DNA of 64,000 nt from Sulfurimonas sp. Its GTDB lineage: Bacteria > Campylobacterota > Campylobacteria > Campylobacterales > Sulfurimonadaceae. The position numbers and the translations under genes are program-made. Location: NCBI RefSeq assembly GCF_026988655.1, contig NZ_JALSKT010000014.1, positions 1 through 64,000 of the forward strand, written 5' to 3'. Under the pieces are notes generated by a model. It searched no databases. It was given only the letters and a program-made list of their open reading frames with translations, and was not told the DNA's origin. Each line of letters starts with the position of its first letter. Within the stretch, counting starts at the first letter, position 1. Below are positions 1 through 64,000 of the stretch, piece after piece.

Positions 1-20
1 TCTTTATACTAAAAAAAGGC

Positions 21-64
21 ACGGTAAATCAAAACTAAGGTGACTTGAGTTCTGATTTACCGTA
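21..64. mobile_element. MITE-like palindromic element, short copy
   Basis: A 44-bp palindrome whose ends ACGGTAAATC and GATTTACCGTA match the ends of two longer elements at 14461 and 45931. The centre keeps only a remnant of the inner part (GTGACTTGAG), so it looks like an internal-deletion derivative. It is flanked by near-identical 10-mers, AAAAAAAGGC at 11-20 and AAAAAAAGGT at 65-74, read as a target-site duplication. The right-hand duplicate is part of the ribosome-binding site of the downstream carbonic anhydrase gene, so the insertion sits in that gene's mRNA leader. Inference: non-autonomous element moved by a transposase encoded elsewhere. Confidence 0.75.
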
Positions 65-79
65 AAAAAAAGGTGGAAA

Positions 80-793
80 ATGACTACATTTACAAAACTT
101 ACATTAGGTTTATTAGCGACATCTAGCATTGCATTTGCTGGTGTTGAGGCACATTGGGACTATGGACAACATGGACCAGAGCACTGGGGGCATTTCAGTG
201 AAACTTGCGAAAAAGGCAAAGAACAATCTCCCATAAATATTCAAACGGAAAAAACGCTCCAGCTCGACAAGAGTTATACAGTCAAACTCTCCGAAGCATA
301 CGATGGGGTTTCTACAGTTATAGACAATGGACATTCTTTAAAAGTCACTCCTCATGACGCGGGCTATATCACACTTCATGGCAAAGATTATAAGTTACAA
401 CAATTTCATTTTCATGGGATGAGTGAACATACAATTGATGGCAGAAGATACAATGCAGTTATGCACATGGTACACAGTGCAAAAGATGGCTCAATAGCTG
501 TTGTTGCGGTACTTTTTGAAGTAGGTGAAGAGAACCCTGCACTCGCTAAAATCCTGAATGCAGATGGGAGTGTAAAAGTTAATCCAAATGATCTTTTACC
601 AGAAGACACTGACCATTATTACCATTATAAAGGTTCTTTTACAACACCACCATGTACTGAAAATGTTCAATGGTATATCTTCAAAGACACCGTAAATATC
701 TCTAAAGCACAACTCAAAAAACTAAGAAAATATTATACAAATAACGAAAGACCAACACAGCCCCTTAACAAAAGAGTCGTCCAAACAAAATAA
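80..793 (+). CDS. cah: Periplasmic alpha-class carbonic anhydrase
   Basis: Catalyses interconversion of CO2 and bicarbonate in the periplasm. Residues 1-20 form a signal peptide ending SIAFA. Family motifs are visible: SPINI near residue 50, QFHFH with zinc ligands His110 and His112, third ligand His129 in MHMVH, and the TTPPCTE active-site loop with the conserved Thr. Cys43 and the Cys of TPPC probably form the usual disulphide. The Glu normally two residues before the third His is Val here; this position also varies in relatives, so activity is not excluded. The length, 237 aa, is normal. AAAGGTGG lies just upstream of the ATG. A MITE-like palindrome lies in the leader. In a chemolithoautotroph the likely job is supplying inorganic carbon. 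Confidence 0.95.
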   Translation: MTTFTKLTLGLLATSSIAFAGVEAHWDYGQHGPEHWGHFSETCEKGKEQSPINIQTEKTLQLDKSYTVKLSEAYDGVSTVIDNGHSLKVTPHDAGYITLHGKDYKLQQFHFHGMSEHTIDGRRYNAVMHMVHSAKDGSIAVVAVLFEVGEENPALAKILNADGSVKVNPNDLLPEDTDHYYHYKGSFTTPPCTENVQWYIFKDTVNISKAQLKKLRKYYTNNERPTQPLNKRVVQTK

Positions 794-813
794 ATATTCT
801 AAATACAGTGACC

Positions 814-844
814 GCTAAAGTTAGTAAATGTAACTAACTTTGGC
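814..844. terminator. Stem-loop between carbonic anhydrase and RHH gene
   Basis: GCTAAAGTTAGT (814-825) pairs with ACTAACTTTGGC (833-844) around a 7-nt loop, with a single G-T wobble. It may end the carbonic anhydrase transcript, although the following TAAAATTTTC is a poor T-tract. It also overlaps the predicted promoter of the next gene, a DNA-binding protein, so it could equally be an autoregulatory operator. Confidence 0.5.
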
Positions 845-850
845 TAAAAT
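845..850 (+). promoter_or_regulatory. -10 box for a leaderless RHH mRNA
   Basis: TAAAAT ends 6 nt before the ATG at 857 and there is no Shine-Dalgarno sequence between, which would put the transcription start on the start codon. Confidence 0.45.
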
Positions 851-856
851 TTTCTT

Positions 857-1063
857 ATGAAAATAACAATTACAGATGATAACCTCCAAAACCTAGAAGC
901 ATTTACTCAAATACTCAAAAAAGATGAAAGTACAATTATCAATGAAGCTCTTGAGCTCTATTTTCAAGAAGAACAAAAAAAACTACTTGAAAAAAACATA
1001 GCTGATGAGAATGCTCTAACAAACCTCGACTTTGATGAATTTTGGGATGGAGTTGATCTTTAA
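857..1063 (+). CDS. Small ribbon-helix-helix-like protein (orphan antitoxin-type)
   Basis: 68 aa. The N-terminal 40 residues have the pattern of a CopG/RHH DNA-binding fold: a short polar strand (KITITDD) followed by two amphipathic helices ending in EALELYFQ. The acidic tail (FDEFWDGVDL) resembles the toxin-wrapping tail of antitoxins. No toxin gene is adjacent: the next gene is an unrelated TolC homologue 78 bp downstream. A near-perfect inverted repeat overlaps its promoter and would suit self-repression. No Shine-Dalgarno is visible. Function is inferred from fold only; it could be a stand-alone regulator. Confidence 0.6.
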   Translation: MKITITDDNLQNLEAFTQILKKDESTIINEALELYFQEEQKKLLEKNIADENALTNLDFDEFWDGVDL

Positions 1064-1141
1064 GTACCTCTTAACATTACGCTAATATCCCTAAGCTATT
1101 ATTACACTATCCAAAATCTTAGCTTATGGAGTCCTAAAAAG

Positions 1142-2497
1142 ATGAAATATCTCTTATTCTTAAGCCTGAGTGTTATCTGCCTACAAGCGATGACCTTAAG
1201 CGAGACTGTTGATTATGCTTTGCAAAACAACAATGCTCTCAAACAAACTAATGTCAGCAGTGAACGTTCAAAAAGTGTACGCAGTGCAAAACAGGCACAA
1301 AAATATGGTCGTGTTGATGTCATAGCATCCTATGATCACTACAATCTATCAAGAACACTCGCTCCCTTGACACCGATGTCTATAGTAGGTTCCCCTGATG
1401 GTGCTTACACAATTCCAACAACACAAGACCTTTTTACTACAGGTATTGCTTACAACGTTATCCTTTTTAATGGATTTGCCCAACAAAGCGCTTATAAAAT
1501 TTCAGACTTGCAATACCAGTCTTCTCTTATAAAAAGAAAACTTGCACGTGAAGAGCTTATTTATAATGTTCGTACGCTTTATCTCTCTTTACTCGCTCTT
1601 GAAGAACAGCTAAAAGCTCAAGGACTTTACACTCAGGCACAAAGCCAATTAGTGCTGAAGATACAAAAAGGACGTGAACTTGGAAGCAAATCAAAACTGG
1701 ATCTTCTTCGTGCACAAAACAGTGTAGCAGCAAGTTTAGCTCAAGAAAATACAATGGGGGCAAATATTGATATCCTCAAAGCAACACTCTCTGCCCTGAT
1801 GGGAAATAAAACTTTTAATAAAACAGAACCACTCACTATTACAATGCCAAAGTCAAAATCTTTTGTGATTGAAGAGTCAAATATCACCTCTTTAAAGCGA
1901 TATCAAGCAACTAAAATCAATCAAAAAGTAAATGCAAAAAAGCGTGATCAAGCAAAATCCAGTTACTACCCAGTGATTGATTTTGGAGCCTATTACGGAC
2001 AAAACTTTGGTCCAAATGACACGACAAACAGCGTTCCACCAACTAGCACCGCCCCATCTGCTGGGACAACTGTTCTCAAAGAGGGAGATTACAATAGTGC
2101 TGAGATTTGGCAACTTGGAGTGCATTTAAAATGGAATGTCTTAGACTTTGGTTTAAGCAGATCCAAAAATGAAGAAGCAAAACTTGCCTATTTGGAGTCA
2201 CAACTACAAAGTGCTGGTGTGGCAATCGAAGTTCGTAAAAATCTTCTCATCGCACACAACAAAATCAAACTTGCAGTTGCAAAGTATAAAAGCGCTGCAT
2301 CCCAATATGCACTGCTAGACGAAACAAGTAAAATTGAGCAAATCCGTTATGATAACGATGCGCTTACAATCACTGACTTACTTGCAACACGTGCAAAAAA
2401 AGAGATAGCTTATGCACAAATGATCGATGCAAAATATAGCTATCAAAAAGCTTTATACTATTTAGACTACTTACTCGAAAAGGGAGAAGAAAAATGA
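1142..2497 (+). CDS. TolC-family outer-membrane efflux channel
   Basis: 451 aa, with a signal peptide of about 16 residues (ends LQA) and no lipobox. Two OEP repeats are visible, each a long alpha-helical hairpin rich in Ala, Gln, Lys and Leu; the typical start LSETVDYALQNN follows the signal. It forms the outer-membrane duct of a tripartite RND pump. It overlaps the adaptor gene by 4 nt (ATGA), so the operon is tolC-adaptor-pump. GGAG at 1128-1131 is the likely ribosome-binding site. A 6-bp inverted repeat, TAAGCT (1092-1097) and AGCTTA (1121-1126), in the upstream gap may be a regulator site, but that is weak. Substrate is unknown. Confidence 0.9.
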   Translation: MKYLLFLSLSVICLQAMTLSETVDYALQNNNALKQTNVSSERSKSVRSAKQAQKYGRVDVIASYDHYNLSRTLAPLTPMSIVGSPDGAYTIPTTQDLFTTGIAYNVILFNGFAQQSAYKISDLQYQSSLIKRKLAREELIYNVRTLYLSLLALEEQLKAQGLYTQAQSQLVLKIQKGRELGSKSKLDLLRAQNSVAASLAQENTMGANIDILKATLSALMGNKTFNKTEPLTITMPKSKSFVIEESNITSLKRYQATKINQKVNAKKRDQAKSSYYPVIDFGAYYGQNFGPNDTTNSVPPTSTAPSAGTTVLKEGDYNSAEIWQLGVHLKWNVLDFGLSRSKNEEAKLAYLESQLQSAGVAIEVRKNLLIAHNKIKLAVAKYKSAASQYALLDETSKIEQIRYDNDALTITDLLATRAKKEIAYAQMIDAKYSYQKALYYLDYLLEKGEEK

Positions 2498-3555
2498 AAA
2501 AAATACTAATACTCGTCATTGTCATCGCGATTGTAGCTACGGCAGGGCTTTTTTTAAAAAGTCAAAAGAAAGCAGTTCAAGAGTTGCCTATAGCTAAGGT
2601 GTATCATTACAATGTAGAAACTGTAAAACCAAGTACAAAAACACTCCAAGAGACAAGACATTTTCTAGCACAATTACTTGCTAGCAAGAGCGCACTCATC
2701 GCCTCAAAGTTTTCAGCTCAAATAAAACATATTTATGTCAAAGAAAATGACATCGTAAAAAAAGGCCAGCTCCTTATAGCTTTAGATGATGCAGAAATCA
2801 AAGCTAGTATTGCCTCTCTACAACAACAAAAACGAGCACTGAGTGCAGATGTTAAAAATGCTAAAAGAACCTTACAACGTAATAAAAAACTCCTAGAAGC
2901 CGAAGCAATTTCAAAAGAAAAGTATGACGCTTCTTCTGTTTTATACCAAAATAAATATGCTGCATTACAAACTACAGATGATAAAATAAATCAACTCCAT
3001 GCACAAGCCAAATACCTAAATATCACTGCTCCTTTTAGCGGACGTGTAGGAAGCGTTCTTGTTGATGCAGGCAATCTTGCCGTACCGGGAAAACCCATAA
3101 TCTCTTTAAATTCAGATGACCAAAAACTCATCTTTTCTTATATCCAAACATCTAAGCCCATTGTCCAAGGGCAGACCGTACTTATAAACAACAAAGAGAT
3201 AGGTCAAGTGACTCGCTGTTATGATGATGCTAAAAATGCCATGCTAGTAGCGGAGATTAAACCATATAAAGCACTTGCATATGCCAACAAATCTTTTATA
3301 AACATTGATGTAGTTGTTGACAAAGCAACAGGCTGTGCAGTACCATTAAATGCTCTACTCCATCGTAAAAAAGAGACAGTTTTGATGGTCTATAATAAAG
3401 GTCAATTTCAATCTTTTAATGCAGACATTATCCTACAAGATAATCAAAATGCCATACTAAGAGAGTGTCCTACACAAGCAGTAGCAACTGCTGCTGAGGC
3501 AAAGCTAGCACTTTTACCTACACTAGGTAAGATGACTATAACTGAGGCTGAGTAA
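2494..3555 (+). CDS. RND efflux periplasmic adaptor (HlyD/MFP family)
   Basis: 353 aa. A single N-terminal membrane anchor or signal (residues about 4-22) is followed by a lipoyl-like half-motif around residues 78-100 (HIYVKENDIVKKGQLLIALD), a coiled-coil hairpin at about 100-160, the second lipoyl half (ITAPFSGRVGSVLVDAGN) and a beta-barrel domain. It bridges the inner-membrane pump and TolC. No Cys lies at the expected lipidation position, so it is probably anchored by the N-terminal helix. The pump gene begins immediately after its stop codon. Confidence 0.9.
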   Translation: MKKILILVIVIAIVATAGLFLKSQKKAVQELPIAKVYHYNVETVKPSTKTLQETRHFLAQLLASKSALIASKFSAQIKHIYVKENDIVKKGQLLIALDDAEIKASIASLQQQKRALSADVKNAKRTLQRNKKLLEAEAISKEKYDASSVLYQNKYAALQTTDDKINQLHAQAKYLNITAPFSGRVGSVLVDAGNLAVPGKPIISLNSDDQKLIFSYIQTSKPIVQGQTVLINNKEIGQVTRCYDDAKNAMLVAEIKPYKALAYANKSFINIDVVVDKATGCAVPLNALLHRKKETVLMVYNKGQFQSFNADIILQDNQNAILRECPTQAVATAAEAKLALLPTLGKMTITEAE

Positions 3556-6500
3556 ATGAAAAAATCATCTTCATGGGTAGAAGCCTTACTCAAAAGACCC
3601 TACTTTATTTACTCTTTTTTAACTCTGTTTATATTTTTAGGGATTGTTGGCTACCAAAAGATTGACCGAAAACTATTTCCAGACTCAAACTATCCTACTG
3701 TAGCAGTTGTTATAGTCAACCCTGGTGCTTCTGCAAAGACACTTGCATCAAATGTTAGCGTACCAGTAGAAGAGGAGCTTTATACTCTGGATAAAATTCG
3801 TCGTGTTTATTCTACAACCATCGATGAAGTAAGTGTTATTAATGCCGAATTTGAATACACAAAAGGGATAGATGCCGCAACAAGTGATGTCAGTAATGCT
3901 CTTGATAAAATCAAATCTATCCTCCCTTCTTCGATTTTAGCTCCACAAATTTTACAAATCACCTCAGCAACTGCACCTATTATTACCATAGCTGTTAGTT
4001 CTAAAAATGGTGTTGCACTTGAAGATATCCGCCAACTTGCACAAAATCAAATCAAGCATGATTTGATTAAGCTTGATGGCATTGCAAATGTTGATATTTT
4101 TGGTGGTTACGATAAAGAACTTCAAATCATTGTAGATAAAGAAAAACTTGACCAATATGGTCTTGACATTAGCCGTGTTATGGCTGTTATTCGCAGTAAC
4201 AACAATGACTATGCAATAGGATTTATCAACTCTCAAAAAGATCGTTACTTACTCAAAGCCAATGGGAAAAGAGATAGTATCGCTGCATTGAAATCTATGA
4301 AAATCACAAAAGATATCACCTTAAATGACATTGCAAAAGTTTATTTTGGACACTATGAAAATTCCTCACTTTACTTTGGGAATCAAAAAGAGGCCATTGC
4401 TATTGCTGTTCAGCGAGGTAATGATGCTGATGTTGTGAAAAGTATAGAAAAAGTAGAAGCAGAGCTTGAAAAACTAAAACAAAAATATCCAAAATTGAGA
4501 TTTGAGATTACAGATACACAAAAAGATACTATCATACAAAGCACTTCAAATATGTTTGAGTCCTTACGTGATGCTATCGTTATGTCCACTATCATTGTTT
4601 TTTTCTTTTTAGCAAGCTTTCGACAAGTACTCGTCGTCCTTGTGACCATTCCTATTGTCTACATGGCGACTATCGCTTTAATGTGGATAGTTGGAATCGA
4701 GTTTAATGTTGTCACGCTAACTGCTATTATTTTAGCCCTTGGTCTCTTACTAGATGATACCGTTGTTGTGATGGAAAACATCGAACGCCACTACAAAGAG
4801 GGGCATGATGAAATTCATACAGCAGTTTTTTCAGGAACAAAAGAGATTATGTTTGCTGACCTTTCAGGAACACTTACAACGATGATAGCACTCTCACCTA
4901 TGCTTTTTGTTGGTGGTTACCCCCAAACTGTCTTTCAACCCCTCGTTGGAACACTTCTATTGGCACTAGCAGCTTCATATATTGTTTCTATCTCTGCTGT
5001 ACCACTACTTTCATTGAAGATATTAACAATACAACACCCCTGGGTAGTTAAGTCTGAAGCTTTTTTTGAAAAATTTGTAGGCCCATTCAATCTTGCTATT
5101 AGTCGTTTTTTCGCAAACGCAGTCACGCTAGCACTTGAACATAAAACTGCAGCAGTCGCCTACTTTGTTGTTTTACTCTTTATGTTTATCACAAGTGTAA
5201 AAGGTGTTATGCCAACAGTCGGGCAAGAACTTATGCCACCAATGGATACGGGTGGAGTAAAAATCTCTATCAATGTCGACCCCAATCTTCCAGTAGAAGC
5301 AAGTGAACAAATAGTAAAAGAAGCAAATGCTATCATAGCAAAACATGGAGAACTTCTTTACCTCTCTAGCGCCATAGGCTCTGAAGCTGGAGTGATGAGT
5401 ATTGGAAGTGGTAGTGGGATTGACCATATCGCTATTACCGCAACATATGTTGACCGCTACAAACGTAGTGAGAGTATTTGGGATATAGAGAAAAAACTTC
5501 GCGAAGAACTTGCTCATATTCAAAATGTAAATTCGATTGATGTTGTAGATTATGGGGCAACTGCCCTTGCAAGCATTCGTGCAAATATTGATGTAACACT
5601 CTCAGGACCAAACTTTGCAGACCTTGAGCGTGCAGGAGAGATGATAGAAAAAGCAATGCGTCAAACACAAGGGCTTGTCTCTGTCTCTAAAACATGGGAA
5701 AACAACAAACGTGTATTTAACCTTGAGATCAACCAAGAGCGTGCTTCTTTTTACGGTTTAAGCAATGCAGAAATCATTCGTCAACTTCAGGTCTACATTC
5801 GTGGTGCAAAAGTTGGCTCTTTTGCTCTGCAAAATAGTAAAGATTTTGATATTCGTGTTTGGGTAGACGAAGCCAAACGTAACAATGTAAAAGAGTTAGG
5901 CTCACTCCTTCTTACTACACCAAAAGGAAAAGTTCCTCTCTTAGGGGTCGCTAACATAAGCACGCTAACAGAACCTTCACTTATAACAAGAGAAGGCTTA
6001 AACTATACGCTTAACGTATATGGTTTTAGAGAAAAAGCGGCCATCTCTCATATCATGGCAAACTTTGAAGAGCAGGCAAAAGATATTGTCCTTCCAGATA
6101 GTGTTACAATGGAGCAAACAGGAGATATAAAACAGTTTAAAAGTTCTGCTTCTCGTATGATTGGGGCAATAGGGTTTGCTCTTGTTTTGATATTTTTCAC
6201 TTTAATTACACTCTTTAATTCTGTGAAAATTTCCTTAATGATTCTTATCTCAATTCCTCTGACAATCATTGGAGCATCTTGGATGATGTTAGGGATGCAC
6301 TATCACACTTCTATGCCGGCAATGATGGGATTTATCTTACTCTCAGGTATTATCGTAAATAATGCCATACTTCTTATCCATTTTGCAATTGAGAAAATGC
6401 AAGCAGGCATGAGTAAACGTGAAGCGATGTTTGAAAGTATCCGCATTAGAACAAGACCAGTACTGATGACTGCGTTTGCAGTATCTGCTGGTATGTTGCC

Positions 6501-6660
6501 TGTTGCTATGGGTTCTGCCATAGGTCTTGAAAGGCTTGCCCCTTTAGGTGCTGTAGCTATAGGTGGTCTTATCGTAGGTACTTTTCTTACACTTCTTTTC
6601 ATTCCTTTGGTGTTTATCTGGACTGTACGCGAAAATGAAATGCTTGAGGAGAAATATTAA
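3556..6660 (+). CDS. RND-family efflux pump, inner-membrane permease
   Basis: 1034 aa, the usual RND length, with two repeats of TM1 plus a large periplasmic loop plus TM2-6. The first loop starts IDRKLFPDSNYPTVAV, as in HAE-type pumps. TM4 carries the proton-relay pair Asp-Asp in LLLDDTVVVMEN; TM10 reads GIIVNNAIL, so the AcrB Lys940 equivalent is Asn, as in many non-AcrB RND pumps. The AcrB-like layout points to organic compounds rather than metals, but this is not certain. It is the last gene of the tolC-adaptor-pump operon. The first uptake-like 9-mer of the window occurs only at 5115. Confidence 0.92.
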   Translation: MKKSSSWVEALLKRPYFIYSFLTLFIFLGIVGYQKIDRKLFPDSNYPTVAVVIVNPGASAKTLASNVSVPVEEELYTLDKIRRVYSTTIDEVSVINAEFEYTKGIDAATSDVSNALDKIKSILPSSILAPQILQITSATAPIITIAVSSKNGVALEDIRQLAQNQIKHDLIKLDGIANVDIFGGYDKELQIIVDKEKLDQYGLDISRVMAVIRSNNNDYAIGFINSQKDRYLLKANGKRDSIAALKSMKITKDITLNDIAKVYFGHYENSSLYFGNQKEAIAIAVQRGNDADVVKSIEKVEAELEKLKQKYPKLRFEITDTQKDTIIQSTSNMFESLRDAIVMSTIIVFFFLASFRQVLVVLVTIPIVYMATIALMWIVGIEFNVVTLTAIILALGLLLDDTVVVMENIERHYKEGHDEIHTAVFSGTKEIMFADLSGTLTTMIALSPMLFVGGYPQTVFQPLVGTLLLALAASYIVSISAVPLLSLKILTIQHPWVVKSEAFFEKFVGPFNLAISRFFANAVTLALEHKTAAVAYFVVLLFMFITSVKGVMPTVGQELMPPMDTGGVKISINVDPNLPVEASEQIVKEANAIIAKHGELLYLSSAIGSEAGVMSIGSGSGIDHIAITATYVDRYKRSESIWDIEKKLREELAHIQNVNSIDVVDYGATALASIRANIDVTLSGPNFADLERAGEMIEKAMRQTQGLVSVSKTWENNKRVFNLEINQERASFYGLSNAEIIRQLQVYIRGAKVGSFALQNSKDFDIRVWVDEAKRNNVKELGSLLLTTPKGKVPLLGVANISTLTEPSLITREGLNYTLNVYGFREKAAISHIMANFEEQAKDIVLPDSVTMEQTGDIKQFKSSASRMIGAIGFALVLIFFTLITLFNSVKISLMILISIPLTIIGASWMMLGMHYHTSMPAMMGFILLSGIIVNNAILLIHFAIEKMQAGMSKREAMFESIRIRTRPVLMTAFAVSAGMLPVAMGSAIGLERLAPLGAVAIGGLIVGTFLTLLFIPLVFIWTVRENEMLEEKY

Positions 6661-6677
6661 TATAAACAAGGCTTTTT

Positions 6678-8066
6678 ATGCACTCTCTTAGTATTTTCGG
6701 AACAAGTTCTGATGCAGGCAAATCTACGCTTAGTTTTGCTCTGACCTATCTCTTGCATCAACGCGGCATAAACGCAGTCCCTTTTAAAGCACAAAATGTC
6801 TCTAACAATTCACAAGTTACTGATGATGGCGGAGAGATTGCCATCCCTCAGTTTTTTGCAGCGGAGGCGATAGGGATTCCTACTTCTGTTTTGATGAACC
6901 CTATCCTCTTAAAATCTGCTGGCGAGTCAAAAGCACATATGATACTCAATGGCAAGAGTGTTGCTCAAAAAGATGTTTGGGAGTATTATCGTGATATTGA
7001 CACACTCAAACCTATCGTAAAAGCTGCCTTTAACACTCTTAAAGAAGAGTATGAGTGCATTGTTGCTGAGGGTGCTGGATCTCCTGTAGAACTCAACCTC
7101 ATGGACAAAGACCTCTCAAACATTTATGTAGCCAAAGAGTTTCATACAAAAATCATCATCGTAGCCGATATTGAGCGCGGCGGTGTCTTTGCTTCCATCT
7201 ATGGTGTTTATAATCTTCTACCAAAAAAACTGCAAAAAAATGTCATCGGTGTTATCATCAACAAGTTTTGCGGAGATATGCGTCTTTTTGATGAAGGTGT
7301 TTCTATCATAGAAAAAGATTTTGGCATAAAAGTCCTTGGGGTTGTGCCATATAAGCCTTTAAATCTCGGTTTTGAAGATGCCCAATCCCTCATAAACTAC
7401 AAACAAGACACAAAAGCATCCATCATCACAGTCGGTGTCATTCAGCTTCCACATCTTAGTAATTTTACAGACTTTGAGCCACTTATAGCTGACAAAGAGA
7501 TAGCACTGCGTTTCATCTCAAACGCAGTAGAAGCATATAGCTGTGACCTTATCATACTCCCAGGAAGTAAACGTGTTATAGATGACTTAGCTTGGCTTCG
7601 TGCAAATGGATTTGAGAAGATACTCACCTCAAAAAAGACAAATATCATCGCAATTTGTGGTGGCTATGAGATGATGTTTGAGCACTTAATAGATAAGGAT
7701 AGTGTAGAATCTGAGAAGACAATCACAGCTGGATTTGGACGCTTTAAGGGTAATGTTATTTTTCAAAAAGAGAAGACAGTCAAAAAAGGCTACTACAATC
7801 ACCGTGGTATCATCACTCCGGGATATGAAATACACAATGGTATAACCAAGAAAAATGCAAAAAAGAAAAAGAATCTTTACGGCACATTTGTTCATGGGAT
7901 TTTTGAAAATGATGCACTGCGTTTGAAAATCTTCAATAAAATAAATCCAAGCTACAAAGGCTATAATTTCCAAGATTTCAAAACGAAAACAATTGAAGAC
8001 TTTACAAATCACATCGATAAACATATAGATATGAACTACATTATTAAAGAGTTACAAAGGAACTAA
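6678..8066 (+). CDS. cobQ: Cobyric acid synthase CobQ/CbiP
   Basis: 462 aa. Amidates four side chains of adenosylcobyrinic acid a,c-diamide using glutamine and ATP. The N-terminal dethiobiotin-synthetase-like domain begins with the P-loop FGTSSDAGKST (residues 7-17), followed by PFKAQNVSNNS, a CobQ signature. The C-terminal class I glutamine amidotransferase-like domain has the nucleophile in AICGGYEMM and a His in GTFVHGIF. It is followed, with 3-bp and 1-bp gaps, by a degenerate-deformylase fusion gene and a CobT-like gene, suggesting co-transcription. No cobalamin riboswitch fits in the 17-bp upstream gap. The loop-assembly genes cobUSC lie 31 kb away. Confidence 0.93.
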   Translation: MHSLSIFGTSSDAGKSTLSFALTYLLHQRGINAVPFKAQNVSNNSQVTDDGGEIAIPQFFAAEAIGIPTSVLMNPILLKSAGESKAHMILNGKSVAQKDVWEYYRDIDTLKPIVKAAFNTLKEEYECIVAEGAGSPVELNLMDKDLSNIYVAKEFHTKIIIVADIERGGVFASIYGVYNLLPKKLQKNVIGVIINKFCGDMRLFDEGVSIIEKDFGIKVLGVVPYKPLNLGFEDAQSLINYKQDTKASIITVGVIQLPHLSNFTDFEPLIADKEIALRFISNAVEAYSCDLIILPGSKRVIDDLAWLRANGFEKILTSKKTNIIAICGGYEMMFEHLIDKDSVESEKTITAGFGRFKGNVIFQKEKTVKKGYYNHRGIITPGYEIHNGITKKNAKKKKNLYGTFVHGIFENDALRLKIFNKINPSYKGYNFQDFKTKTIEDFTNHIDKHIDMNYIIKELQRN

Positions 8067-8069
8067 ACC

Positions 8070-8879
8070 ATGATACGAGATATAATAAAATACCCAAAGA
8101 CTCCTAGTTTGGAGTTTGGCGCAAATGTAAGACATTTTAATCAAGAGCTTTTTGACTTGATTCAAGATTTAAAAGATACCATTCAAGCCAACACTCTTGA
8201 CGCCTTAGCTGCGTTTCAGATAGGCTCACCACTCTCTATCATTGTGCTTAAACAAGAAGATGGTAGTTATCTTGAGATAATAAATCCAAGAATTATCAAA
8301 CGAGAAGGCACAGTTGAACCCATAGAAAGAACAGCCTATTTTCCAGGTCTCAGTGCAAAAACAAAACGCTATGAAAAGATAAAACTTATCTATGAAGATA
8401 GAAATGGTGAGCAGCAGTTTTTAGATGCAGGGGGAGAGCTTTCCATCACACTTCAAAGAAAACTAGACTATGTTTTTGGTTCAAGTTTCATTGTGCGTCT
8501 TGATGAAGAGGAGAGAAAAGTTTTTGATGCTAAACTCGAAAATGGAACAGATGCCATCACAAACAATGGCTGTCCGACTGTTTTTAAAAGAGATAGCATC
8601 CTCAATCTTATCAAAGGTATCTTTGTTATCTCTCTTCTTGCTTTAGCTGGAGCATTCTTTTTAAGTGATGCAAACCTCGCACTATTAAAAACGGCAGAAG
8701 AGTACTCGATGATAACACTGTTACTCCTCACAACTATCTACTTTTTCTACGCACAGTACGAAGGAAAATTGTATAAAAACTGTTCTTCTTGTCAAGTAGG
8801 CAATATCATCGGAGTCACAGCCATAACTCTAGCAAAAATTCTCGTGCTTTTTATAGCAAATTATTTTATTCTTTGGTAA
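8070..8879 (+). CDS. Degenerate peptide-deformylase domain fused to a membrane domain
   Basis: 269 aa. Residues 1 to about 150 follow the order of peptide deformylase motifs: LDALAAFQIG matches GxGxAAxQ, YFPGLS sits where EGCLS should be, and LQRKLDYVFG where QHExDHLxG should be. The metal-binding Cys and both His, and the catalytic Glu, are all replaced, so deformylase activity is not expected. From about 185 come three hydrophobic segments with NCSSC between the second and third. It lies between cobQ and a CobT-like gene with 3-bp and 1-bp spacings, so a role tied to cobalamin synthesis or lower-ligand handling is plausible. The deformylase relation is my reading of motif order; the membrane part is unrecognised. 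Confidence 0.65.
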   Translation: MIRDIIKYPKTPSLEFGANVRHFNQELFDLIQDLKDTIQANTLDALAAFQIGSPLSIIVLKQEDGSYLEIINPRIIKREGTVEPIERTAYFPGLSAKTKRYEKIKLIYEDRNGEQQFLDAGGELSITLQRKLDYVFGSSFIVRLDEEERKVFDAKLENGTDAITNNGCPTVFKRDSILNLIKGIFVISLLALAGAFFLSDANLALLKTAEEYSMITLLLLTTIYFFYAQYEGKLYKNCSSCQVGNIIGVTAITLAKILVLFIANYFILW

Positions 8880-8880
8880 G

Positions 8881-9957
8881 ATGTCATCAAAAAGAGATAA
8901 TTTGAAAACATATAATATACTAACAAACAAACAAACTTCCCTTCCAAGTGGTAGAGCTGACTTTTTACTTGCTGCTTCTGTAACAAAGACTTGTGAGATT
9001 GAGGGCATCACACAAGCGGGTATTCCCGGGATGATTCCTCTTACGCCAACACTTGATGCTGAGTATATTAGCAATGAAAAAGTTTTTTCACTCGGTGAAC
9101 TTGCTGAGACACCTACAGGTGTTCCCTCTCCTGCTCTTATTACCCGTGCTACACACAATTTAGCTGCGTTTAGCTCTATTGAGATTTTAGATTTGGGTTT
9201 ACAAACACAGCCACAAAACTGCACTCTTCACCATTTTGACATCAAACCTTCAGAGGCTATTAACAGCGGTGCGAACATAGATGCAAAAGAGATTTTTAGT
9301 AAAGGCATGGCATTTGGGAGAAGTTATGAACTTAGGGGCAACTATCTTATCTTAGGAGAGAGTACTCCTGCTGGTACAACAACGGCAACAGCTTCAGCTC
9401 TTGCACTTGGTTATGACTGCGCAAATGATTTTTCATCAAGTTTTTTAAATGTTCCAAACGACATCAAAACAAAGACCATAAACGCAGCACTAAAACATCT
9501 TGATGAACGTATGGATAACTTTGAAAAGTTGAGTATAGTCAGTGACAATATGCTTCTTTTTTGTGCTGGTTTTTTAGTAGAAGCCTCAAAAAGATTTCAA
9601 ATAGTTCTCGCTGGTGGAACACAAATGGCAGCTGCTCTTCTCATAGCTGATGCACTTAGAGAAGATATCTTGATGCGTATCAAACATGACAATGTTATGC
9701 TTGCAACAACGCAATGGGTAGCACAAGACAAACATTCCAATATCAAACATATTTTAGAACAACTTAGCTACACTCCAAACGCAGTCTATACAACTTTTAG
9801 TTTTGCAAATACCGAGATACCTATACTCAAAAAATATGATGAGGGTGAAGCGAAAGAGGGTGTTGGCGCAGGTGCAGCGCTTGGCTATGCCACTTCTCAT
9901 GAGATAACAACTGAGCAACTCTTAGAGCAGATAGAAATACTCATCTATTCTCTATAG
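8881..9957 (+). CDS. CobT-like nicotinate-nucleotide phosphoribosyltransferase (TIGR00303-type)
   Basis: 358 aa. It resembles the archaeal/cyanobacterial-type CobT family (UPF0284), with the Gly-rich GESTPAGTTTATA near residue 160 and LAGGTQMAAAL near 240. The predicted role is activating the lower-ligand base to its ribotide before attachment to cobinamide. The ATG follows the preceding stop codon by one base, so it is probably translationally coupled. It completes a three-gene unit with cobQ and the pseudo-deformylase. No standard CobT is seen in the window, so this may be the functional replacement; family assignment is by motif recognition only. Confidence 0.75.
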   Translation: MSSKRDNLKTYNILTNKQTSLPSGRADFLLAASVTKTCEIEGITQAGIPGMIPLTPTLDAEYISNEKVFSLGELAETPTGVPSPALITRATHNLAAFSSIEILDLGLQTQPQNCTLHHFDIKPSEAINSGANIDAKEIFSKGMAFGRSYELRGNYLILGESTPAGTTTATASALALGYDCANDFSSSFLNVPNDIKTKTINAALKHLDERMDNFEKLSIVSDNMLLFCAGFLVEASKRFQIVLAGGTQMAAALLIADALREDILMRIKHDNVMLATTQWVAQDKHSNIKHILEQLSYTPNAVYTTFSFANTEIPILKKYDEGEAKEGVGAGAALGYATSHEITTEQLLEQIEILIYSL

Positions 9958-9970
9958 TTCTATGTTTTGC

Positions 9971-9976
9971 TATAAT
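9971..9976 (+). promoter_or_regulatory. -10 box of chemoreceptor gene
   Basis: TATAAT in the 48-bp gap upstream of the chemoreceptor. TAGGAA about 7 nt before the ATG at 10006 acts as ribosome-binding site, so this mRNA has a normal leader of about 25 nt. Confidence 0.5.
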
Positions 9977-10005
9977 ATTCCGATAAAACATCATTAGGAA
10001 ATATT

Positions 10006-11595
10006 ATGTTCTCATCTGTAAAATCTAAGGTTATTGTTTCTGTTCTTGCATTTTCTATTTTAGGCTTGTTCTCACTCTCTTATTATCTCTCTTCTACCTT
10101 GCAAGAGCTCTCCAACACCAGTGCAAAAAAATCTTTGCAGATGCTGAGTGAGTCAATATTTCAAACTATGACAACAAGCATGATGATGGGTGATCCTGCT
10201 GTCGTTGTGAAAGCTTTTGAAGATGCAAGGGCAATTGATGGCATTAGTGAACTTAACATTGCTAAGTCCAAAGCTATTATTGAAGCCTATACGCCCGAAG
10301 CTACTTTTACGCAAGATCCTATCTTAATAGATGTCCTAAAAAACAAAACAACAAAAATTATAGAAACAAATGAAAATGGACACCATCTTGTTCGTATGGT
10401 CAAGCCTATGGTTGCCGAACAACGTTGTCTTGCTTGTCATTATAATGCTAAAGTTGGGTATACGCTTGGCGCTCTTGATCTGGTTGTATCTTTGGATAAA
10501 AATGATGCAATGATAGACTCTACAAACACAACACTTGTTATATCTCTTGTACTTTTAGCCATTCTTTTTGCCATAGCAGCTGCAATCTTTTTTAGTCGTG
10601 AGATATTTAGCCCACTCAATGCACTTAAAGAAAAAATCGCTTCTTTAGTGAGTGGAGATAAAGATCTCACAAAACGTCTTGCATACAAAGAGGGCAATGA
10701 GTTTGGTGAAACTGCTAAAGAAGTAAATAACTTTATAGCAATGATTCAAGAAACAGTCAATGAAGTAAAATCCTTAGGTCATCAAAATAATGCAATTGCC
10801 TCTGAAATTGCGACAGCTTCTCATGTTATCCGTAAAGGAACCGAGCAAGAACAAACACTTGTGACACAAACAAGCCAAAAAAGTGTAGATATCCAAGCTA
10901 TTCTTGACCAAACCATACAAACAGCAACAAACACACAAGAGACAATCCAAAAAGCAGATGAAGAGCTTGAAGAAGCACGTGCATCTTTACTATCACTCAA
11001 CGATGAAGTGAGTGGTTTTGTTCAATCAGAAAATGAACTTGTAGATGAACTCTCAACACTCAAAAATGATGCCGACCAAGTAAAAGATGTTCTCAATGTC
11101 ATCAAAGAGATAGCAGAACAAACAAACCTACTCGCGCTAAACGCAGCGATAGAAGCTGCTCGCGCTGGAGAGCATGGACGTGGGTTTGCTGTCGTTGCAG
11201 ATGAAGTTCGTAAGCTTGCGGAGAGGACACAAAAAAGTCTAGGTGAGATTGACATAAGTGTCAGCACTATTGTGCAATCTATCAATGATGTCGGAGAAAA
11301 AATGTCTCAAAATGCTAAAAAGGTTGAAGCACTTTCAGATATATCCGGTGATGTTGAAGAGAAAATCTCTCGCACTTCAGAAGCTATGCAACTCTCCACA
11401 AAAGTAGCAAATAAGTCAAAACAAGATAGTCAGGAGATGTCAAAAACATTAGAAGAGATCATCAGTTTTATTAAAAGCATTGAAGCACTCTCAACTGCTA
11501 ATGGAACAAGTGTTCTTAGTATTGAAAATGATTTAGAGAGACTTGTTCAAGTTGCTACTTCGCTCCAAAAAACGATAGACGAGTTTAAAAGCTAA
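10006..11595 (+). CDS. Methyl-accepting chemotaxis protein with periplasmic c-type haem motif
   Basis: 529 aa. TM1 at about 9-28, a periplasmic sensor at about 30-170, TM2 at about 174-198, HAMP at about 200-250, then a long coiled-coil signalling domain with the strongly conserved hairpin tip ([20 protein letters not shown], about residue 370). The sensor contains Cys141-Leu-Ala-Cys144-His145, a CxxCH c-haem attachment motif, facing the periplasm. Haem-bearing receptors of this kind are known in Geobacter, where they sense redox or gases. There is no C-terminal CheR-docking pentapeptide. It is monocistronic, with a hairpin just beyond its end before a convergent helicase gene. Confidence 0.9.
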
Positions 11596-11608
11596 GGAAT
11601 TTTTATTC

Positions 11609-14395
11609 CTAAGATCGTCTTCGCCTTGAATGTACATAGTTTTTCTTAAAACATGACTGACAAATATTGTACTTTGAATTAAGCGGGAGCACTTTAGAAC
11701 AGAGTTTACAACTTTGTGCTAGCTGCGTTTGATGCAAAGAAAATTCTATGTACCTGTTTAAAACGCCTCTGTATTGTCTCGCTTTTTGTTCATCAATAAA
11801 GTACTCATCAAATCTATAACTCAACCACAGATACAGAGATATCTCTTTAACCATATCCTCAGCACGTAACAACTCTTCAGAAGTTCTAGCAGACGACCCA
11901 GCTAATGTTGGAGCCATATAATGCACCGGCTCTTTTCTCTCTAAGGACTCGATATAACGCTCATAAGCGCTGATAATATAAGGCGATTTCAGCGTCAGTG
12001 GTGCACAAGCGAGATGGTACTTCGTAGCAATATCGAGATCATAGGCATCAACAATCTTAGAGGCTTCAAGCATATCATCTAAAGAAGCTGCATAAAATGG
12101 TCCATCAAAAACCATATTTTTAATGAAAAAGTGTAAAATCTCTTCTAATGAGTTCTCTTCCAAAATTTTTGAAACAAGCTTGATATGCTCTAAACTTGCC
12201 ATAACTTTAAAAGGAATGTGTATCTCTTTAGCTTTTTTTACAAAGTTTTTTTTGACGACTTTTAAAGCCTCTTCATTTAAAGCCCCAACATAACCATTTT
12301 CATGTAAGCCATAACGCCCTGCACGCCCTGCTATTTGATGGATTTCTGAAGGAAAAAGTTTACGTTGCATAATGCCGTCAAATTTTTCTGCTTTTGAAAA
12401 GAGTACTGTTTTGATGGGAAGATTCATCCCCATGGCAATGGCATCTGTTGCAACAAGTATCTGCGTTTCACCCTCACGAAAACGTCTGGCTTCTTCACGT
12501 CGTACTTCAGGAGAAAGGTTTCCATATACCACACTCACTTCAAAATCTTTTGAGAAGTTTTGTTTGAGTCTGAGCACATCTTTACGACTAAAAGCGACGA
12601 TGGCAGTTCCAGCTTCAACATCTTTTGGCTGCGTAGCAGTCTCTAAAAGTTCAAGCGGATTTTTTCTCTCAAATTCTATGATCTCAAGCTCTTCGCCAAG
12701 ATACTCTGCAAGGGCGACAATGGCATCTTTGACATTGGGTGAACCTGTCATAATGACTTTTTGTGCTGGCGCACCGATGATGGCATTTGCCCATGCCCAA
12801 CCTCTGTCACGGTCATCTATCATCTGCACCTCATCAATCACACAAACATCTACATCCGCTTCATAATTCATCATCTCAATAGTTGAGCTTATATGCGTAG
12901 CTTCATCATCAAGTATCTGCTCTTCTCCTGTGATAAGCGAACTCTCAATCCCCTTAGCTTTAAGTGTTTCATAGCCCTCAAGTGCGAGTAAACGCAATGG
13001 AGCAAGATAGTAGCCCGTGTCTGCTTCTTCAAGACTTTTCATCGCAGTGTAGGTCTTTCCACTGTTGGTTGGTCCTATGTGCAAAACCAGTTTTCTTTGC
13101 ATACTTCGTGCGATTGGAAAGAGGTTTTTAAAGTCACGTATAGTCCGAGCTAAAAGCTCTTGTTTTTGCTTTTTAATCAATTCATCATGGATAGAATGCA
13201 CAAAACGACGCAGGATTTTTTTCTGAATTTTTTGTGTTATATTTAAGCTTTTTGGCATAAGCTCTAGTAAAAACTCATAGACCCTGTTGTGAAGTTCTTC
13301 TTGAGAAAAATGCAGAAGAGTTGAGTACTTTTCACACTCTTGAATAAGCTCTGTAAGTGAGCGTAAAAACTCCTCTTCATGCTCTTTTTTTACCTCATCT
13401 AAAACAGCATCAAAGTTAAAACGCCGGGAGTTCCATATCTCCTCAAGCAAACCCTCAAGCTCGATATGCAGCTCCAAATTGTACTCCATCTCTATTTTCG
13501 AATATGGAAGTGTTAGCTTTTGTGTTACTTTTAAAAGCATCTCTTCATCATGAAGTTCTACATCATCTGCGTTTATCTTCTCTCTTACTATATCTTTGAG
13601 AACCCTCTGACTTATCAAAGGATAAGAAACTTTTAGTTTTGGCGGGGATGCCCGAAGAGAGTCAACTATCTGTTTTGTTGTAAGATAAGCATGTGGGTAT
13701 TTCAGCGAAGCGATAAAATTGTCGATACTCTCTTGCTTTTGCGCAACTATCTTTAGCTTATCATTCCCTATCCTCTCTACTATCTCTTCAAACGCAGCTT
13801 CTTCTAAAAACTGATACTCATAAGGCTTTGTGTTGAGTGTCAAAATCTTATGAAAATTTTGATCATAGACTTTGTATCTCAGTGAAGCGTTAAACTCAAA
13901 TGAGTCATCAATATCAAAAAGTCCTTCAAGTTCTCTCTCTAAATGTTCCTTTTTTATCTCAAAACGAATATGTCGCAGAGATGATTCCATCTTTAAAATC
14001 GTAATTTTTTTACTTCTGACATTCGCATACGCTTCATGCAAACGCACGGCTTCTTCTTTGTTTACATCCAACTCTTCAAGTAGCGCTTCTATCTTCGCTT
14101 CTCTATCAAAACCAACTTCTACCTTTGGCTTATCTGATTTGTAAATACGCCCATTACTTTCAAAAAAATGCAGGATATCTTGACGCATAGCACTCTCGGC
14201 TTCGCTCCATATCATACGCAAAGTTTTTACCATCAAATCTTTGTTATGTTCTATGTCATAAATCCCAAGCGCAGCAAAAAGTTCACTGAGTGTTGTACTC
14301 TCAACCCGCTGGATCCCTACATCAAAAGGGTCATCATCAAAATATATACGGATACGTTGATTTATCTTGCTATTTTTTTTATTTTTTCTTGCCAT
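11609..14395 (-). CDS. Suv3-like DExH-box RNA helicase
   Basis: 928 aa. A long N-terminal alpha-helical region (residues 1-430, unrecognised) precedes the helicase core: motif I HIGPTNSGKTYTA (about 440), LAPLRLLALEGYE, motif II VIDEVQM, motif III MTGSP and motif VI QIAGRAGRYG. The GPTNSGKT loop and APLRLLA block are typical of mitochondrial Suv3, the helicase of the RNA degradosome. The C-terminus carries a four-Cys zinc-ribbon-like motif (CKLC, then CQSC 16 residues later). Such helicases are present in some alpha- and epsilonproteobacteria. Likely role: RNA unwinding in decay or ribosome work. The gene stands alone; its upstream gap contains a MITE-like element. Confidence 0.88.
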   Translation of the reverse strand: MARKNKKNSKINQRIRIYFDDDPFDVGIQRVESTTLSELFAALGIYDIEHNKDLMVKTLRMIWSEAESAMRQDILHFFESNGRIYKSDKPKVEVGFDREAKIEALLEELDVNKEEAVRLHEAYANVRSKKITILKMESSLRHIRFEIKKEHLERELEGLFDIDDSFEFNASLRYKVYDQNFHKILTLNTKPYEYQFLEEAAFEEIVERIGNDKLKIVAQKQESIDNFIASLKYPHAYLTTKQIVDSLRASPPKLKVSYPLISQRVLKDIVREKINADDVELHDEEMLLKVTQKLTLPYSKIEMEYNLELHIELEGLLEEIWNSRRFNFDAVLDEVKKEHEEEFLRSLTELIQECEKYSTLLHFSQEELHNRVYEFLLELMPKSLNITQKIQKKILRRFVHSIHDELIKKQKQELLARTIRDFKNLFPIARSMQRKLVLHIGPTNSGKTYTAMKSLEEADTGYYLAPLRLLALEGYETLKAKGIESSLITGEEQILDDEATHISSTIEMMNYEADVDVCVIDEVQMIDDRDRGWAWANAIIGAPAQKVIMTGSPNVKDAIVALAEYLGEELEIIEFERKNPLELLETATQPKDVEAGTAIVAFSRKDVLRLKQNFSKDFEVSVVYGNLSPEVRREEARRFREGETQILVATDAIAMGMNLPIKTVLFSKAEKFDGIMQRKLFPSEIHQIAGRAGRYGLHENGYVGALNEEALKVVKKNFVKKAKEIHIPFKVMASLEHIKLVSKILEENSLEEILHFFIKNMVFDGPFYAASLDDMLEASKIVDAYDLDIATKYHLACAPLTLKSPYIISAYERYIESLERKEPVHYMAPTLAGSSARTSEELLRAEDMVKEISLYLWLSYRFDEYFIDEQKARQYRGVLNRYIEFSLHQTQLAQSCKLCSKVLPLNSKYNICQSCFKKNYVHSRRRRS

Positions 14396-14460
14396 AATTT
14401 AATGTGCGCCTTTATTGTATTCTTTCTTAGATAAATTATAACACAAGTTTAGGGTCTCCC

Positions 14461-14590
14461 ACGGTAAATCAAAACTAAGATAACTTCAAAACTCAAGTCA
14501 CCCTGAACTTGATTCTGGGTCTAGTTTATATGAAATTATAAGCTCGATTCCCAGTCAAGCTGAGAATGACTTATGTTTTGATTTACCGTA
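14461..14590 (-). mobile_element. MITE-like palindromic element, full copy A
   Basis: 130 bp with terminal inverted repeats ACGGTAAATCAAAAC and GTTTTGATTTACCGTA. Inside are two hairpins: one with stem ACCCTGAA and loop TTGAT region, one with stem ATTCCCAG and its near-complement, both sharing a CTTGA/TCAAG loop. It is about 90% identical to the copy at 45931 but in opposite orientation. The flanks AGGGTCTCCC (14451-14460) and AGGGTCTGCA (14591-14600) agree at 8 of 10 positions in the same register as the other copies, so they look like an aged 10-bp target duplication. It contains no open reading frame for a transposase. Confidence 0.8.
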
Positions 14591-14628
14591 AGGGTCTGCA
14601 TTTAAACAAACTCTATAAATAGAGTAAG

Positions 14629-14634
14629 TATAAT
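14629..14634 (+). promoter_or_regulatory. -10 box for a leaderless rhodanese mRNA
   Basis: TATAAT ends 6 nt before the ATG at 14641, with no ribosome-binding site between. It lies just downstream of MITE copy A. Confidence 0.5.
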
Positions 14635-14640
14635 TCAGAT

Positions 14641-14961
14641 ATGAAATACCCTAACGAATGGACACAAAAAGAATTTTTGCAAAATAAGAAAAAACTCGAA
14701 AGTGAGGGGAAAAAGGTTGTTTTGGTTGACACCATCCTCGCTCCCATAGAAAAAGCTGACACAATTACATACAACCCTTACGAAATGAAACAATATCCTG
14801 AGGGAAGTGTCTTTGTTTTTTACTGTGACAGTGGCAAAGCAACCTTAGATAGACTTAATGAGTATAAACAAAAATTTCCTCAGTATCACTGCGTTTCACT
14901 CAAGGGTGGTCGTGGATACTGGCGTAAAAATATGATGCTAATGGATGAAGATGATACATAA
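14641..14961 (+). CDS. Rhodanese-like domain protein
   Basis: 106 aa, a single rhodanese-like domain. VFVFYCDSGKAT (Cys at about 60) aligns with the active-site loop of sulfurtransferases, and CVSLKGGRGYW with the conserved C-terminal LxGGxxxW. The loop after the Cys lacks the usual Arg (SGKAT rather than SGxRS), so activity may be altered. It may carry persulfide sulfur in the cytoplasm, since no signal peptide is seen. It overlaps the following DUF309 gene by 17 nt, so the two are coupled. The start is supported by a -10 box placed exactly for a leaderless transcript. Confidence 0.7.
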   Translation: MKYPNEWTQKEFLQNKKKLESEGKKVVLVDTILAPIEKADTITYNPYEMKQYPEGSVFVFYCDSGKATLDRLNEYKQKFPQYHCVSLKGGRGYWRKNMMLMDEDDT

Positions 14962-15277
14962 AAAGATACAAGATTTTATAAAGTGCTTAGAAGAAGAGAG
15001 ATATTACGATGCCCATGAAGCACTTGAAGAGGTATGGTTTCCAAGGCGATTTGAAAAAGATAAAGAGGTCAAATTACTCAAAGGCTTCATCAACGCTTCT
15101 GTAAGTTTTGAGCTTATGAAACTTAGACGCCAAAAACAAAGCGCAAAAGTTTGGGCAAATTATCTTAAATACCGTCCCTTACTTTTAGAAGTAGAATCAA
15201 AGTATAAAAATGAATTTTATAAGCTTTCAAGATTTGTTGAAGAGATTAATAATAAAAAAAAATATTTTTCGCTATAA
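14945..15277 (+). CDS. DUF309 family protein
   Basis: 110 aa, all-helical. The pattern YYDAHEALEEVWFPRR (residues about 17-32) is the hallmark of DUF309, with His-Glu in a helix likely to matter for function; the family has no established activity. It starts inside the end of the rhodanese gene (17-nt overlap), which implies translational coupling. It ends 30 bp before mscS. Confidence 0.75.
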   Translation: MKMIHKKIQDFIKCLEEERYYDAHEALEEVWFPRRFEKDKEVKLLKGFINASVSFELMKLRRQKQSAKVWANYLKYRPLLLEVESKYKNEFYKLSRFVEEINNKKKYFSL

Positions 15278-15307
15278 TCTCGCCAAAATTATCTAAAAAG
15301 GTTAGAA

Positions 15308-16132
15308 ATGGATGAAACATCAAAGCTAGTAGCTGAGTATCAAGATATTGCCATCGCATATGCGAGTGAATATGGCTTAAAATTAGTGTTAGCAATACTG
15401 ATATTTATTATCGGTAAATGGGCGACAAATAAAATCACTGCGTTTATCAAAAAGATGATGCTTAAAGCAAATGTAGATAAAACTCTCGTTGAGTTTAGTG
15501 AAAGTATCATTTACTTTGCACTTTTAATGATGGTAATTATCGCTGCCTTAAATCAGCTCGGAGTCAACACAACTTCATTTGTTGCAGTATTTGGTGCTGC
15601 AACTTTGGCTATTGGTCTTGCACTTCAAGGTTCTTTTTCCAACATCGGTGCAGCTGTACTTATCATCTTGTTTCGTCCCTTTAAAGTGGGCGATGTTATC
15701 GAATCAGCAGGTGTTACAGGTGAAGTAACAGATATCAATCTCTTCTCAACTATCATCACACCTATAGATAAACGTACAGTTATTGTTCCTAACTCTTCTA
15801 TCATTGGGGGAAATATCACAAACTTTTCCAACAGAGAACAACGTAGAGTTGACCATGTTTTTGGCATCGGCTATGATGATGACCTCAAACTTGCAAAAGA
15901 GACTTTAATGCAAATCGTTAAAGCTGACAGCAGAATACTCCAAGACCCAGAGCCATTTGTAGCAGTTAACGAACTTGCAGACTCAAGTGTAAACTTTGTT
16001 GTTCGTGCATGGACAAGTACAGATGATTACTGGGGTGTATATTTTGATATGCTCGAGAGTGTAAAACTGACATTTGATGAAAAAGGAATCTCTATCCCTT
16101 ATCCTCAAATGGATGTTCACACAGACAAATAA
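15308..16132 (+). CDS. mscS: Small mechanosensitive channel, MscS family
   Basis: 274 aa, close to the length of E. coli MscS. Three membrane segments lie in the first 130 residues; the pore helix TM3 is rich in Gly and Ala (LAIGLALQGSFSNIGAAVLI), followed by FRPFKVGDVIE and the cytoplasmic beta domain (VPNSSIIGGNITNFS). It opens on membrane tension to release solutes in hypo-osmotic shock. TATAAT at 15270-15275 and AAAAGGTT before the ATG support the start. A DUF481 outer-membrane protein gene follows after 31 bp. Confidence 0.92.
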   Translation: MDETSKLVAEYQDIAIAYASEYGLKLVLAILIFIIGKWATNKITAFIKKMMLKANVDKTLVEFSESIIYFALLMMVIIAALNQLGVNTTSFVAVFGAATLAIGLALQGSFSNIGAAVLIILFRPFKVGDVIESAGVTGEVTDINLFSTIITPIDKRTVIVPNSSIIGGNITNFSNREQRRVDHVFGIGYDDDLKLAKETLMQIVKADSRILQDPEPFVAVNELADSSVNFVVRAWTSTDDYWGVYFDMLESVKLTFDEKGISIPYPQMDVHTDK

Positions 16133-16163
16133 AAACTTAAATTCAAAACAAGGAAACAAACAT

Positions 16164-16880
16164 ATGAAAAAAATTCTACTTACTTCACTCGTAGCTTCTG
16201 CTTTTGCACTCAGTGCTCAAGCAGCAGATGCAAATGCTTTAGTCACACACACAGAGATGGGTTATATCCAAACAGATGGGAATACAAAAACAAAAACATT
16301 CAACCTTGATGCAAAAGCAAAAAAAGCATGGGATAAACATGTGGGTACTTTAAAAATTGATGGACAATATGCTCAAAATGATGATATAGAAACAAAAAAC
16401 AAGTACATCATTGAAGCGAACTACGACTATATGATCTCAACAAAATTCTCTTTTAACTACTTAGCTGGTTACAAGTCTGACAGATATGCTGGTTTTGCAT
16501 ACCAAACATACACAGGTCCGGGTGCAAAATACCAAGCTGTAAAAACTGACAATCATAACTTAAGTGTTGATGGAAATATCCTTTATTCATCAGACAAATC
16601 TTATGTGACAAAAGATACAAACAACTACTCTTCATACAGAGTACAAGCTATCTACGCATGGCAAATAGTAGAAAACTTGAAGTTTAGTCAAGAAGCAAGC
16701 CTCAGAGGTTCTTTTGAAAATACTGACAACTACTTCGCATATTCAAAAACTGCCTTAACAAGTAAGATTTCAGACATCTTCTCTGCAGGTGTAAGTTATA
16801 AAGTTGATTATGTAAACAAACCACTTGCTCCAAAAAACACAGACTCTACACTTACTTTCAACCTAATTATGGACTACTAG
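16164..16880 (+). CDS. DUF481 outer-membrane beta-barrel protein
   Basis: 238 aa. A longer reading frame begins at 16074 inside mscS, but the ATG at 16164 is chosen: AGGAAAC precedes it and it opens with a clear signal peptide (MKKILLTSLVASAFALSAQA). The mature part is a run of alternating beta strands (NYDYMISTKFSFNYLAGY and similar) ending in the aromatic-terminated strand FNLIMDY, typical of outer-membrane barrels inserted by BAM. The DUF481/YdiY family has no known function; closeness to mscS suggests an envelope-stress link but nothing more. Confidence 0.85.
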   Translation: MKKILLTSLVASAFALSAQAADANALVTHTEMGYIQTDGNTKTKTFNLDAKAKKAWDKHVGTLKIDGQYAQNDDIETKNKYIIEANYDYMISTKFSFNYLAGYKSDRYAGFAYQTYTGPGAKYQAVKTDNHNLSVDGNILYSSDKSYVTKDTNNYSSYRVQAIYAWQIVENLKFSQEASLRGSFENTDNYFAYSKTALTSKISDIFSAGVSYKVDYVNKPLAPKNTDSTLTFNLIMDY

Positions 16881-16892
16881 TCCGTAATTAGT

Positions 16893-17243
16893 CTATTCTA
16901 CTTTTTTTGCGAGCCCTTTTAATTGTATTAAGTCAAGTTTATCTTTAGGTCTATTTGAAGCAGTTTTATTTTTTATGATGTCGTTTATCTCTAAAGAGTA
17001 AACTTGTATCTCATCAAATTCTACAAGTTGTTTATTCTTCCAGGCATCTTCAAAATTCACTCCATCAAGAGCATGAAATATATTTATGGCATTCTCCTTA
17101 GTTTTCTCTATCCACAAATCTATGTCATATGTTGACCTAGAATAACCCACTTTGGACATCGCATAAGCCCCAGCTATAAGAAACTTTACATTATGTTTGT
17201 TAAAGAGAAAAATTATATCTTGATAATCTTGTGTAAGGTACAT
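16893..17243 (-). pseudogene. AbiEii/DUF6036-type nucleotidyltransferase with internal deletion
   Basis: 116 aa. The N-terminus has the nucleotidyltransferase core: FLIAGAYAMSKVG then the two-metal motif TYDIDLWIE (Asp40, Asp42). Full-length relatives have about 40 more residues after the helix ending FHAL, including a stretch with a third conserved acidic residue before DGVxFEDAW. Here FHAL is joined directly to DGVNFEDAW (junction near 17066), an in-frame deletion of about 120 bp. The C-terminal part (ASNRPKDKLDL) is intact. It is probably inactive. It is paired with a small gene 9 bp upstream, as in toxin-antitoxin-like pairs. Comparison is from memory of the family, not an alignment. Confidence 0.65.
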
Positions 17244-17252
17244 AAGAGCTAC

Positions 17253-17477
17253 TTATGAGTAAGTAATAAACTTCACAATTGATTTATCAACTCTCTTTGG
17301 AGGAAATTGTCCAGTCTTTTCTTTCCATGCTTCTTGTGATAATCGGGCTAATAGCTCCCAAGAACTTTTAACATCAAGATGAGTATGAAAACTGTGGTGT
17401 TCATCCGAGTGTAAACTCATTTTAGCATATGTTATTTTATTTTTTCGTTTCAGCGCTCTCTCTTCAATGGAAGACAT
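17253..17477 (-). CDS. Small conserved partner of a nucleotidyltransferase gene
   Basis: 74 aa from the ATG at 17477, which has AAGGGG at the right distance; a GTG six bases upstream is less likely. The protein is His- and Lys-rich, with HSDEHHSFHTH (about 24-34) and WELLARLSQEAWKEKTGQ. Proteins of this kind often sit directly upstream of DUF6036-type nucleotidyltransferases, as here, and may be the antitoxin half of the pair. Function is otherwise unknown. A TATAAT-like -10 lies about 25 bp upstream. Confidence 0.6.
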   Translation of the reverse strand: MSSIEERALKRKNKITYAKMSLHSDEHHSFHTHLDVKSSWELLARLSQEAWKEKTGQFPPKRVDKSIVKFITYS

Positions 17478-17543
17478 TTTCACCCCTTATGTTATGTTTG
17501 TATTATATCATTTTTTGCTAGATGTCGATAAAGTAAATACAAA

Positions 17544-18653
17544 TTAAAGACGGAGTTCTCGTTCTCTCATCCACAAACTTATAAATATAAACGCAGTAAA
17601 TACAATGATACTTGAACTTAAAAAGAGATACTTTGGATACCATTCGTAGATGTATCCAGAGAGTAGTGCCCCGCTAAAACCTCCCAATCCATAGCTTATG
17701 CCTGAAAAAAACTGTTGTGCAAGGCTTTTGTTTTTGTATAGATGAAACAAGTAACTAATAGCGGCGGTGTGAAAGAGTGCAAAACTCAAAGCATGTAAAG
17801 ACTGTGCGAAAAATAAAACATTGAGATTTTGAGGAAAATAAAAAACTAAAAGCCATCGAAACGCAGTGGCAAGAATAGTAAGCTGCAAAATTTTAAGTAG
17901 ATTAAAATGGAGGAATTTTCCCTGCACAAAAAACATAATGACCTCTATCAGTACCCCAAAACTCCAAAGATAGATAGTCATATCTAAAGATATCCCATAG
18001 TCTGTTTCATAAATAGTAAAAAAATTATAAAAAGCACCAAAACTCATCTGTACAAGCAAAAGCCCAAGCCAAAGCTTGTAGTCTTGCAGCAGGTTGATGT
18101 CATTAGTCTCTTTTTTTGCTCTTTTTTCTTCATGTTTTGGGGCGATACTTTGAACTTTGTAGCCTACAAACGCAGTAAATACCACAAAAAAGAGTAAAAA
18201 ATCAAGTGCAACATAAGCTGAGCTTAAAAACTTCACAAGCACCAAAGCAACGACAATAAAGCCCACCGAGCCAAAAAGTCTTACCTTCCCGTACATCTCT
18301 TTGCCTATACTATCCAAAGCAATAACTTCGACATAGGGTAACATCAAACTCATACCTATACCAAGAGCGACATTTGAAGCAAGTAGAAGGTAAAAACTTT
18401 CTAATGAAAAATAAAATGCAATAGCACTCAAAATGGCTAAAAGCAATGAAAACTTGAAAACTACTGCGTTTAGACGCATCCCTCGCATAAAAAGAAAAGG
18501 CAAGATAAAACGCACTAAAGGAGATGCTGCAAAGATGATACCTATCTCGCTTGCATCATAGCCCACTTCACTGAGCACTTTAGGTAAAAAGATGATGTAA
18601 ATCCCAACAATAGAAAAGTAAAAGTAGTAAAATAGTGATAATATCATAAACAT
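17544..18653 (-). CDS. MFS transporter (PPP-like family)
   Basis: 369 aa with about 12 predicted membrane helices. The opening (FYYFYFSIVGIYIIFLPKVL) and the central loop with KHEEKRAKKE between helices 6 and 7 resemble the phenylpropionate-permease-like MFS branch (MFS_1_like). The substrate cannot be deduced. There is no Shine-Dalgarno before the ATG; a TATATT box ends 7 nt upstream. It diverges from the Aer-like operon, sharing a 126-bp region that contains a 22-bp perfect inverted repeat. Confidence 0.8.
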   Translation of the reverse strand: MFMILSLFYYFYFSIVGIYIIFLPKVLSEVGYDASEIGIIFAASPLVRFILPFLFMRGMRLNAVVFKFSLLLAILSAIAFYFSLESFYLLLASNVALGIGMSLMLPYVEVIALDSIGKEMYGKVRLFGSVGFIVVALVLVKFLSSAYVALDFLLFFVVFTAFVGYKVQSIAPKHEEKRAKKETNDINLLQDYKLWLGLLLVQMSFGAFYNFFTIYETDYGISLDMTIYLWSFGVLIEVIMFFVQGKFLHFNLLKILQLTILATAFRWLLVFYFPQNLNVLFFAQSLHALSFALFHTAAISYLFHLYKNKSLAQQFFSGISYGLGGFSGALLSGYIYEWYPKYLFLSSSIIVFTAFIFISLWMRERELRL

Positions 18654-18660
18654 AAGGCGT

Positions 18661-18666
18661 AATATA
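18661..18666 (-). promoter_or_regulatory. -10 box for a leaderless MFS mRNA
   Basis: TATATT on the minus strand ends 7 nt before the ATG whose first base is 18653. No ribosome-binding site is visible. Confidence 0.35.
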
Positions 18667-18692
18667 TCATATTTGTAACAAAAATATGTTAG

Positions 18693-18698
18693 TATAAA
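18693..18698 (+). promoter_or_regulatory. -10 box of the Aer-like operon
   Basis: TATAAA ends 5 nt before the left arm of the long inverted repeat, so the mRNA would begin almost exactly at the base of the hairpin. Confidence 0.45.
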
Positions 18699-18703
18699 TT
18701 TTC

Positions 18704-18756
18704 ATTGCCATCCTAGAGTAAACTAGCGAATCATTAGTTTACTCTAGGATGGCAAT
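18704..18756. repeat. Perfect 22-bp inverted repeat in divergent promoter region
   Basis: The arms 18704-18725 (ATTGCCATCC...AAACTA) and 18735-18756 are exact reverse complements around a 9-nt spacer GCGAATCAT. The distal arm ends 23 nt before the ATG of the PAS gene. If transcription starts at about 18704, the mRNA opens with this hairpin, which could stabilise it or control translation; as DNA it could be an operator shared with the divergent MFS gene. It lacks a T-tract, so it is not a standard terminator. Confidence 0.85.
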
Positions 18757-18779
18757 AACTTTAAAAAGGGGAATATTCC

Positions 18780-19265
18780 ATGATATTAGAAATGAAACCT
18801 GATGACTTTATCATATCTAAAACAGATACAAAAGGTCGTCTAACTTATGTAAATAAAATCTTTATGACAATGGCAGAGTACTCAGAAGAGGAACTTTTGG
18901 GAAAACCGCACAATATCGTACGCCATCCCGAGATGCCAAAAACAGTCTTTAAACTTCTTTGGAGTCGCATACAAAATAAAGAAGAGATTTTTGCTTTTGT
19001 TGTGAACAAAACTAAAAAAGGCAATGAGTACTGGGTTTTAGCAAATGTAACAACTTCAGTGGATGAGAGAGGTAATATCATCGGATTTTATTCAGTCAGA
19101 AGAAAACCAAGCGATAACGCACTCAACATTATCAAACCACTCTATGCTAAAATGCTACAAGCAGAACGCAGCGGTGGCATAGCTGCTGGAGAAAAAGTTT
19201 TAAACGATGCACTATTTCAAGAAGGAGTTTCATATGATGAGTTTATCATCGCTATTCAAGGATAA
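18780..19265 (+). CDS. Aer/CetB-like PAS sensor protein
   Basis: 161 aa, a single PAS domain with the Aer signature [16 protein letters not shown] (about 41-57) and [13 protein letters not shown]. Aer-type PAS domains bind FAD and report redox or energy state. There is no membrane segment and no signalling domain, so it needs a partner. The next gene, overlapping by 32 nt, is a cytoplasmic chemoreceptor, making a two-protein receptor reminiscent of Campylobacter CetB/CetA. AAAAGGGGA lies before the ATG. FAD binding is inferred from the subfamily. Confidence 0.88.
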
Positions 19266-20553
19266 CAACAAAGTCTCTTCAGATGAGCTATTTAAAACGA
19301 TGACAAAAGTCATCAAAGAAGCGGCACAAGGGAACTTAGAATCACGTGTCACACACATCCCAGATGACAACTCCCAAATGTCAGAATTTGCTTGGGCTTT
19401 GAATGATATGCTTGACCAAACAGAAGCATTTATGCGTGATACGGCTACGGCCATAGAGTTCGCTGCGGCAGGGAAAACCTTTAGACATCCTTTCCCAGAG
19501 GGTCTTCATGGGATATACAAATATACATCAAACCAACTCAATGGCGCTATCAGCTCCATAGCCAACGGATATAAAACAAAAATGCTTGGAGAACTCTCTG
19601 CCCAATTCACTCGTCTTGGTGGTGGTGTAGCCAAAGGGCTTGGTGTCATTCAAGTCGATATCCTCGCTTCTTCTGAAAATGCCAAAGATATTGTAAGCGT
19701 GGCAGAACAAACTGCTGAGCAGTCTTCTTCAAGTCTTCAAAGTGTTATAGAGATCTCTCAAAGACTCGGTTCTTTAGTTGAGCTTATAGGCTCTTCGCAT
19801 GAGGGTATCATCTCGCTTGAGGGACGTTCACGTGAAATCTCTGATGTTGTTGGACTCATCAAAGACATCGCAGACCAGACCAATCTTCTCGCACTAAACG
19901 CAGCCATAGAAGCTGCACGTGCAGGTGAGCATGGACGTGGCTTTGCCGTGGTTGCTGATGAAGTAAGAAAACTAGCAGAACGTACACAAAAAGCGACAAC
20001 GGAGATAGAGATAAACATCTCAACCCTGCAACAAGAAGCAAACGATATGCGTACTAACTCTAATGAGATTAGTACCATAGCGCAAGAATCAAATGAAGTC
20101 ATCAGCAAATTTGAAGACACCTTTACAGAGCTCAATTCTTTAGCAGACAACTCTTACCAAACTGCCATCAGAATTCAAAACCGTCTCTTTACAACACTCG
20201 TAAAAGTTGACCATATCCTTTTCAAATCAAATGCTTACTCAACAGTGCTGAGTGGAAATAAAGAAAAAGTATTTCCAGATCACCACAACTGTCGTATGGG
20301 TAAATGGTATGATGGTCTTGGAGCAGAGCGTTTTGGACACACGAAATCATTTAAAGATATGGCAACGCCACATGCAACTGTTCACGATAGCGTCTTTAAA
20401 AACCTTGAATATGTTAAAGAAGACTCTGTACTCAAATATGACCACCCTCAAAAAGTTACAGAAAACTTTGTTAGGATGGAAAAAGCATCAGAGCAACTCT
20501 TTAGTGATTTGGATAAAATGCTTGATGAATATCAAAATGGAAAGAAAAAGTAG
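19234..20553 (+). CDS. Cytoplasmic chemoreceptor with C-terminal CZB zinc domain
   Basis: 439 aa. The ATG at 19234 is preferred over an upstream in-frame ATG at 19207 because GAAGGAG sits 6 nt before it. There are no membrane helices. Residues about 30-110 look HAMP/PAS-linker-like; the signalling hairpin tip is at about 215-240 ([19 protein letters not shown]). The C-terminal 130 residues form a CZB domain: VDHILFK, then [10 protein letters not shown] with the conserved His-Cys pair, and further His residues (HATVH). CZB domains bind zinc and can respond to hypochlorous acid through the Cys. Coupled to the upstream Aer-like PAS gene. Confidence 0.9.
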
Positions 20554-20582
20554 GCGTTTACTAAACATTTACTTATAATTAT

Positions 20583-20690
20583 TATAATTACACATCTCAA
20601 TTATGTTTTCCCCTTTCATAAGAAGAGATATATACTCCTATAAATTTTTAAAACGGCTGAGTTTTCTCCCTTTTTATTCTCAGCCGTTTT
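20583..20690 (+). ncRNA. Possible small RNA or 3' UTR
   Basis: TATAAT at 20583-20588 (and another at 20574-20579) lies 30 bp after the chemoreceptor stop, and a strong intrinsic terminator ends the interval at about 20692. A transcript of about 95 nt starting near 20595 is possible, but it may simply be the untranslated tail of the chemoreceptor mRNA. Confidence 0.2.
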
Positions 20691-20692
20691 TG
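20651..20692 (+). terminator. Rho-independent terminator
   Basis: AAACGGCTGAG (20651-20661) pairs perfectly with CTCAGCCGTTT (20679-20689), followed by TTT. It ends the Aer-like operon transcript immediately before the promoter of the radical SAM gene. Confidence 0.85.
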
Positions 20693-20693
20693 C

Positions 20694-20699
20694 TACACT
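20694..20699 (+). promoter_or_regulatory. -10 box for a leaderless radical SAM mRNA
   Basis: TACACT preceded by TGC (extended -10) ends 6 nt before the ATG at 20706; no ribosome-binding site is present. Confidence 0.45.
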
Positions 20700-20705
20700 T
20701 CGTTT

Positions 20706-22202
20706 ATGAAAATCATACTCACAACTTTAAACTCAAGATTTACCCATTCGGCTATTGGTTTGCGATATCTTTATGCCAATATGCAAGAGCTACAAGAAAA
20801 TACTTCTATACAAGAGTTTAGTATCAATGATGCCATCCAAACCATCGCAGAAAAACTTCTCATTCATCAGCCTGACATCATCGGTATCGGTGTCTATATC
20901 TGGAATGCAACAGAGGTACGTGAGCTTATTCACATCATCAAAAAAGTCTCACCACAGACGCGTATCATACTTGGTGGTCCTGAAGTCACGTATCTTCCTT
21001 TTCGTGTAAACTTTGACGATGCTGATTATATCATTCAAGGTGAAGGTGATTTGGCTTTTTATGAGCTTTGTAAAGACATCCTAAACGCAGTAGCCAAAGA
21101 ACGTATCATCAAAATGACTGCACCAAACCTTAAAGCAATAGCACTTCCTTATCGTTACTACACGGATGATGACATCAAAAACCGCTATATTTATGTAGAG
21201 ATTTCTCGTGGTTGCCCTTTTGAGTGTGAATTTTGTCTCTCCTCCATGGATGAAAAAGTACGTGCCTTTAATCTTGATGATGTCCTTGATGAGTTTGAAA
21301 TACTTTGGCAAAGAGGGGCGAGAAACTTTAAGTTTGTTGATAGAACATTTAACCTCAACATGAGGGCAGCCAACAGGATCTTAGACTTCTTCTTATCAAA
21401 AGAGCCACCCTACTTTGCCCACTTTGAAGTCATACCCGACCATTTTCCAGCCTCTCTGCGAGAAAAGATAAAAAGCTTTCCTCATGGGGCTTTGCAACTA
21501 GAGATAGGCATACAAACACTCAATCTTGAGATAGCGAACAATATCTCAAGACAACTCAAACTAGATAAGATAAAAGATAACATTAGCTTTTTAGAAAATG
21601 AAACAACAGCACATATTCATCTTGACTTGATTGTCGGTCTTCCCGGGGAGTCTTTAGAGAGTTTTGGAGACAACCTTGATGCACTTATGGCTATGAGTTC
21701 TTGCGAGATTCAAATAGGCATCCTCAAAAAACTCTCAGGCACACATATCAGCCGACATGATCTACTCGAGGGAATGGTCTACAGTGATATTCCACCCTAT
21801 GATATTCTCAAAAACAACAAACTCAGCTTTAATGACATTCAAATAATGAAACGTTTTGCAAGGTTTTGGGACCTCTACTACAACAGCGGTAACTTCAAAA
21901 CAAGCCTGCCGCTGCTTTGGCAAGAAACAAGCGTCTATAAAAACTTTTATGCCTTTGGTCTTTGGATATATGAACAAACAGACGCAACATGGAAAATCTC
22001 CCTCCAACGTCAAGGAGAACTCCTCTTTAGCTATCTAAGTGAAGTAAAAAAACTTGATAAACAAAATATAGCTGATGCAATGTTAGAAGATATGATGAAG
22101 TTAAAAGGAAGAGCCATTCCAGCCTACCTCAAACCATTTGCCCAAGGTTTCACAACAAATGCAAAGCTTGGAACCTCAGGATTTAACAAAAGACAGAACT
22201 AA
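20706..22202 (+). CDS. B12-binding domain radical SAM protein (DUF4080-type)
   Basis: 498 aa. Residues 1-140 form a cobalamin-binding-like Rossmann domain (TLNSRFTHSAIGLRYL, then LGGPEVTYLP). The radical SAM core starts at about 168 with the cluster motif CPFECEFC (CxxxCxxC), and continues with FVDRTFNLN and a GLPGES block. The C-terminal about 140 residues match the DUF4080 arrangement. Such enzymes cleave S-adenosylmethionine; the substrate is unknown. It belongs with the cobalamin genes of this window only functionally. Its last 4 bases overlap the convergent HD-GYP gene. Confidence 0.88.
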   Translation: MKIILTTLNSRFTHSAIGLRYLYANMQELQENTSIQEFSINDAIQTIAEKLLIHQPDIIGIGVYIWNATEVRELIHIIKKVSPQTRIILGGPEVTYLPFRVNFDDADYIIQGEGDLAFYELCKDILNAVAKERIIKMTAPNLKAIALPYRYYTDDDIKNRYIYVEISRGCPFECEFCLSSMDEKVRAFNLDDVLDEFEILWQRGARNFKFVDRTFNLNMRAANRILDFFLSKEPPYFAHFEVIPDHFPASLREKIKSFPHGALQLEIGIQTLNLEIANNISRQLKLDKIKDNISFLENETTAHIHLDLIVGLPGESLESFGDNLDALMAMSSCEIQIGILKKLSGTHISRHDLLEGMVYSDIPPYDILKNNKLSFNDIQIMKRFARFWDLYYNSGNFKTSLPLLWQETSVYKNFYAFGLWIYEQTDATWKISLQRQGELLFSYLSEVKKLDKQNIADAMLEDMMKLKGRAIPAYLKPFAQGFTTNAKLGTSGFNKRQN

Positions 22203-23704
22203 GAAAGCAGAAGTTTTTCCAACTCTTTAGATGATTTGATATGATGCAAAGAGAGGTCTATACTCTGCATCTCACAACTTGCAATAGTATCTTTTAAGAT
22301 AGTATCAATGCCTAGTTTTATCTCCTCACAACGGCAAGCTCCATTATCTAAAACAAGAAAATCATCCCCAAAAATTCTAAAAACCATATCACTTAAACAA
22401 TGCTCTTTTACATACAAAGCCACCTTTGTTAAAGTAAGGTCACCTGCATTCCAGCCACTCTCTTTGTTGTATCTTGAAAAATTTTTCATCATAAACATAT
22501 GCAGTTTCGTATATGTACAATCATAATTATTTTGCACAATCTTTACATCAAAGTAACTTTGATTGTACAGATCTGTAAGCCTGTCTTTATAAAAGTAAGC
22601 AAATCGCTCTTTTTCTAAAGCCGTATTAGGGAGTTGATTGATCCCATCATCAAGCTTTATATCTGCTAGTGCTACTAAAGCAGCTTCAACCACTTTTACA
22701 TTAAACTGTATGCCTTTTAAACTTCCTATCTCTTCAAGCGCATCTTGTACACTTTTACGCCCTTTATATATTCGGTTTGTCGTCATTGCATCAAAAGTAT
22801 CTGCAACCATCATCACTTTAGCAAATTCATTAATTTCCTTAGACCTGATGCCTCTTGGATAACCACTCCCATCACAGCGTTCATGATGATCTCTCACTAT
22901 GTCAGCTAACTCTTTAAACATTGGAATGCCAACAAGAAGTCTATAGCCAACTTCTGCATGCTCTTGGATAAGTTTATACTCCAAATCATTGAGCTTTTGA
23001 GGTTTTAAAAGAACCACATCTGGGGTTGCCACTTTGCCTATATCGTGTAAAATCCCTGCTTTATATACTTTCTCACACGCTACATCACTATAGTGCATCT
23101 CTTTTGCTATCATCTTACTGTAGGTGGCAACGCGCTCAGAGTGTCCCGCGGTATAAGTATCTCTCTCTTCTATCATCGTCACCATTGCCAAAAGTGTTTT
23201 TTCGTAATTTTGCTTTTGAAAATGTATCATAGTACTTAACTCTGAAGTTTTTTGTTCAACCATTCTTTGCAAGCTCTGTTTATACTCTTCATTTTCTTTA
23301 AAGGTGTGCAATTTTTCACTTATCTTAAAAAGTTCATAATTGAGCTGTTCAAAATCAAAAGGTTTTAAAACATAGCCATCAACTCCAAGCTTAATTGCAC
23401 TTATCATATAGTCAGATTCACTATGTGCTGTTGTAATTAAGATAGCTTGTTCATTGTTGATTTTTCTTATCTTTGCTATCATATCTATCCCATTCATCAC
23501 AGGCATAGACAAATCACTAACGACAATGTCAAAATCCTCTTTGGTGTACGCTTCTAGCCCTTCTTTTCCATTTTTTGCTACGACAACTTTTAAAAAAAAG
23601 TTTTCTAAATACGCCATCATCTCCTTTCTAATGGGAGCATCATCTTCTACATATAAAACATTTAAAGTTTGTGCCAAAGTTTTTAGTTGCTTTATGTAAT
23701 TCAT
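22199..23704 (-). CDS. Response regulator with HD-GYP and degenerate GGDEF domain
   Basis: 501 aa. A receiver domain (about 10-130; acidic patch YVEDD, phospho-acceptor Asp in VSDLSMP, Lys in VLKPF), a short coiled coil (145-170), then an HD-GYP cyclic-di-GMP phosphodiesterase domain (about 175-345: AGHSERV, ILHDIGK, HHERCDGSGYP). The last about 140 residues look like a diguanylate-cyclase fold (DRLTDLYNQSYF at its start) whose GGDEF loop reads FGDDF, so it is probably non-catalytic. Predicted to lower cyclic-di-GMP when phosphorylated. It is divergent from the CheB-CheR-kinase gene (35-bp gap), a likely partner. Confidence 0.88.
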   Translation of the reverse strand: MNYIKQLKTLAQTLNVLYVEDDAPIRKEMMAYLENFFLKVVVAKNGKEGLEAYTKEDFDIVVSDLSMPVMNGIDMIAKIRKINNEQAILITTAHSESDYMISAIKLGVDGYVLKPFDFEQLNYELFKISEKLHTFKENEEYKQSLQRMVEQKTSELSTMIHFQKQNYEKTLLAMVTMIEERDTYTAGHSERVATYSKMIAKEMHYSDVACEKVYKAGILHDIGKVATPDVVLLKPQKLNDLEYKLIQEHAEVGYRLLVGIPMFKELADIVRDHHERCDGSGYPRGIRSKEINEFAKVMMVADTFDAMTTNRIYKGRKSVQDALEEIGSLKGIQFNVKVVEAALVALADIKLDDGINQLPNTALEKERFAYFYKDRLTDLYNQSYFDVKIVQNNYDCTYTKLHMFMMKNFSRYNKESGWNAGDLTLTKVALYVKEHCLSDMVFRIFGDDFLVLDNGACRCEEIKLGIDTILKDTIASCEMQSIDLSLHHIKSSKELEKLLLS

Positions 23705-23710
23705 CTGTTT

Positions 23711-23716
23711 ATCTTA
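23711..23716 (-). promoter_or_regulatory. -10 box for a leaderless HD-GYP regulator mRNA
   Basis: TAAGAT on the minus strand ends 6 nt before the ATG (first base 23704); no Shine-Dalgarno. Confidence 0.4.
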
Positions 23717-23728
23717 TCTAAAATATGC

Positions 23729-23734
23729 TAAAAT
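23729..23734 (+). promoter_or_regulatory. -10 box for a leaderless CheB-CheR-kinase mRNA
   Basis: TAAAAT ends 5 nt before the ATG at 23740. The 35-bp gap to the divergent regulator holds both -10 boxes, so the two promoters overlap completely and must compete or be co-regulated. Confidence 0.45.
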
Positions 23735-23739
23735 AGAAA

Positions 23740-26700
23740 ATGCAAAAATCTAAATATGTCGGTATTGGTGTCAGTACTGGAGGACTTGTTACACTCAAAA
23801 AGCTACTAGCACTTTTACCGACACAAGAAAATATTACCTATTTTATAGCGCAACACCTTGATGTAAATACTAAAAGTCATCTCGAAGAGATTCTCTCACC
23901 TTACACAAAAATACCCTTACATACAATGCAAGTGAGAGAAACATTTGCAGTAAACTCCATCAACATTATTCCACCTGGATATAATTTATTTTGCGAAAAT
24001 GGCACTTTAGTTTTAGAAAAAAATTCTCTTGCACAACATCTTCCAACACCCTCTGCTGATAAGCTCTTTGAAGCACTTGCTATGTGTAAAAAACAAGATA
24101 GTATCGGCATAGTTCTTACAGGAACAGGGCATGATGGATCTAGCGGGATTGAAGAAATTAAGCGTTATGGTGGTAAAACATTAGCCCAATCCCCCATGGA
24201 AGCCCTCTATCAAGATATGCCACAAAATGCCATTGACACTGGTTTTATCGACGATGTACTCAGTATTAAACAAATCGCCTATGAGTTGAAACTTATAGCA
24301 CAGCAAAGCATCAAACCACTTGCTCAAATCACAAAACTTTTACGAGAAAAAGAACACTTTAACATAGAAAAATACAAAGAGGAAACAATTAGTAGACGAC
24401 TAGAGCGACGTATGATGCTCACCGATTCCAAAGATATACATCAATACCTGGAGTATCTTAAAAAACATGAAGAGGAGCTTCATATCCTTAGACAAAGTCT
24501 ACTCATCGGAGTGACAGAATTTTTTAGAGATGCAAAAGCTTTTGATGGTTTAAAAAAAGAGTTGCTGCAGTATCTCGCAGACAAACCAAAACAGTATAAT
24601 TTTCGAGCATCTTGCATCGCTTGCTCAACTGGCGAAGAAGCTTACTCTCTTGGCATCATCTTAGCCGAGACAAAAGAAGAGCTACACAAAGAGTTTGAGG
24701 TCACTATCTTTGCTACAGATATCAACGACACAGCACTCAGCATCGCAAGAAAAGGTTTTTATGCTCATAAATCTTTTGATGGTATGGATAAGCAACGCCT
24801 AGAAAAGTATTTTATAGCGCTCGAGGATGGCTACAAAGCAAATGACACCTTGCGCTCACAAATCATTTTTAGCCATCATGACATCTTAAGTGATCAGCCT
24901 TTTCTTAAACAAGACCTTATTATATGTAGAAATTTTATGATTTATATTAATGCAGATATACAGACAGAGCTTTTTAAAATCTTTTACCATTCACTCAAAG
25001 AGGATGGACTCTTGTTTTTAGGCTCATCTGAGACAGCACTTCTAAGCGCTGAATACTTTAGAGAAATCGCTGCGCAATCAAAAATCTACAAAAGACAGAA
25101 GATAAAAAAACCCTTTAACATACCATCTCGTTACTTGTCTAAACAACTGCAAACACAATACAATCAGCCTTCATTACAAAAAAGCAGCACCAAACTACCA
25201 CAGATTGAATCTGAAATCACCCACACAATGTTTGAGATATTGTCTTCAAAAACAATCGTAGTCAATCCTAACTTTTCCATAGTCTATAAACAAGGGGATT
25301 TCCCATTTTTAGAGATTCCTGATGGCTTTGTAACGCTCAATGTCATAGAAAACTTGCATCAAGCCCTACGTTACGATGTCACAAAACTGCTCAATAAAGT
25401 TCTCAAATCCCATACAACTCAAAGCACAAAGTTTATTGAACTCGATGTACAAAATCAGCAAAAAATTTTTGTTCGAGTGACGGCTTCTTGGCTCAAAGAA
25501 AAAAAGGAAGACTCCTTTATCCTACTCTATTTTGAAGATCTCAATCCAGAGCAACTGCAGTTTAATGCACAGAGGCATTATATAGCTGACGAATCCGAAG
25601 TTATCAAAAACCTCACTGCTCAAATCACTACCCTTAAAGAAGACAATACCCATATCTTAAAAGAAGTCGCTTCTTCAAAAGAGAATATGCAACTCCTTTA
25701 TGAAGAACTACAAAGTGCCAATGAAGAACTCCAAAGCTCAAACGAAGAGTTAGAAACCAGCAATGAAGAGTTACAAAGTTCAAACGAGGAGTTGCATTTA
25801 TCCATAGCTAATGAGCAAAAACTTCAAAGAAACCTCTCTTTAATTCTTGAGTCAACCTATGATGGCATCATCGGTTTGGATAAAAAAGGTAAACATACCT
25901 TTGTAAATAATGCAGCACTCCAAATCCTCGGATACAAAGAAGAGGAGTTGTTGGGCAAAGAGGCACATCATACTTGGCATCACACCAAAGCAAACGGAGA
26001 GAACTATCCTCTCAAAGAGTGTACTCTACATTATCACCTCTCACGAGGGAAAAAATTACAACAAAAAGATACCTTTTGGACAAAAAATGGACAAGCAGTA
26101 CAAGTACAAGTATTTCAAAATCCAATAATAGAAGATGGAAAAACTATAGGGGCAGTTGTCTCATTTCACGACATAACAAAAGAGAATAGACTTACACATG
26201 AGCTCTATCTACAAGAAAACCTTTACAGACTCACTTTCGAAGAAGCAGATATTGGGATAGCACACACCTCCCTTGATGGACATTTCAAAGATGCAAACAA
26301 GTATCTTTGTAATCTACTTGGATATACAAATGAAGAGTTTTTAAAGTTAACAGTTGCACAAGTCACGCATCCACAAGACCAAGACACAGATAAAGAGATG
26401 CTTCAAAACCTGCAAAATGGGCTGCAAGCTTCTTATCATATTGAAAAAAGATATATCCATAAAAATGGTGATACCGTATGGGTAAATTTAGCTGTTGTTT
26501 TGCTCAAAGATGCCTTTGGAAAACCGCTCTATTTTCTTAAAATTATTCGAGATATTACCCAACTTAAACTCCTTATGTATCAGCTCGAAGTAGAAAAAAA
26601 TAAATTTCAAAATATCTTAGAGTTTACCCCTATTCCGATAATGTTATATAGCCAAGATAAGGGTCATATCTTGTTTATAAATCAAAACTTTGAAGAGACA

Positions 26701-27663
26701 ACAGGCTACACGCTTGAAGAAGTTTCAAATATAGACAGCTTAGTAGAGAAACTCTTCTCAAAAGGTGCGCCAACAAGTCAAGAAGCAATGAGGACTTACT
26801 TTGAAAATCCACTTGCTACAAAACAGTTTGAACAAAGCTTCCAAACAAAAGAGAACAAGCATAGAGTAACTGTTCTAAACGCAGTAAGACTTGAAGATGC
26901 AAATATCGTAGAGACAAATCTTTATCTTATCGCAATGATAGATATCACAGAGATACAGAAAAAAGATGAACTTCTTATAGCACAGTCACGTCAAGCTGCC
27001 ATGGGTGATATGCTCGCTATGATTGCGCATCAATGGAGACAGCCACTAAGCGTTATCTCTATGGTATCGAACAATATTCAAGCACAGATAGCACTAGAAG
27101 ATAAGATAGACTCTCCATCTTTGAAAAACTTTATAACTACCATCAATGAACAAACACAGTACCTTTCACATACTATTGATGATTTTAGAAATTTTTTTAA
27201 ACCTGATAAACAAAAAGAGCATATGAGCTTACATGAGCTTATAAAAAAACTCAAACATCTCGTAGATAAAGCGCTACAAGACAATAACATTAGGCTTGAG
27301 TACACACAAACAAAAGATATAAAACTCTATACTTATCAAAATCAACTCCTACAAGTACTTCTTAATATCGTCAACAACGCAAAAGATGCCATCAAAGAGA
27401 AAAATGTTTCTGATGCGCACATCGTCATATCAGCACAAGAGAGTAAGGGTAAATTGTTACTACGTATTTGTGACAATGGGGGAGGTATCGACCCACAAGT
27501 GATAGATAAACTAGGGGAACCTTATGTCACTACAAAATCTAAAAATGGAACAGGATTAGGGCTTTATATGTCCAAAATCATCCTTGCAAAACATCTCAAT
27601 GGAACACTCTCTTGGAGTAGTAACAACAAGGAGACTTGTTTTACTGTTAGCTTGCAAATATGA
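23740..27663 (+). CDS. CheB-CheR-PAS-histidine kinase fusion protein
   Basis: 1307 aa, cytoplasmic. Domains: CheB methylesterase at about 1-190 (Ser in GVSTGGL, His in AQHLD, Asp in TGHDGSSG); CheR methyltransferase at about 200-455 (GVTEFFRD, ACSTGEEAYS, ATDIND); a degenerate PAS at about 490-600; a coiled coil of NEELQSS repeats at about 640-690; three PAS domains at about 700-815, 827-945 and 954-1070; a histidine kinase with phospho-acceptor His in AHQWRQP (about 1096) and ATPase motifs NNAKDAI, DNGGGI and GTGLGL. It links receptor-type adaptation chemistry to phosphorelay output; it has no receiver, so the divergent HD-GYP regulator is a candidate target. Confidence 0.93.
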   Translation: MQKSKYVGIGVSTGGLVTLKKLLALLPTQENITYFIAQHLDVNTKSHLEEILSPYTKIPLHTMQVRETFAVNSINIIPPGYNLFCENGTLVLEKNSLAQHLPTPSADKLFEALAMCKKQDSIGIVLTGTGHDGSSGIEEIKRYGGKTLAQSPMEALYQDMPQNAIDTGFIDDVLSIKQIAYELKLIAQQSIKPLAQITKLLREKEHFNIEKYKEETISRRLERRMMLTDSKDIHQYLEYLKKHEEELHILRQSLLIGVTEFFRDAKAFDGLKKELLQYLADKPKQYNFRASCIACSTGEEAYSLGIILAETKEELHKEFEVTIFATDINDTALSIARKGFYAHKSFDGMDKQRLEKYFIALEDGYKANDTLRSQIIFSHHDILSDQPFLKQDLIICRNFMIYINADIQTELFKIFYHSLKEDGLLFLGSSETALLSAEYFREIAAQSKIYKRQKIKKPFNIPSRYLSKQLQTQYNQPSLQKSSTKLPQIESEITHTMFEILSSKTIVVNPNFSIVYKQGDFPFLEIPDGFVTLNVIENLHQALRYDVTKLLNKVLKSHTTQSTKFIELDVQNQQKIFVRVTASWLKEKKEDSFILLYFEDLNPEQLQFNAQRHYIADESEVIKNLTAQITTLKEDNTHILKEVASSKENMQLLYEELQSANEELQSSNEELETSNEELQSSNEELHLSIANEQKLQRNLSLILESTYDGIIGLDKKGKHTFVNNAALQILGYKEEELLGKEAHHTWHHTKANGENYPLKECTLHYHLSRGKKLQQKDTFWTKNGQAVQVQVFQNPIIEDGKTIGAVVSFHDITKENRLTHELYLQENLYRLTFEEADIGIAHTSLDGHFKDANKYLCNLLGYTNEEFLKLTVAQVTHPQDQDTDKEMLQNLQNGLQASYHIEKRYIHKNGDTVWVNLAVVLLKDAFGKPLYFLKIIRDITQLKLLMYQLEVEKNKFQNILEFTPIPIMLYSQDKGHILFINQNFEETTGYTLEEVSNIDSLVEKLFSKGAPTSQEAMRTYFENPLATKQFEQSFQTKENKHRVTVLNAVRLEDANIVETNLYLIAMIDITEIQKKDELLIAQSRQAAMGDMLAMIAHQWRQPLSVISMVSNNIQAQIALEDKIDSPSLKNFITTINEQTQYLSHTIDDFRNFFKPDKQKEHMSLHELIKKLKHLVDKALQDNNIRLEYTQTKDIKLYTYQNQLLQVLLNIVNNAKDAIKEKNVSDAHIVISAQESKGKLLLRICDNGGGIDPQVIDKLGEPYVTTKSKNGTGLGLYMSKIILAKHLNGTLSWSSNNKETCFTVSLQI

Positions 27664-28271
27664 AATTTCTTGTCACAATATTTTTCTTATTGGCAGTGTT
27701 TTTAAATGCTAAACTTATCTCTCAAGATTTGGAGCAAAGAGCCCAGAAGAAGTATGGTGAATTTGCTAAGAACCGTTTTATATCTATACAAAAAGATTTA
27801 CTTGACAAGTACAAAGATGCAGATGAATTGACAAAGCTAAACGCAGTAAACACTTGGGTGAATGCGCTTAGATATGCAAGTGATAGAACTGTTTATGGAG
27901 TCGCAGATTATTGGGCTACTTTGTATGAGTTTGTCGGTAAAGACAAGGGTGACTGCGAAGACTACACCATCGCAAAGTATTATATACTCAAAGAAATGGG
28001 TGTTGACCCGCATAAAATGAAGTTTACTTATGTTGTTTATAGAGACAGACGGGGTGCGCTTGTAGCACATATGGTACTCTCATATCTCAAAAAACCAAAT
28101 CAAAAATCAAAATCTGACATACTCATACTTGGCAATAATAACAAAAGAGTTCTGCCAGCAAGCCAAAGACCAGACCTTCTTAAGATGATAAAAATGATCA
28201 ATGGCGACACAGGTCCAAAATCAAAAAAATGGAAAAAATTAGAAGCCAATATGAAAAGGAAAAAATTATGA
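27660..28271 (+). CDS. lapG: LapG-like periplasmic cysteine protease (BTLCP family)
   Basis: 203 aa with an N-terminal signal (about 1-17). The transglutaminase-like catalytic core is visible: VNTWVNALRY, the nucleophile in KGDCEDYTIAK, and His in LVAHMVLSY with a downstream acidic residue. In Pseudomonas LapG cuts the N-terminus of the giant adhesin LapA when LapD releases it. It overlaps the kinase gene by 4 nt (ATGA) and the lapD-like gene by 4 nt, so all three are one operon. No LapA-type adhesin or type I secretion genes are in the window. Confidence 0.9.
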   Translation: MKFLVTIFFLLAVFLNAKLISQDLEQRAQKKYGEFAKNRFISIQKDLLDKYKDADELTKLNAVNTWVNALRYASDRTVYGVADYWATLYEFVGKDKGDCEDYTIAKYYILKEMGVDPHKMKFTYVVYRDRRGALVAHMVLSYLKKPNQKSKSDILILGNNNKRVLPASQRPDLLKMIKMINGDTGPKSKKWKKLEANMKRKKL

Positions 28272-30241
28272 CACTCTTTAAGCAAATGGCACTTGCCGTA
28301 TCCATACTTATACTTACAATTTTAGGTGCGGTGATGATGCAAAATTATCAAAGTGCTAAAAAAGACATGGTAGAAGCCCTCTACCAAACAACTGTGAACA
28401 ACATTTCAACTTTGAGCAATAAACTTTCTCAAAATGCGAATATTCCTACTCTGATGAGAGAGGTGATCAACTCTCAAGTGGGTACAACAGAAACAGATAA
28501 AACACCTGCCATTATTAAAAGCATTATAGATGCTGAATTTGACAGTGGGTACTACAAGCTTATAGAGTTCAAAACAGATCATTATGATTACAAGCAAATA
28601 GATATGAGTCCTCCTGAGGGTGTTCCTTCGTGGTTTATCAACTTTGCAAACATTGAGCTCAAACCTGTTGTGGGCGAAGTAAATTCTGGTTGGACACAGC
28701 TAGGGACACTGACCGTACAAGCAGATGCAAACATCATATATAAAGCTTTATACCGAACATTTATAAATCTTTTATATCTTTTTAGTCTTTTTTCTGCTAT
28801 CTCTATTTTGGCAATAAATATTTTACTTCACTTCATACTGAGACCTGTCAAAATGATGAAAAAGCAAGCAGAAGCAATACTCAAAAATGAGTTTATCATC
28901 CAAAAAGAAGAGCCGTACACAACGGACTTTAAAGAAGTTGCACTCGCTATGAATTCAATGGTCACAAGAGTAGAAGAGATCTTTCGTAAAGCAACACAAG
29001 AAGCTAAACGCAACAAAGAACTACTCTATAACGACCCTGTCACAAAACTCTACAATCGTAGATATTTAATGATCAAACTTCCCGAACTACTTACAATTGA
29101 AAGCAAAAGCAATGGAGGTACTATCATTTTAGTATCACTTGATGGAGCAGAAGTCATCAACCAAACACTTGGTCGACAAGAAGCTGACAACATTTTTTAT
29201 GAAATAGCAAAGATTTTTACAAGCACGCTTCATACTTTTCATGAGGGTATTGTAGCAAGAGTAAACGGTACTGAATTTACTATGGTTATACCAAACTGTG
29301 AAAAAGAAGATGCACTTGGTATCATAGAGCGTATAAACAAAGCCTTTAATGCACTCCTTCAAGAAAACAAACTTCAAACAACACAGGTAAAAATAAATAT
29401 AGGTGCTTATAAATATACTACCGGTGTAGATGTTAGTGACCTACTAACAAAAGTTGATACTGCTCTGCTAAAAGCAAAAGCAGATGAAACAAACAATGTA
29501 TACTTTTACCAAGAAGAGTTTTCAAACGAAGCCCTCTCTAAAACACAATGGAGAGAGATGCTTGATGAAGCTATTCACACCAACAGCTTCACTATACAGT
29601 TTTATGATGCAATTGATACACAAACAAAAAAGATCTTCCACAAAGTACTTACATTTAATCTTCTGAGTAAAGATGGAGATACATATAGCTATGGTGAGTT
29701 TATTGCTCCTGCTATTAATTTTGGGATGACAACAAAGCTCTATCTGATTATATTAGACAAACTATTTTTAGAGCATAAATATAGACGCATTGAAGAGAAC
29801 TATGTTGTCAGACTTCCTAAGGAGTTCTTAGAAGATGAGGATATGCTTGAACAGCTCTCTCATCTTTTTGCAAAATATCCAAAAACTATGAGACACCATC
29901 TCTTCTTTGAAGTGACAGATAGTTTTGCTATCCATGATACTGCGACACTTAAAGGATATGTAGACTTGTTTAGAAAGTACAAGTTTGGTTTTGGGATAAA
30001 CTCCTTTACAGGTGAAGCAAATGACTTTGAATATCTTAAAGAAATTAGCCCTGAATTTTTAAAAGCAGATGTAAACTTCTTGCTTGATCAGTCAACTACT
30101 TCTATGGCGGCACTACAACTTGTTGCAAATTCACTTAATGTTGAGATTATTGCGAGCTTTGTGACAAAGCAAGAAGAGGTACAAGAGTTAACAAAATATC
30201 AAATTACTAAAATTCAAGGACCCGTCACGGATAACTTTTAA
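28268..30241 (+). CDS. lapD: LapD-like cyclic-di-GMP receptor with degenerate GGDEF-EAL
   Basis: 657 aa. The ATG at 28268 is chosen over an in-frame ATG 39 bp upstream inside lapG because AAAGGA precedes it and a membrane helix follows at once. Layout: TM1 (about 5-25), a periplasmic LapD/MoxY-type domain (about 30-150), TM2 (about 160-185), HAMP, GGDEF fold (about 260-410; catalytic loop replaced by GTEFTMV), EAL fold (about 420-657; catalytic EAL replaced by QFYDAID). Both output domains are expected to be inactive, leaving a cyclic-di-GMP binding receptor that sequesters LapG in the periplasm. It is the last gene of the kinase-lapG-lapD operon. Confidence 0.9.
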   Translation: MTLFKQMALAVSILILTILGAVMMQNYQSAKKDMVEALYQTTVNNISTLSNKLSQNANIPTLMREVINSQVGTTETDKTPAIIKSIIDAEFDSGYYKLIEFKTDHYDYKQIDMSPPEGVPSWFINFANIELKPVVGEVNSGWTQLGTLTVQADANIIYKALYRTFINLLYLFSLFSAISILAINILLHFILRPVKMMKKQAEAILKNEFIIQKEEPYTTDFKEVALAMNSMVTRVEEIFRKATQEAKRNKELLYNDPVTKLYNRRYLMIKLPELLTIESKSNGGTIILVSLDGAEVINQTLGRQEADNIFYEIAKIFTSTLHTFHEGIVARVNGTEFTMVIPNCEKEDALGIIERINKAFNALLQENKLQTTQVKINIGAYKYTTGVDVSDLLTKVDTALLKAKADETNNVYFYQEEFSNEALSKTQWREMLDEAIHTNSFTIQFYDAIDTQTKKIFHKVLTFNLLSKDGDTYSYGEFIAPAINFGMTTKLYLIILDKLFLEHKYRRIEENYVVRLPKEFLEDEDMLEQLSHLFAKYPKTMRHHLFFEVTDSFAIHDTATLKGYVDLFRKYKFGFGINSFTGEANDFEYLKEISPEFLKADVNFLLDQSTTSMAALQLVANSLNVEIIASFVTKQEEVQELTKYQITKIQGPVTDNF

Positions 30242-30291
30242 TCTTTCTGTGATAGAATAAGTGATAATAAAATTAAGGATGGGAATACAAT

Positions 30292-31365
30292 ATGTTTGGG
30301 AACAGCAAGAAGATAGCAGCACTTGAAGCAGAATACAAAAAAAGAATTCAAGAACTAGAGCAGGAAAACTCACAACTTACAAATGAGCTTTATCAGCTCA
30401 AAAACACACAACAACCAGAATCAAATAAGAATGAAAAGGTTTGCCAAGAGCTCCAAGAGATACTTCTAGGGAGCTATAGTGATGGAACGCAATTTTTGCA
30501 AGGTGTTATCGAAGAAGATTTATCACTATTAGAAGAGATAAATGAGCTCAATGCAAAAACAAATGACCGCATACAAGATGTCTCCGAGCAAACACAGGAG
30601 ATATCTTCTGCGATAGAGAACATCCAAGAACACGCAAATACTTTAGGTGATGACTCTAACTCCCTCAATGACAGCGTTATGTCTATCGCAGAGATTATCA
30701 ACCTCATTAAAGATATCTCAGACCAAACAAATCTTCTTGCCCTAAACGCAGCCATAGAAGCTGCTCGCGCAGGTGAGCATGGACGCGGTTTTGCCGTCGT
30801 TGCTGATGAAGTAAGAAAACTTGCAGAGCGTACACAAAAAGCAACACAAGAAGTGGAGATCAACATTAATGGACTCAAGCAAAACTCTAACTCCATGATG
30901 GAAATCAGTAGTACTTTTGCAGATGAGACTTCAAAAGTCATGAGCATCATAGATGACTTTAGCCAAAATATTGATAAAGTTGTCCAAAATTCTGATGAAA
31001 TCAGAGAAAAAACGCAAGAACTCACCAATGAGCTCAATGTAAGTAATGGAAAAATTGACCATATTGCCCTGAAGATCACAGGATATAAAGCAATCATAAG
31101 TAAAGATATAGTGAGCATCGCAGATGAGCATAGTTGTCGATTTGGCAAATGGTTTAACACTATCTCTACAGGTTTACTCAAAGGTGATTCACATCTATCA
31201 AGTATCAGTAAGCATCATGAAGTCGTACATCAAGGCATCAAGCGAGCTATGGAACTAGCAAAAAAAGGTGAAGAAGAAAAAGCACTTGAAGAATGTAGAA
31301 AAGTTGAGCATGCAAGTGAAATAGGCTTTTCAGAACTACTTCAAGCTGTGCGTAACGCTTCTTAA
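30292..31365 (+). CDS. Cytoplasmic chemoreceptor with C-terminal CZB zinc domain
   Basis: 357 aa, no membrane helices. An N-terminal coiled coil (about 5-45) leads into a signalling domain with tip sequence [19 protein letters not shown] (about 145-163). The C-terminal 120 residues are a CZB domain with DHIALK, then HSCRFGKWF (His-Cys) and later HHEVVHQ and HASE, the probable zinc ligands. It resembles the receptor at 19234 but has a shorter N-terminus and lacks a paired PAS protein. Its stop codon lies inside a hairpin shared with the convergent downstream gene. Confidence 0.9.
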
Positions 31366-31383
31366 ACTCCTCTGGAGTTTAAG
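31361..31383. terminator. Bidirectional terminator spanning two stop codons
   Basis: CTTAAACTCC (31361-31370) pairs perfectly with GGAGTTTAAG (31374-31383) around TCT, followed by CCTTTTG. The convergent chemoreceptor and membrane-protein genes overlap by 4 nt and both stop codons fall in the left arm. Confidence 0.75.
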
Positions 31384-31808
31384 CCTTTTGTTAAAGTATC
31401 ATCTATCTCTTTCATATACTCTTTATTTAGTTTTTCCAACTCCCTGTCAAGCTTCACTATGATATCTTTGTTTGTATTTGGATGACGGCAAATTCGTAAA
31501 ATAATTTCAGCATACACATCAAACTCTGGATGTGGTCGGAGTCCAAGTTTTTTTGGGATTTTTCCATGATATTTGAGAAGTAGGTCAACTGCCTTTTCAA
31601 GCTCTTTTGTTGTTGATTTTTTATCGCGAATGATAGCTAGAAGTGTTTGCATATCATGCTTCTCTTGGGCTCTATTTTCTTTAAGAATATTTTTCTTTTT
31701 GACTTGCTTATTTTGCTTTTTTTTAGGGTTATAAACAAGAAAAAATGTTAAAACTACTAAAACAGCGACTAAACCTGCTATTGATTTTAACAATAATATT
31801 ACATCCAT
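31362..31808 (-). CDS. Membrane-anchored hypothetical protein
   Basis: 148 aa. One N-terminal transmembrane helix (about 5-27) is followed by a very basic segment ([12 protein letters not shown]) and a helical cytoplasmic domain with [25 protein letters not shown]... as its best marker; I do not recognise the family, though short anchored proteins of this kind recur in Campylobacterota. GAGGG lies upstream of the ATG. It is separated by 31 bp from the upstream methyltransferase gene and may belong to the same transcript as the metal-uptake genes. Confidence 0.7.
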
Positions 31809-31839
31809 TAGCTATGCCCTCATAAAAAAGTCAGATAAT

Positions 31840-32271
31840 TTAAAAGACAAAAGGAATCACCCTTTTTGTTTTACTGATATATGTTTCATACTCAGGATTA
31901 TGGCATTTCCAAAGACTCTCTTCATACAACATTTTCACCAAAAGCGTTACAACAAGAAGAAAATATAAAACTAACTCATAATAAGTAAAATAGATAAGCG
32001 CAACCCCCAACATACTCAAAAGCACTGAGAGATACATGGGATGACGAATATAAGTGTAAACACCAGTCATGACAAGTTCGCAGTTTTCCTTGATATCTGG
32101 ACGAATATTAAAGTTTCCACTTTCATGCTCTTTAATTGCTAAAAGTCCAATGACTATACCAAGAACTAAAACAGCTGCGCCAACAAAGGGATACTGCGTT
32201 TGAGAACCTATGGGCAAGAGCATCAAAAATATAATAAAAAACTGTAAGCCTACTAAAATTCTACTCTTCAT
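31840..32271 (-). CDS. Isoprenylcysteine methyltransferase-family membrane protein (ICMT/PEMT-like)
   Basis: 143 aa with four predicted membrane helices. The conserved C-terminal block GVYTYIRHPMYLSVLLSMLG (Arg-His-Pro motif) and the late pair Glu-Glu (MLYEESLW) followed by YETYISKTKRVIPF are the phospholipid/isoprenylcysteine methyltransferase signature. These bind S-adenosylmethionine and methylate a membrane-located acceptor; the acceptor is unknown in bacteria of this type. It overlaps the metal permease gene by 11 nt, so it is read with that operon. Confidence 0.82.
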   Translation of the reverse strand: MKSRILVGLQFFIIFLMLLPIGSQTQYPFVGAAVLVLGIVIGLLAIKEHESGNFNIRPDIKENCELVMTGVYTYIRHPMYLSVLLSMLGVALIYFTYYELVLYFLLVVTLLVKMLYEESLWKCHNPEYETYISKTKRVIPFVF

Positions 32272-33034
32272 TTTCGTCTTCTTTTTTTTGCTTCATTATA
32301 CTTAAAACAACCACAAACAAAAGTGAAAAAAGCACACTCACAAAAATAATAGCATACCCCGTAGGTAAATCCAAATGATAAGAGACAAAAAGCGCTAACA
32401 AAACACTCAAAGAACCAAAAATAGTTGCAAAAGCAAAAGGATTAAAACGACTTTGCACAAGTCCTGCATACGAGGGGGCTATCAAAAGAGTAAAGACCAC
32501 CAAAACACCTGCAGACTGCACCGAAGAAGTAACAGTAACAGCTAACATCGTAAAAAATAAGAGTTCTTTTTTAAGACCAGCTAAACGAGGATATAAAACA
32601 AACATAACAAAAGCAACTGTTGCATATATGGCTAAACTTTTATACAATTCATCACTAGATGTGAACAGTATATCTGCCGCACTCAGCTTGGAAAAAAGCT
32701 CCGTTCCCTCAGAACTCTGTGCCAAAATGAGCATAATAGCTGAGATACCAAGAGCATACAAAAGACCGATGAAAGCCTCTATCTTTGAAACTTTTTTTGT
32801 CGCCCATGTAATGATAAACGCAGCGAGTAGTGCAAAAGAAAACGTCATCGCTGTTTGATAACTTCCATCCATAAAAGCAACACTTATCGCCATCCCAACA
32901 GCAGCAATCTGCCCTATGGCAAGATCAGTAAAGATAACCCCACGCTTGATTATTTCCAATCCAAAAACTGTATGAATGAAAACGAGCGCTATAGCCAGCA
33001 CAAAAGCTGGCCATAACAGTTCGATTAGTGACAT
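32261..33034 (-). CDS. Metal ABC transporter permease (ZnuB/MntB family)
   Basis: 257 aa, about 8 membrane helices, typical ABC-3 family; the start LIELLWPAFVLAIALVFIHT, the coupling-helix region DLAIGQIAAVGMAI and LVQSRFNPFAFA are recognisable. It imports zinc or manganese delivered by the binding protein whose gene overlaps by 10 nt upstream. Notably there is no gene for the ATPase between or around these two, although operons of this family normally include one. Confidence 0.88.
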   Translation of the reverse strand: MSLIELLWPAFVLAIALVFIHTVFGLEIIKRGVIFTDLAIGQIAAVGMAISVAFMDGSYQTAMTFSFALLAAFIITWATKKVSKIEAFIGLLYALGISAIMLILAQSSEGTELFSKLSAADILFTSSDELYKSLAIYATVAFVMFVLYPRLAGLKKELLFFTMLAVTVTSSVQSAGVLVVFTLLIAPSYAGLVQSRFNPFAFATIFGSLSVLLALFVSYHLDLPTGYAIIFVSVLFSLLFVVVLSIMKQKKEDENEE

Positions 33035-33906
33035 ATTCTTTTCGCTATTGTGTTATAAAACTCTTCTAAAGTTTTACTTCCATCAGCACCTACATCGTGA
33101 GGTATAACCTCTACTTTTGCTCCCGTTTTTTCTGCTATGAATTTTGCAGTTTTTTTCTCATGGTATATATCTTGTAAAATCATATGCACACCATTTTCTT
33201 TTATGATATTTATCAGTTGTATTGTATGTTTTGAACTTGGTGCAATTCCTGGAAGTGGCTCAATAGTACCGTAACTTTTGTAATCATATCGATTTAAAAA
33301 GTAGTTAAAAAGTTGATGATACTGTATTACTTTTTTATCTTTACATGTTGCCATCTTTGCATCAAACTTTTCTAAATATGCCTGCCACTCTTTTGAAAAT
33401 TCTGCAAGATTTTGTTGATATGCTTGTGCGTGTTCTGGGTCTATTTGAGCTAATTTTCCTGCTATAGCTTTAGCCATAATAAGTACCGTATGTGGATCTG
33501 TCGAGTAATGAGGGTTTCCTTGTGCATGTACATCACCAAAAGCACGAGAAACAGATGCAGGCACATCAATCATAGGTACAAAATGCGACATATCTAAAAG
33601 CCCTTTTGCCCCATTTCGAATTTTTGCATTATGTGCTGCTCTTAAAAGAGGCGGTAACCAACCAAGTTCTAAGCCTCCACCATTGATGATAAGCAAATCT
33701 GCACGACGCAACTTAGCAATCAAAGAGGGTTTTGGAACAATAAAGTGAGGGTCATACTTTGCACTGCCAAGTACAGTGACATCGACTAAATCTCCTCCCA
33801 CTTTTTTTGCAATCACACCCATTGTTGCATAGGTAGCGTCAACTTTAACTGAACCAAAAGTAACTGTTGTAAGTAAAACACTTAGTAATAATAATATTTT
33901 TTTCAT
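33025..33906 (-). CDS. Metal-binding periplasmic protein (ZnuA/TroA family)
   Basis: 293 aa, with a signal peptide of about 18 residues. Cluster A-I features: YDPHFIVPKPS (first metal His, about residue 54), a second His in GNPHYSTDPHTV, and a third in VIQYHQLFNYF, with a final acidic ligand in VGADGSKTLEEFY. The long His-rich loop seen in many ZnuA proteins is absent, which leaves zinc versus manganese open; the outer-membrane and His/Cys-rich neighbours favour zinc. It delivers the metal to the overlapping permease. Confidence 0.88.
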   Translation of the reverse strand: MKKILLLLSVLLTTVTFGSVKVDATYATMGVIAKKVGGDLVDVTVLGSAKYDPHFIVPKPSLIAKLRRADLLIINGGGLELGWLPPLLRAAHNAKIRNGAKGLLDMSHFVPMIDVPASVSRAFGDVHAQGNPHYSTDPHTVLIMAKAIAGKLAQIDPEHAQAYQQNLAEFSKEWQAYLEKFDAKMATCKDKKVIQYHQLFNYFLNRYDYKSYGTIEPLPGIAPSSKHTIQLINIIKENGVHMILQDIYHEKKTAKFIAEKTGAKVEVIPHDVGADGSKTLEEFYNTIAKRICH

Positions 33907-33914
33907 TTTTTTTC

Positions 33915-35132
33915 CTAATAATTATGTGCGCCATGCGCACCTGTTGCAATGTTTAAACTCAACATCACTTCATTCATATCTTTTCTCTCACCAGCCATAA
34001 TTTTTGTCCTATCATACGTGTATGAAAGTCGTAGTCGTGACATAGGAAATGGTTTATACTCAAGCATTGCTGTATATCTATCTAAGTTGTCTGTATCTAT
34101 ACCTGCATAAGCAGTTAAATCCGTATCATTTTGCGTGATGGCATCGTAACGAAATCCAGCCGAGTAGTTATTGTTGTATTGATACACAAGCTCACCGTAA
34201 AGTCCTGCTTGTTTATCTTTTCTTGTTCCTAGATCTTTGTTTCTATAAAGATATTCACTTTGCCAAATAAGCGCACTATAACTTCCTAGCTGATCTCGAA
34301 GTGTCAAATCTACTCCATAAATATTTGTCGGATTTGAACTCCCATCTAATGCATCCACATTTTTTCCATGTGCTAAACTCACACCAGCCAAGATAGATAA
34401 GTCTTCGCCAACATCAACACTTGACTTTACATAGCCAACATAAAGGCTATTTCCATTGTCTGTATCACCAAAACTTCTGTCATTTGAACCTTGCATAGCT
34501 TCAACTCCAGCCATAATGTATGTGTCTGTTGGAGCAACCCATTGGAGTTGTACTCCTGCATCGCTTATCGCATCAGGACCAAAAAGAGCTTCATAGATAA
34601 TAGGCTGTGAGTCAAAATTCCAAGAGTGTTGATGTTTTGAGTTTATGCGTCCAAAATGACTTTTAAATTTTCCTGCACGTATTCTCAGTCCATAAGGTAA
34701 GGCTGTCGTTTGCACATATGCTTCGCCTATCTCAAACTCATTTGGCTGCAAATGAAAAATTGTAAACGCTTCAAAATAAGGATCTACTACAGAGTGCATC
34801 GCAACTTCTGCATAATTAAAATTAAATCCTTTGTCTTTGTTAAATGGTAAAGGAGCAGTACTAGCAGGTATAAACCCGGGTAGAGCAAAGTTAGCATAGT
34901 CATTGTTACTCACATCACGACTCACTGCTGACATATTTAAAATAAGTGCAATCTCTGGTAAATAAGCATTTTGGGAAAAAGAAGCAGAAGTATTTACCGC
35001 TTGTGCGCTTTTTGTGTTGAGTGTTTCCACCTGCATTTGTAGTTGTTGTACCTGTTCATTTAAACGCTCTAAATCTGCATCAGCAAATAAAGATGTAAAA
35101 GCAAACAGAGATAAACATAAAGTTTTTTTCAT
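33915..35132 (-). CDS. Outer-membrane beta-barrel protein of the metal-uptake operon
   Basis: 405 aa. Signal peptide about 1-18 (ends LFADA), then a short coiled coil (LERLNEQVQQLQMQVETLN, about 20-40) like those that trimerise or anchor porins, then alternating beta strands to the end. Near the C-terminus LSLNIATGAHGAHNY contains two His in a Gly-Ala-His repeat. I cannot name the family; it resembles uncharacterised OMPs found next to zinc-type ABC genes. Its place 8 bp upstream of the metal-binding protein gene suggests it passes metal through the outer membrane. Confidence 0.75.
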   Translation of the reverse strand: MKKTLCLSLFAFTSLFADADLERLNEQVQQLQMQVETLNTKSAQAVNTSASFSQNAYLPEIALILNMSAVSRDVSNNDYANFALPGFIPASTAPLPFNKDKGFNFNYAEVAMHSVVDPYFEAFTIFHLQPNEFEIGEAYVQTTALPYGLRIRAGKFKSHFGRINSKHQHSWNFDSQPIIYEALFGPDAISDAGVQLQWVAPTDTYIMAGVEAMQGSNDRSFGDTDNGNSLYVGYVKSSVDVGEDLSILAGVSLAHGKNVDALDGSSNPTNIYGVDLTLRDQLGSYSALIWQSEYLYRNKDLGTRKDKQAGLYGELVYQYNNNYSAGFRYDAITQNDTDLTAYAGIDTDNLDRYTAMLEYKPFPMSRLRLSYTYDRTKIMAGERKDMNEVMLSLNIATGAHGAHNY

Positions 35133-35178
35133 TGTAGTATCTCCAATTTTTATAATAATATTTGTTTCGTTTTTAAAA

Positions 35179-35454
35179 TTAGGAGATAAAAGGAGGAGCT
35201 CTTACTTGAATATTACGCTGCGTTTGAGAACTGCATAAATGCGTAAGTGTGGTGATAATAGATTCAGAAGCAAGATGTACACTTGAGACATAAAGAGTTT
35301 CTACAGGAGTATCTGCATTGGCAATACTTGACTGCACCGTACATATCTGACAATCATTATGCTGTTTTAAATCATCATGATGATGAAAAACACCCATAAA
35401 AGTTGCGAGTATAAAAACAATGCTAAGATATTTTTTGAAAAATCTATTTATCAT
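35179..35454 (-). CDS. Small His/Cys-rich secreted or membrane protein
   Basis: 91 aa. A hydrophobic N-terminal helix (about 9-24) is followed by FHHHDDLKQHNDCQICT, which puts five His and a CxxC within 16 residues, a likely metal-binding cluster. It is similar in kind to DUF2946-like proteins that accompany metal uptake genes. It is the first gene of the metal-uptake operon, 46 bp before the outer-membrane protein gene. No Shine-Dalgarno is seen, but a -10 box is ideally placed for a leaderless mRNA. Metal binding is an inference from composition. Confidence 0.72.
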   Translation of the reverse strand: MINRFFKKYLSIVFILATFMGVFHHHDDLKQHNDCQICTVQSSIANADTPVETLYVSSVHLASESIITTLTHLCSSQTQRNIQVRAPPFIS

Positions 35455-35460
35455 GAGGGA

Positions 35461-35466
35461 ATTTTA
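35461..35466 (-). promoter_or_regulatory. -10 box for the metal-uptake operon (leaderless)
   Basis: TAAAAT on the minus strand ends 6 nt before the ATG at 35454. TATTATGATA just upstream could be part of a metal-repressor site, but no full Zur or Fur palindrome is clear. Confidence 0.45.
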
Positions 35467-35480
35467 TCATAATATCTATG

Positions 35481-35504
35481 AAAAGAGGGCAAATCGCCCC
35501 CTCT
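35481..35504 (-). terminator. Rho-independent terminator of the small heat-shock operon
   Basis: Read on the minus strand, AGAGGG pairs with CCCTCT (with inner GGC/GCC) and TTTT follows. It lies 19 bp after the stop of the second Hsp20 gene. Confidence 0.75.
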
Positions 35505-35522
35505 AGTATATAAGTTTCAGCA

Positions 35523-35951
35523 CTATTTAATGGAGATGGTTTTTGGTTTCGCACTTTTTGTTTTTTCTAATTCTATATTTAAGCGACCATCCTCAAATTT
35601 TGCACTTATCTTATCACTATCTACCGTATCTGGAAGTATAAACCTTCTTTCAAACTTACCAAATGAGCTCTCACAAACATAATAATCATCACGACTCAGC
35701 TCATTTTTGTAATGTCTCACAGCACTGACAACAAGAACACCATCTTCCACTCTTATGTCAATATCCTCTTTCTTAACGCCAGGGAGATCTACTTCCACAT
35801 GAAAGCTACTGTCATCTTTTTTTGCAAGATTTGACAAAGGTAGATGTGACGCTACATTTTCTAGTGTTTCTTCAAGTTTTTCTACTACAGTGCTCGCACC
35901 TTTTTCGATTTCAGAACCAATATTTTTTACACTTTTAACAATATCCATCAT
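35523..35951 (-). CDS. Small heat-shock protein, Hsp20/alpha-crystallin family
   Basis: 142 aa. The alpha-crystallin domain (about 48-138) shows VEVDLPGVKKEDIDIRVEDG and the FERRFILPDTVD plus ADG-like FEDGRLNIELEK blocks. The I-x-I anchoring motif is present at the very end (KTISIK). The N-terminal 45 residues are amphipathic and differ from the upstream paralogue. It forms oligomers that hold unfolding proteins. It is the second gene of a two-gene operon (7-bp gap) and is followed by a strong terminator. Confidence 0.93.
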   Translation of the reverse strand: MMDIVKSVKNIGSEIEKGASTVVEKLEETLENVASHLPLSNLAKKDDSSFHVEVDLPGVKKEDIDIRVEDGVLVVSAVRHYKNELSRDDYYVCESSFGKFERRFILPDTVDSDKISAKFEDGRLNIELEKTKSAKPKTISIK

Positions 35952-35958
35952 AGCCTCC

Positions 35959-36411
35959 TTATTTAATCTCTACTTTTTTAACTTTATCTATTTTCGCACT
36001 CTCAAGTTTTGGTACAACGACCTCGAGTACACCATCTGCTGATTCAGCATGAATATTTTCAATATCTGCCTCTTCAGGTAAGCTAAATGAGCGAGAAAAT
36101 TTCCCAAAACTACTCTCAGTTTTATAATAATTATCTTTTTTTATCTCTTTTTTCTCTTTACGCTCTCCAGAGATGACAAGTGTTCCATCGACAACCTCAA
36201 TGGAAATATCCTCTTTTTTAACCCCTGGCAAATCCACTTCAATATGGTATGCATATTCACCTTCCCTTGTATTTACTGTAGGTATAAAATCATATTGTGC
36301 AGTAGTTGTTTGCACTCCCCCCATATTGTCCAGCATTGAGTTTAAGAGATCAAAACCTCTTCTAAAATCTTTCATTTGATTATTTGGATTGTATCTTGTT
36401 ACTAACATCAT
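35959..36411 (-). CDS. Small heat-shock protein, Hsp20/alpha-crystallin family
   Basis: 150 aa. The opening RYNPNNQMKDFRRGFDLLNSM is close to the class A Hsp20 (Hsp18/IbpA-like) start. The alpha-crystallin domain at about 50-140 contains VEVDLPGVKKEDISIEVVDG, FSRSFSLPEEAD and ADGVLEVVVPK; it ends KKVEIK with the anchoring motif. First gene of the pair. AAAGGAG lies before the ATG and a perfect TATAAT 28 bp upstream; no CIRCE element is visible, so control by HrcA is not evident. Confidence 0.93.
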   Translation of the reverse strand: MMLVTRYNPNNQMKDFRRGFDLLNSMLDNMGGVQTTTAQYDFIPTVNTREGEYAYHIEVDLPGVKKEDISIEVVDGTLVISGERKEKKEIKKDNYYKTESSFGKFSRSFSLPEEADIENIHAESADGVLEVVVPKLESAKIDKVKKVEIK

Positions 36412-36438
36412 AAACTCCTTTTTTTTATTTACGCTGTA

Positions 36439-36444
36439 ATTATA
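36439..36444 (-). promoter_or_regulatory. -10 box of the small heat-shock operon
   Basis: TATAAT on the minus strand, preceded by a run of T typical of sigma-70 promoters in this phylum. The leader is about 20 nt with AAAGGAG at its end. Confidence 0.55.
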
Positions 36445-36515
36445 AAAAAAAATTTGAACGAGAAATGTTACTTAGGTAGCAAAAGAAGAATATTTAGGGG
36501 ATAAGTTATAAAAAA

Positions 36516-36603
36516 TGGTGGTTTCGGAGAGATTCGAACTCTCGGTGGATTGCTCCACACATCCTTTCCAAGGATGCACCATCGGCCACTCGGACACGAA
36601 ACC
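36516..36603 (-). tRNA. tRNA-Ser (GGA anticodon)
   Basis: Read on the minus strand: acceptor stem GGTTTCG/CGAAACC, D-loop with CCGAGTGGCCGA, anticodon loop TTGGAAA (GGA) on stem GCATCC/GGATGT, a long class II variable arm (TGGAGCAATCCA), T-loop GTTCGAATC. The terminal CCA is encoded. The long variable arm confirms serine identity. Confidence 0.97.
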
Positions 36604-36720
36604 AAATTAAAAACAAAATTATACACCATAATCCTTATATGGGACTTCTATAAGCAAAAACTCAATCAAAGGTTACGTGTGGCACAAATCATTGGCGAGC
36701 TTGCAAGCTTCAGCATAAAG

Positions 36721-37710
36721 TCAAAACTGATACGCATAGATAAAACCTCCAAAGATGTCCCCACGCTTTTGTTGTGTGGCATAGGGAGAGTGTGACTGAT
36801 AAAAAAATGTAAATTTACTGCGCAGATAATAAAGATCAACTCCTGCATAAAAAGCTGCGTTTAGAACTCTTTTACCTGTTTGATAGCCTTGCTTTTTCGC
36901 TTCATCTAAAATATAAGAATATGCCAACAGCTCTGTGCTTAGGCCTAAACTTAGCGAATAGCCTAAATTATGATGCTCATGATTGAGTTTTAAAAGAGAA
37001 GCTTCTTCTTTTAAATATGGATAATGAACATTAAAATTATGTATATAATTCTTTCCAACCCGAATAATAGTGCTTCCAAAAAGATCTGTTACAAAATTTC
37101 CAGCTTGAAACCCGAGATGATTAAACCAGTCCAAATCAAAACCATTTATATTTTTCTTTTGCCAACTAATTTCACCATACCTAAAAAGTAAATTCATTGT
37201 ATAGTGTGTTGTGAGTTGCGTATCCCAGCCTTTTGATTTATGGTTGCCAATCATTTCATGAAAGTTGTTTTGCATGAATTTGGCGCCAGACTCTTCTCCC
37301 ACTACACCACCCTCAACTCTAAACTCTGTAAAACTCTTCTTGTCCCATTCAAAAAGATATATATTCAATGCTAAATACCCGGCATATGGAACATCATCAT
37401 ACTGAGGAGTTTTTATGCTCGTATCTGATGGGGTAATGATAATCTGGCTCAAACTGATACCGGCACTATGTAGTTTAGCACTATTTAATGGTATAAAAGG
37501 GATTTTAGCAACACTGCTATATACAGCACGGCTAAATTTATTTGAGTCCTTGTTCTCTTTGTTTTCTACCGCATCATCTATCCAACTTGCACTAACTCCA
37601 TTTGTAAAATGTTTATCTGTTCCGGCAAAAAAGTCATTATAAAACAAAAAGGAAAATTGATCTGCTTGGAGTGTAATGCTGAGAAAAAAGAGTAAAAATT
37701 TGTATTTCAT
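36721..37710 (-). CDS. LpxR-like lipid A 3'-O-deacylase (DUF2219)
   Basis: 329 aa, with a signal peptide of about 16 residues and an outer-membrane barrel. Family marks: YNDFFAGTDKHFTNGVSASW near the mature N-terminus (active-site Asn-Asp and Ser) and QNNFHEMIGNHKSKGWDTQL holding the catalytic His; PYAGYLALN is also conserved. LpxR removes the 3'-acyloxyacyl group of lipid A at the cell surface in Salmonella and Helicobacter. The gene is monocistronic; a TAGAAT box ends 6 nt before the ATG without a ribosome-binding site. The C-terminal residue is Phe, as expected for an outer-membrane protein. Confidence 0.88.
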   Translation of the reverse strand: MKYKFLLFFLSITLQADQFSFLFYNDFFAGTDKHFTNGVSASWIDDAVENKENKDSNKFSRAVYSSVAKIPFIPLNSAKLHSAGISLSQIIITPSDTSIKTPQYDDVPYAGYLALNIYLFEWDKKSFTEFRVEGGVVGEESGAKFMQNNFHEMIGNHKSKGWDTQLTTHYTMNLLFRYGEISWQKKNINGFDLDWFNHLGFQAGNFVTDLFGSTIIRVGKNYIHNFNVHYPYLKEEASLLKLNHEHHNLGYSLSLGLSTELLAYSYILDEAKKQGYQTGKRVLNAAFYAGVDLYYLRSKFTFFYQSHSPYATQQKRGDIFGGFIYAYQF

Positions 37711-37716
37711 ACTTAA

Positions 37717-37722
37717 ATTCTA
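37717..37722 (-). promoter_or_regulatory. -10 box for a leaderless lpxR-like mRNA
   Basis: TAGAAT on the minus strand ends 6 nt before the ATG (first base 37710). AAAGAG lies further upstream, too far to act as ribosome-binding site. Confidence 0.35.
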
Positions 37723-37872
37723 CTCTTTTTGTATATTTTGTGCAAGTAAGAATATTTGTTATATATATCTAATTGTATTATGTTACAATCCATATGACAG
37801 CGAAGAAAAGTAAGCTGATTGTTGAAGAAGCTTGAAGTTTATCTTAGTCAATTAATCATAGGTGAGATGAAA

Positions 37873-38466
37873 ATGCAATATTATCCACACATATTAGCAG
37901 TATTGTTTTTTATATTTTTTGTGCTCTTGGGTATAAATCCTGTTGATAGAAGTGTCTGGATTATCGAAGTCATTCCAGTTGTGGCTGTCTATCTCTTTCT
38001 TCTTGCTACATACAAGAGATTTAGATTTAGTAATCTTTCCTATACTCTGATGGCTGTCTGGCTATTTTGGCATACCGTTGGCGGTCATTATACATTTGCA
38101 AATGTTCCTTTTGATTTTATAACAAACTTATTTGATTTTCAACGCAATAACTTCGATAGAGTTGGTCACCTTTCAGTTGGATTTTATGCTTATCCTATGG
38201 CCGAATTTCTAACAAGAAAAAAGTATGCAAATGCCATTCTAGCATCACTCTTTGGTCTCTTTTTTATCATGAGTATCGCTGCTGGATATGAGATAGTAGA
38301 GTGGGCATATGCTGTCATAGATGGTGGAAATACCGGCATAGAGTTTTTAGGTTCGCAGGGTGATATATGGGATGCTCAAAAAGATATGCTAGGGGATACG
38401 ATAGGTGCTATAATGGCGTTAGTACTCTTTTGGTTTATTCGACCTGATACAAAAATTTTTCAATAA
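37873..38466 (+). CDS. DUF2238 (YjdF-like) membrane protein
   Basis: 197 aa from the ATG at 37873, which has AGGTGAG 6 nt upstream; the frame is open from a TTG at 37819 and there is another ATG at 37867. About six membrane helices. Conserved DUF2238 features: FWHTVGGHYTFA, DRVGHLSVGFYAYPMAE, YEIVEWAYAV and QGDIWDAQKDMLGDTIGA, with His, Asp and Glu residues in membrane-edge motifs. Function is unknown. It is followed after 15 bp by an AI-2E-family gene and probably co-transcribed. Confidence 0.82.
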   Translation: MQYYPHILAVLFFIFFVLLGINPVDRSVWIIEVIPVVAVYLFLLATYKRFRFSNLSYTLMAVWLFWHTVGGHYTFANVPFDFITNLFDFQRNNFDRVGHLSVGFYAYPMAEFLTRKKYANAILASLFGLFFIMSIAAGYEIVEWAYAVIDGGNTGIEFLGSQGDIWDAQKDMLGDTIGAIMALVLFWFIRPDTKIFQ

Positions 38467-38481
38467 AATAGGAATTTAATA

Positions 38482-39480
38482 ATGAAAAACAACATAGTTG
38501 CAATACTTGCCTTTATTGTTATTATCATAGCTGGGCTCAAGCTTGCTAGTGGTGTTGTTGTTCCATTGTTAATGGCAGTTTTTTTGTTTATTATCTTTAA
38601 TCCACTCCTGATAAAATTACATAAATTTGGAGTGCCAAATGTCATTGCATCTCTCATTGTTTTTTTACTAATAGCCCTGCTCTTTCTTCTGCTCGGTACA
38701 TTTTTAAATAACTTTAGTAATGAAATGATGCAAAATATCAGTACATATCAAGAAAAGTTTCGTCAAATCTCCCCACAAATCGCCCTTTATTTTCAAGAGC
38801 GTGGTGTTGACCTGCAGTGGGACAGCATCATGAGTTTCATAGAACCAGTGAAGGTCATAGGCTATATAAGTGTAATTTTTAAAAGTATGGGAAATATTCT
38901 TGTGAGTGTTCTTTTAACATTACTTTTAGTGATGTTTTTGCTACTAGAGAGAGCTTCCATCACTGAAAAAGCACTCTATTTTGCACAGACGCAGCAAAGA
39001 AAAGAGAAACTCACTCTTTTTATCAAAAATATCAATAGATATTTTGTAATCAAAACCTTTACATCATTACTAACAGGTTTATCGATATGGATAGTCTTAG
39101 AGTACTTCCATCTTCAATACGCACTCTTTTTTGGCGTTCTTGCATTTTTACTCAACTTCATCCCTAGTATAGGTTCTATACTTGCTGCGTTTCCTGCTCT
39201 TTTTGTTGCAATATTACAATTAGATATCATAGATGCAAGCATCATTGCACTTTTTTATCTCCTCATCAATAATCTCATTAGTAATTTTCTTGAACCAAGG
39301 ATTATGGGAGAAGATTTGGGACTCTCAACTTTTATTGTTTTTTTATCTATGGTTGTATGGGGCTGGATTTTTGGTCCTATTGGTATGTTTCTAGCAGTTC
39401 CATTGACTATCACTATAAAAATAATCACACAAGACTCCAAAGAGTATAGTTGGATTTCCCTTATCTTGCAAAATAAGTAA
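38482..39480 (+). CDS. AI-2E family transporter (PerM/TqsA-like)
   Basis: 332 aa, about eight membrane helices: two pairs at the N-terminus (about 1-75), a periplasmic or cytoplasmic helical segment (about 80-140), then a C-terminal group with the family motif FLNFIPSIGSILAAFPALFVA (shortened here) and NFLEPRIMGEDLGLSTFIV. Members export autoinducer-2 or act as Na+/H+ antiporters; which applies here cannot be told. It ends inside the left arm of a strong bidirectional terminator. Confidence 0.85.
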   Translation: MKNNIVAILAFIVIIIAGLKLASGVVVPLLMAVFLFIIFNPLLIKLHKFGVPNVIASLIVFLLIALLFLLLGTFLNNFSNEMMQNISTYQEKFRQISPQIALYFQERGVDLQWDSIMSFIEPVKVIGYISVIFKSMGNILVSVLLTLLLVMFLLLERASITEKALYFAQTQQRKEKLTLFIKNINRYFVIKTFTSLLTGLSIWIVLEYFHLQYALFFGVLAFLLNFIPSIGSILAAFPALFVAILQLDIIDASIIALFYLLINNLISNFLEPRIMGEDLGLSTFIVFLSMVVWGWIFGPIGMFLAVPLTITIKIITQDSKEYSWISLILQNK

Positions 39481-39526
39481 GAGACCATAAATAGTTTCCA
39501 AGTCAATTATTTATGGTCTCTTACTT
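39475..39526. terminator. Strong bidirectional terminator
   Basis: The arms 39475-39493 and 39508-39526 are perfect 19-bp reverse complements around a 14-nt loop, with A and T runs on the outer flanks. It separates the convergent AI-2E and cobC genes and includes the stop codons of both. Confidence 0.9.
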
Positions 39527-40088
39527 AAGATACGAACTTAAAAGTCTGTAACTCTGTGTCATAAACTACATATGAAGCGTAGGGAACGTCCAAACTAAAG
39601 GCATCTACAAGCGATAACTCTTGGACTATACCCATCAAAACCCGAATAACACCCGCATGTGTCACAACTAAAACATTCACTGCGTTTAGCCTTGGCAAAT
39701 ACTCTAAAAAGAACGTTCTCACTCTTTGGATGTACTCTGCATAAGGCTCTCCATCAAGAGCATCTATCCACTGTTCAAACTCTTGGTACTCTATCTCTCC
39801 CTCGGCGATGATCTCATCAAAACTCATCCCTTCATGTTTTCCCCATGATTTTTCTCTAAGTTTTTGTGTATAGATTGCTTGTGAGACTTGAGCAAAAGGT
39901 TGTAGTGTCTCTTTTGCACGCAGTAAATCTGAACAAAACACAGCATCAAAGAGCTGCGTTTGAAAATGCTTTGCAAGTGTTTTTGCCTGCTCTTGCCCTT
40001 TTTTTGAAAGCCCAATATCTATGTGCCCGTTGTATCTTTTGTGATACGCTTCTTCAACTTCCGTATGACGAACAAGTGTTATCTTCAC
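39525..40088 (-). CDS. cobC: Alpha-ribazole phosphatase-like histidine phosphatase CobC
   Basis: 187 aa. Histidine-phosphatase core: LVRHTEVEEAYHKRYNG with the RHT catalytic His (residue 8), a second His in VVTHAGVIRV, and EKSWGKHEGMSFDE in between. Placement after cobS and cobU, with a 4-nt overlap to cobS, supports the alpha-ribazole-5'-phosphate phosphatase role in cobalamin nucleotide-loop assembly rather than a general phosphoglycerate mutase. It is the last gene of cobU-cobS-cobC. Confidence 0.88.
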   Translation of the reverse strand: MKITLVRHTEVEEAYHKRYNGHIDIGLSKKGQEQAKTLAKHFQTQLFDAVFCSDLLRAKETLQPFAQVSQAIYTQKLREKSWGKHEGMSFDEIIAEGEIEYQEFEQWIDALDGEPYAEYIQRVRTFFLEYLPRLNAVNVLVVTHAGVIRVLMGIVQELSLVDAFSLDVPYASYVVYDTELQTFKFVS

Positions 40089-40810
40089 ACCAAACCTACA
40101 ATGACACAGTTAAGCAAGATAAGCTCTATAAGCTCGATAGAAAATCCATAAATATCTCCAGTAAAACCACCATATCTTTTTATAAAAAACTGTTTGATAA
40201 CAAACATACAGACAAAGGCAATAAGGAGTAAAAACCATGATTGGAACAGCATAACAAACACTAACGAATAAGCAAACGCAGTAAAAAGTTGTGTTTTTGT
40301 AAACTCCTCTTTTGCTAGCGTACTCATCCCATTTGGTGAGACATAAGGATAAAGATAGATATCAAACACAACAACCAAACGTGATAAGAGTAAAATAATA
40401 GGCAAAAGATAAAAAGCGTCAAACGCAGCTAAAGAAGAGGCTTTAAGGAGTAAAAAAACACCGCCAAAAGTCATGCCCATGCCACCATTATGAGGATCTT
40501 TCATCACTTCTAAAGCACGTGATTTGTCTACAAAAAGACCATCAACCGTATCACTTAAACCATCTAAATGTAATGCACCTGTAAGTAAAACCCACAAAGC
40601 AAAGATAATAACACCAAGATGAAATGCAGGGAAATATAGCAGGCTTAAAAGGTAAACGCAGTAAAGTACGCCACCTAAGAAAAAACCAACAAGCGGATAA
40701 AACATCACGGCATAACCATTGATACCCTTATAAAAATCATGGACTTTAAAAAAAGGTAAGATACTCAGCATCGAAACAGCTAGTGCGAAACCTTTAAATA
40801 TTTTACTCAT
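40085..40810 (-). CDS. cobS: Adenosylcobinamide-GDP ribazoletransferase CobS
   Basis: 241 aa integral membrane protein with about six helices. Signature LTGALHLDGLSDTVDGLF (Asp-rich metal site, about 80-97) and HNGGMGMTFGGVFLL. It joins alpha-ribazole (phosphate) to adenosylcobinamide-GDP at the membrane. It overlaps cobU by 4 nt and cobC by 4 nt, so the three are one tightly coupled operon. Confidence 0.93.
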   Translation of the reverse strand: MSKIFKGFALAVSMLSILPFFKVHDFYKGINGYAVMFYPLVGFFLGGVLYCVYLLSLLYFPAFHLGVIIFALWVLLTGALHLDGLSDTVDGLFVDKSRALEVMKDPHNGGMGMTFGGVFLLLKASSLAAFDAFYLLPIILLLSRLVVVFDIYLYPYVSPNGMSTLAKEEFTKTQLFTAFAYSLVFVMLFQSWFLLLIAFVCMFVIKQFFIKRYGGFTGDIYGFSIELIELILLNCVIVGLV

Positions 40811-41301
40811 TTGATTTTTGTACTCATACCAGCTATAACATGATAAACCTCATCACATTGACTTGCTACAAATTGTGACAATCTTCCGCTAATATCTACA
40901 AACTCTCTTGCTAGTTTATTTTCAGGAATGATGCCACAACCTACATCATTAAGGACAAAAACGATGTCTTGTTCAAGCTGCAAAACAGAAGCAAGTTCAG
41001 CTTCCATTTCATCAAAACTCTTTTCATAGTAGAGCATATTGTTTATCCACATACTCAAACACTCCACAAGAACAGCACCTTTTTGTAAGGCTATTTTTTC
41101 TTTGAGATACAGCGCTTCTTCTACTGTTATAAAGTTTTCTTCCCGCATCTTTTTATGTGCATCGATCTTCTGGGCCATCTCTTCATCTATAAACTCTGTT
41201 GTTGCAAGATAGACTGGTTTTGTTTGTGAGATACTGCGTATATATGCTTCGGCCAAGCGAGACTTTCCACTCTTTATGCCACCTATAAATAATGTTTTCA
41301 T
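40807..41301 (-). CDS. cobU: Adenosylcobinamide kinase/guanylyltransferase CobU
   Basis: 164 aa. P-loop GGIKSGKSRLAEA at residues 7-19; YLATTEFIDEEMAQKIDAHK includes the His that takes the GMP; VFVLNDVGCGIIPEN is the conserved C-terminal block (usually NEVGxGIVP). It phosphorylates adenosylcobinamide and converts it to the GDP form. First gene of cobU-cobS-cobC; the promoter -10 ends 6 nt before the ATG and no cobalamin riboswitch fits in the 56-bp gap. Confidence 0.93.
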   Translation of the reverse strand: MKTLFIGGIKSGKSRLAEAYIRSISQTKPVYLATTEFIDEEMAQKIDAHKKMREENFITVEEALYLKEKIALQKGAVLVECLSMWINNMLYYEKSFDEMEAELASVLQLEQDIVFVLNDVGCGIIPENKLAREFVDISGRLSQFVASQCDEVYHVIAGMSTKIK

Positions 41302-41307
41302 TTTTTG

Positions 41308-41313
41308 ATTATA
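41308..41313 (-). promoter_or_regulatory. -10 box for a leaderless cobUSC mRNA
   Basis: TATAAT on the minus strand ends 6 nt before the ATG (first base 41301); no Shine-Dalgarno. Confidence 0.5.
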
Positions 41314-41366
41314 TCCATTTTAATATTATTTCGATATTATAATAAAAAACAATAAGGATGTGTGTG

Positions 41367-43292
41367 ATGTTAAGTATTTCTACCTTTTTACAACTGCTAA
41401 AAGAGTCTTTTCGTGACCTTTTACCAATCGTTCTTGTCATTATGTTCTTCCAGCTTGCTATCATACAAACCGTTCCACCAAATTGGCTTAGTACTGCCAT
41501 CGGTTTAGCCATCGTTGGTGTCGGATTAGCTGTGTTTTTACTTGGTCTTGAGGTTGGGATTTTCCCTGTTGGAGAGGGATTGGCAAGTGAGTTTGCTCAC
41601 AAAGGCTCGACCTTTTGGATTCTTATATTTGGCTTTATGATAGGCTTTGGTACCACCATCGCTGAGCCTGCGCTTATCGTCATTGCCGATAAAGCAGCTG
41701 CTATTAGTGCGGGTCGCATTGATGCCACAATCCTGAGAAGTGTTGTTGCATTTAGTGTTGGCTTTGCCATTGTTTTGGGTGTTTGGCGTATCATCAAAGG
41801 GCATCCCATCCACTACTACATCATCACAGGATATGTACTAGTTGTCTCAGCTACTGCGTTTGCACCGCGTGAAATTGTAGGACTGGCTTATGATCTTGGT
41901 GGTGTGACAACCTCTACCGTCACCGTTCCTCTTGTAGCGGCTTTAGGCATTGGGCTTGCATCCACCATCAAAGGAAGAAACCCTGTCCTCGATGGTTTTG
42001 GGCTGATTGCTTTTGCTTCACTGACCCCTATGATATTTGTTCAGTTTTACGGGATTGCTGTGTATCAACTTTTTGATGCTAGTAGCGCTACTGTACTTCC
42101 TCCTATTGTAGAGAAGATAGAAACTGTACACCTAGATTTTAGTTTTGTTGCTATCTTAGAAGGTTTAGCTGGCGTTGTCACAGATGTACTTCCTATCCTT
42201 GGCGTTATCTTCTTTTTTCAGTATGCAATTCTAAAAAAACCTATCGAGAATCTTAAAAATGTTCTTATTGGGTTTGGTCTTGTCATCTTAGGTCTTGATG
42301 CTTTTATCGTTGGTCTTGAGATGGGACTTTTCTCCGTTGGTGAGACAATGGCGTTTGAGCTCACACGCTATGACAACAACCTTATCATCTACTCATTTGG
42401 CTTTTTTATTGGTTTTTCTACAACTATGGCTGAACCAGCACTCACGGCTATCGCCAGAAAAGCAAAAGAGATAAGTGATGGCAAGATAAATGACTTTGTT
42501 TTACGTCTGTTTGTTGCTTTGGGCGTTGCTATTGGGATTGCCCTTGGTTCTTACAGAATTGTCTCAGGTGGTGAGATAGTGTACTACATCATTGCTGGGT
42601 ATCTTTTTGTTATTGTATTGACATTTTTAGCACCAAAGTACATTATTCCCATCGCTTATGACAGTGGTGGGGTTACTACTTCAACCGTTACAGTCCCTCT
42701 CGTAGCGGCACTTGGGCTTGGTCTTGCGACAAATATTGAGGGGCGTGACCCACTTATAGATGGTTTTGGTCTTATCGCTTTTGCTTCTTTATTTCCTATG
42801 CTGACCGTTATGCTTTATGGCGTCATCACAGAAAAAATAGGAGTAAAAGGAGAGAAGGAAAAAGAAGAAATCCATCTTGATGAACTCCGTCATGCACTTG
42901 AAGATGCAAACAACATGGAACTCTCAACCGTAAATGTAGAGGGCACAAACTCACGTCACTCTTACCTTATGAGCTTTTCTGCTGTGCATGTCATAGTCCC
43001 AAAAGACAAACAAGAAGAGGCATTTAAAGCTGCGCGTGAAGCAGGAGTAAGAGGGGTAACTATCATGAGTGCTCACGGAATGGGATTAGAGCATATGGAG
43101 AACTTTTACAACCGTCTCAATGCAGAGGATACGGACGCAAATTTAATGTTTATCACACAAACAAAAAATGTGGACAAAATTATCAGAACAATTATCGACA
43201 AACTCGATATCACTGGAGAGGGTCGCGGGCTTACTTTTGCCTATCCAGTTTCGCACATAAAAGGATTACGATTAAAACTCGATGATTTATAA
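41367..43292 (+). CDS. DUF1538 tandem membrane protein with C-terminal PII-like domain
   Basis: 641 aa from the ATG at 41367, preferred over 41358 because AAGGA is 8 nt upstream. Two homologous membrane halves (about 1-235 and 255-475) each contain a Glu-containing TM start ([12 protein letters not shown] and [12 protein letters not shown]), [11 protein letters not shown] or [11 protein letters not shown], and the repeated [20 protein letters not shown]. After a charged linker (about 490-520) comes a PII-like domain: [30 protein letters not shown], and [22 protein letters not shown]1538 has no settled function; the layout suggests a two-fold pseudo-symmetric transporter gated by its own PII-like sensor. 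Confidence 0.85.
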
Positions 43293-43303
43293 AAGGGGAA
43301 TTA

Positions 43304-44671
43304 CTATTTTTTCTTCTTTCTAAATCTCTTTTTAAACTTATCAATTTTATTCATTTCATACTCTTCAAGAGAAATATCTATATTTTCAATCTCTTCTCCT
43401 ATCTTAACACTTAACATCTCAGACTTTCGCATCGCTAAAATTTGAGATGAGAAGATGCTTCTATGCCCTGAAATCAAAAAACTAATAACTGCTGCTAAAG
43501 CTGCATAATGTGCGATGTCTATTCCAAAAAGCTCAACTGCCATAATCGTAGACGCTATAGGCGTGTTTGTAGTAGCTGAGACGACACTCACAAAGCCAAG
43601 AGCGGCAAAAAGTGTTATATGTTCTGGAGAGACAATAGAGCCAAAAAAATGCCCACTTGTTGCACCAATGTAAAAAATAGGAGTAATAATGCCTCCACTT
43701 CCACCTGAAGCCAAAGAGAGTGATGTAAATACAGTTTTAAGTATAAAAGTATACCAATGAATATCTTCTCCCATTAATGGATTTGGGTTAAGTGCATTTG
43801 CAATGGTATCTAAGCCAAGACCAATGTATTGTTCACCAAAAACAAGCGTTAAAACAACAATAATACTTCCACCCACAAAAGCTTTAAGGTAAATATTAAA
43901 TTTAAGTTTTTTCACATAACTATGAGAGTGAGATACAGAAGTAATGACAAAATCAGATATAAAACCAAAAAATAATCCAGCGAGAACCACCTTCATAATA
44001 AGCTCTAAATCAAGTGAAACATCTTGAAAAAAATGAAGATCATAGTAGGTGTATTCTATTCCTAAAAATTGTGCAGTAGTAAACGCAGCAAAACCAGCGA
44101 TAAAAGAAGGCAGTAAAACATCATACATTATTACACCAACGATAAGCACTTCAACACCAAAAATTGCACCCGCGATTGGTGTTCCAAAAACAGTTGCAAA
44201 ACCTGCACTAATTCCACAGATGACAAGCTTTTTTCTGTCTTGTTTACGAAATTTTAATAGTGTTGAAACAAAAGATGCCATCCCAGCACCTATCTGTGCT
44301 CCTGGACCTTCTTTCCCCACTGAAGCACCAGCAAAAATACTTAAAACCGTTGTTACTAATTTAACAGGAATAACAGAAATATCTATTTTCCCATCTGATT
44401 TATGTATAGCTGAAATAACTTTCTCTGTTCCGTGTCCTTCAGCTGTAGGTGCAAATATTTTCACCAGCCACACAGTTAATACAAGAGCAAAAGGAAGGAG
44501 ATAATAATAATTAAAAGGTAATAAAGCGCGTGAATTTTCACTATATGCAAGAATATTTAAAAAACCTGTTACAGTAGCACCAACAAGTATCCCCACCATC
44601 GAAGATAAAAATACCCATTTTGCAACACTAAAGAAAATAGCTGTTTGCTCAGTAAAATGCTTTTGTATCAT
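43304..44671 (-). CDS. CLC-family chloride channel/transporter
   Basis: 455 aa, about 12-14 membrane helices. Selectivity motifs: GHGTEKVI in place of GSGIP, GKEGPGAQIGAG with the gating Glu, and GGSGGIITPIFYIGA for the GxFxP region. The gating Glu argues for an H+/Cl- exchanger rather than an open channel. It lacks the CBS domains of larger relatives. It is separated by 21 bp from the upstream coiled-coil HTH gene and may be its downstream operon member. Confidence 0.9.
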   Translation of the reverse strand: MIQKHFTEQTAIFFSVAKWVFLSSMVGILVGATVTGFLNILAYSENSRALLPFNYYYLLPFALVLTVWLVKIFAPTAEGHGTEKVISAIHKSDGKIDISVIPVKLVTTVLSIFAGASVGKEGPGAQIGAGMASFVSTLLKFRKQDRKKLVICGISAGFATVFGTPIAGAIFGVEVLIVGVIMYDVLLPSFIAGFAAFTTAQFLGIEYTYYDLHFFQDVSLDLELIMKVVLAGLFFGFISDFVITSVSHSHSYVKKLKFNIYLKAFVGGSIIVVLTLVFGEQYIGLGLDTIANALNPNPLMGEDIHWYTFILKTVFTSLSLASGGSGGIITPIFYIGATSGHFFGSIVSPEHITLFAALGFVSVVSATTNTPIASTIMAVELFGIDIAHYAALAAVISFLISGHRSIFSSQILAMRKSEMLSVKIGEEIENIDISLEEYEMNKIDKFKKRFRKKKK

Positions 44672-44692
44672 AGTGCTTCTTTTAAAAGTAGT

Positions 44693-45343
44693 TTACCTAA
44701 TTATATCACTGTAATCATATTTTGCGGTATCAATATAAAGCTTTGAACCAACCATAACCACTCTGTCATCTTCTTTTGCGATTTTTTTAAAACGGGCTTT
44801 TATTTTTTTTATTTTTTTTTCTGAAAAATCTTGTTTTTTAAGATATTTATTTAATGATATAGACTCACTTACTGCCTCTTCTTCAACAGCTAAAGGTGCT
44901 AGCTCTATCTCAGCTTCAAGCATCTCTTCTTCAGCTTGCACAGGAGCGTCAAGCATAAATTTTGAAGCAATACTACTCAAAATATTTTTCAGCTGTTCAT
45001 CTTTTTCTTTGTAAATTCGCTCGATCTTTTCACGTTCTTCAATGAGCATCAGCTCCTTTTGATCTCGCAGACTACGCGTTTCATCCTCTAATACATCAAC
45101 TCGAGATTGCAGTTTTGCATTTTGTTCTTCAAGGAGCTTATAATATCTATCATTATTTACAGTAGTACGTCTGGCTTGTACCGTTTTTTTTACTGCAGGT
45201 TTTACTCGTGCATCATCAAGAATAACCATTTTTATTCCATTCTCAACAACACTTTGCAATGAACCACGTCTGACACGGTTGTGTATTGCTTCTTTGGAAA
45301 CTCCAAAATATTCTGCTGCATCAGCTATGTTTAGCTTTTTCAT
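44693..45343 (-). CDS. HTH-coiled-coil protein of unknown role
   Basis: 216 aa. Residues 1-45 form a MerR/excisionase-like helix-turn-helix (IADAAEYFGVSKEAIHNRVRRGSL), followed by a basic linker (KKTVQARRTT), a long coiled coil (about 65-135, LEEQNAKLQSRVDVLEDETR), an acidic segment and a short basic C-terminal domain with SEKKIKKIKARFKKIAKED. It could bind DNA as a parallel dimer. I cannot name it; similar proteins occur in Campylobacterota. It sits 10 bp after yajQ, with AAGGGAT before its ATG, so it is co-transcribed with yajQ. Confidence 0.7.
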   Translation of the reverse strand: MKKLNIADAAEYFGVSKEAIHNRVRRGSLQSVVENGIKMVILDDARVKPAVKKTVQARRTTVNNDRYYKLLEEQNAKLQSRVDVLEDETRSLRDQKELMLIEEREKIERIYKEKDEQLKNILSSIASKFMLDAPVQAEEEMLEAEIELAPLAVEEEAVSESISLNKYLKKQDFSEKKIKKIKARFKKIAKEDDRVVMVGSKLYIDTAKYDYSDIIR

Positions 45344-45353
45344 CTACTATCCC

Positions 45354-45851
45354 TTATCTCATATTTTCAAATACTAAAGGAGCTTCCCATTCACCCTCAC
45401 GAACCATCTTCATAACTTTTTGTAAGTCATCAAGCTTTGTGCCCTTAACACGGATAGAGTCCCCCTCTATCTGCGCATTTACTTTGAGCTTCATTTTTTT
45501 AATATCAGCTGTAATTTTCTTAGCCTCTTTTGATTCAATATAATCCACTATCTTAAAAGTCGCTTTTCTAGTTCCCCCACTTGCATCCTCAACACGCAAC
45601 TCATCAAGAACTTTTGAAGATAAGTTTTGTTTTAAAAGTTTTGCAACCACAATATCTTTGAGTGCGTCAAGCTTGTTATCTGATGAAGCGACAAGCACTA
45701 AAACTTTATCTTTTTCTTTTAGATTTACTTCATACGTTGTTCCCTTAAAGTCATAACGATTTGCCACTTCTCTATCTACAAGATTTATAGCATTTTTCAA
45801 GTTTTGCATATCTATTTTTGCTGTAATATCAAATGAGTGTTCTTTTGCCAT
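45354..45851 (-). CDS. yajQ: YajQ-family nucleotide-binding protein
   Basis: 165 aa, standard length. Two ferredoxin-like halves; the opening HSFDITAKIDMQNLKNAIN, NRYDFKGT and the C-terminal KDQ-like DDLQKVMKMVREGEW are typical. In Xanthomonas and Pseudomonas members bind cyclic-di-GMP and act with transcription factors, which would fit the HTH gene just downstream; the binding here is inferred. AAAAAGGTTAG precedes the ATG; TATAAT lies about 40 bp upstream. Confidence 0.93.
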   Translation of the reverse strand: MAKEHSFDITAKIDMQNLKNAINLVDREVANRYDFKGTTYEVNLKEKDKVLVLVASSDNKLDALKDIVVAKLLKQNLSSKVLDELRVEDASGGTRKATFKIVDYIESKEAKKITADIKKMKLKVNAQIEGDSIRVKGTKLDDLQKVMKMVREGEWEAPLVFENMR

Positions 45852-45930
45852 TGCACTAACCTTTTTTTTATTTTATAAGCTAAATTATAACATAGTTTGT
45901 TAGTTAGTTCTCAATTTTCCTTCTTAATAC

Positions 45931-46060
45931 ACGGTAAATCAAAACTCGAGTCATTCTCAGCTTGACTGGGAATCTAGCTTATAACTTCATACAAACTAGA
46001 CCCTGAATCAAGTTCAGGGTGACTTTAGCTTTGAAGTTATCTTAGTTTTGATTTACCGTA
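45931..46060 (+). mobile_element. MITE-like palindromic element, full copy B
   Basis: 130 bp, ends ACGGTAAATC and GATTTACCGTA, inner hairpins ATTCTCAG/CTGGGAAT and ACCCTGAA/TTCAGGGT. It is flanked by exact 10-bp direct repeats TTCTTAATAC at 45921-45930 and 46061-46070, a clean target-site duplication that defines the element ends. It is the reverse-orientation counterpart of copy A at 14461, about 90% identical. It lies between yajQ and the nitrite/sulfite reductase gene and may separate the reductase from its promoter. Confidence 0.88.
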
Positions 46061-46095
46061 TTCTTAATACAAGTCATTAAATATTAAAGGAAAAG

Positions 46096-46149
46096 ATGTT
46101 AGTATCCAAAAAAAAATATAAGAAGGTAACTTTTGTTAGTAATAGATGA
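46096..46149 (+). CDS. Possible 17-residue leader peptide
   Basis: ATG preceded by AAAGGAAAAG, running through nine A residues (46108-46116) and stopping at TGA 46147-46149, so it overlaps the TTG start of the reductase at 46133 in another frame. The peptide is rich in Lys (SKKKYKKV). The 8-mer TGTTAGTA occurs right after the first base of both start codons. It may couple translation to the reductase, or be a remnant of an older start after a small duplication. Confidence 0.3.
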   Translation: MLVSKKKYKKVTFVSNR

Positions 46150-47851
46150 AACAGACACCCGTCTCAACAAACGTGAGCGCTATAAAGCAAGGCTCAAGCC
46201 CTATGATTATTTTATCAAAGAGTTTGAGACCATAGATTTTGAGAGTCTTGGCGAGGGTGATAGATATTATCTACAAGATTTTGGAATTTTTAATACTGAT
46301 TTTTTAGAAGATGAATTTACTATTCGTGTACGTCTAGCGGGGGGGAGGATAAGTACAAAACAGTTTGAGTTTTTAGCTGATATAGTAAATAAATATGACT
46401 TAAGCCTTGTGATAACTGCACGTGCAGGCTTTCAGCTCCATGATGTAGAGGCTGAAGATGTCCATGAGATATTTAAACAACTCAATGACAATCAACTACT
46501 AACGTGGCAGAGTTTTGGGGACAATATACGCAACATAGTAACAGATGTCTATGATGGAGCAAACAAATATGCACAGATGGAAGTCTACCCTCTAATAAAG
46601 CAAATGCAAGATTACATCATCAAAAATCCAAAATATGTCGGTATGTTACCTCGTCGTGTTAGTATCGGCATCTCAGCAAACGCAGCAAATGTGAGTTCTT
46701 TTTTTGCTAACGATCTCTACTTTGCTCTTGCCCAAAAAAATGACAATTATGGCTTCAATGTCTATATGGGAGGAAAGAACACCGAAGTTGCTAAAAGTGC
46801 AAACATCTTTTTACGATACGAAGATGTTTTTGACTTCTTTAAAGCCTTTGTAGAAACATTTTACACCCATGGTTCAAGATTTTCCCGTTCAAAAACACGT
46901 CTTTTTTATATGATAGAAGCAATGGGACTTGAAAAACTCAAAGAGCTTATAGAAGCTACATATAACAGAAAATTTGAGAGCGAAGGTGTTTTAAAACTAG
47001 AGCATACTGCGTTTGAGGAGTTTGAAGAACTCCGTGATGGGAAGTTTGCATTTTGTTATCAAACAGACTTTGCACGTTTAAGTCCAAAAGAGATGCAAGA
47101 GATAAGTAACTACGCAAACGAGCATCAAGCAGAGATTCGCTTAGGGATTGATCAAAACATCTACATACTCGGACTGAGCGAAAAAGTCGCACCACTGCAA
47201 TCTCCTGCTCTGAGTGCAACTATTGTCGCTTGTGCTGGTAATCTCTGTCCTTATGCTGTTTGGAGTATAAAAGATGAAGCAGCCCAGTATCTTCCTCTTG
47301 AAATGATTTACAGACATAAAATCAAAGTTGGGTTTTCAGGCTGTGCAAAAGGCTGTGGTCGCCATAGACATACAGATATAGGGCTCATTGGACTCAAAAC
47401 AAATAACTTTGGTGATACAGATGGAGGGGCAAGAATTTTCATCGGAGCAGAGCATAACACTGGACAAAATACAGCGCGTCAACTCTTTTCTATGGTTCCT
47501 TTTGTACATTTAAAAGAGGTTATAACACTTGTTGTTATACTTTTTGAAAAAAGTAACTACCAAAATTTTCAACTCTATGCACATCATATTCTTAACAATT
47601 ACTCAGAAGACTTTCTCTCACTCTGGCATCTTCTCAATCTAAAAACAAAACAAAGCTTGAGCTTACCAAAACAGATGCAGACTTTAGAGCATGAAGCAGA
47701 ACAAATACTACTATCACAACATTTTGCTAACTTTGAATTAGTAGAAGATGACTCTAAAAAGACCATCAGTGCTTTGGCAAAAGAGTTATGGACAGTAGCA
47801 GGAAAAGATCCACATTATAAACCACCTATTAAGAGGACAAATATAAGATAA
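46133..47851 (+). CDS. Ferredoxin-type nitrite/sulfite reductase (sirohaem, 4Fe-4S)
   Basis: 572 aa. Two ferredoxin-like nitrite/sulfite reductase half-domains alternate with two catalytic domains. Marker blocks: KRERYKARLKPYDYF at the N-terminus, LAGGRISTKQF, RAGFQLHDVEAED, the cluster ligands CAGNLC and GFSGCAKGCGRH about 60 residues later. It reduces nitrite or sulfite by six electrons to ammonia or sulfide; the substrate cannot be decided from sequence. The start is TTG with AAGG 6 nt upstream; a stop at 46127 rules out longer forms. A run of seven G lies at 46339-46345 (residue about 70), an unusual tract in this A+T-rich DNA. Confidence 0.85.
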   Translation: MLVIDETDTRLNKRERYKARLKPYDYFIKEFETIDFESLGEGDRYYLQDFGIFNTDFLEDEFTIRVRLAGGRISTKQFEFLADIVNKYDLSLVITARAGFQLHDVEAEDVHEIFKQLNDNQLLTWQSFGDNIRNIVTDVYDGANKYAQMEVYPLIKQMQDYIIKNPKYVGMLPRRVSIGISANAANVSSFFANDLYFALAQKNDNYGFNVYMGGKNTEVAKSANIFLRYEDVFDFFKAFVETFYTHGSRFSRSKTRLFYMIEAMGLEKLKELIEATYNRKFESEGVLKLEHTAFEEFEELRDGKFAFCYQTDFARLSPKEMQEISNYANEHQAEIRLGIDQNIYILGLSEKVAPLQSPALSATIVACAGNLCPYAVWSIKDEAAQYLPLEMIYRHKIKVGFSGCAKGCGRHRHTDIGLIGLKTNNFGDTDGGARIFIGAEHNTGQNTARQLFSMVPFVHLKEVITLVVILFEKSNYQNFQLYAHHILNNYSEDFLSLWHLLNLKTKQSLSLPKQMQTLEHEAEQILLSQHFANFELVEDDSKKTISALAKELWTVAGKDPHYKPPIKRTNIR

Positions 47852-47866
47852 ACTTACTTTGAGGAA

Positions 47867-47893
47867 CGATGAAAACATCAGGTGCTTTCATCG
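47867..47893. terminator. Stem-loop between convergent genes
   Basis: CGATGAAA (47867-47874) pairs perfectly with TTTCATCG (47886-47893), between the 3' ends of the reductase and the iron-sulfur subunit gene. A weak T-rich tract follows in the plus direction. Confidence 0.5.
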
Positions 47894-47902
47894 GTTTGAT
47901 AT

Positions 47903-48610
47903 TTAAAATGTCGGACTTCCATCAAAGCCAAAGCCACCACCGAAACTTTGTGCAAAACTTGGGTCACTATAACCTGCCATCGTTGAGCGCATTCGAAGTT
48001 TTTCTATGTCAGCTTTTGAAGAAATATCTTGCGGACAAACGACTGTACACTCGTTACACAAAGTACAATCCCACACGCCGTTTGTTTGAATGGTATCAAT
48101 CTTTGTTTTCTGGTCTAATTCTCGTTTATCACTCACGTATTTCCACACACGAGTAAGAGCAAATGGCCCTAAAAATTCACCATTGACAGCATACACTGGA
48201 CAAGCAGAATAACATGACCCACACAAGATACAATCGCTCTGCAGTTCATTGATTTTTTCATCTTCATGACTAAGAGCTGCTTCTTTGTTGTACTCTTGTA
48301 GCCATGCTTTTGCTCTTGCATTTGTTTCTAAAGCCTTGTCCATATTTACAACTAAATCTCTTATGACTTCTACATTTTTAAGTGGCTCTACAACATCACC
48401 ATCTTGAACTTTATATGAACACGCCAGTACCTCTTTTTCATTCACTCGAACAGAACAACTTCCACAAACACTACTACGACAACTGCTACTATAAGTCAGT
48501 GAGTTATCCTGTGTTTGTTTTATCTCGTTGAGCACTTCAAGTAAAGTATTCTCTTGCATATCTACATCATACTCTATAAAGTCATACTCTCTTTTTATCT
48601 TAATTTTCAT
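47903..48610 (-). CDS. Succinate dehydrogenase/fumarate reductase iron-sulfur subunit
   Basis: 235 aa. The N-terminal plant-type ferredoxin domain carries CRSSVCGSC plus a later Cys (VLACSYKV) for the 2Fe-2S cluster. The C-terminal domain has CILCGSCYSACP and CTLCNECTVVCP for 4Fe-4S and 3Fe-4S clusters. It passes electrons between the flavoprotein (gene 3 bp upstream) and the quinone pool. No membrane-anchor subunit gene is adjacent; the downstream neighbour is convergent. The protein ends in a Gly-Phe-rich tail (FGGGFGFDGSP). Confidence 0.9.
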   Translation of the reverse strand: MKIKIKREYDFIEYDVDMQENTLLEVLNEIKQTQDNSLTYSSSCRSSVCGSCSVRVNEKEVLACSYKVQDGDVVEPLKNVEVIRDLVVNMDKALETNARAKAWLQEYNKEAALSHEDEKINELQSDCILCGSCYSACPVYAVNGEFLGPFALTRVWKYVSDKRELDQKTKIDTIQTNGVWDCTLCNECTVVCPQDISSKADIEKLRMRSTMAGYSDPSFAQSFGGGFGFDGSPTF

Positions 48611-48613
48611 CTT

Positions 48614-50137
48614 TTACTCCGCTTGTACATAGTGAGCGCCACAGCTCTCTTTTCGCTCTAGTGCCGAATCCACAACTACTTCACAAATATCAAGCATATT
48701 TCTAAACTCTAAAAACTCTACAAGATTAGTATTGTAAACTTTAGAAGTGTCACGCACGCCCATCAGTGGCAGCTCTTCTTTGAGCTTAGATATGACATCT
48801 TTTGCTTCTTTCATTTGTGAGGGCGTTCTTATAATCCCAACATTTTTGTAAAAAAGCTCTCCCACCTCACTGCGTTTAGAATAAAAATCTATCTCATTTT
48901 TACACTCTTTGAGCATATCTAAAAAGTTATCTTCTTTTCTACAATCAAATTCACTTTTGCTTTTATCATCACAAAAAGTAAAGTTTGCCGCAGCCTTTCC
49001 AGCTTCTCGACCAAAAACAATAATCTCTAAAAGTGAGTTACCACCCAAACGATTTGCACCATGCACTTTATGGTTAGCACATTCTCCACAAGCAAACAAA
49101 CCACTGACACTTGTTTGTGATTTGTTATCAACTTCAATGCCACCCATCGTGTAGTGTGCCACGGCTTTAATAGGTATCAAATCAAAAGCAGGATCAACAT
49201 TCTCGTAGAGTTTTGCTAGCTTACGCTCTTGTGGAAGATTTTCATCTATAAAGGTTTCGCCAAGATGCCTTATATCTAAAAATATCTCTTCACCTTTGAG
49301 CATTTGCTCGTTGATGGCTCGACTAACTTCATCACGAGGAGCAAGTTCATTTGTAAAGCGTTCGCCCTTAGAATTTACCAGATAACCACCCTCACCCCTT
49401 GCACTCTCACTCACAAGAATAGAAGAATTTTTCAAACCCGTTGGATGAAACTGTACAAACTCCATACCTAAAAGCTTAGCACCAGCTCTTAGGGCCACCG
49501 CAATTCCATCCCCAGTAGATGCTGTTGAGTTTGTAGATTGTTTGTCATAAATACGTGAATATCCACCACTTGCTAAGATAACACTTTTTGCGAAATGATG
49601 CTCAAGCTCGCCCGTACGTATGTTTAAAATCAAAGCCCCACAAATACTACCATCTTCTTTTTTCAATAAATCTACAAGATATCTATCACTTAAAATTTCC
49701 ACTTCTTTACTTAAACATTTATCATATAAAGTATGTAAGATTTTGAGTCCTGTATAATCCTGTGCATAACAAGCACGTGGCGCAGATGCCCCACCCAAAG
49801 TTCTTTGTGCTATTTTCCCATCTTGTGTTCTAGAAAAACAAACACCTATGCTATCAAGCCACTTTACTGCGTTTGGAGCTTCAGAACACATATAACGTAC
49901 AGCTTCTTCATTTGCTTCGCCATGTGCAGATTTGAGTGTGTTTTGTATATGGGCTTCAATGCTATCATCACTTACATTACCCAATGCTGCATTCATACCA
50001 CCCTGCGCCATACAGGTTTGAGAACGTGTCGGATACTCTTTTGTGAGGACACGAACATTGACACCAGCCTCTTTGGCTGCAAGTGCTGCGGTGAGACCTG
50101 CACCACCTGCCCCGATTATCAATACATCTGTTTTCAT
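48614..50137 (-). CDS. Succinate dehydrogenase/fumarate reductase flavoprotein subunit
   Basis: 507 aa. FAD-binding GAGGAGLTAALAA at the N-terminus, then RSQTCMAQGGMNAALGN with the region for covalent FAD (the usual HxxAAxGG His is replaced in part: TCMAQGG), HPTGL, RGEGGYLVNSKGERF and the catalytic Arg region. It is shorter than typical SdhA (about 570-600 aa), lacking part of the C-terminal domain, and has no Tat signal, so it is cytoplasmic-facing. It pairs with the iron-sulfur gene 3 bp downstream and follows a VTT-domain gene by 20 bp. Direction of catalysis is undetermined. Confidence 0.88.
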   Translation of the reverse strand: MKTDVLIIGAGGAGLTAALAAKEAGVNVRVLTKEYPTRSQTCMAQGGMNAALGNVSDDSIEAHIQNTLKSAHGEANEEAVRYMCSEAPNAVKWLDSIGVCFSRTQDGKIAQRTLGGASAPRACYAQDYTGLKILHTLYDKCLSKEVEILSDRYLVDLLKKEDGSICGALILNIRTGELEHHFAKSVILASGGYSRIYDKQSTNSTASTGDGIAVALRAGAKLLGMEFVQFHPTGLKNSSILVSESARGEGGYLVNSKGERFTNELAPRDEVSRAINEQMLKGEEIFLDIRHLGETFIDENLPQERKLAKLYENVDPAFDLIPIKAVAHYTMGGIEVDNKSQTSVSGLFACGECANHKVHGANRLGGNSLLEIIVFGREAGKAAANFTFCDDKSKSEFDCRKEDNFLDMLKECKNEIDFYSKRSEVGELFYKNVGIIRTPSQMKEAKDVISKLKEELPLMGVRDTSKVYNTNLVEFLEFRNMLDICEVVVDSALERKESCGAHYVQAE

Positions 50138-50157
50138 ATAATTTCAACCCCTTGTTC

Positions 50158-50559
50158 TTAAAATAAAGCAATGACGTAATACCGTAAAATTCGTAAACTT
50201 CCTGCTATTATAACAAACCAAACAAATTTTAGTCTAAGAAGTCCTGCCACAATTGTTAAAGGATCTCCTATCACGGGCAACCAAGAAAGTAAAAGTGCAA
50301 AATATCCATATTTGTGTCCAAATAAAAATATCTTTCTGCCTGTACGCGATTGAAAAAGTTTTCTTTTTGTTGCTTCGTACAAAAAATAACCCAGATAATA
50401 GTTAAAAATAATAGCAAGAATATTACCAAATGAAGCACAAACAATTGCATTGAATGGGGACATGCCATTTTTTAGCGCTGCGATAAATGCAAGCTCTGAA
50501 GAGAAAGGAAGAATTGTTGCGGCTAAAAAAGCCCAAACAAAAAGGAGTAGTTCAGCCAC
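50158..50559 (-). CDS. VTT-domain (DedA/YqaA-like) membrane protein
   Basis: 133 aa with about four hydrophobic segments. The opening FVWAFLAATILPFSSELAFI and the central GNILAIIFNYYLGYFL followed by FGHKYGYFALLLSWLPVIGDP is the YqaA-type VTT pattern (Arg/Gly-Pro motif lining a half-channel). DedA/VTT proteins move phospholipids across membranes in other bacteria; this short form is uncharacterised. It is 5 bp downstream of the hydroxyacid dehydrogenase gene. Confidence 0.82.
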   Translation of the reverse strand: MAELLLFVWAFLAATILPFSSELAFIAALKNGMSPFNAIVCASFGNILAIIFNYYLGYFLYEATKRKLFQSRTGRKIFLFGHKYGYFALLLSWLPVIGDPLTIVAGLLRLKFVWFVIIAGSLRILRYYVIALF

Positions 50560-50564
50560 AACGG

Positions 50565-51488
50565 CTAAAAGCTACTCTTGATATTTTCACAGACACTCTG
50601 TATAAGCTTTTGTCTCGCCTCTAGTGAAGTCCATGCTATGTGGGGTGTGAGATAGAGTCTCTCTTTATTTTTCACCGTCAACAAAGGGCTGTTTTGGCTC
50701 AGTGGTTCTTTACTAAAAACATCCAATCCAAAACTGATATCTTTTTCATCAACGAGTTTAGACACAGCATCTTCATTAATAATGCCACCACGTCCAAGAT
50801 TTAAAACAACAGCGCCATCTTTACACATTGCTAGTGCTTCATAATCTAGAAGATTTGTTGTTTTATCATTTAAAGGCGCATGAATTGTGATGATATCGCA
50901 CTCTTGTAACATCGCAGGCAGCGCTGTTCTTTGAAAATATTCATTACGGTTGACACCACTCGTTGAATAATAACAAACATCTGCGCCAAAAGCTTTAGCA
51001 ACATTTGCGACACCACGACCTATCTCACCCAAGCCAATGATACCCCATTTTTTACCTTTAATCTCAAAAAATGGATGGCTTACATCTGTAAAAACACCAC
51101 TTTTTGAATAAGAACCACTCTGTGTTACTTCATCATAATAACGTGAGTGCCCGATAAGATAAAAAAGCATAGAAAAAGTGTGTTGTACAACAGAATCAGT
51201 TGAATATCCAGCGACATTTTTTACTTCTATACCTAACTCTTTAGCTGCGTTTAGATCAACATTATTTGTCCCCGTTGCAGCTACACAGATCAGCTTTAAA
51301 TCTTTTGCATTTTGCATATGCTCTTTTGTGATAACAACCTTGTTTGTCACAATAACTACTGCGTTTAGAATACGTTCTTGCGTCTCTTTCACTGTTGTAG
51401 TTTGGTAGACACTCACATCTCCAAAATCTTTAAAGCAATCTAGCTTCGTTTCACCAAAAGTGATGGCATCTAATAAAACGATGTTCAT
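50565..51488 (-). CDS. D-2-hydroxyacid dehydrogenase
   Basis: 307 aa. NAD-binding motif WGIIGLGEIGRGVANVAKAFG (shortened; Rossmann glycines about 150-160), LNLGRGGIINEDAV with the catalytic Arg, the Glu in FSKEPL and His in LTPHIAWTS. Related to glycerate dehydrogenase/hydroxypyruvate reductase. It probably reduces hydroxypyruvate or another 2-oxoacid. It lies 3 bp after purT, whose product uses formate, so a one-carbon link is conceivable. Confidence 0.88.
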   Translation of the reverse strand: MNIVLLDAITFGETKLDCFKDFGDVSVYQTTTVKETQERILNAVVIVTNKVVITKEHMQNAKDLKLICVAATGTNNVDLNAAKELGIEVKNVAGYSTDSVVQHTFSMLFYLIGHSRYYDEVTQSGSYSKSGVFTDVSHPFFEIKGKKWGIIGLGEIGRGVANVAKAFGADVCYYSTSGVNRNEYFQRTALPAMLQECDIITIHAPLNDKTTNLLDYEALAMCKDGAVVLNLGRGGIINEDAVSKLVDEKDISFGLDVFSKEPLSQNSPLLTVKNKERLYLTPHIAWTSLEARQKLIQSVCENIKSSF

Positions 51489-51491
51489 AAC

Positions 51492-52655
51492 TTAGGCATC
51501 TTTTATTTTTGTGATTAAAGTACGCGCTCTCTCAAGTGCCTTTTGTGCTGTATCAAAAACAAGAGCAACTGCTAAACGACGACCTTTATGTGCTTCTGGT
51601 TTTGAAAATACTCTTACAAAAGAGTTTTCACTAAAAAGACTCTCATCCACATCTACAACTGGAGCATAGTTATGCACTTCAGATTTAAACGCAGCAGATG
51701 CCCCATCACCATAAAATGTAAAACCTAAAGGAAGACCAAGAACCGCGCGTAAATGAAGTGCAAATTCACTTTGTGATTGTGTGATAAGCGTCACCATACC
51801 AGTATCATGTGGACGAGGAGAGACTTCTGAAAAGTACACTTCATCGCCTTTAACAAAAAGCTCAACACCAAAAAGCCCTTGACCACCAAGACCATCTGTA
51901 ATGATTTTCGCTATCTCTTGTGCCTTTTTCTTTGCGATTTCACTCATTTGCATTGGTTGCCATGAAAATACATAATCCCCATCACGTTGCTCATGCCCGA
52001 TAGGTTCACAAAATACTGTTTCTTTACCATTACGTGCAGTAAGCATAGTAATCTCATAATCAAAATCAACAAAAGCCTCAACAATTAACTCACTCGCATC
52101 ACCACGTGCTTCTTTTGCCATCTCCCAAGAATTTGGAATATCACTCTCTTGTTTTGCTACAGATTGACCATGCCCAGATGAAGACATCACAGGTTTTATA
52201 ACACAAGGAAAGCCTAACTCTTTTGCAGCGCTTAGCATTCCTTCCTCTGTAGTTACAAACTTATAAGGTCCAGTTTTAAGTCCTAACTCTTCTGCTGCAA
52301 AAGTACGAATGTTTTTTCTGTTCATTGTTTTAGAAACAGCCTCTGCATTTGGGATAACGTTATATCCCTCTTTTTCTGCTTCAAAAAGAGCATCTATAGA
52401 GATAGCTTCAATCTCAGGTAAAATATAATCAGGTTTTTCACGACGAATAATCTCTAAAATCGCATCTTTATCTTGCATATTTACAACATATGCACGATGG
52501 GCTACATGATGCGCTGGAGCATTTTCATATCTGTCAACTGCGATAGTTTCAAGTCCTAAACGTTGCGCTTCGATGATGACTTCTTTTCCTAGTTCGCCAG
52601 AACCAAGTAACATGATTTTTTTTGAGTTTGATTTAAGAGGTGCAGAGAATTGCAT
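51492..52655 (-). CDS. purT: Formate-dependent phosphoribosylglycinamide formyltransferase PurT
   Basis: 387 aa, standard length. ATP-grasp protein: [19 protein letters not shown] at the N-terminus, [16 protein letters not shown] in the ATP loop, [43 protein letters not shown] (shortened here in two parts) as the metal-binding region. It makes formyl-GAR from GAR, ATP and formate in purine synthesis. GAAGGAATT before the ATG acts as ribosome-binding site; TATAAT lies further upstream, so this gene has a normal leader. Confidence 0.95.
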
Positions 52656-52708
52656 AAGAATAATTCCTTCAATTTATATTGAAGAAATTATAGCAAAATA
52701 GAGTTAAA

Positions 52709-54904
52709 TTACTGTTTTAACCCTATAAGCGTTTGAAGAAGCTGATCTGAAGTGGTAATAGTTTTACCATTTGCTTGATAACCCCTTTGGATGATGATGA
52801 GTTGTGTCAAGGCACGAGAGAGGTCAACATTTGAAGCTTCTAGTGCAGATGACTGGATAAATCCACGTCCTGAAGTAGCCGCAGTTCCAATGATAGGATC
52901 CCCTGAGTTGGCAGTTTGTACATAAACATTTCCACCTTCAGTAGAGAGTCCTTCGTTGTTTGTAAATTTTGCCATTGCAATTTGAGCCAAACCAAACGAG
53001 CGACCATTAGAGAATGAACCAACTAAAGTACCTGATTGATCAATCCTAATACCAACCAAATCTCCACCCGTAAAACCATCCTGAGAGATTCCAGAAGTTG
53101 ATGATTTAGCATCAAAACTTGTCATACCATCAAAAGCGTTGGCCGTACCAAAACTAAGATTTACTTGTTGATCGGGTGCAGAACCATTGTTCGCAGAAAA
53201 TGAAACATTTGGTGGATTATAAGTCGCTAAAGAACCATCGTTGTTAAATCGGATAGAACCAAGTTTCTCATTTTCAGGTGCGATTGTATCAATGGTTGCT
53301 GGAGAAGGTACAGATACCTTCATATCCCAAGTACTTCCTGTTGTAACATCAAGTGCAGTTTTTCTAAACTCCATTCTCAAAGTATGTTTTGAGCCTAAAG
53401 AGTCAAATATATCAATTGAACTTGAGTGCGTAGCCGCATTAAAACTTTGAGAATATGCTTTGCCTGTACTTCCTGCAGGAAGTACAGAGTTCAGTGCTTC
53501 TAAGCCTCTTGTAAAACGTGTATTTTCTTGTATTGGGGCACCACCACTGTCAGTAGTTAAAGCTGTAATTTTGAGATTCACAGTATATTCATCATTTGTT
53601 GCCAACGCTGCGTTTGGATTTTGAATTAAGAATTTTCCTTGCTCATCCACTTCAACTGAAATACTGTTATCGAATTGTCCATCATTATTTGCATTATAGT
53701 TACGTGCTTCGGTCTCAAGTGCATATCGCAAGTCTGCCATTGTTTTAAAAGTTTTATCTTCTCCTGCTATTGTATCACCTGTAGCAGCACTGTCGTATTG
53801 GTATCTGTATGCTGTTTTATCACTACCTGTTGTTAGTCCACTTCCTGTATCACCTGCATTTACAGTTAGATTAATATTATGCGAAGCAGCTGCATTTCCA
53901 TTATCATTTGTCAAACTTATAGAAGCATTATTGTTAGCATCCACATTTACTGTCGCTTTTACACCTGTTACAGCACTTTGTTGATTAATCTTGGTTGCAA
54001 ATGTTTGTGCATTTTGAATACTAGTTTGTGCAGGTGTTGTTGTTGGTGATGTTGCTGTGATATTAAGAGGAGAACCATCATCTAAAGTAAATGTTATATC
54101 CATAGATACCCCATTACCTGCACCCACAGTACCACCATCAAGCGTAGACTCTCTAAAAGAAGCCCAAACACCCTGCCCATTTTGCATTGCAAGAGCTTCT
54201 CCTGTTTCACCAAACATTACTCCAATATCCCCAGAAGCAACAGTACGGTCATTCTCATCTGTTGCATCAGTTTTTGAAGATAAGTTTACATTTGTTGCAG
54301 GGTTTGTCGGGATAGATGAAGCTACTTTGTAAGCAGGAGAAAAACTATCAACTAAAGGTCCTGAGTTAAGATTTGCTTTAAGGACAACCTCTTTTGTTGC
54401 TTGTGCTGGTGTTGTAAGACCCGGTGCAATGTTGATGTTTGTGATAGGAGCAGTTGAATCAACTTTTCCAGTAGTAGTATCTCGTAACCAGCCTTGTGCA
54501 ATAAAGCCGTTATTATCCACAAAATTTCCACCTGCATCAAATTTAAAATCTCCTGCACGTGTGTACTTATAAGTATTTCCACCATCTGGAGAGATGATAA
54601 AAAACCCATCACCTTGAATAGCAACATCCGTATTTTTATCAGAATTTTGTACAGAACCCTGAGAAAAAATTCTTGTCATTGAACTAACGGTTGAGCCAAG
54701 ACCAACTTGTACAGGATTTTTTCCACCTAATGCACCTTGTGGGGCTGTCGCTATAGATTTTGTCTGCGCTAAAAGGTCTGAAAAGTTTGCACGAGAGTAT
54801 TTAAAACCTACCGTATTTACGTTGGCAATATTGTTTGATTCTACATCCATCGCTACTTGATGAGACTGCAGTCCAGAAACTCCAGAATAAAGTGATTTTA
54901 ACAT
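52709..54904 (-). CDS. flgE: Flagellar hook protein FlgE
   Basis: 731 aa. N-terminal rod/hook domain MLKSLYSGVSGLQSHQVAMD with NNIANVNTVGFK; the matching C-terminal helix contains SNVDLSRALTQLIIIQRGYQANGKTI (split). The long variable centre, rich in Thr, Asn, Ala and Asp (about 190-560), makes the exposed hook surface; the large size is usual for Campylobacterota (700-870 aa) compared with about 400 aa in E. coli. It polymerises into the hook. It has its own sigma-54 promoter. Confidence 0.95.
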   Translation of the reverse strand: MLKSLYSGVSGLQSHQVAMDVESNNIANVNTVGFKYSRANFSDLLAQTKSIATAPQGALGGKNPVQVGLGSTVSSMTRIFSQGSVQNSDKNTDVAIQGDGFFIISPDGGNTYKYTRAGDFKFDAGGNFVDNNGFIAQGWLRDTTTGKVDSTAPITNINIAPGLTTPAQATKEVVLKANLNSGPLVDSFSPAYKVASSIPTNPATNVNLSSKTDATDENDRTVASGDIGVMFGETGEALAMQNGQGVWASFRESTLDGGTVGAGNGVSMDITFTLDDGSPLNITATSPTTTPAQTSIQNAQTFATKINQQSAVTGVKATVNVDANNNASISLTNDNGNAAASHNINLTVNAGDTGSGLTTGSDKTAYRYQYDSAATGDTIAGEDKTFKTMADLRYALETEARNYNANNDGQFDNSISVEVDEQGKFLIQNPNAALATNDEYTVNLKITALTTDSGGAPIQENTRFTRGLEALNSVLPAGSTGKAYSQSFNAATHSSSIDIFDSLGSKHTLRMEFRKTALDVTTGSTWDMKVSVPSPATIDTIAPENEKLGSIRFNNDGSLATYNPPNVSFSANNGSAPDQQVNLSFGTANAFDGMTSFDAKSSTSGISQDGFTGGDLVGIRIDQSGTLVGSFSNGRSFGLAQIAMAKFTNNEGLSTEGGNVYVQTANSGDPIIGTAATSGRGFIQSSALEASNVDLSRALTQLIIIQRGYQANGKTITTSDQLLQTLIGLKQ

Positions 54905-54937
54905 CGTATTGTCCTTTTCTATATATATGTTTATATA

Positions 54938-54957
54938 AAAAGCATTTAATGTTCCAA
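54938..54957 (-). promoter_or_regulatory. Sigma-54 promoter of flgE
   Basis: On the minus strand TTGGAACATTAAATGCTTTT shows GG, ten bases, GC, the -24/-12 spacing of RpoN promoters, with the Campylobacterota-style GGAA and TGCTTT. The start would be about 25 nt upstream of the flgE ATG. Confidence 0.85.
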
Positions 54958-54975
54958 GTTTAAAAACTTAAAAAT

Positions 54976-56241
54976 TTAGGCACCCATTTGTAATGCTTTT
55001 TGCATCATTTGATCAGCTGTTGTGATTGACTTAGAGTTTGCATCATAGGCACGTTGCAAAATGATAAGCTCTGTGAGACCATATTCCATCGATACATTTG
55101 AGCCTTCAAGTTTGAAGTTTGTAATATCAGAACCTATGACATTTTCGCCCGTAGCATTTGTCGAAAAATAGGCAAACCCACTGTTAGAACTCTCTTGAAA
55201 CCTACTTCCATTAAGTCTTTCCAGCCCTTGATCATTGATGAAATGAAAAACTGCGACTTTTCCTACACTGCTTTGCTTTCCATTTGTGAAAGTTGCTATC
55301 ACTTCACCGTTTTTATTGATATCATAGCCACGTAAATCACCACCAATTGTCCCATCAGCTACACTTGAGCCAGAAATAGGAAGATTTGATATAGAGACAA
55401 CACCACTAAATGCTGTTCCTAAGTCAATACTGACTTGAGCTCCATTATTGTTAATCGTTGTCAGGGTTGATGAAGTAAGAGCACCAGATGAATCAAATGA
55501 TACCGTGCCTGTTTGTGTGTCATATATAGTTTCACCATCAAGCGTTTGTGTTGTCGCTACAACATCCCACTGCGTTCCAGGAGGTGTTTGCACTGCTTTT
55601 TTTGTAAACTCAAGTCTTAACTCATTTTTATTACTTTGCGGATCAACTAAACCAGCGCTCATCGTACTCACAACATCTTCTACACCAAGATTACCACTAA
55701 AAGTTGCTGTAGATGAAGGTTCAGGTGGATAGGTAAGTGTTTTAGGAAAACGCAGTTTTTCTTGTGATCCAACACCGCCCAAAGGAACCTCAGCTAGCTG
55801 TGCAGTTAAAGTTGTACCTTGAATATTGTTTCCCATAGTTCCAAGTACATGAAAGCCATCTTGAGTCACTAAATCATCATTGGCATCAAAAGTAAAGTTC
55901 CCATCACGCGTATACATAGGTCTATCTTGCCCTTGGATACCAAACCAACCATCACCAAGAATTGCTAAGTCTGTACTTCTATCTGAGAGTATTGGTGCTC
56001 CATAGTCTTGCATCATCGGTGTGGCTTTGAGTGTTGTACCTACACCAACGCTACTATTAACACTACTAGCACTTATTCCTGCACTATTTGTATTTATCAT
56101 ATTTTCAAACATGGAGGAGAACTCATACCCTACGCCTCTATAGCCTATAGTATTAATATTTGCAAGATTGTCAGAGACAATGTCAATACCCGCAGAGTGT
56201 GTTTTAATACCTGAGATACCTGTATAAAATGCTTGTATCAT
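54976..56241 (-). CDS. Second hook-type protein (FlgE2/FlgE paralogue)
   Basis: 421 aa. It shares the FlgE ends: MIQAFYTGISGIKTHSAGID, DNLANINTIGYRG, and C-terminal SNVSMEYGLTELIILQRAYDANSKSI (in two blocks), plus the FlgE conserved DGWFGIQGQD and TRDGNFTFDAN. The centre is short, so it is close in size to enterobacterial FlgE. Hook-length and cap roles have been suggested for such paralogues in this phylum; not proven. It is 11 bp downstream of flgD. Confidence 0.88.
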   Translation of the reverse strand: MIQAFYTGISGIKTHSAGIDIVSDNLANINTIGYRGVGYEFSSMFENMINTNSAGISASSVNSSVGVGTTLKATPMMQDYGAPILSDRSTDLAILGDGWFGIQGQDRPMYTRDGNFTFDANDDLVTQDGFHVLGTMGNNIQGTTLTAQLAEVPLGGVGSQEKLRFPKTLTYPPEPSSTATFSGNLGVEDVVSTMSAGLVDPQSNKNELRLEFTKKAVQTPPGTQWDVVATTQTLDGETIYDTQTGTVSFDSSGALTSSTLTTINNNGAQVSIDLGTAFSGVVSISNLPISGSSVADGTIGGDLRGYDINKNGEVIATFTNGKQSSVGKVAVFHFINDQGLERLNGSRFQESSNSGFAYFSTNATGENVIGSDITNFKLEGSNVSMEYGLTELIILQRAYDANSKSITTADQMMQKALQMGA

Positions 56242-56252
56242 TGTAAAACCTT

Positions 56253-56921
56253 TTAGTAAACTTCTTTAACATTCTCTAATGGAACATAATTTGAACCTAA
56301 CTTCACAAGTGTACTTCCATTGTCAAATCTTACAGATTCTATAGGATACGCACCCATTCGCGTCGTTTTTGCTTCGCCTGTAGAATTGGTGTAACTTGCC
56401 GTTACATAATACAAACCACTCTCAGCAGATGTTCCATCACTTAGTGTTCCATCCCAGTCAAACTGATAAACTCCTGCACTATTTTCTTCAACAGGCATTG
56501 TGCTTACAACGTTGCCATCCCCATCTAAAATTTCTACCGTTCCTTCTGCAATAGCATCTGGGAAATAGACTTCAAAACTTGTAGTGCTCCCCTTATCATG
56601 CCCTATTGCATTACTTCCTAGGTCAGCTGTTTTTCCTATTGCTGCTATTGTTGAAAAATCATTAGATGCCGACAATGAAGCTGCTAGATCTGCTAAAGCT
56701 TTGTTTGTATTATCTGTTGCCTCTAAAGTTGCAAGCTGTGAAGTTTGTGTTAAAATCTGTTCAGTATCTGTTGGTTCTGTCGGATCTTGATATTGCAACT
56801 CTGTCAATAAAAGTTTCATAAAATCATCATTACTTAAACTTGTTTTATCTTTAACATCTTCTGTTGGCGTTGTATAATCACCATAAACTGAACTATCAAG
56901 TCCTACTGAATTTATTGCCAT
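56253..56921 (-). CDS. flgD: Flagellar hook assembly protein FlgD
   Basis: 222 aa. N-terminal DKTSLSNDDFMKLLLTELQYQDPTEP is the diagnostic FlgD export/capping segment; the C-terminal tudor/Fn3-like part has VYQFDWDGTLSDGTSAESG with the typical WDG motif. It is the scaffold cap for hook growth. It is 10 bp downstream of the FliK-like gene in the fliK-flgD-flgE2 operon. Confidence 0.93.
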   Translation of the reverse strand: MAINSVGLDSSVYGDYTTPTEDVKDKTSLSNDDFMKLLLTELQYQDPTEPTDTEQILTQTSQLATLEATDNTNKALADLAASLSASNDFSTIAAIGKTADLGSNAIGHDKGSTTSFEVYFPDAIAEGTVEILDGDGNVVSTMPVEENSAGVYQFDWDGTLSDGTSAESGLYYVTASYTNSTGEAKTTRMGAYPIESVRFDNGSTLVKLGSNYVPLENVKEVY

Positions 56922-56931
56922 AATTTATCCT

Positions 56932-58503
56932 TTATGCATAATTGGGAACTATAATCTCTAAAGAGCTTATGATCTCTTCACTGTTTTCTTCATTCTCAAA
57001 ATAGTTATAATTTTCTTGTGCTTCTTGTCTATGTTGCTGATTTTGCTGTTGTGAAGCTGAACCATCTTGACTTTGCGCGTTGTTACTAAAGTTCAAGGTA
57101 GCATTATTTATTCCATTGTTATTGAGCTGTACTTTCAAATCATTCGCATTTAAAGCTAAGGTGTTAATAGCTGCATTATTTGAACTAAGATTGACATGGA
57201 GATTTTTTCCACGCTGCACTATTGTCACATCAACCTCTCCGAGTTTTTGTGGATTGAGCTGAACTTTAATGCGTGTAAAAGGTGACTTATAATCTTCTAT
57301 AGCATTTTTCACATCTGTAGAGAGATACTTCACCATCTGTTTTGCTTCATTAAGCTTGACTTCAAAACTATCTGCCTTTACTACATTAAGTCCATCTGTC
57401 TTTGACTGCGTTTGATTTTCTTGTGTTTCACTGTTTTGTAAAAGTGATTCTAAGTTCTTAGTTACTTCAGTTTTTGCCGATGGTGCTATAACCCGCGAGG
57501 TAGCAACGGAGAAATCCGCTGTTAGATTTGTATCTTGTTTTGCGACTTTATCTCCCCGAAGTAAAAGTTCTAAGGTATTTTTTGAATTTTGTTTAAGAAC
57601 TTGAGGTTCAATATGCATTGCTTTAACGTTTACAATTTCTTGTGTTGTTATCTCTGTTTTGCTTTGCGCTTTAAAGAGTGGGGTAGTGATTTTTTGTTCT
57701 GTTTGTGATTTTTGTTCAGGCTTTACATCTGTTTTTACTTCTGTCTTGGACACAGTTTTTACTTCCGTTTTCACATCTTTTTCTACATCTTTAGCATTAG
57801 ATTCGACTCTACTGCGTTTAGACATCTCTACTTTTGGTTCTACTTTTACAGATTTTTTTACATCAACTTTTACGTCAACTTCTTCATTGAGCTGTGTAAG
57901 CGTTTCTTTTTTTGCTTCTAGTTTCGATGGAGATTTATCTTGTACTTTATTTTCTGATATAGAAGGAATTTGGATTTGTTTTTTTACCTTTAAGGCTGGT
58001 ATTTGTGATGTTTTAGATTGATTTTGCACCTCTTCGAGCGTAATTTTAGAGATATCAAGTCCAATTTTTTGAGCAACTTGGATAAGACCCTTCAATGTCT
58101 TTGGTAAAGATTGTATCTCTTGTTTATTTAAAGCTTCACTGTTAATGATTTTTGATTTTATATACTGTTTAGCTTCTTGTACAACTACTTTAAGCTCACT
58201 GGGTGTGATGTTTTGCGTTATTTTAGGATTTAACTCAAGTGCTAGTTCATCTTTTACATCAATAGACTCATTTTTCACAGGAGAAGCAAGAGAAGATGGT
58301 ACCTCTTTTTTTGTACTTATTGTATCATCATTTAAAGAGAGTACAAGTGAACCATTTTGAATGACTTTTTCATCTTCTTGTTTTGTATTTATACCCTTAA
58401 GAAGCGCCGAAAAAGAGAGTGTAGTTTCTTTCTCTTCTTGTGGCGCAATACTTAAAGGAGATGAAACACTCGAAGATTCTTGTTTTGTATTGACTAAAAC
58501 CAT
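56932..58503 (-). CDS. fliK: Flagellar hook-length control protein FliK
   Basis: 523 aa. The N-terminal 340 residues are low-complexity and rich in Lys, Val, Ser, Thr and Gln with VKTEVKT-type repeats (about 225-270), as in the molecular-ruler part of FliK. The folded C-terminal domain (about 395-500) has RIKVQLNPQKLGEVDVTIV, the FliK signature, and a Gln/Asn-rich tail (GSASQQQNQQHRQE). It measures hook length and switches export specificity. First gene of the operon, under a sigma-54 promoter. Confidence 0.9.
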   Translation of the reverse strand: MVLVNTKQESSSVSSPLSIAPQEEKETTLSFSALLKGINTKQEDEKVIQNGSLVLSLNDDTISTKKEVPSSLASPVKNESIDVKDELALELNPKITQNITPSELKVVVQEAKQYIKSKIINSEALNKQEIQSLPKTLKGLIQVAQKIGLDISKITLEEVQNQSKTSQIPALKVKKQIQIPSISENKVQDKSPSKLEAKKETLTQLNEEVDVKVDVKKSVKVEPKVEMSKRSRVESNAKDVEKDVKTEVKTVSKTEVKTDVKPEQKSQTEQKITTPLFKAQSKTEITTQEIVNVKAMHIEPQVLKQNSKNTLELLLRGDKVAKQDTNLTADFSVATSRVIAPSAKTEVTKNLESLLQNSETQENQTQSKTDGLNVVKADSFEVKLNEAKQMVKYLSTDVKNAIEDYKSPFTRIKVQLNPQKLGEVDVTIVQRGKNLHVNLSSNNAAINTLALNANDLKVQLNNNGINNATLNFSNNAQSQDGSASQQQNQQHRQEAQENYNYFENEENSEEIISSLEIIVPNYA

Positions 58504-58549
58504 CGCTTTCTCCCTGCTCTTTCCCCACTAAAAGGGATTTTGAAAGAAT

Positions 58550-58568
58550 ATAGCACTTATTGTTCCAG
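58550..58568 (-). promoter_or_regulatory. Sigma-54 promoter of fliK-flgD-flgE2
   Basis: On the minus strand TCTGGAACAATAAGTGCTAT contains GG, ten bases, GC; the elements are GGAAC and TGCT. The start falls about 38 nt before the fliK ATG. The divergent small gene at 58607 starts only 40 bp away. Confidence 0.8.
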
Positions 58569-58606
58569 AGTATTAAATGATTTTGCAATTATGACGATGT
58601 AGGAGT

Positions 58607-58825
58607 ATGAAAAAAATATTATTTTTATTATTACCTCTAGCTCTTTTTGGTGAGCATATTTATGATACAAAAACGAGTGAAGCAAATAAAAAAGCGATGC
58701 AGAATCCTAAGATAAAATGTAGGTGGGTCTGCGATAAAAAAGTCTATACAGAGCAGAAGATTGCCGAGGCAATCTCCTTTTACAAAAACTCAAAATATTA
58801 TACATTTACAAAACAGAAGTTTTAG
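58607..58825 (+). CDS. Small secreted hypothetical protein
   Basis: 72 aa. Clear signal peptide (MKKILFLLLPLALFG), and the mature 57 residues are Lys-rich with a CRWVC pair (about 39-43) likely to form a disulphide or bind a cofactor. TAGGAG precedes the ATG. It is divergent from fliK and convergent with a cytosolic hypothetical gene. I do not recognise the family; small periplasmic proteins of this shape are common in Sulfurimonas-like genomes. Confidence 0.65.
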   Translation: MKKILFLLLPLALFGEHIYDTKTSEANKKAMQNPKIKCRWVCDKKVYTEQKIAEAISFYKNSKYYTFTKQKF

Positions 58826-58829
58826 GTGC

Positions 58830-59252
58830 TTAATTATACTGTTTAGCGAAGCGGTCAAGGCAGTGTAGGTCATTTTTGAAAAAAGTACTCACACTATCTT
58901 GCATAGTTGAAAAAAGTTCTTCAGCTGACTCACCGTCTGCTGGATAGGAGAGTAAAAAAGCATCTAAATATTTCTCAAAAAATTCATCAAACATTTTTTT
59001 CACTATCTCAGCGCCGTACTTATCCGTATATGGCAGCACAAAAAAGTAGTCAGATTCATGATTTACAATAGAGTCTGATGTACGTAAAATATCTAGCAAA
59101 GACGTATCAACAAGTTCTTGGTCAATCCCTGAAAAATCACAATATAAAAGAGTGAAACTCTCCGCACGGTTTTCATCTAAACGATCTGAAATCCCAATAT
59201 TAAGCGCCATCAACTCCTTAAAGTTGTCAAAAGAAAAATGTATGCCTGCCAT
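58830..59252 (-). CDS. Hypothetical cytosolic protein
   Basis: 140 aa from the ATG at 59252 (AAAAAGG 7 nt upstream); the reading frame extends 28 codons further, but that extension is hydrophobic and unlike the rest. It opens MAGIHFSFDNFKELMALNIG, then SFTLLYCDFSGIDQELVD, HESDYFFVLPYTDKYGAEIVKKMFDEFF. This has the look of a degenerate GGDEF-like or sensory alpha-beta fold, but I cannot assign it. It sits between fliK-side genes and dnaG. Confidence 0.65.
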   Translation of the reverse strand: MAGIHFSFDNFKELMALNIGISDRLDENRAESFTLLYCDFSGIDQELVDTSLLDILRTSDSIVNHESDYFFVLPYTDKYGAEIVKKMFDEFFEKYLDAFLLSYPADGESAEELFSTMQDSVSTFFKNDLHCLDRFAKQYN

Positions 59253-59386
59253 AAAAAACCTTTTTAAATATAATCTTTGATTAGTATAACAGAATATATA
59301 TAATTGTAAAAAAAAATCTCTCATCCTATGGAACAATTATACAAGCTGTAACTTCTTGGAATTAAAAAGATGCTTTTATTAGCAGT

Positions 59387-61057
59387 TTAATCGTTTAAAC
59401 TCACTAACTCCCCACTTTTAAGCTTTGCTATCTTACCGCGGAATTTTCGAATGTAAAAAGCTTTTTCTTCAAAACTTATATTTGAGGCGATATTTACTTT
59501 TTTAAGTTCACGCTCATAATACCTTGTCAAAAAAGTAATGAGTTCTGCGTTGAGAGCCTCTTCACTCTCAAGTGAACTGATACTATCATCTACCATGATT
59601 GCCATCACTTCTGATGACTCTTTATCTCCAGCTATTGCTCTTGCAAACTCATGTGAATGAAATTGCAATACATTTGGCTCAATGACATCTAAAATCTGCT
59701 CAATAAACTCAGGATGTTCAAGAACAGTTTTTATGAGTGTAAGCTCCCACATATCTCGATACGTGTTTTTCTGCATCAGTGGGGCATTTTTATCTACTGC
59801 GTTTGAGTGTGTATTTAGTTTTAAAAGTGAAGGAGAAACACCAAGTCCACCAAGCCGTGAAGCAAGATAAGTTTTATACTCTTCTTGTAAAATTGGGGAG
59901 AGTGTTTTTAAGTACGCTATACCCTCTTGCATACAAGCTTCTTTGGCTTTTGGGTCTTTGAGATTATACAGTACAAGTATCTCATCGAGTACAAATTCTA
60001 TGAAAGGTTTTGCCTCGCGAAACATCCGACTCAGCTCTTCTACTCTGCCATCTTTAACCATGTCAGCTGGATCAAGTCCACCACCAAAAACAACCACTCC
60101 ACCATTAAAACCAGAAGCACTGAGAATTTTTGAAGCTTTGAGTGCTGCTGCGCGTCCAGCTTTATCGCCATCATACGCCATGACAACACGAGGAGAACCT
60201 TTACGTAAAAGAGGAAGATGCTCATGGGTTAGTGCTGTTCCAAGCGTTGCTACAGCATTATCAAAACCTGCTTGATGTAACATAATAACATCAAGATAGC
60301 CCTCTGTTATGATGATTTCTTGTTTTTTATGAAGGGCTTGTTTTGCTAAATGATAGGCATATAAAAGACGAGACTTATTAAAAAATGCTGTCTCAGGAGA
60401 GTTCACATATTTTGCTTGATGTCCAGTAATAGTTCGCCCACCAAAACCAACAATACTGCCATTTGCCGAATGAATCGGAAAAGTAATACGTTCTATGAAA
60501 CGTGCATAGGTTTGATTTCTCTCTTGATTGTAGCCGACTACACCCATATCCACAGCTTCTTTGATACTAAACTGCTGAGAACGAATATAATTGAGTGTTG
60601 CGTTTGAGTCAGGAGCGTAGCCTATACCAAACTTTTCAATACTACTCTCAAAAATCCCACGCTCTTTAATGTAGCTCATCGCAGTTTGATGACTTGTTAA
60701 AAGCGTTTGGTACCATTCATTGAGTTTATCCATAACTTGTGAGCGTGGTTTGTTATGTTTGTTATCTGTGTGTGTGAGTATGAAGTTATAAGAATCTGCC
60801 AGTTTCTCCAAAGCTTCTGGATAATTAAGCTTTTCATACTCCATAACAAACTTGACACTATCGCCACCAGCCCCACATCCAAAACAGTGATATATCTGTT
60901 TTTGTGGACTCACAACAAAAGAGGGAGATTTTTCATCATGAAATGGACAGGGTGCTTTGAAGTTTCCTCCTGCTTTTTTCAATTCTATATAAGAACCTAC
61001 AACATCAACAATGTCAAGTCGAGCTTTTAAGGCTTCTATGGAATCTTGCGCAATCAT
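59387..61057 (-). CDS. dnaG: DNA primase DnaG
   Basis: 556 aa, in the size range of epsilonproteobacterial primases. The N-terminal zinc-ribbon has CPFHDEKSPSF and YHCFGCGAGGD (CHC2 type). The TOPRIM core shows IITEGYLDVI (catalytic Glu) and MAYDGDKAGR (metal Asp pair), preceded by IVGFGGRTITG. The C-terminal part is the DnaB-binding helical region. It makes RNA primers at the fork. The start ATG at 61057 has no Shine-Dalgarno but a TATAAT box ends 6 nt before it. Confidence 0.96.
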   Translation of the reverse strand: MIAQDSIEALKARLDIVDVVGSYIELKKAGGNFKAPCPFHDEKSPSFVVSPQKQIYHCFGCGAGGDSVKFVMEYEKLNYPEALEKLADSYNFILTHTDNKHNKPRSQVMDKLNEWYQTLLTSHQTAMSYIKERGIFESSIEKFGIGYAPDSNATLNYIRSQQFSIKEAVDMGVVGYNQERNQTYARFIERITFPIHSANGSIVGFGGRTITGHQAKYVNSPETAFFNKSRLLYAYHLAKQALHKKQEIIITEGYLDVIMLHQAGFDNAVATLGTALTHEHLPLLRKGSPRVVMAYDGDKAGRAAALKASKILSASGFNGGVVVFGGGLDPADMVKDGRVEELSRMFREAKPFIEFVLDEILVLYNLKDPKAKEACMQEGIAYLKTLSPILQEEYKTYLASRLGGLGVSPSLLKLNTHSNAVDKNAPLMQKNTYRDMWELTLIKTVLEHPEFIEQILDVIEPNVLQFHSHEFARAIAGDKESSEVMAIMVDDSISSLESEEALNAELITFLTRYYERELKKVNIASNISFEEKAFYIRKFRGKIAKLKSGELVSLND

Positions 61058-61063
61058 AGGCGA

Positions 61064-61069
61064 ATTATA
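61064..61069 (-). promoter_or_regulatory. -10 box for a leaderless dnaG mRNA
   Basis: TATAAT on the minus strand, preceded by GAG, ends 6 nt before the dnaG ATG (first base 61057). Confidence 0.5.
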
Positions 61070-61181
61070 CTCATAACTCTATTAAAATTTCATATGCTAT
61101 GAATCACAAAAAAACTAGGGTATGCGCCTATAATACATTTTACATAATTGACATCTATCTCAGCAGCTAAACTCATACTTG

Positions 61182-62102
61182 CTACTCCTCTTCAAAGAGT
61201 GGATTACCCTCTTTTTTATGCCATTTTACAATGTACTTCCATGCTTCCTCTGCATTATCTACAAAGGTAAAAATCTTCAAATCTTCTGGGGCAATCACAC
61301 CCTCTTCTTGTAAAAAGTCAAAATTTATCGCTTTTTCCCAGTAGCTTTTTCCGACAAGCACAACCGGCATTTTATGTGTTTTTCCTGTTTGAATAAGGGT
61401 TAGCGTTTCAAAAAGCTCATCAAAGGTACCAAAACCTCCAGAATAAACAACAAGGGCTTTTGCCCGTCCTAAAAAATGCATCTTTCTTGTTGCAAAATAA
61501 TGAAATTGAAAACAGAGTTCAGGTGAAATGTAAGGGTTTGGAAACTGTTCATGCGGTAGATGAATATTTAGACCTATACTCTTTGCACCAACATCATAAG
61601 ATCCTCTGTTTGCTGCTTCCATGATTCCAGGACCACCACCGGTAATCAGGGTAACACGACAATCATCTACTCTTTTACCACTCTTTCCTACGAGTCTACC
61701 AAATGCACGTGCATCATCATAATAGATACTTTTACCAACCATACGTTCTGCGATGTAAAGCTCACGCAAAAGTGATCTATCTTCACTCTTTTTCTCTAAA
61801 TCTTCTTGTACCGCTTTCAATCTTTTAAGTGCCGTTTGACGCTCAACAATACGAGCACTTCCAAAAACAACAATAGTATGCTCAATCCCAAGTTCATTCA
61901 TCTTCAACTCAGCTTTGAGATAATCAAGCTCAAGACGAACAGAACGTGCTTCGGAGGATTCTAAAAAATCTTCATCTTTTATCGCCAATCGATAAGAGGG
62001 TGAATTTTTTATCTCTTGAATAAGTTCCAACGCTTTAGGGTCTTCCTCTTCAAGCTTTGGATGTTCCCAAGGGAGGGTAGTTTTTTGTGCTTTTTTCATC
62101 AT
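61182..62102 (-). CDS. LOG-family (TIGR00730) putative nucleotide hydrolase
   Basis: 306 aa. The Rossmann-like LOG core is at about 80-270: VVFGSARI, then LITGGGPGIMEAANRGSYDVG with the PGGxGTxxE equivalent VYSGGFGTFDELFETLTLIQTG (in two parts). The family includes cytokinin-riboside phosphohydrolases and is often misnamed lysine decarboxylase. An N-terminal helical extension of about 80 residues is seen in larger members. AAAGGTTA precedes the ATG. The 124 bp downstream to dnaG hold no feature besides the dnaG promoter. Confidence 0.85.
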   Translation of the reverse strand: MMKKAQKTTLPWEHPKLEEEDPKALELIQEIKNSPSYRLAIKDEDFLESSEARSVRLELDYLKAELKMNELGIEHTIVVFGSARIVERQTALKRLKAVQEDLEKKSEDRSLLRELYIAERMVGKSIYYDDARAFGRLVGKSGKRVDDCRVTLITGGGPGIMEAANRGSYDVGAKSIGLNIHLPHEQFPNPYISPELCFQFHYFATRKMHFLGRAKALVVYSGGFGTFDELFETLTLIQTGKTHKMPVVLVGKSYWEKAINFDFLQEEGVIAPEDLKIFTFVDNAEEAWKYIVKWHKKEGNPLFEEE

Positions 62103-62147
62103 TAACCTTTCAAATTAGATACTATTATTTAACTATAAAATAATTTA

Positions 62148-62573
62148 TTACAGAGCTTCTACACTATAAATTCGACCATTTCTCTTGACGATACGTACTC
62201 GTTCACCATTAGAAAAATTCTTTCCTTTTGTAATGACTACAACTCTTCTTCCACTATCAAGAACTACACCCAATTCCAAAGCATTTGCTTTATTTATTTC
62301 ATTTCCTACGTATGCACCACCCAATCCACCTACTAGAGTAGCTAGGGCATTTCCATTCCCTCTACCGACCATAGATCCAAGAACCACTCCGGAAATTGCA
62401 CCGATAAATGTCCCATTACCATTATCTTTTACAACAACAGGCTTCATATATTCTATCGTTCCTATCTCGTAATTTAATTCATAATTAAGGGCATTCGCAT
62501 CAACTTCAGTGACACCCCTCGACGCACATCCACTAAAATATAGAACCAATAACATAGATAAAAATATCTTCAT
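62148..62573 (-). CDS. Glycine-zipper lipoprotein (17 kDa antigen/SlyB-like)
   Basis: 141 aa. Lipobox YFSGC at about 13-17 predicts lipidation and outer-membrane sorting. The middle holds a glycine zipper (FIGAISGVVLGSMVGRG and LVGGLGGAYVGN) typical of the 2TM glycine-zipper family, which inserts as a hairpin. The C-terminal domain is beta-rich (VVVITKGKNF). It probably supports outer-membrane integrity. It overlaps the upstream dehydrogenase gene by 4 nt; AAGGAG before the ATG. Confidence 0.85.
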   Translation of the reverse strand: MKIFLSMLLVLYFSGCASRGVTEVDANALNYELNYEIGTIEYMKPVVVKDNGNGTFIGAISGVVLGSMVGRGNGNALATLVGGLGGAYVGNEINKANALELGVVLDSGRRVVVITKGKNFSNGERVRIVKRNGRIYSVEAL

Positions 62574-63520
62574 AAACTCTCCTTTTTATTTATTTGATAA
62601 TCACGACTGCAGCCAAACTTTAAACAGTTTGGCAAAGCTTTAGCATTTATAAAAGCTTCCATATTCTGTAAAGAAATTTGCATGATACGGATAAGGGCTT
62701 CTTGCGTATAATATGCCATATGTGGTGTATAAAGCAGGTTCTTTTGCCCAATATATTTTGTATCATGAATTACATCCAAACAAAAAATATTTTCCATCTT
62801 TTCATACAAGCTATCTTCAATAATTTCTCCACGAGCAACATTTACTATTATTGTCTCTTTTTTTATCTCTTTCATATTGCGTTCATTGAGTAAATTTTTA
62901 GTAGAACTAGTAAGAGGTAGTGCAATCATAAGAATGTCACTTTGACGTAAAACATCTTCTATATTTGATGAAAAATCAATCCCAAGTTCATCAACTATAA
63001 GTGTTCTTGTTCGTGAGTATGCCATAAGATGCATACCAAATCCCTTGCCAATCCTTGCCATTTGAGAGCCTATAGTACCAAGGCCTAAAATACCAAGACA
63101 CTTTGAAAAAAGCTCCATACCTTTTAAATCATGATAAGTAAAATTGTTCTTTTTACTTCTTTGTAGAGCAACATTCGTCTTCCTTGTAGCATTTAAGAGA
63201 AGCGAAAATGCAAACTCGGCAACAGCGGGACCGCCATAACCCACTACATTAGAGGCAAGTATCTTACGTTGATAGAGCATCTCACATTTTATATGCTCAT
63301 AACCCGTTGAACGTGTTTGCAAATAGCGTAAATTTGGTAGTTTCTCTAAAACCTCATCACTCACCTTCGAATGAATAAAAATAGAAACAGCATCATAATC
63401 ATACTCTTTATCTAAAACTTCGTTGATAGTTTGAGAGAAGAAAAAAAGCTCTTGATTAGGTAAGTGCTCTTGAAAAAAAAGTTTCTCTTCTTGTTTTATC
63501 TCAAAAAATGCAATTTTCAT
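62570..63520 (-). CDS. D-isomer-specific 2-hydroxyacid dehydrogenase (LdhA-like)
   Basis: 316 aa. NAD site LGILGLGTIGSQMARIGKGFG (shortened), then IVNVARGEIIED with the catalytic Arg, an acidic partner in LDVIHDT, and His in YTPHMAYYTQEA. It differs from the enzyme at 50565. Possibly a fermentative D-lactate type. AAGGGGTT precedes the ATG. It follows the PEP synthase gene by 9 bp and overlaps the lipoprotein gene. Confidence 0.85.
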   Translation of the reverse strand: MKIAFFEIKQEEKLFFQEHLPNQELFFFSQTINEVLDKEYDYDAVSIFIHSKVSDEVLEKLPNLRYLQTRSTGYEHIKCEMLYQRKILASNVVGYGGPAVAEFAFSLLLNATRKTNVALQRSKKNNFTYHDLKGMELFSKCLGILGLGTIGSQMARIGKGFGMHLMAYSRTRTLIVDELGIDFSSNIEDVLRQSDILMIALPLTSSTKNLLNERNMKEIKKETIIVNVARGEIIEDSLYEKMENIFCLDVIHDTKYIGQKNLLYTPHMAYYTQEALIRIMQISLQNMEAFINAKALPNCLKFGCSRDYQINKKESL

Positions 63521-63529
63521 AATAACCCC

Positions 63530-64000
63530 TTAGATGTGCAAGATTTTTTCTAGCTTCCCTATATTTTCTAGTGTTTTTAAAACACTATCAGGATTTAAAC
63601 TCATAGAGTCAATACCAAGTCGTACAAGATACTCAGCCATTTCAGGATAATCAGAAGGCGCTTGCCCACAGATACCACTGTGACGAGCATTGCGTTTACA
63701 TCCTTCTACTGCAAGGCGTATCATCTCTTTGACACCTTCATCCCGCTCGTCATAGTCAAAGGCAACGATTTCACTGTCACGATCAACTCCAAGCGTGAGT
63801 TGTGTAAGATCATTACTTCCGATGCTAAATCCATCAAATATTTTACTAAACTCATTAATAAGGATAACATTATTTGGTATTTCACACATTACATAAACTT
63901 CTAAACCATTCTCACTGCGTTTAAGTCCATATTTTGCCATTGTGTCTATGACTCGCCTGCCCTCATCAACTCTGCGACAAAAAGGAATCATCAAGATGAC
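63530..64000 (-). CDS. ppsA: Phosphoenolpyruvate synthase, C-terminal part (cut by window end)
   Basis: Only the last about 156 residues are in the window; the frame is open to the edge (VIMIPFCRRVDE). They form the end of the PEP-utilising TIM barrel: EVYVMCEIPNN, FDGFSIGSNDLTQLTLGVDRDS with the metal-site residues, GICGQAPSDYPEMAEYLV with the catalytic Cys, and ISLNP-like MSLNPDSV. The SNDLTQ wording fits PEP synthase better than pyruvate phosphate dikinase or enzyme I. It makes PEP from pyruvate and ATP, used in gluconeogenesis in an autotroph. Confidence 0.9.
   Translation of the reverse strand, partial: VILMIPFCRRVDEGRRVIDTMAKYGLKRSENGLEVYVMCEIPNNVILINEFSKIFDGFSIGSNDLTQLTLGVDRDSEIVAFDYDERDEGVKEMIRLAVEGCKRNARHSGICGQAPSDYPEMAEYLVRLGIDSMSLNPDSVLKTLENIGKLEKILHI

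Follow-up and report, generated by a model that had tools for sequence, protein, structure and literature searches.

The locus and its neighbours

What does a gene resembling peptide deformylase (PDF), but stripped of the residues that catalysis requires, do between two cobalamin genes? The question is raised by a stretch of 64,000 nucleotides from Sulfurimonas sp. (assembly GCF_026988655.1, contig NZ_JALSKT010000014.1, positions 1-64,000 of the forward strand), which we call the window. The gene occupies positions 8070-8879 of the forward strand, as do all its features given below, and encodes 269 amino acids. It belongs to a family of more than 100 loci, common across Campylobacterota. We refer to it as dPDF, a short name for a catalytically dead PDF homologue carrying a C-terminal CxxC membrane domain. 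An earlier note, made from the letters of the window, had described the gene as wedged between cobQ and a CobT-like gene, and this is indeed its position. The cobQ/cbiP gene for cobyric acid synthase (6678-8066, +; NCBIfam NF001989, E = 3e-138) ends 3 bp upstream, and a gene for a CobT-like NaMN-dependent phosphoribosyltransferase (8881-9957, +) starts 1 bp downstream. The latter matches NF003372 (E = 1e-103) and PRK04447, and scores 234.5 bits against TIGR00303, for a cut-off of 240. Elsewhere in the window, an ORF (80-793) that by eye resembles an alpha-type carbonic anhydrase, with a signal-peptide-like start, precedes the RND efflux operon at 1142-6660, and the reverse strand encodes a protein of 928 amino acids (11609-14395) that by eye resembles a SUV3-like helicase with a CxxC zinc-ribbon-like C-terminal tail.

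Deformylase fold and dismantled active site

We first consider what remains of the deformylase. Residues 3-149 match Pfam PF01327 with an E-value of 9.2e-27 (94 bits, cut-off 22.8). The AlphaFold2 model, built from an alignment of 54 family members, has a pLDDT of 83.4 and a pTM of 0.54, so that the relative orientation of its domains is uncertain. Its residues 1-159 align to the H. pylori PDF 2ew5 with Z = 20.3 and an rmsd of 2.5 Å over 158 residues, which delimits a PDF-like domain at residues 1-157 (8070-8540), predicted to be cytoplasmic. The comparison with Def that the earlier note had proposed thus recovers the deformylase fold. Relative to Def (PF01327, TIGR00079; H. pylori 2ew5, E. 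coli 1dff), dPDF is alike in fold over residues 1-162, in the order of the motifs, and in Q50, E86, Q129, D133 and G137. It differs in having neither metal ligands nor the catalytic Glu, in the added three-helix CxxC domain, and in scores that miss the NCBIfam deformylase equivalog cut-offs by a wide margin (TIGR00079, 56 against 103.95 bits; NF009484, 59.6 against 190). It also has a branch of its own: the family is set apart from the host Def proteins with 100/100 support by a branch of 1.49, a separation to be read with caution, as long branches meet at this point of the tree.

The alignments to 2ew5 and within the family show what has become of the active site. The former motif I (residues 43-50; 8196-8219) retains Q50, and its Gly has become A45. 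The former motif II, EGCLS in active enzymes, reads E86-R87-T88-A89-Y90 (8325-8339) and has lost the metal-binding Cys to T88. The former motif III, QHExDH, reads Q129-R130-K131-L132-D133-Y134 (8454-8471), where R130 and Y134 replace the two His and K131 the catalytic Glu. These replacements are nearly fixed: among 91 distinct family members, the former Cys position is Thr in 89 and Cys in none, R130 and K131 are each found in 90 and Y134 in 89, and E86, Q129 and D133 are present in all. A metal ligand is kept in none of the 91, and the R/K pocket is lost in a single divergent member (L031). The earlier reading, of PDF motifs in their usual order with the three ligands and the catalytic Glu replaced, therefore agrees with the Pfam match, the model and the family alignment, and the gene product is almost certainly a dead PDF.

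Loss of catalysis would also be expected of a neutral, pseudogene-like relic without function. We regard this as the least credible of the explanations considered, since the frame is open in nearly the whole family, second copies are retained in several genomes, and the 30 invariant columns of the 54-member alignment already indicate purifying selection. Of the 21 positions of the PDF domain conserved at 97% or more, 10 fall among the 20 positions of the former motifs (hypergeometric p = 1.7e-5); the pocket has thus been rebuilt rather than abandoned. The near invariance of the substituted residues and of the cysteines described below speaks for a repurposed pseudoenzyme rather than for decay.

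Could dPDF nonetheless deformylate, using another metal site or acting on another substrate? The fold is retained and, according to a survey of accessory deformylases (PMC12690207), motif substitutions need not abolish activity. Yet in 91 of 91 members the metal ligands, without exception, and the general base have been consistently replaced, and the window genome has a separate, canonical deformylase (contig C48, 166.8 bits). We rejected this reading on the residues and consider it highly improbable. Among the closest parallels are the type 3 accessory PDFs of S. aureus and S. pneumoniae, which that survey characterises by replacements within motifs I and II and presents as inactive or weak. 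Like them, dPDF is a motif-substituted PDF paralogue beside a functional Def; unlike them, it has motif III replaced as well, fully and conservedly, and it shows a membrane fusion and a linkage with sulfide:quinone oxidoreductase (SQR). No membrane-fused or SQR-linked form appears in the passages of the survey examined.

Membrane domain and conserved cysteines

The three-helix membrane part with a CxxC, which the earlier note had placed behind the PDF domain, was also recovered. The structure models predict transmembrane helices at approximately residues 179-198 (8604-8663), 209-230 (8694-8759) and 247-266 (8808-8867). C168 (8571-8573) stands immediately ahead of helix 1, and the CxxC, C238-S-S-C241 (8781-8792), lies in the loop between helices 2 and 3. 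All three cysteines are present in 91 of 91 members of the main family set. The mean of K+R minus D+E is above zero ahead of helix 1 and again in loop 2, but below zero in loop 1. This charge pattern fits an N-in, C-out topology, which would put the CxxC on the cytoplasmic side together with the PDF domain.

Outside the main set, three divergent members (L165, L170, L172) have lost C168 and kept CxxCQ. In another genome (G263), a CxxC membrane protein of 98 amino acids without a PDF domain is encoded directly after SQR and pep54, the short peptide introduced below (L163, 3051-3347). Its homology to dPDF is weak (profile E = 1.1e-6), and it is possibly a minimal form of the membrane domain. Given these two observations, the CxxC helix pair looks like the core of the protein and the PDF domain like an accessory.

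DsbB/VKOR-type proteins are quinone-linked CxxC membrane proteins, and dPDF resembles them in having a small helical membrane domain and a CxxC near a quinone enzyme. It departs from them in that its CxxC is predicted to be cytoplasmic. The membrane domain modelled separately (pLDDT 87) returned generic three-helix bundles alone in the structure search, with no interpretable fold match.

Linkage with SQR and pep54

We then analysed the neighbourhoods of 80 dPDF loci obtained by a pattern scan of GTDB genomes, in which all taxon-titled dPDF records are from Campylobacterota. Two neighbours recur: a flavoprotein of about 489 amino acids and a hydrophobic peptide of about 54 amino acids, hereafter pep54. 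The flavoprotein aligns to the A. aeolicus SQR 3hyv with an E-value of 1.2e-38 and is, on this comparison, an SQR homologue. The three redox Cys are aligned as well, a likeness to the flavoenzymes of known SQR modules; for Sulfurimonas, PMC7952632 lists the types II-VI. The gene order is SQR, pep54, dPDF, with median gaps of 24 and 69.5 bp (34 loci), and SQR lies directly upstream of dPDF in 50 of the 80 loci. For 70 of the 87 dPDF genes in a survey of 398 genomes of the phylum, SQR is no more than 1.7 kb away and always on the same strand.

The conserved membrane peptide pep54 (consensus ..RTCxIWQFIRFxxINIKMLVVVxKSH; for example L120, 4047-4196, and L174, 4752-4916, both on the reverse strand) follows SQR directly in most genomes surveyed and is commoner than dPDF. 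It has no match in Pfam or NCBIfam. We considered whether its Cys might be a thiol that pairs with dPDF, and discarded the idea as uninformative: this Cys is present in 92 of 112 matches and is lost in some genomes with dPDF. A literature search, in a coverage that excludes most subscription journals, found neither a description of an SQR module that includes pep54 or a PDF-like protein nor a paper combining 'Sulfurimonas' and 'peptide deformylase'. A search of plasmids found dPDF on one, from Sulfurovum; a search of viral contigs found no relative, and we rejected a phage origin on that ground. On a plasmid of Sulfurovum mangrovi, the trio carries the RefSeq labels 'FAD-dependent oxidoreductase', 'hypothetical protein' and 'peptide deformylase'. 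The annotation divides the dPDF of this plasmid (L175, 7497-8312) into two neighbouring 'peptide deformylase' genes, an apparent frameshift or split gene.

In Sulfurimonas, dPDF is often followed by a hybrid histidine kinase, at a median distance of 12 bp in 36 loci, and then by a response regulator. This arrangement is what one would expect of a membrane sulfide or redox sensor, whose CxxC would perceive sulfane sulfur or the quinone state and signal to the adjacent cytoplasmic kinase and its regulator. However, the linkage is limited to part of the family: in Sulfurovum and other families the trio occurs without the kinase (L029-L032, L078, L097, L173), and the kinase remains with SQR where dPDF has left (G000, G026, G163). 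Hence, sensing is unlikely to be the core role.

Co-occurrence across genomes

The association with SQR extends from neighbourhoods to gene content. All 79 genomes of the phylum survey that encode dPDF also encode SQR, 32 have SQR alone and 287 have neither (Fisher exact test, 1e-57, a statistic that ignores kinship); three very weak profile matches (E from 1e-6 to 4e-5) were left out as dPDF. The absence of dPDF from 32 of the 111 genomes with SQR implies that it is dispensable for SQR. Within the genus, 26 genomes have both, none has dPDF alone, 2 have SQR alone (both only 79-82% complete) and 9 have neither. The latter also lack pep54 and are scattered on the Def tree, which is based on one short gene. 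Among 60 near relatives, dPDF is nested within the genomes with SQR, with the single exception of G057, where dPDF is divided over contig ends and SQR has no match at E ≤ 1e-40.

To account for phylogenetic dependence, we used supported independent pairs. In about 4.4 of the 7, SQR and dPDF change together, and in none do they change in opposite directions; the corresponding value for joint change of CobT and dPDF is about 0.1. The phylogeny-corrected test gives p between 0.0625 and 0.25, the pairs being too few for significance. Taken with the linkage, the association between dPDF and SQR is well supported.

A relocated copy in the cobalamin cluster

How, then, did the window copy come to lie in a cobalamin cluster? 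The earlier note had taken the gene for a maintained member of that unit, with a product that possibly binds a cobamide intermediate or a lower-ligand base, or anchors CobT at the membrane. The tight cobQ-dPDF-cobT arrangement of the window favours this, as does the adjacency of dPDF to cobT in G034 (L033) and in one further MAG (L094/L098). A cobalamin setting is restricted to these two genomes and that of the window. Occurrence away from cobalamin genes, named beforehand as the observation that would speak against the idea, is the rule: only 3 of the 80 related loci, from 2 genomes, are near cobQ or cobT, against the 50 behind SQR. The survey of co-occurrence with CobT (TIGR00303) found no association either. 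Among the 60 relatives, 20 genomes with dPDF have CobT and 11 do not, against 16 and 13 of those without dPDF (Fisher exact test, p = 0.6).

The window genome itself shows where the gene is missing. It encodes both SQR (C36:4225-5691) and pep54 (C36:4047-4196), on a contig other than that of dPDF, in the order SQR, pep54, histidine kinase, response regulator. Nothing lies between pep54 and the kinase: the slot of dPDF is empty, and the copy between cobQ and cobT is the only one in the genome. In G026 and G163, too, the SQR-kinase-regulator locus lacks dPDF, which is encoded at another place in the genome. Near relatives of the window genome have the same cobalamin genes without the insert, as cobQ-cbiB-cobT-MCP (L222) or cobQ-cobT (L213), which indicates that dPDF moved in. 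In G029, it is the SQR-pep54 pair that lies between cobQ-cbiB and cobT, together with a gene for a catalase-peroxidase-like protein of 720 amino acids (L138, 1654-9563), and the gap looks like an insertion hotspot. The window dPDF is thus a relocated copy, its cobalamin setting is late and secondary, and cobQ and the CobT-like gene are neighbours by relocation. Distribution, synteny and the uninserted relatives led us to reject a cobalamin role, to which we assign a very small probability. We instead regard it as highly probable that dPDF works with SQR.

In the dPDF tree, the window copy falls into a second clade (support 100/99), often found at loci with MerR (12), AhpD-like (12) or DsrE-like (9) genes, possibly a sulfur or redox stress group. 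In G163, this second kind of site is only 7.4 kb from SQR. In one example (L166, 2599-4742), dPDF lies beside genes for a MerR regulator and an AhpD-like protein; at other loci the clade also occurs with a DsrE-like protein that has a signal-peptide-like start.

Proposed role

SQRs make zero-valent sulfur and reduce quinone at the membrane. dPDF would contribute a dithiol, invariant in the main set and predicted at the membrane face, and a pocket that is basic and free of metal. The simplest reading is thus that it accepts sulfur or electrons from SQR, or else keeps SQR and pep54 in place. As a whole, we give a probability of about 0.5 to the explanation that dPDF is a pseudoenzyme in an SQR-pep54-dPDF sulfide-oxidation module, its CxxC handling sulfane sulfur or electrons. 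The PDF-like domain would stay cytoplasmic, and the refilled pocket (R130, K131, T88, Y134, E86) would dock SQR, pep54 or a peptide. At the membrane face, the CxxC on the cytoplasmic side, joined by C168 in most members, would accept sulfane sulfur in the form of persulfide or polysulfide, or electrons, from SQR and then hand them onward. A thiol relay as the specific mechanism is a tentative proposal. Equally speculative is the more precise version in which this deformylase-derived pseudoenzyme is a third subunit of the SQR system, with a former peptide pocket to which SQR, pep54 or polysulfide would dock, and a CxxC at the cytoplasmic face that would collect zero-valent sulfur.

The same genomic linkage could also reflect a factor for the assembly, anchoring or stability of SQR. 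The dead PDF would recognise a peptide or an N-terminus of SQR or pep54, the helices would serve as anchor and the CxxC would be structural, holding a metal or a disulfide. The PDF fold originally binds nascent N-termini, the former active site is metal-free yet highly conserved, and pep54 is itself short and hydrophobic. On the other hand, a structural role alone leaves unexplained the invariance of the CxxC and its retention in the 98-residue protein without a PDF domain, and 32 genomes have SQR without dPDF. We consider this a minority prospect, though a better one than sensing.

Significance

Sulfurimonas and other Campylobacterota play a major part in the oxidation of sulfide at vents and redoxclines (PMC7952632, PMC9122950). 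The acceptor of the sulfur from their SQRs is unsettled in the literature examined, and dPDF and pep54, which travel with SQR, would be direct candidates. The automatic label 'peptide deformylase' masks the repurposing of a housekeeping enzyme fold as a membrane pseudoenzyme, and would inflate counts of accessory deformylases. If dPDF is indeed a third subunit of the SQR system, it would add a new type to the membrane proteins that transfer sulfur.
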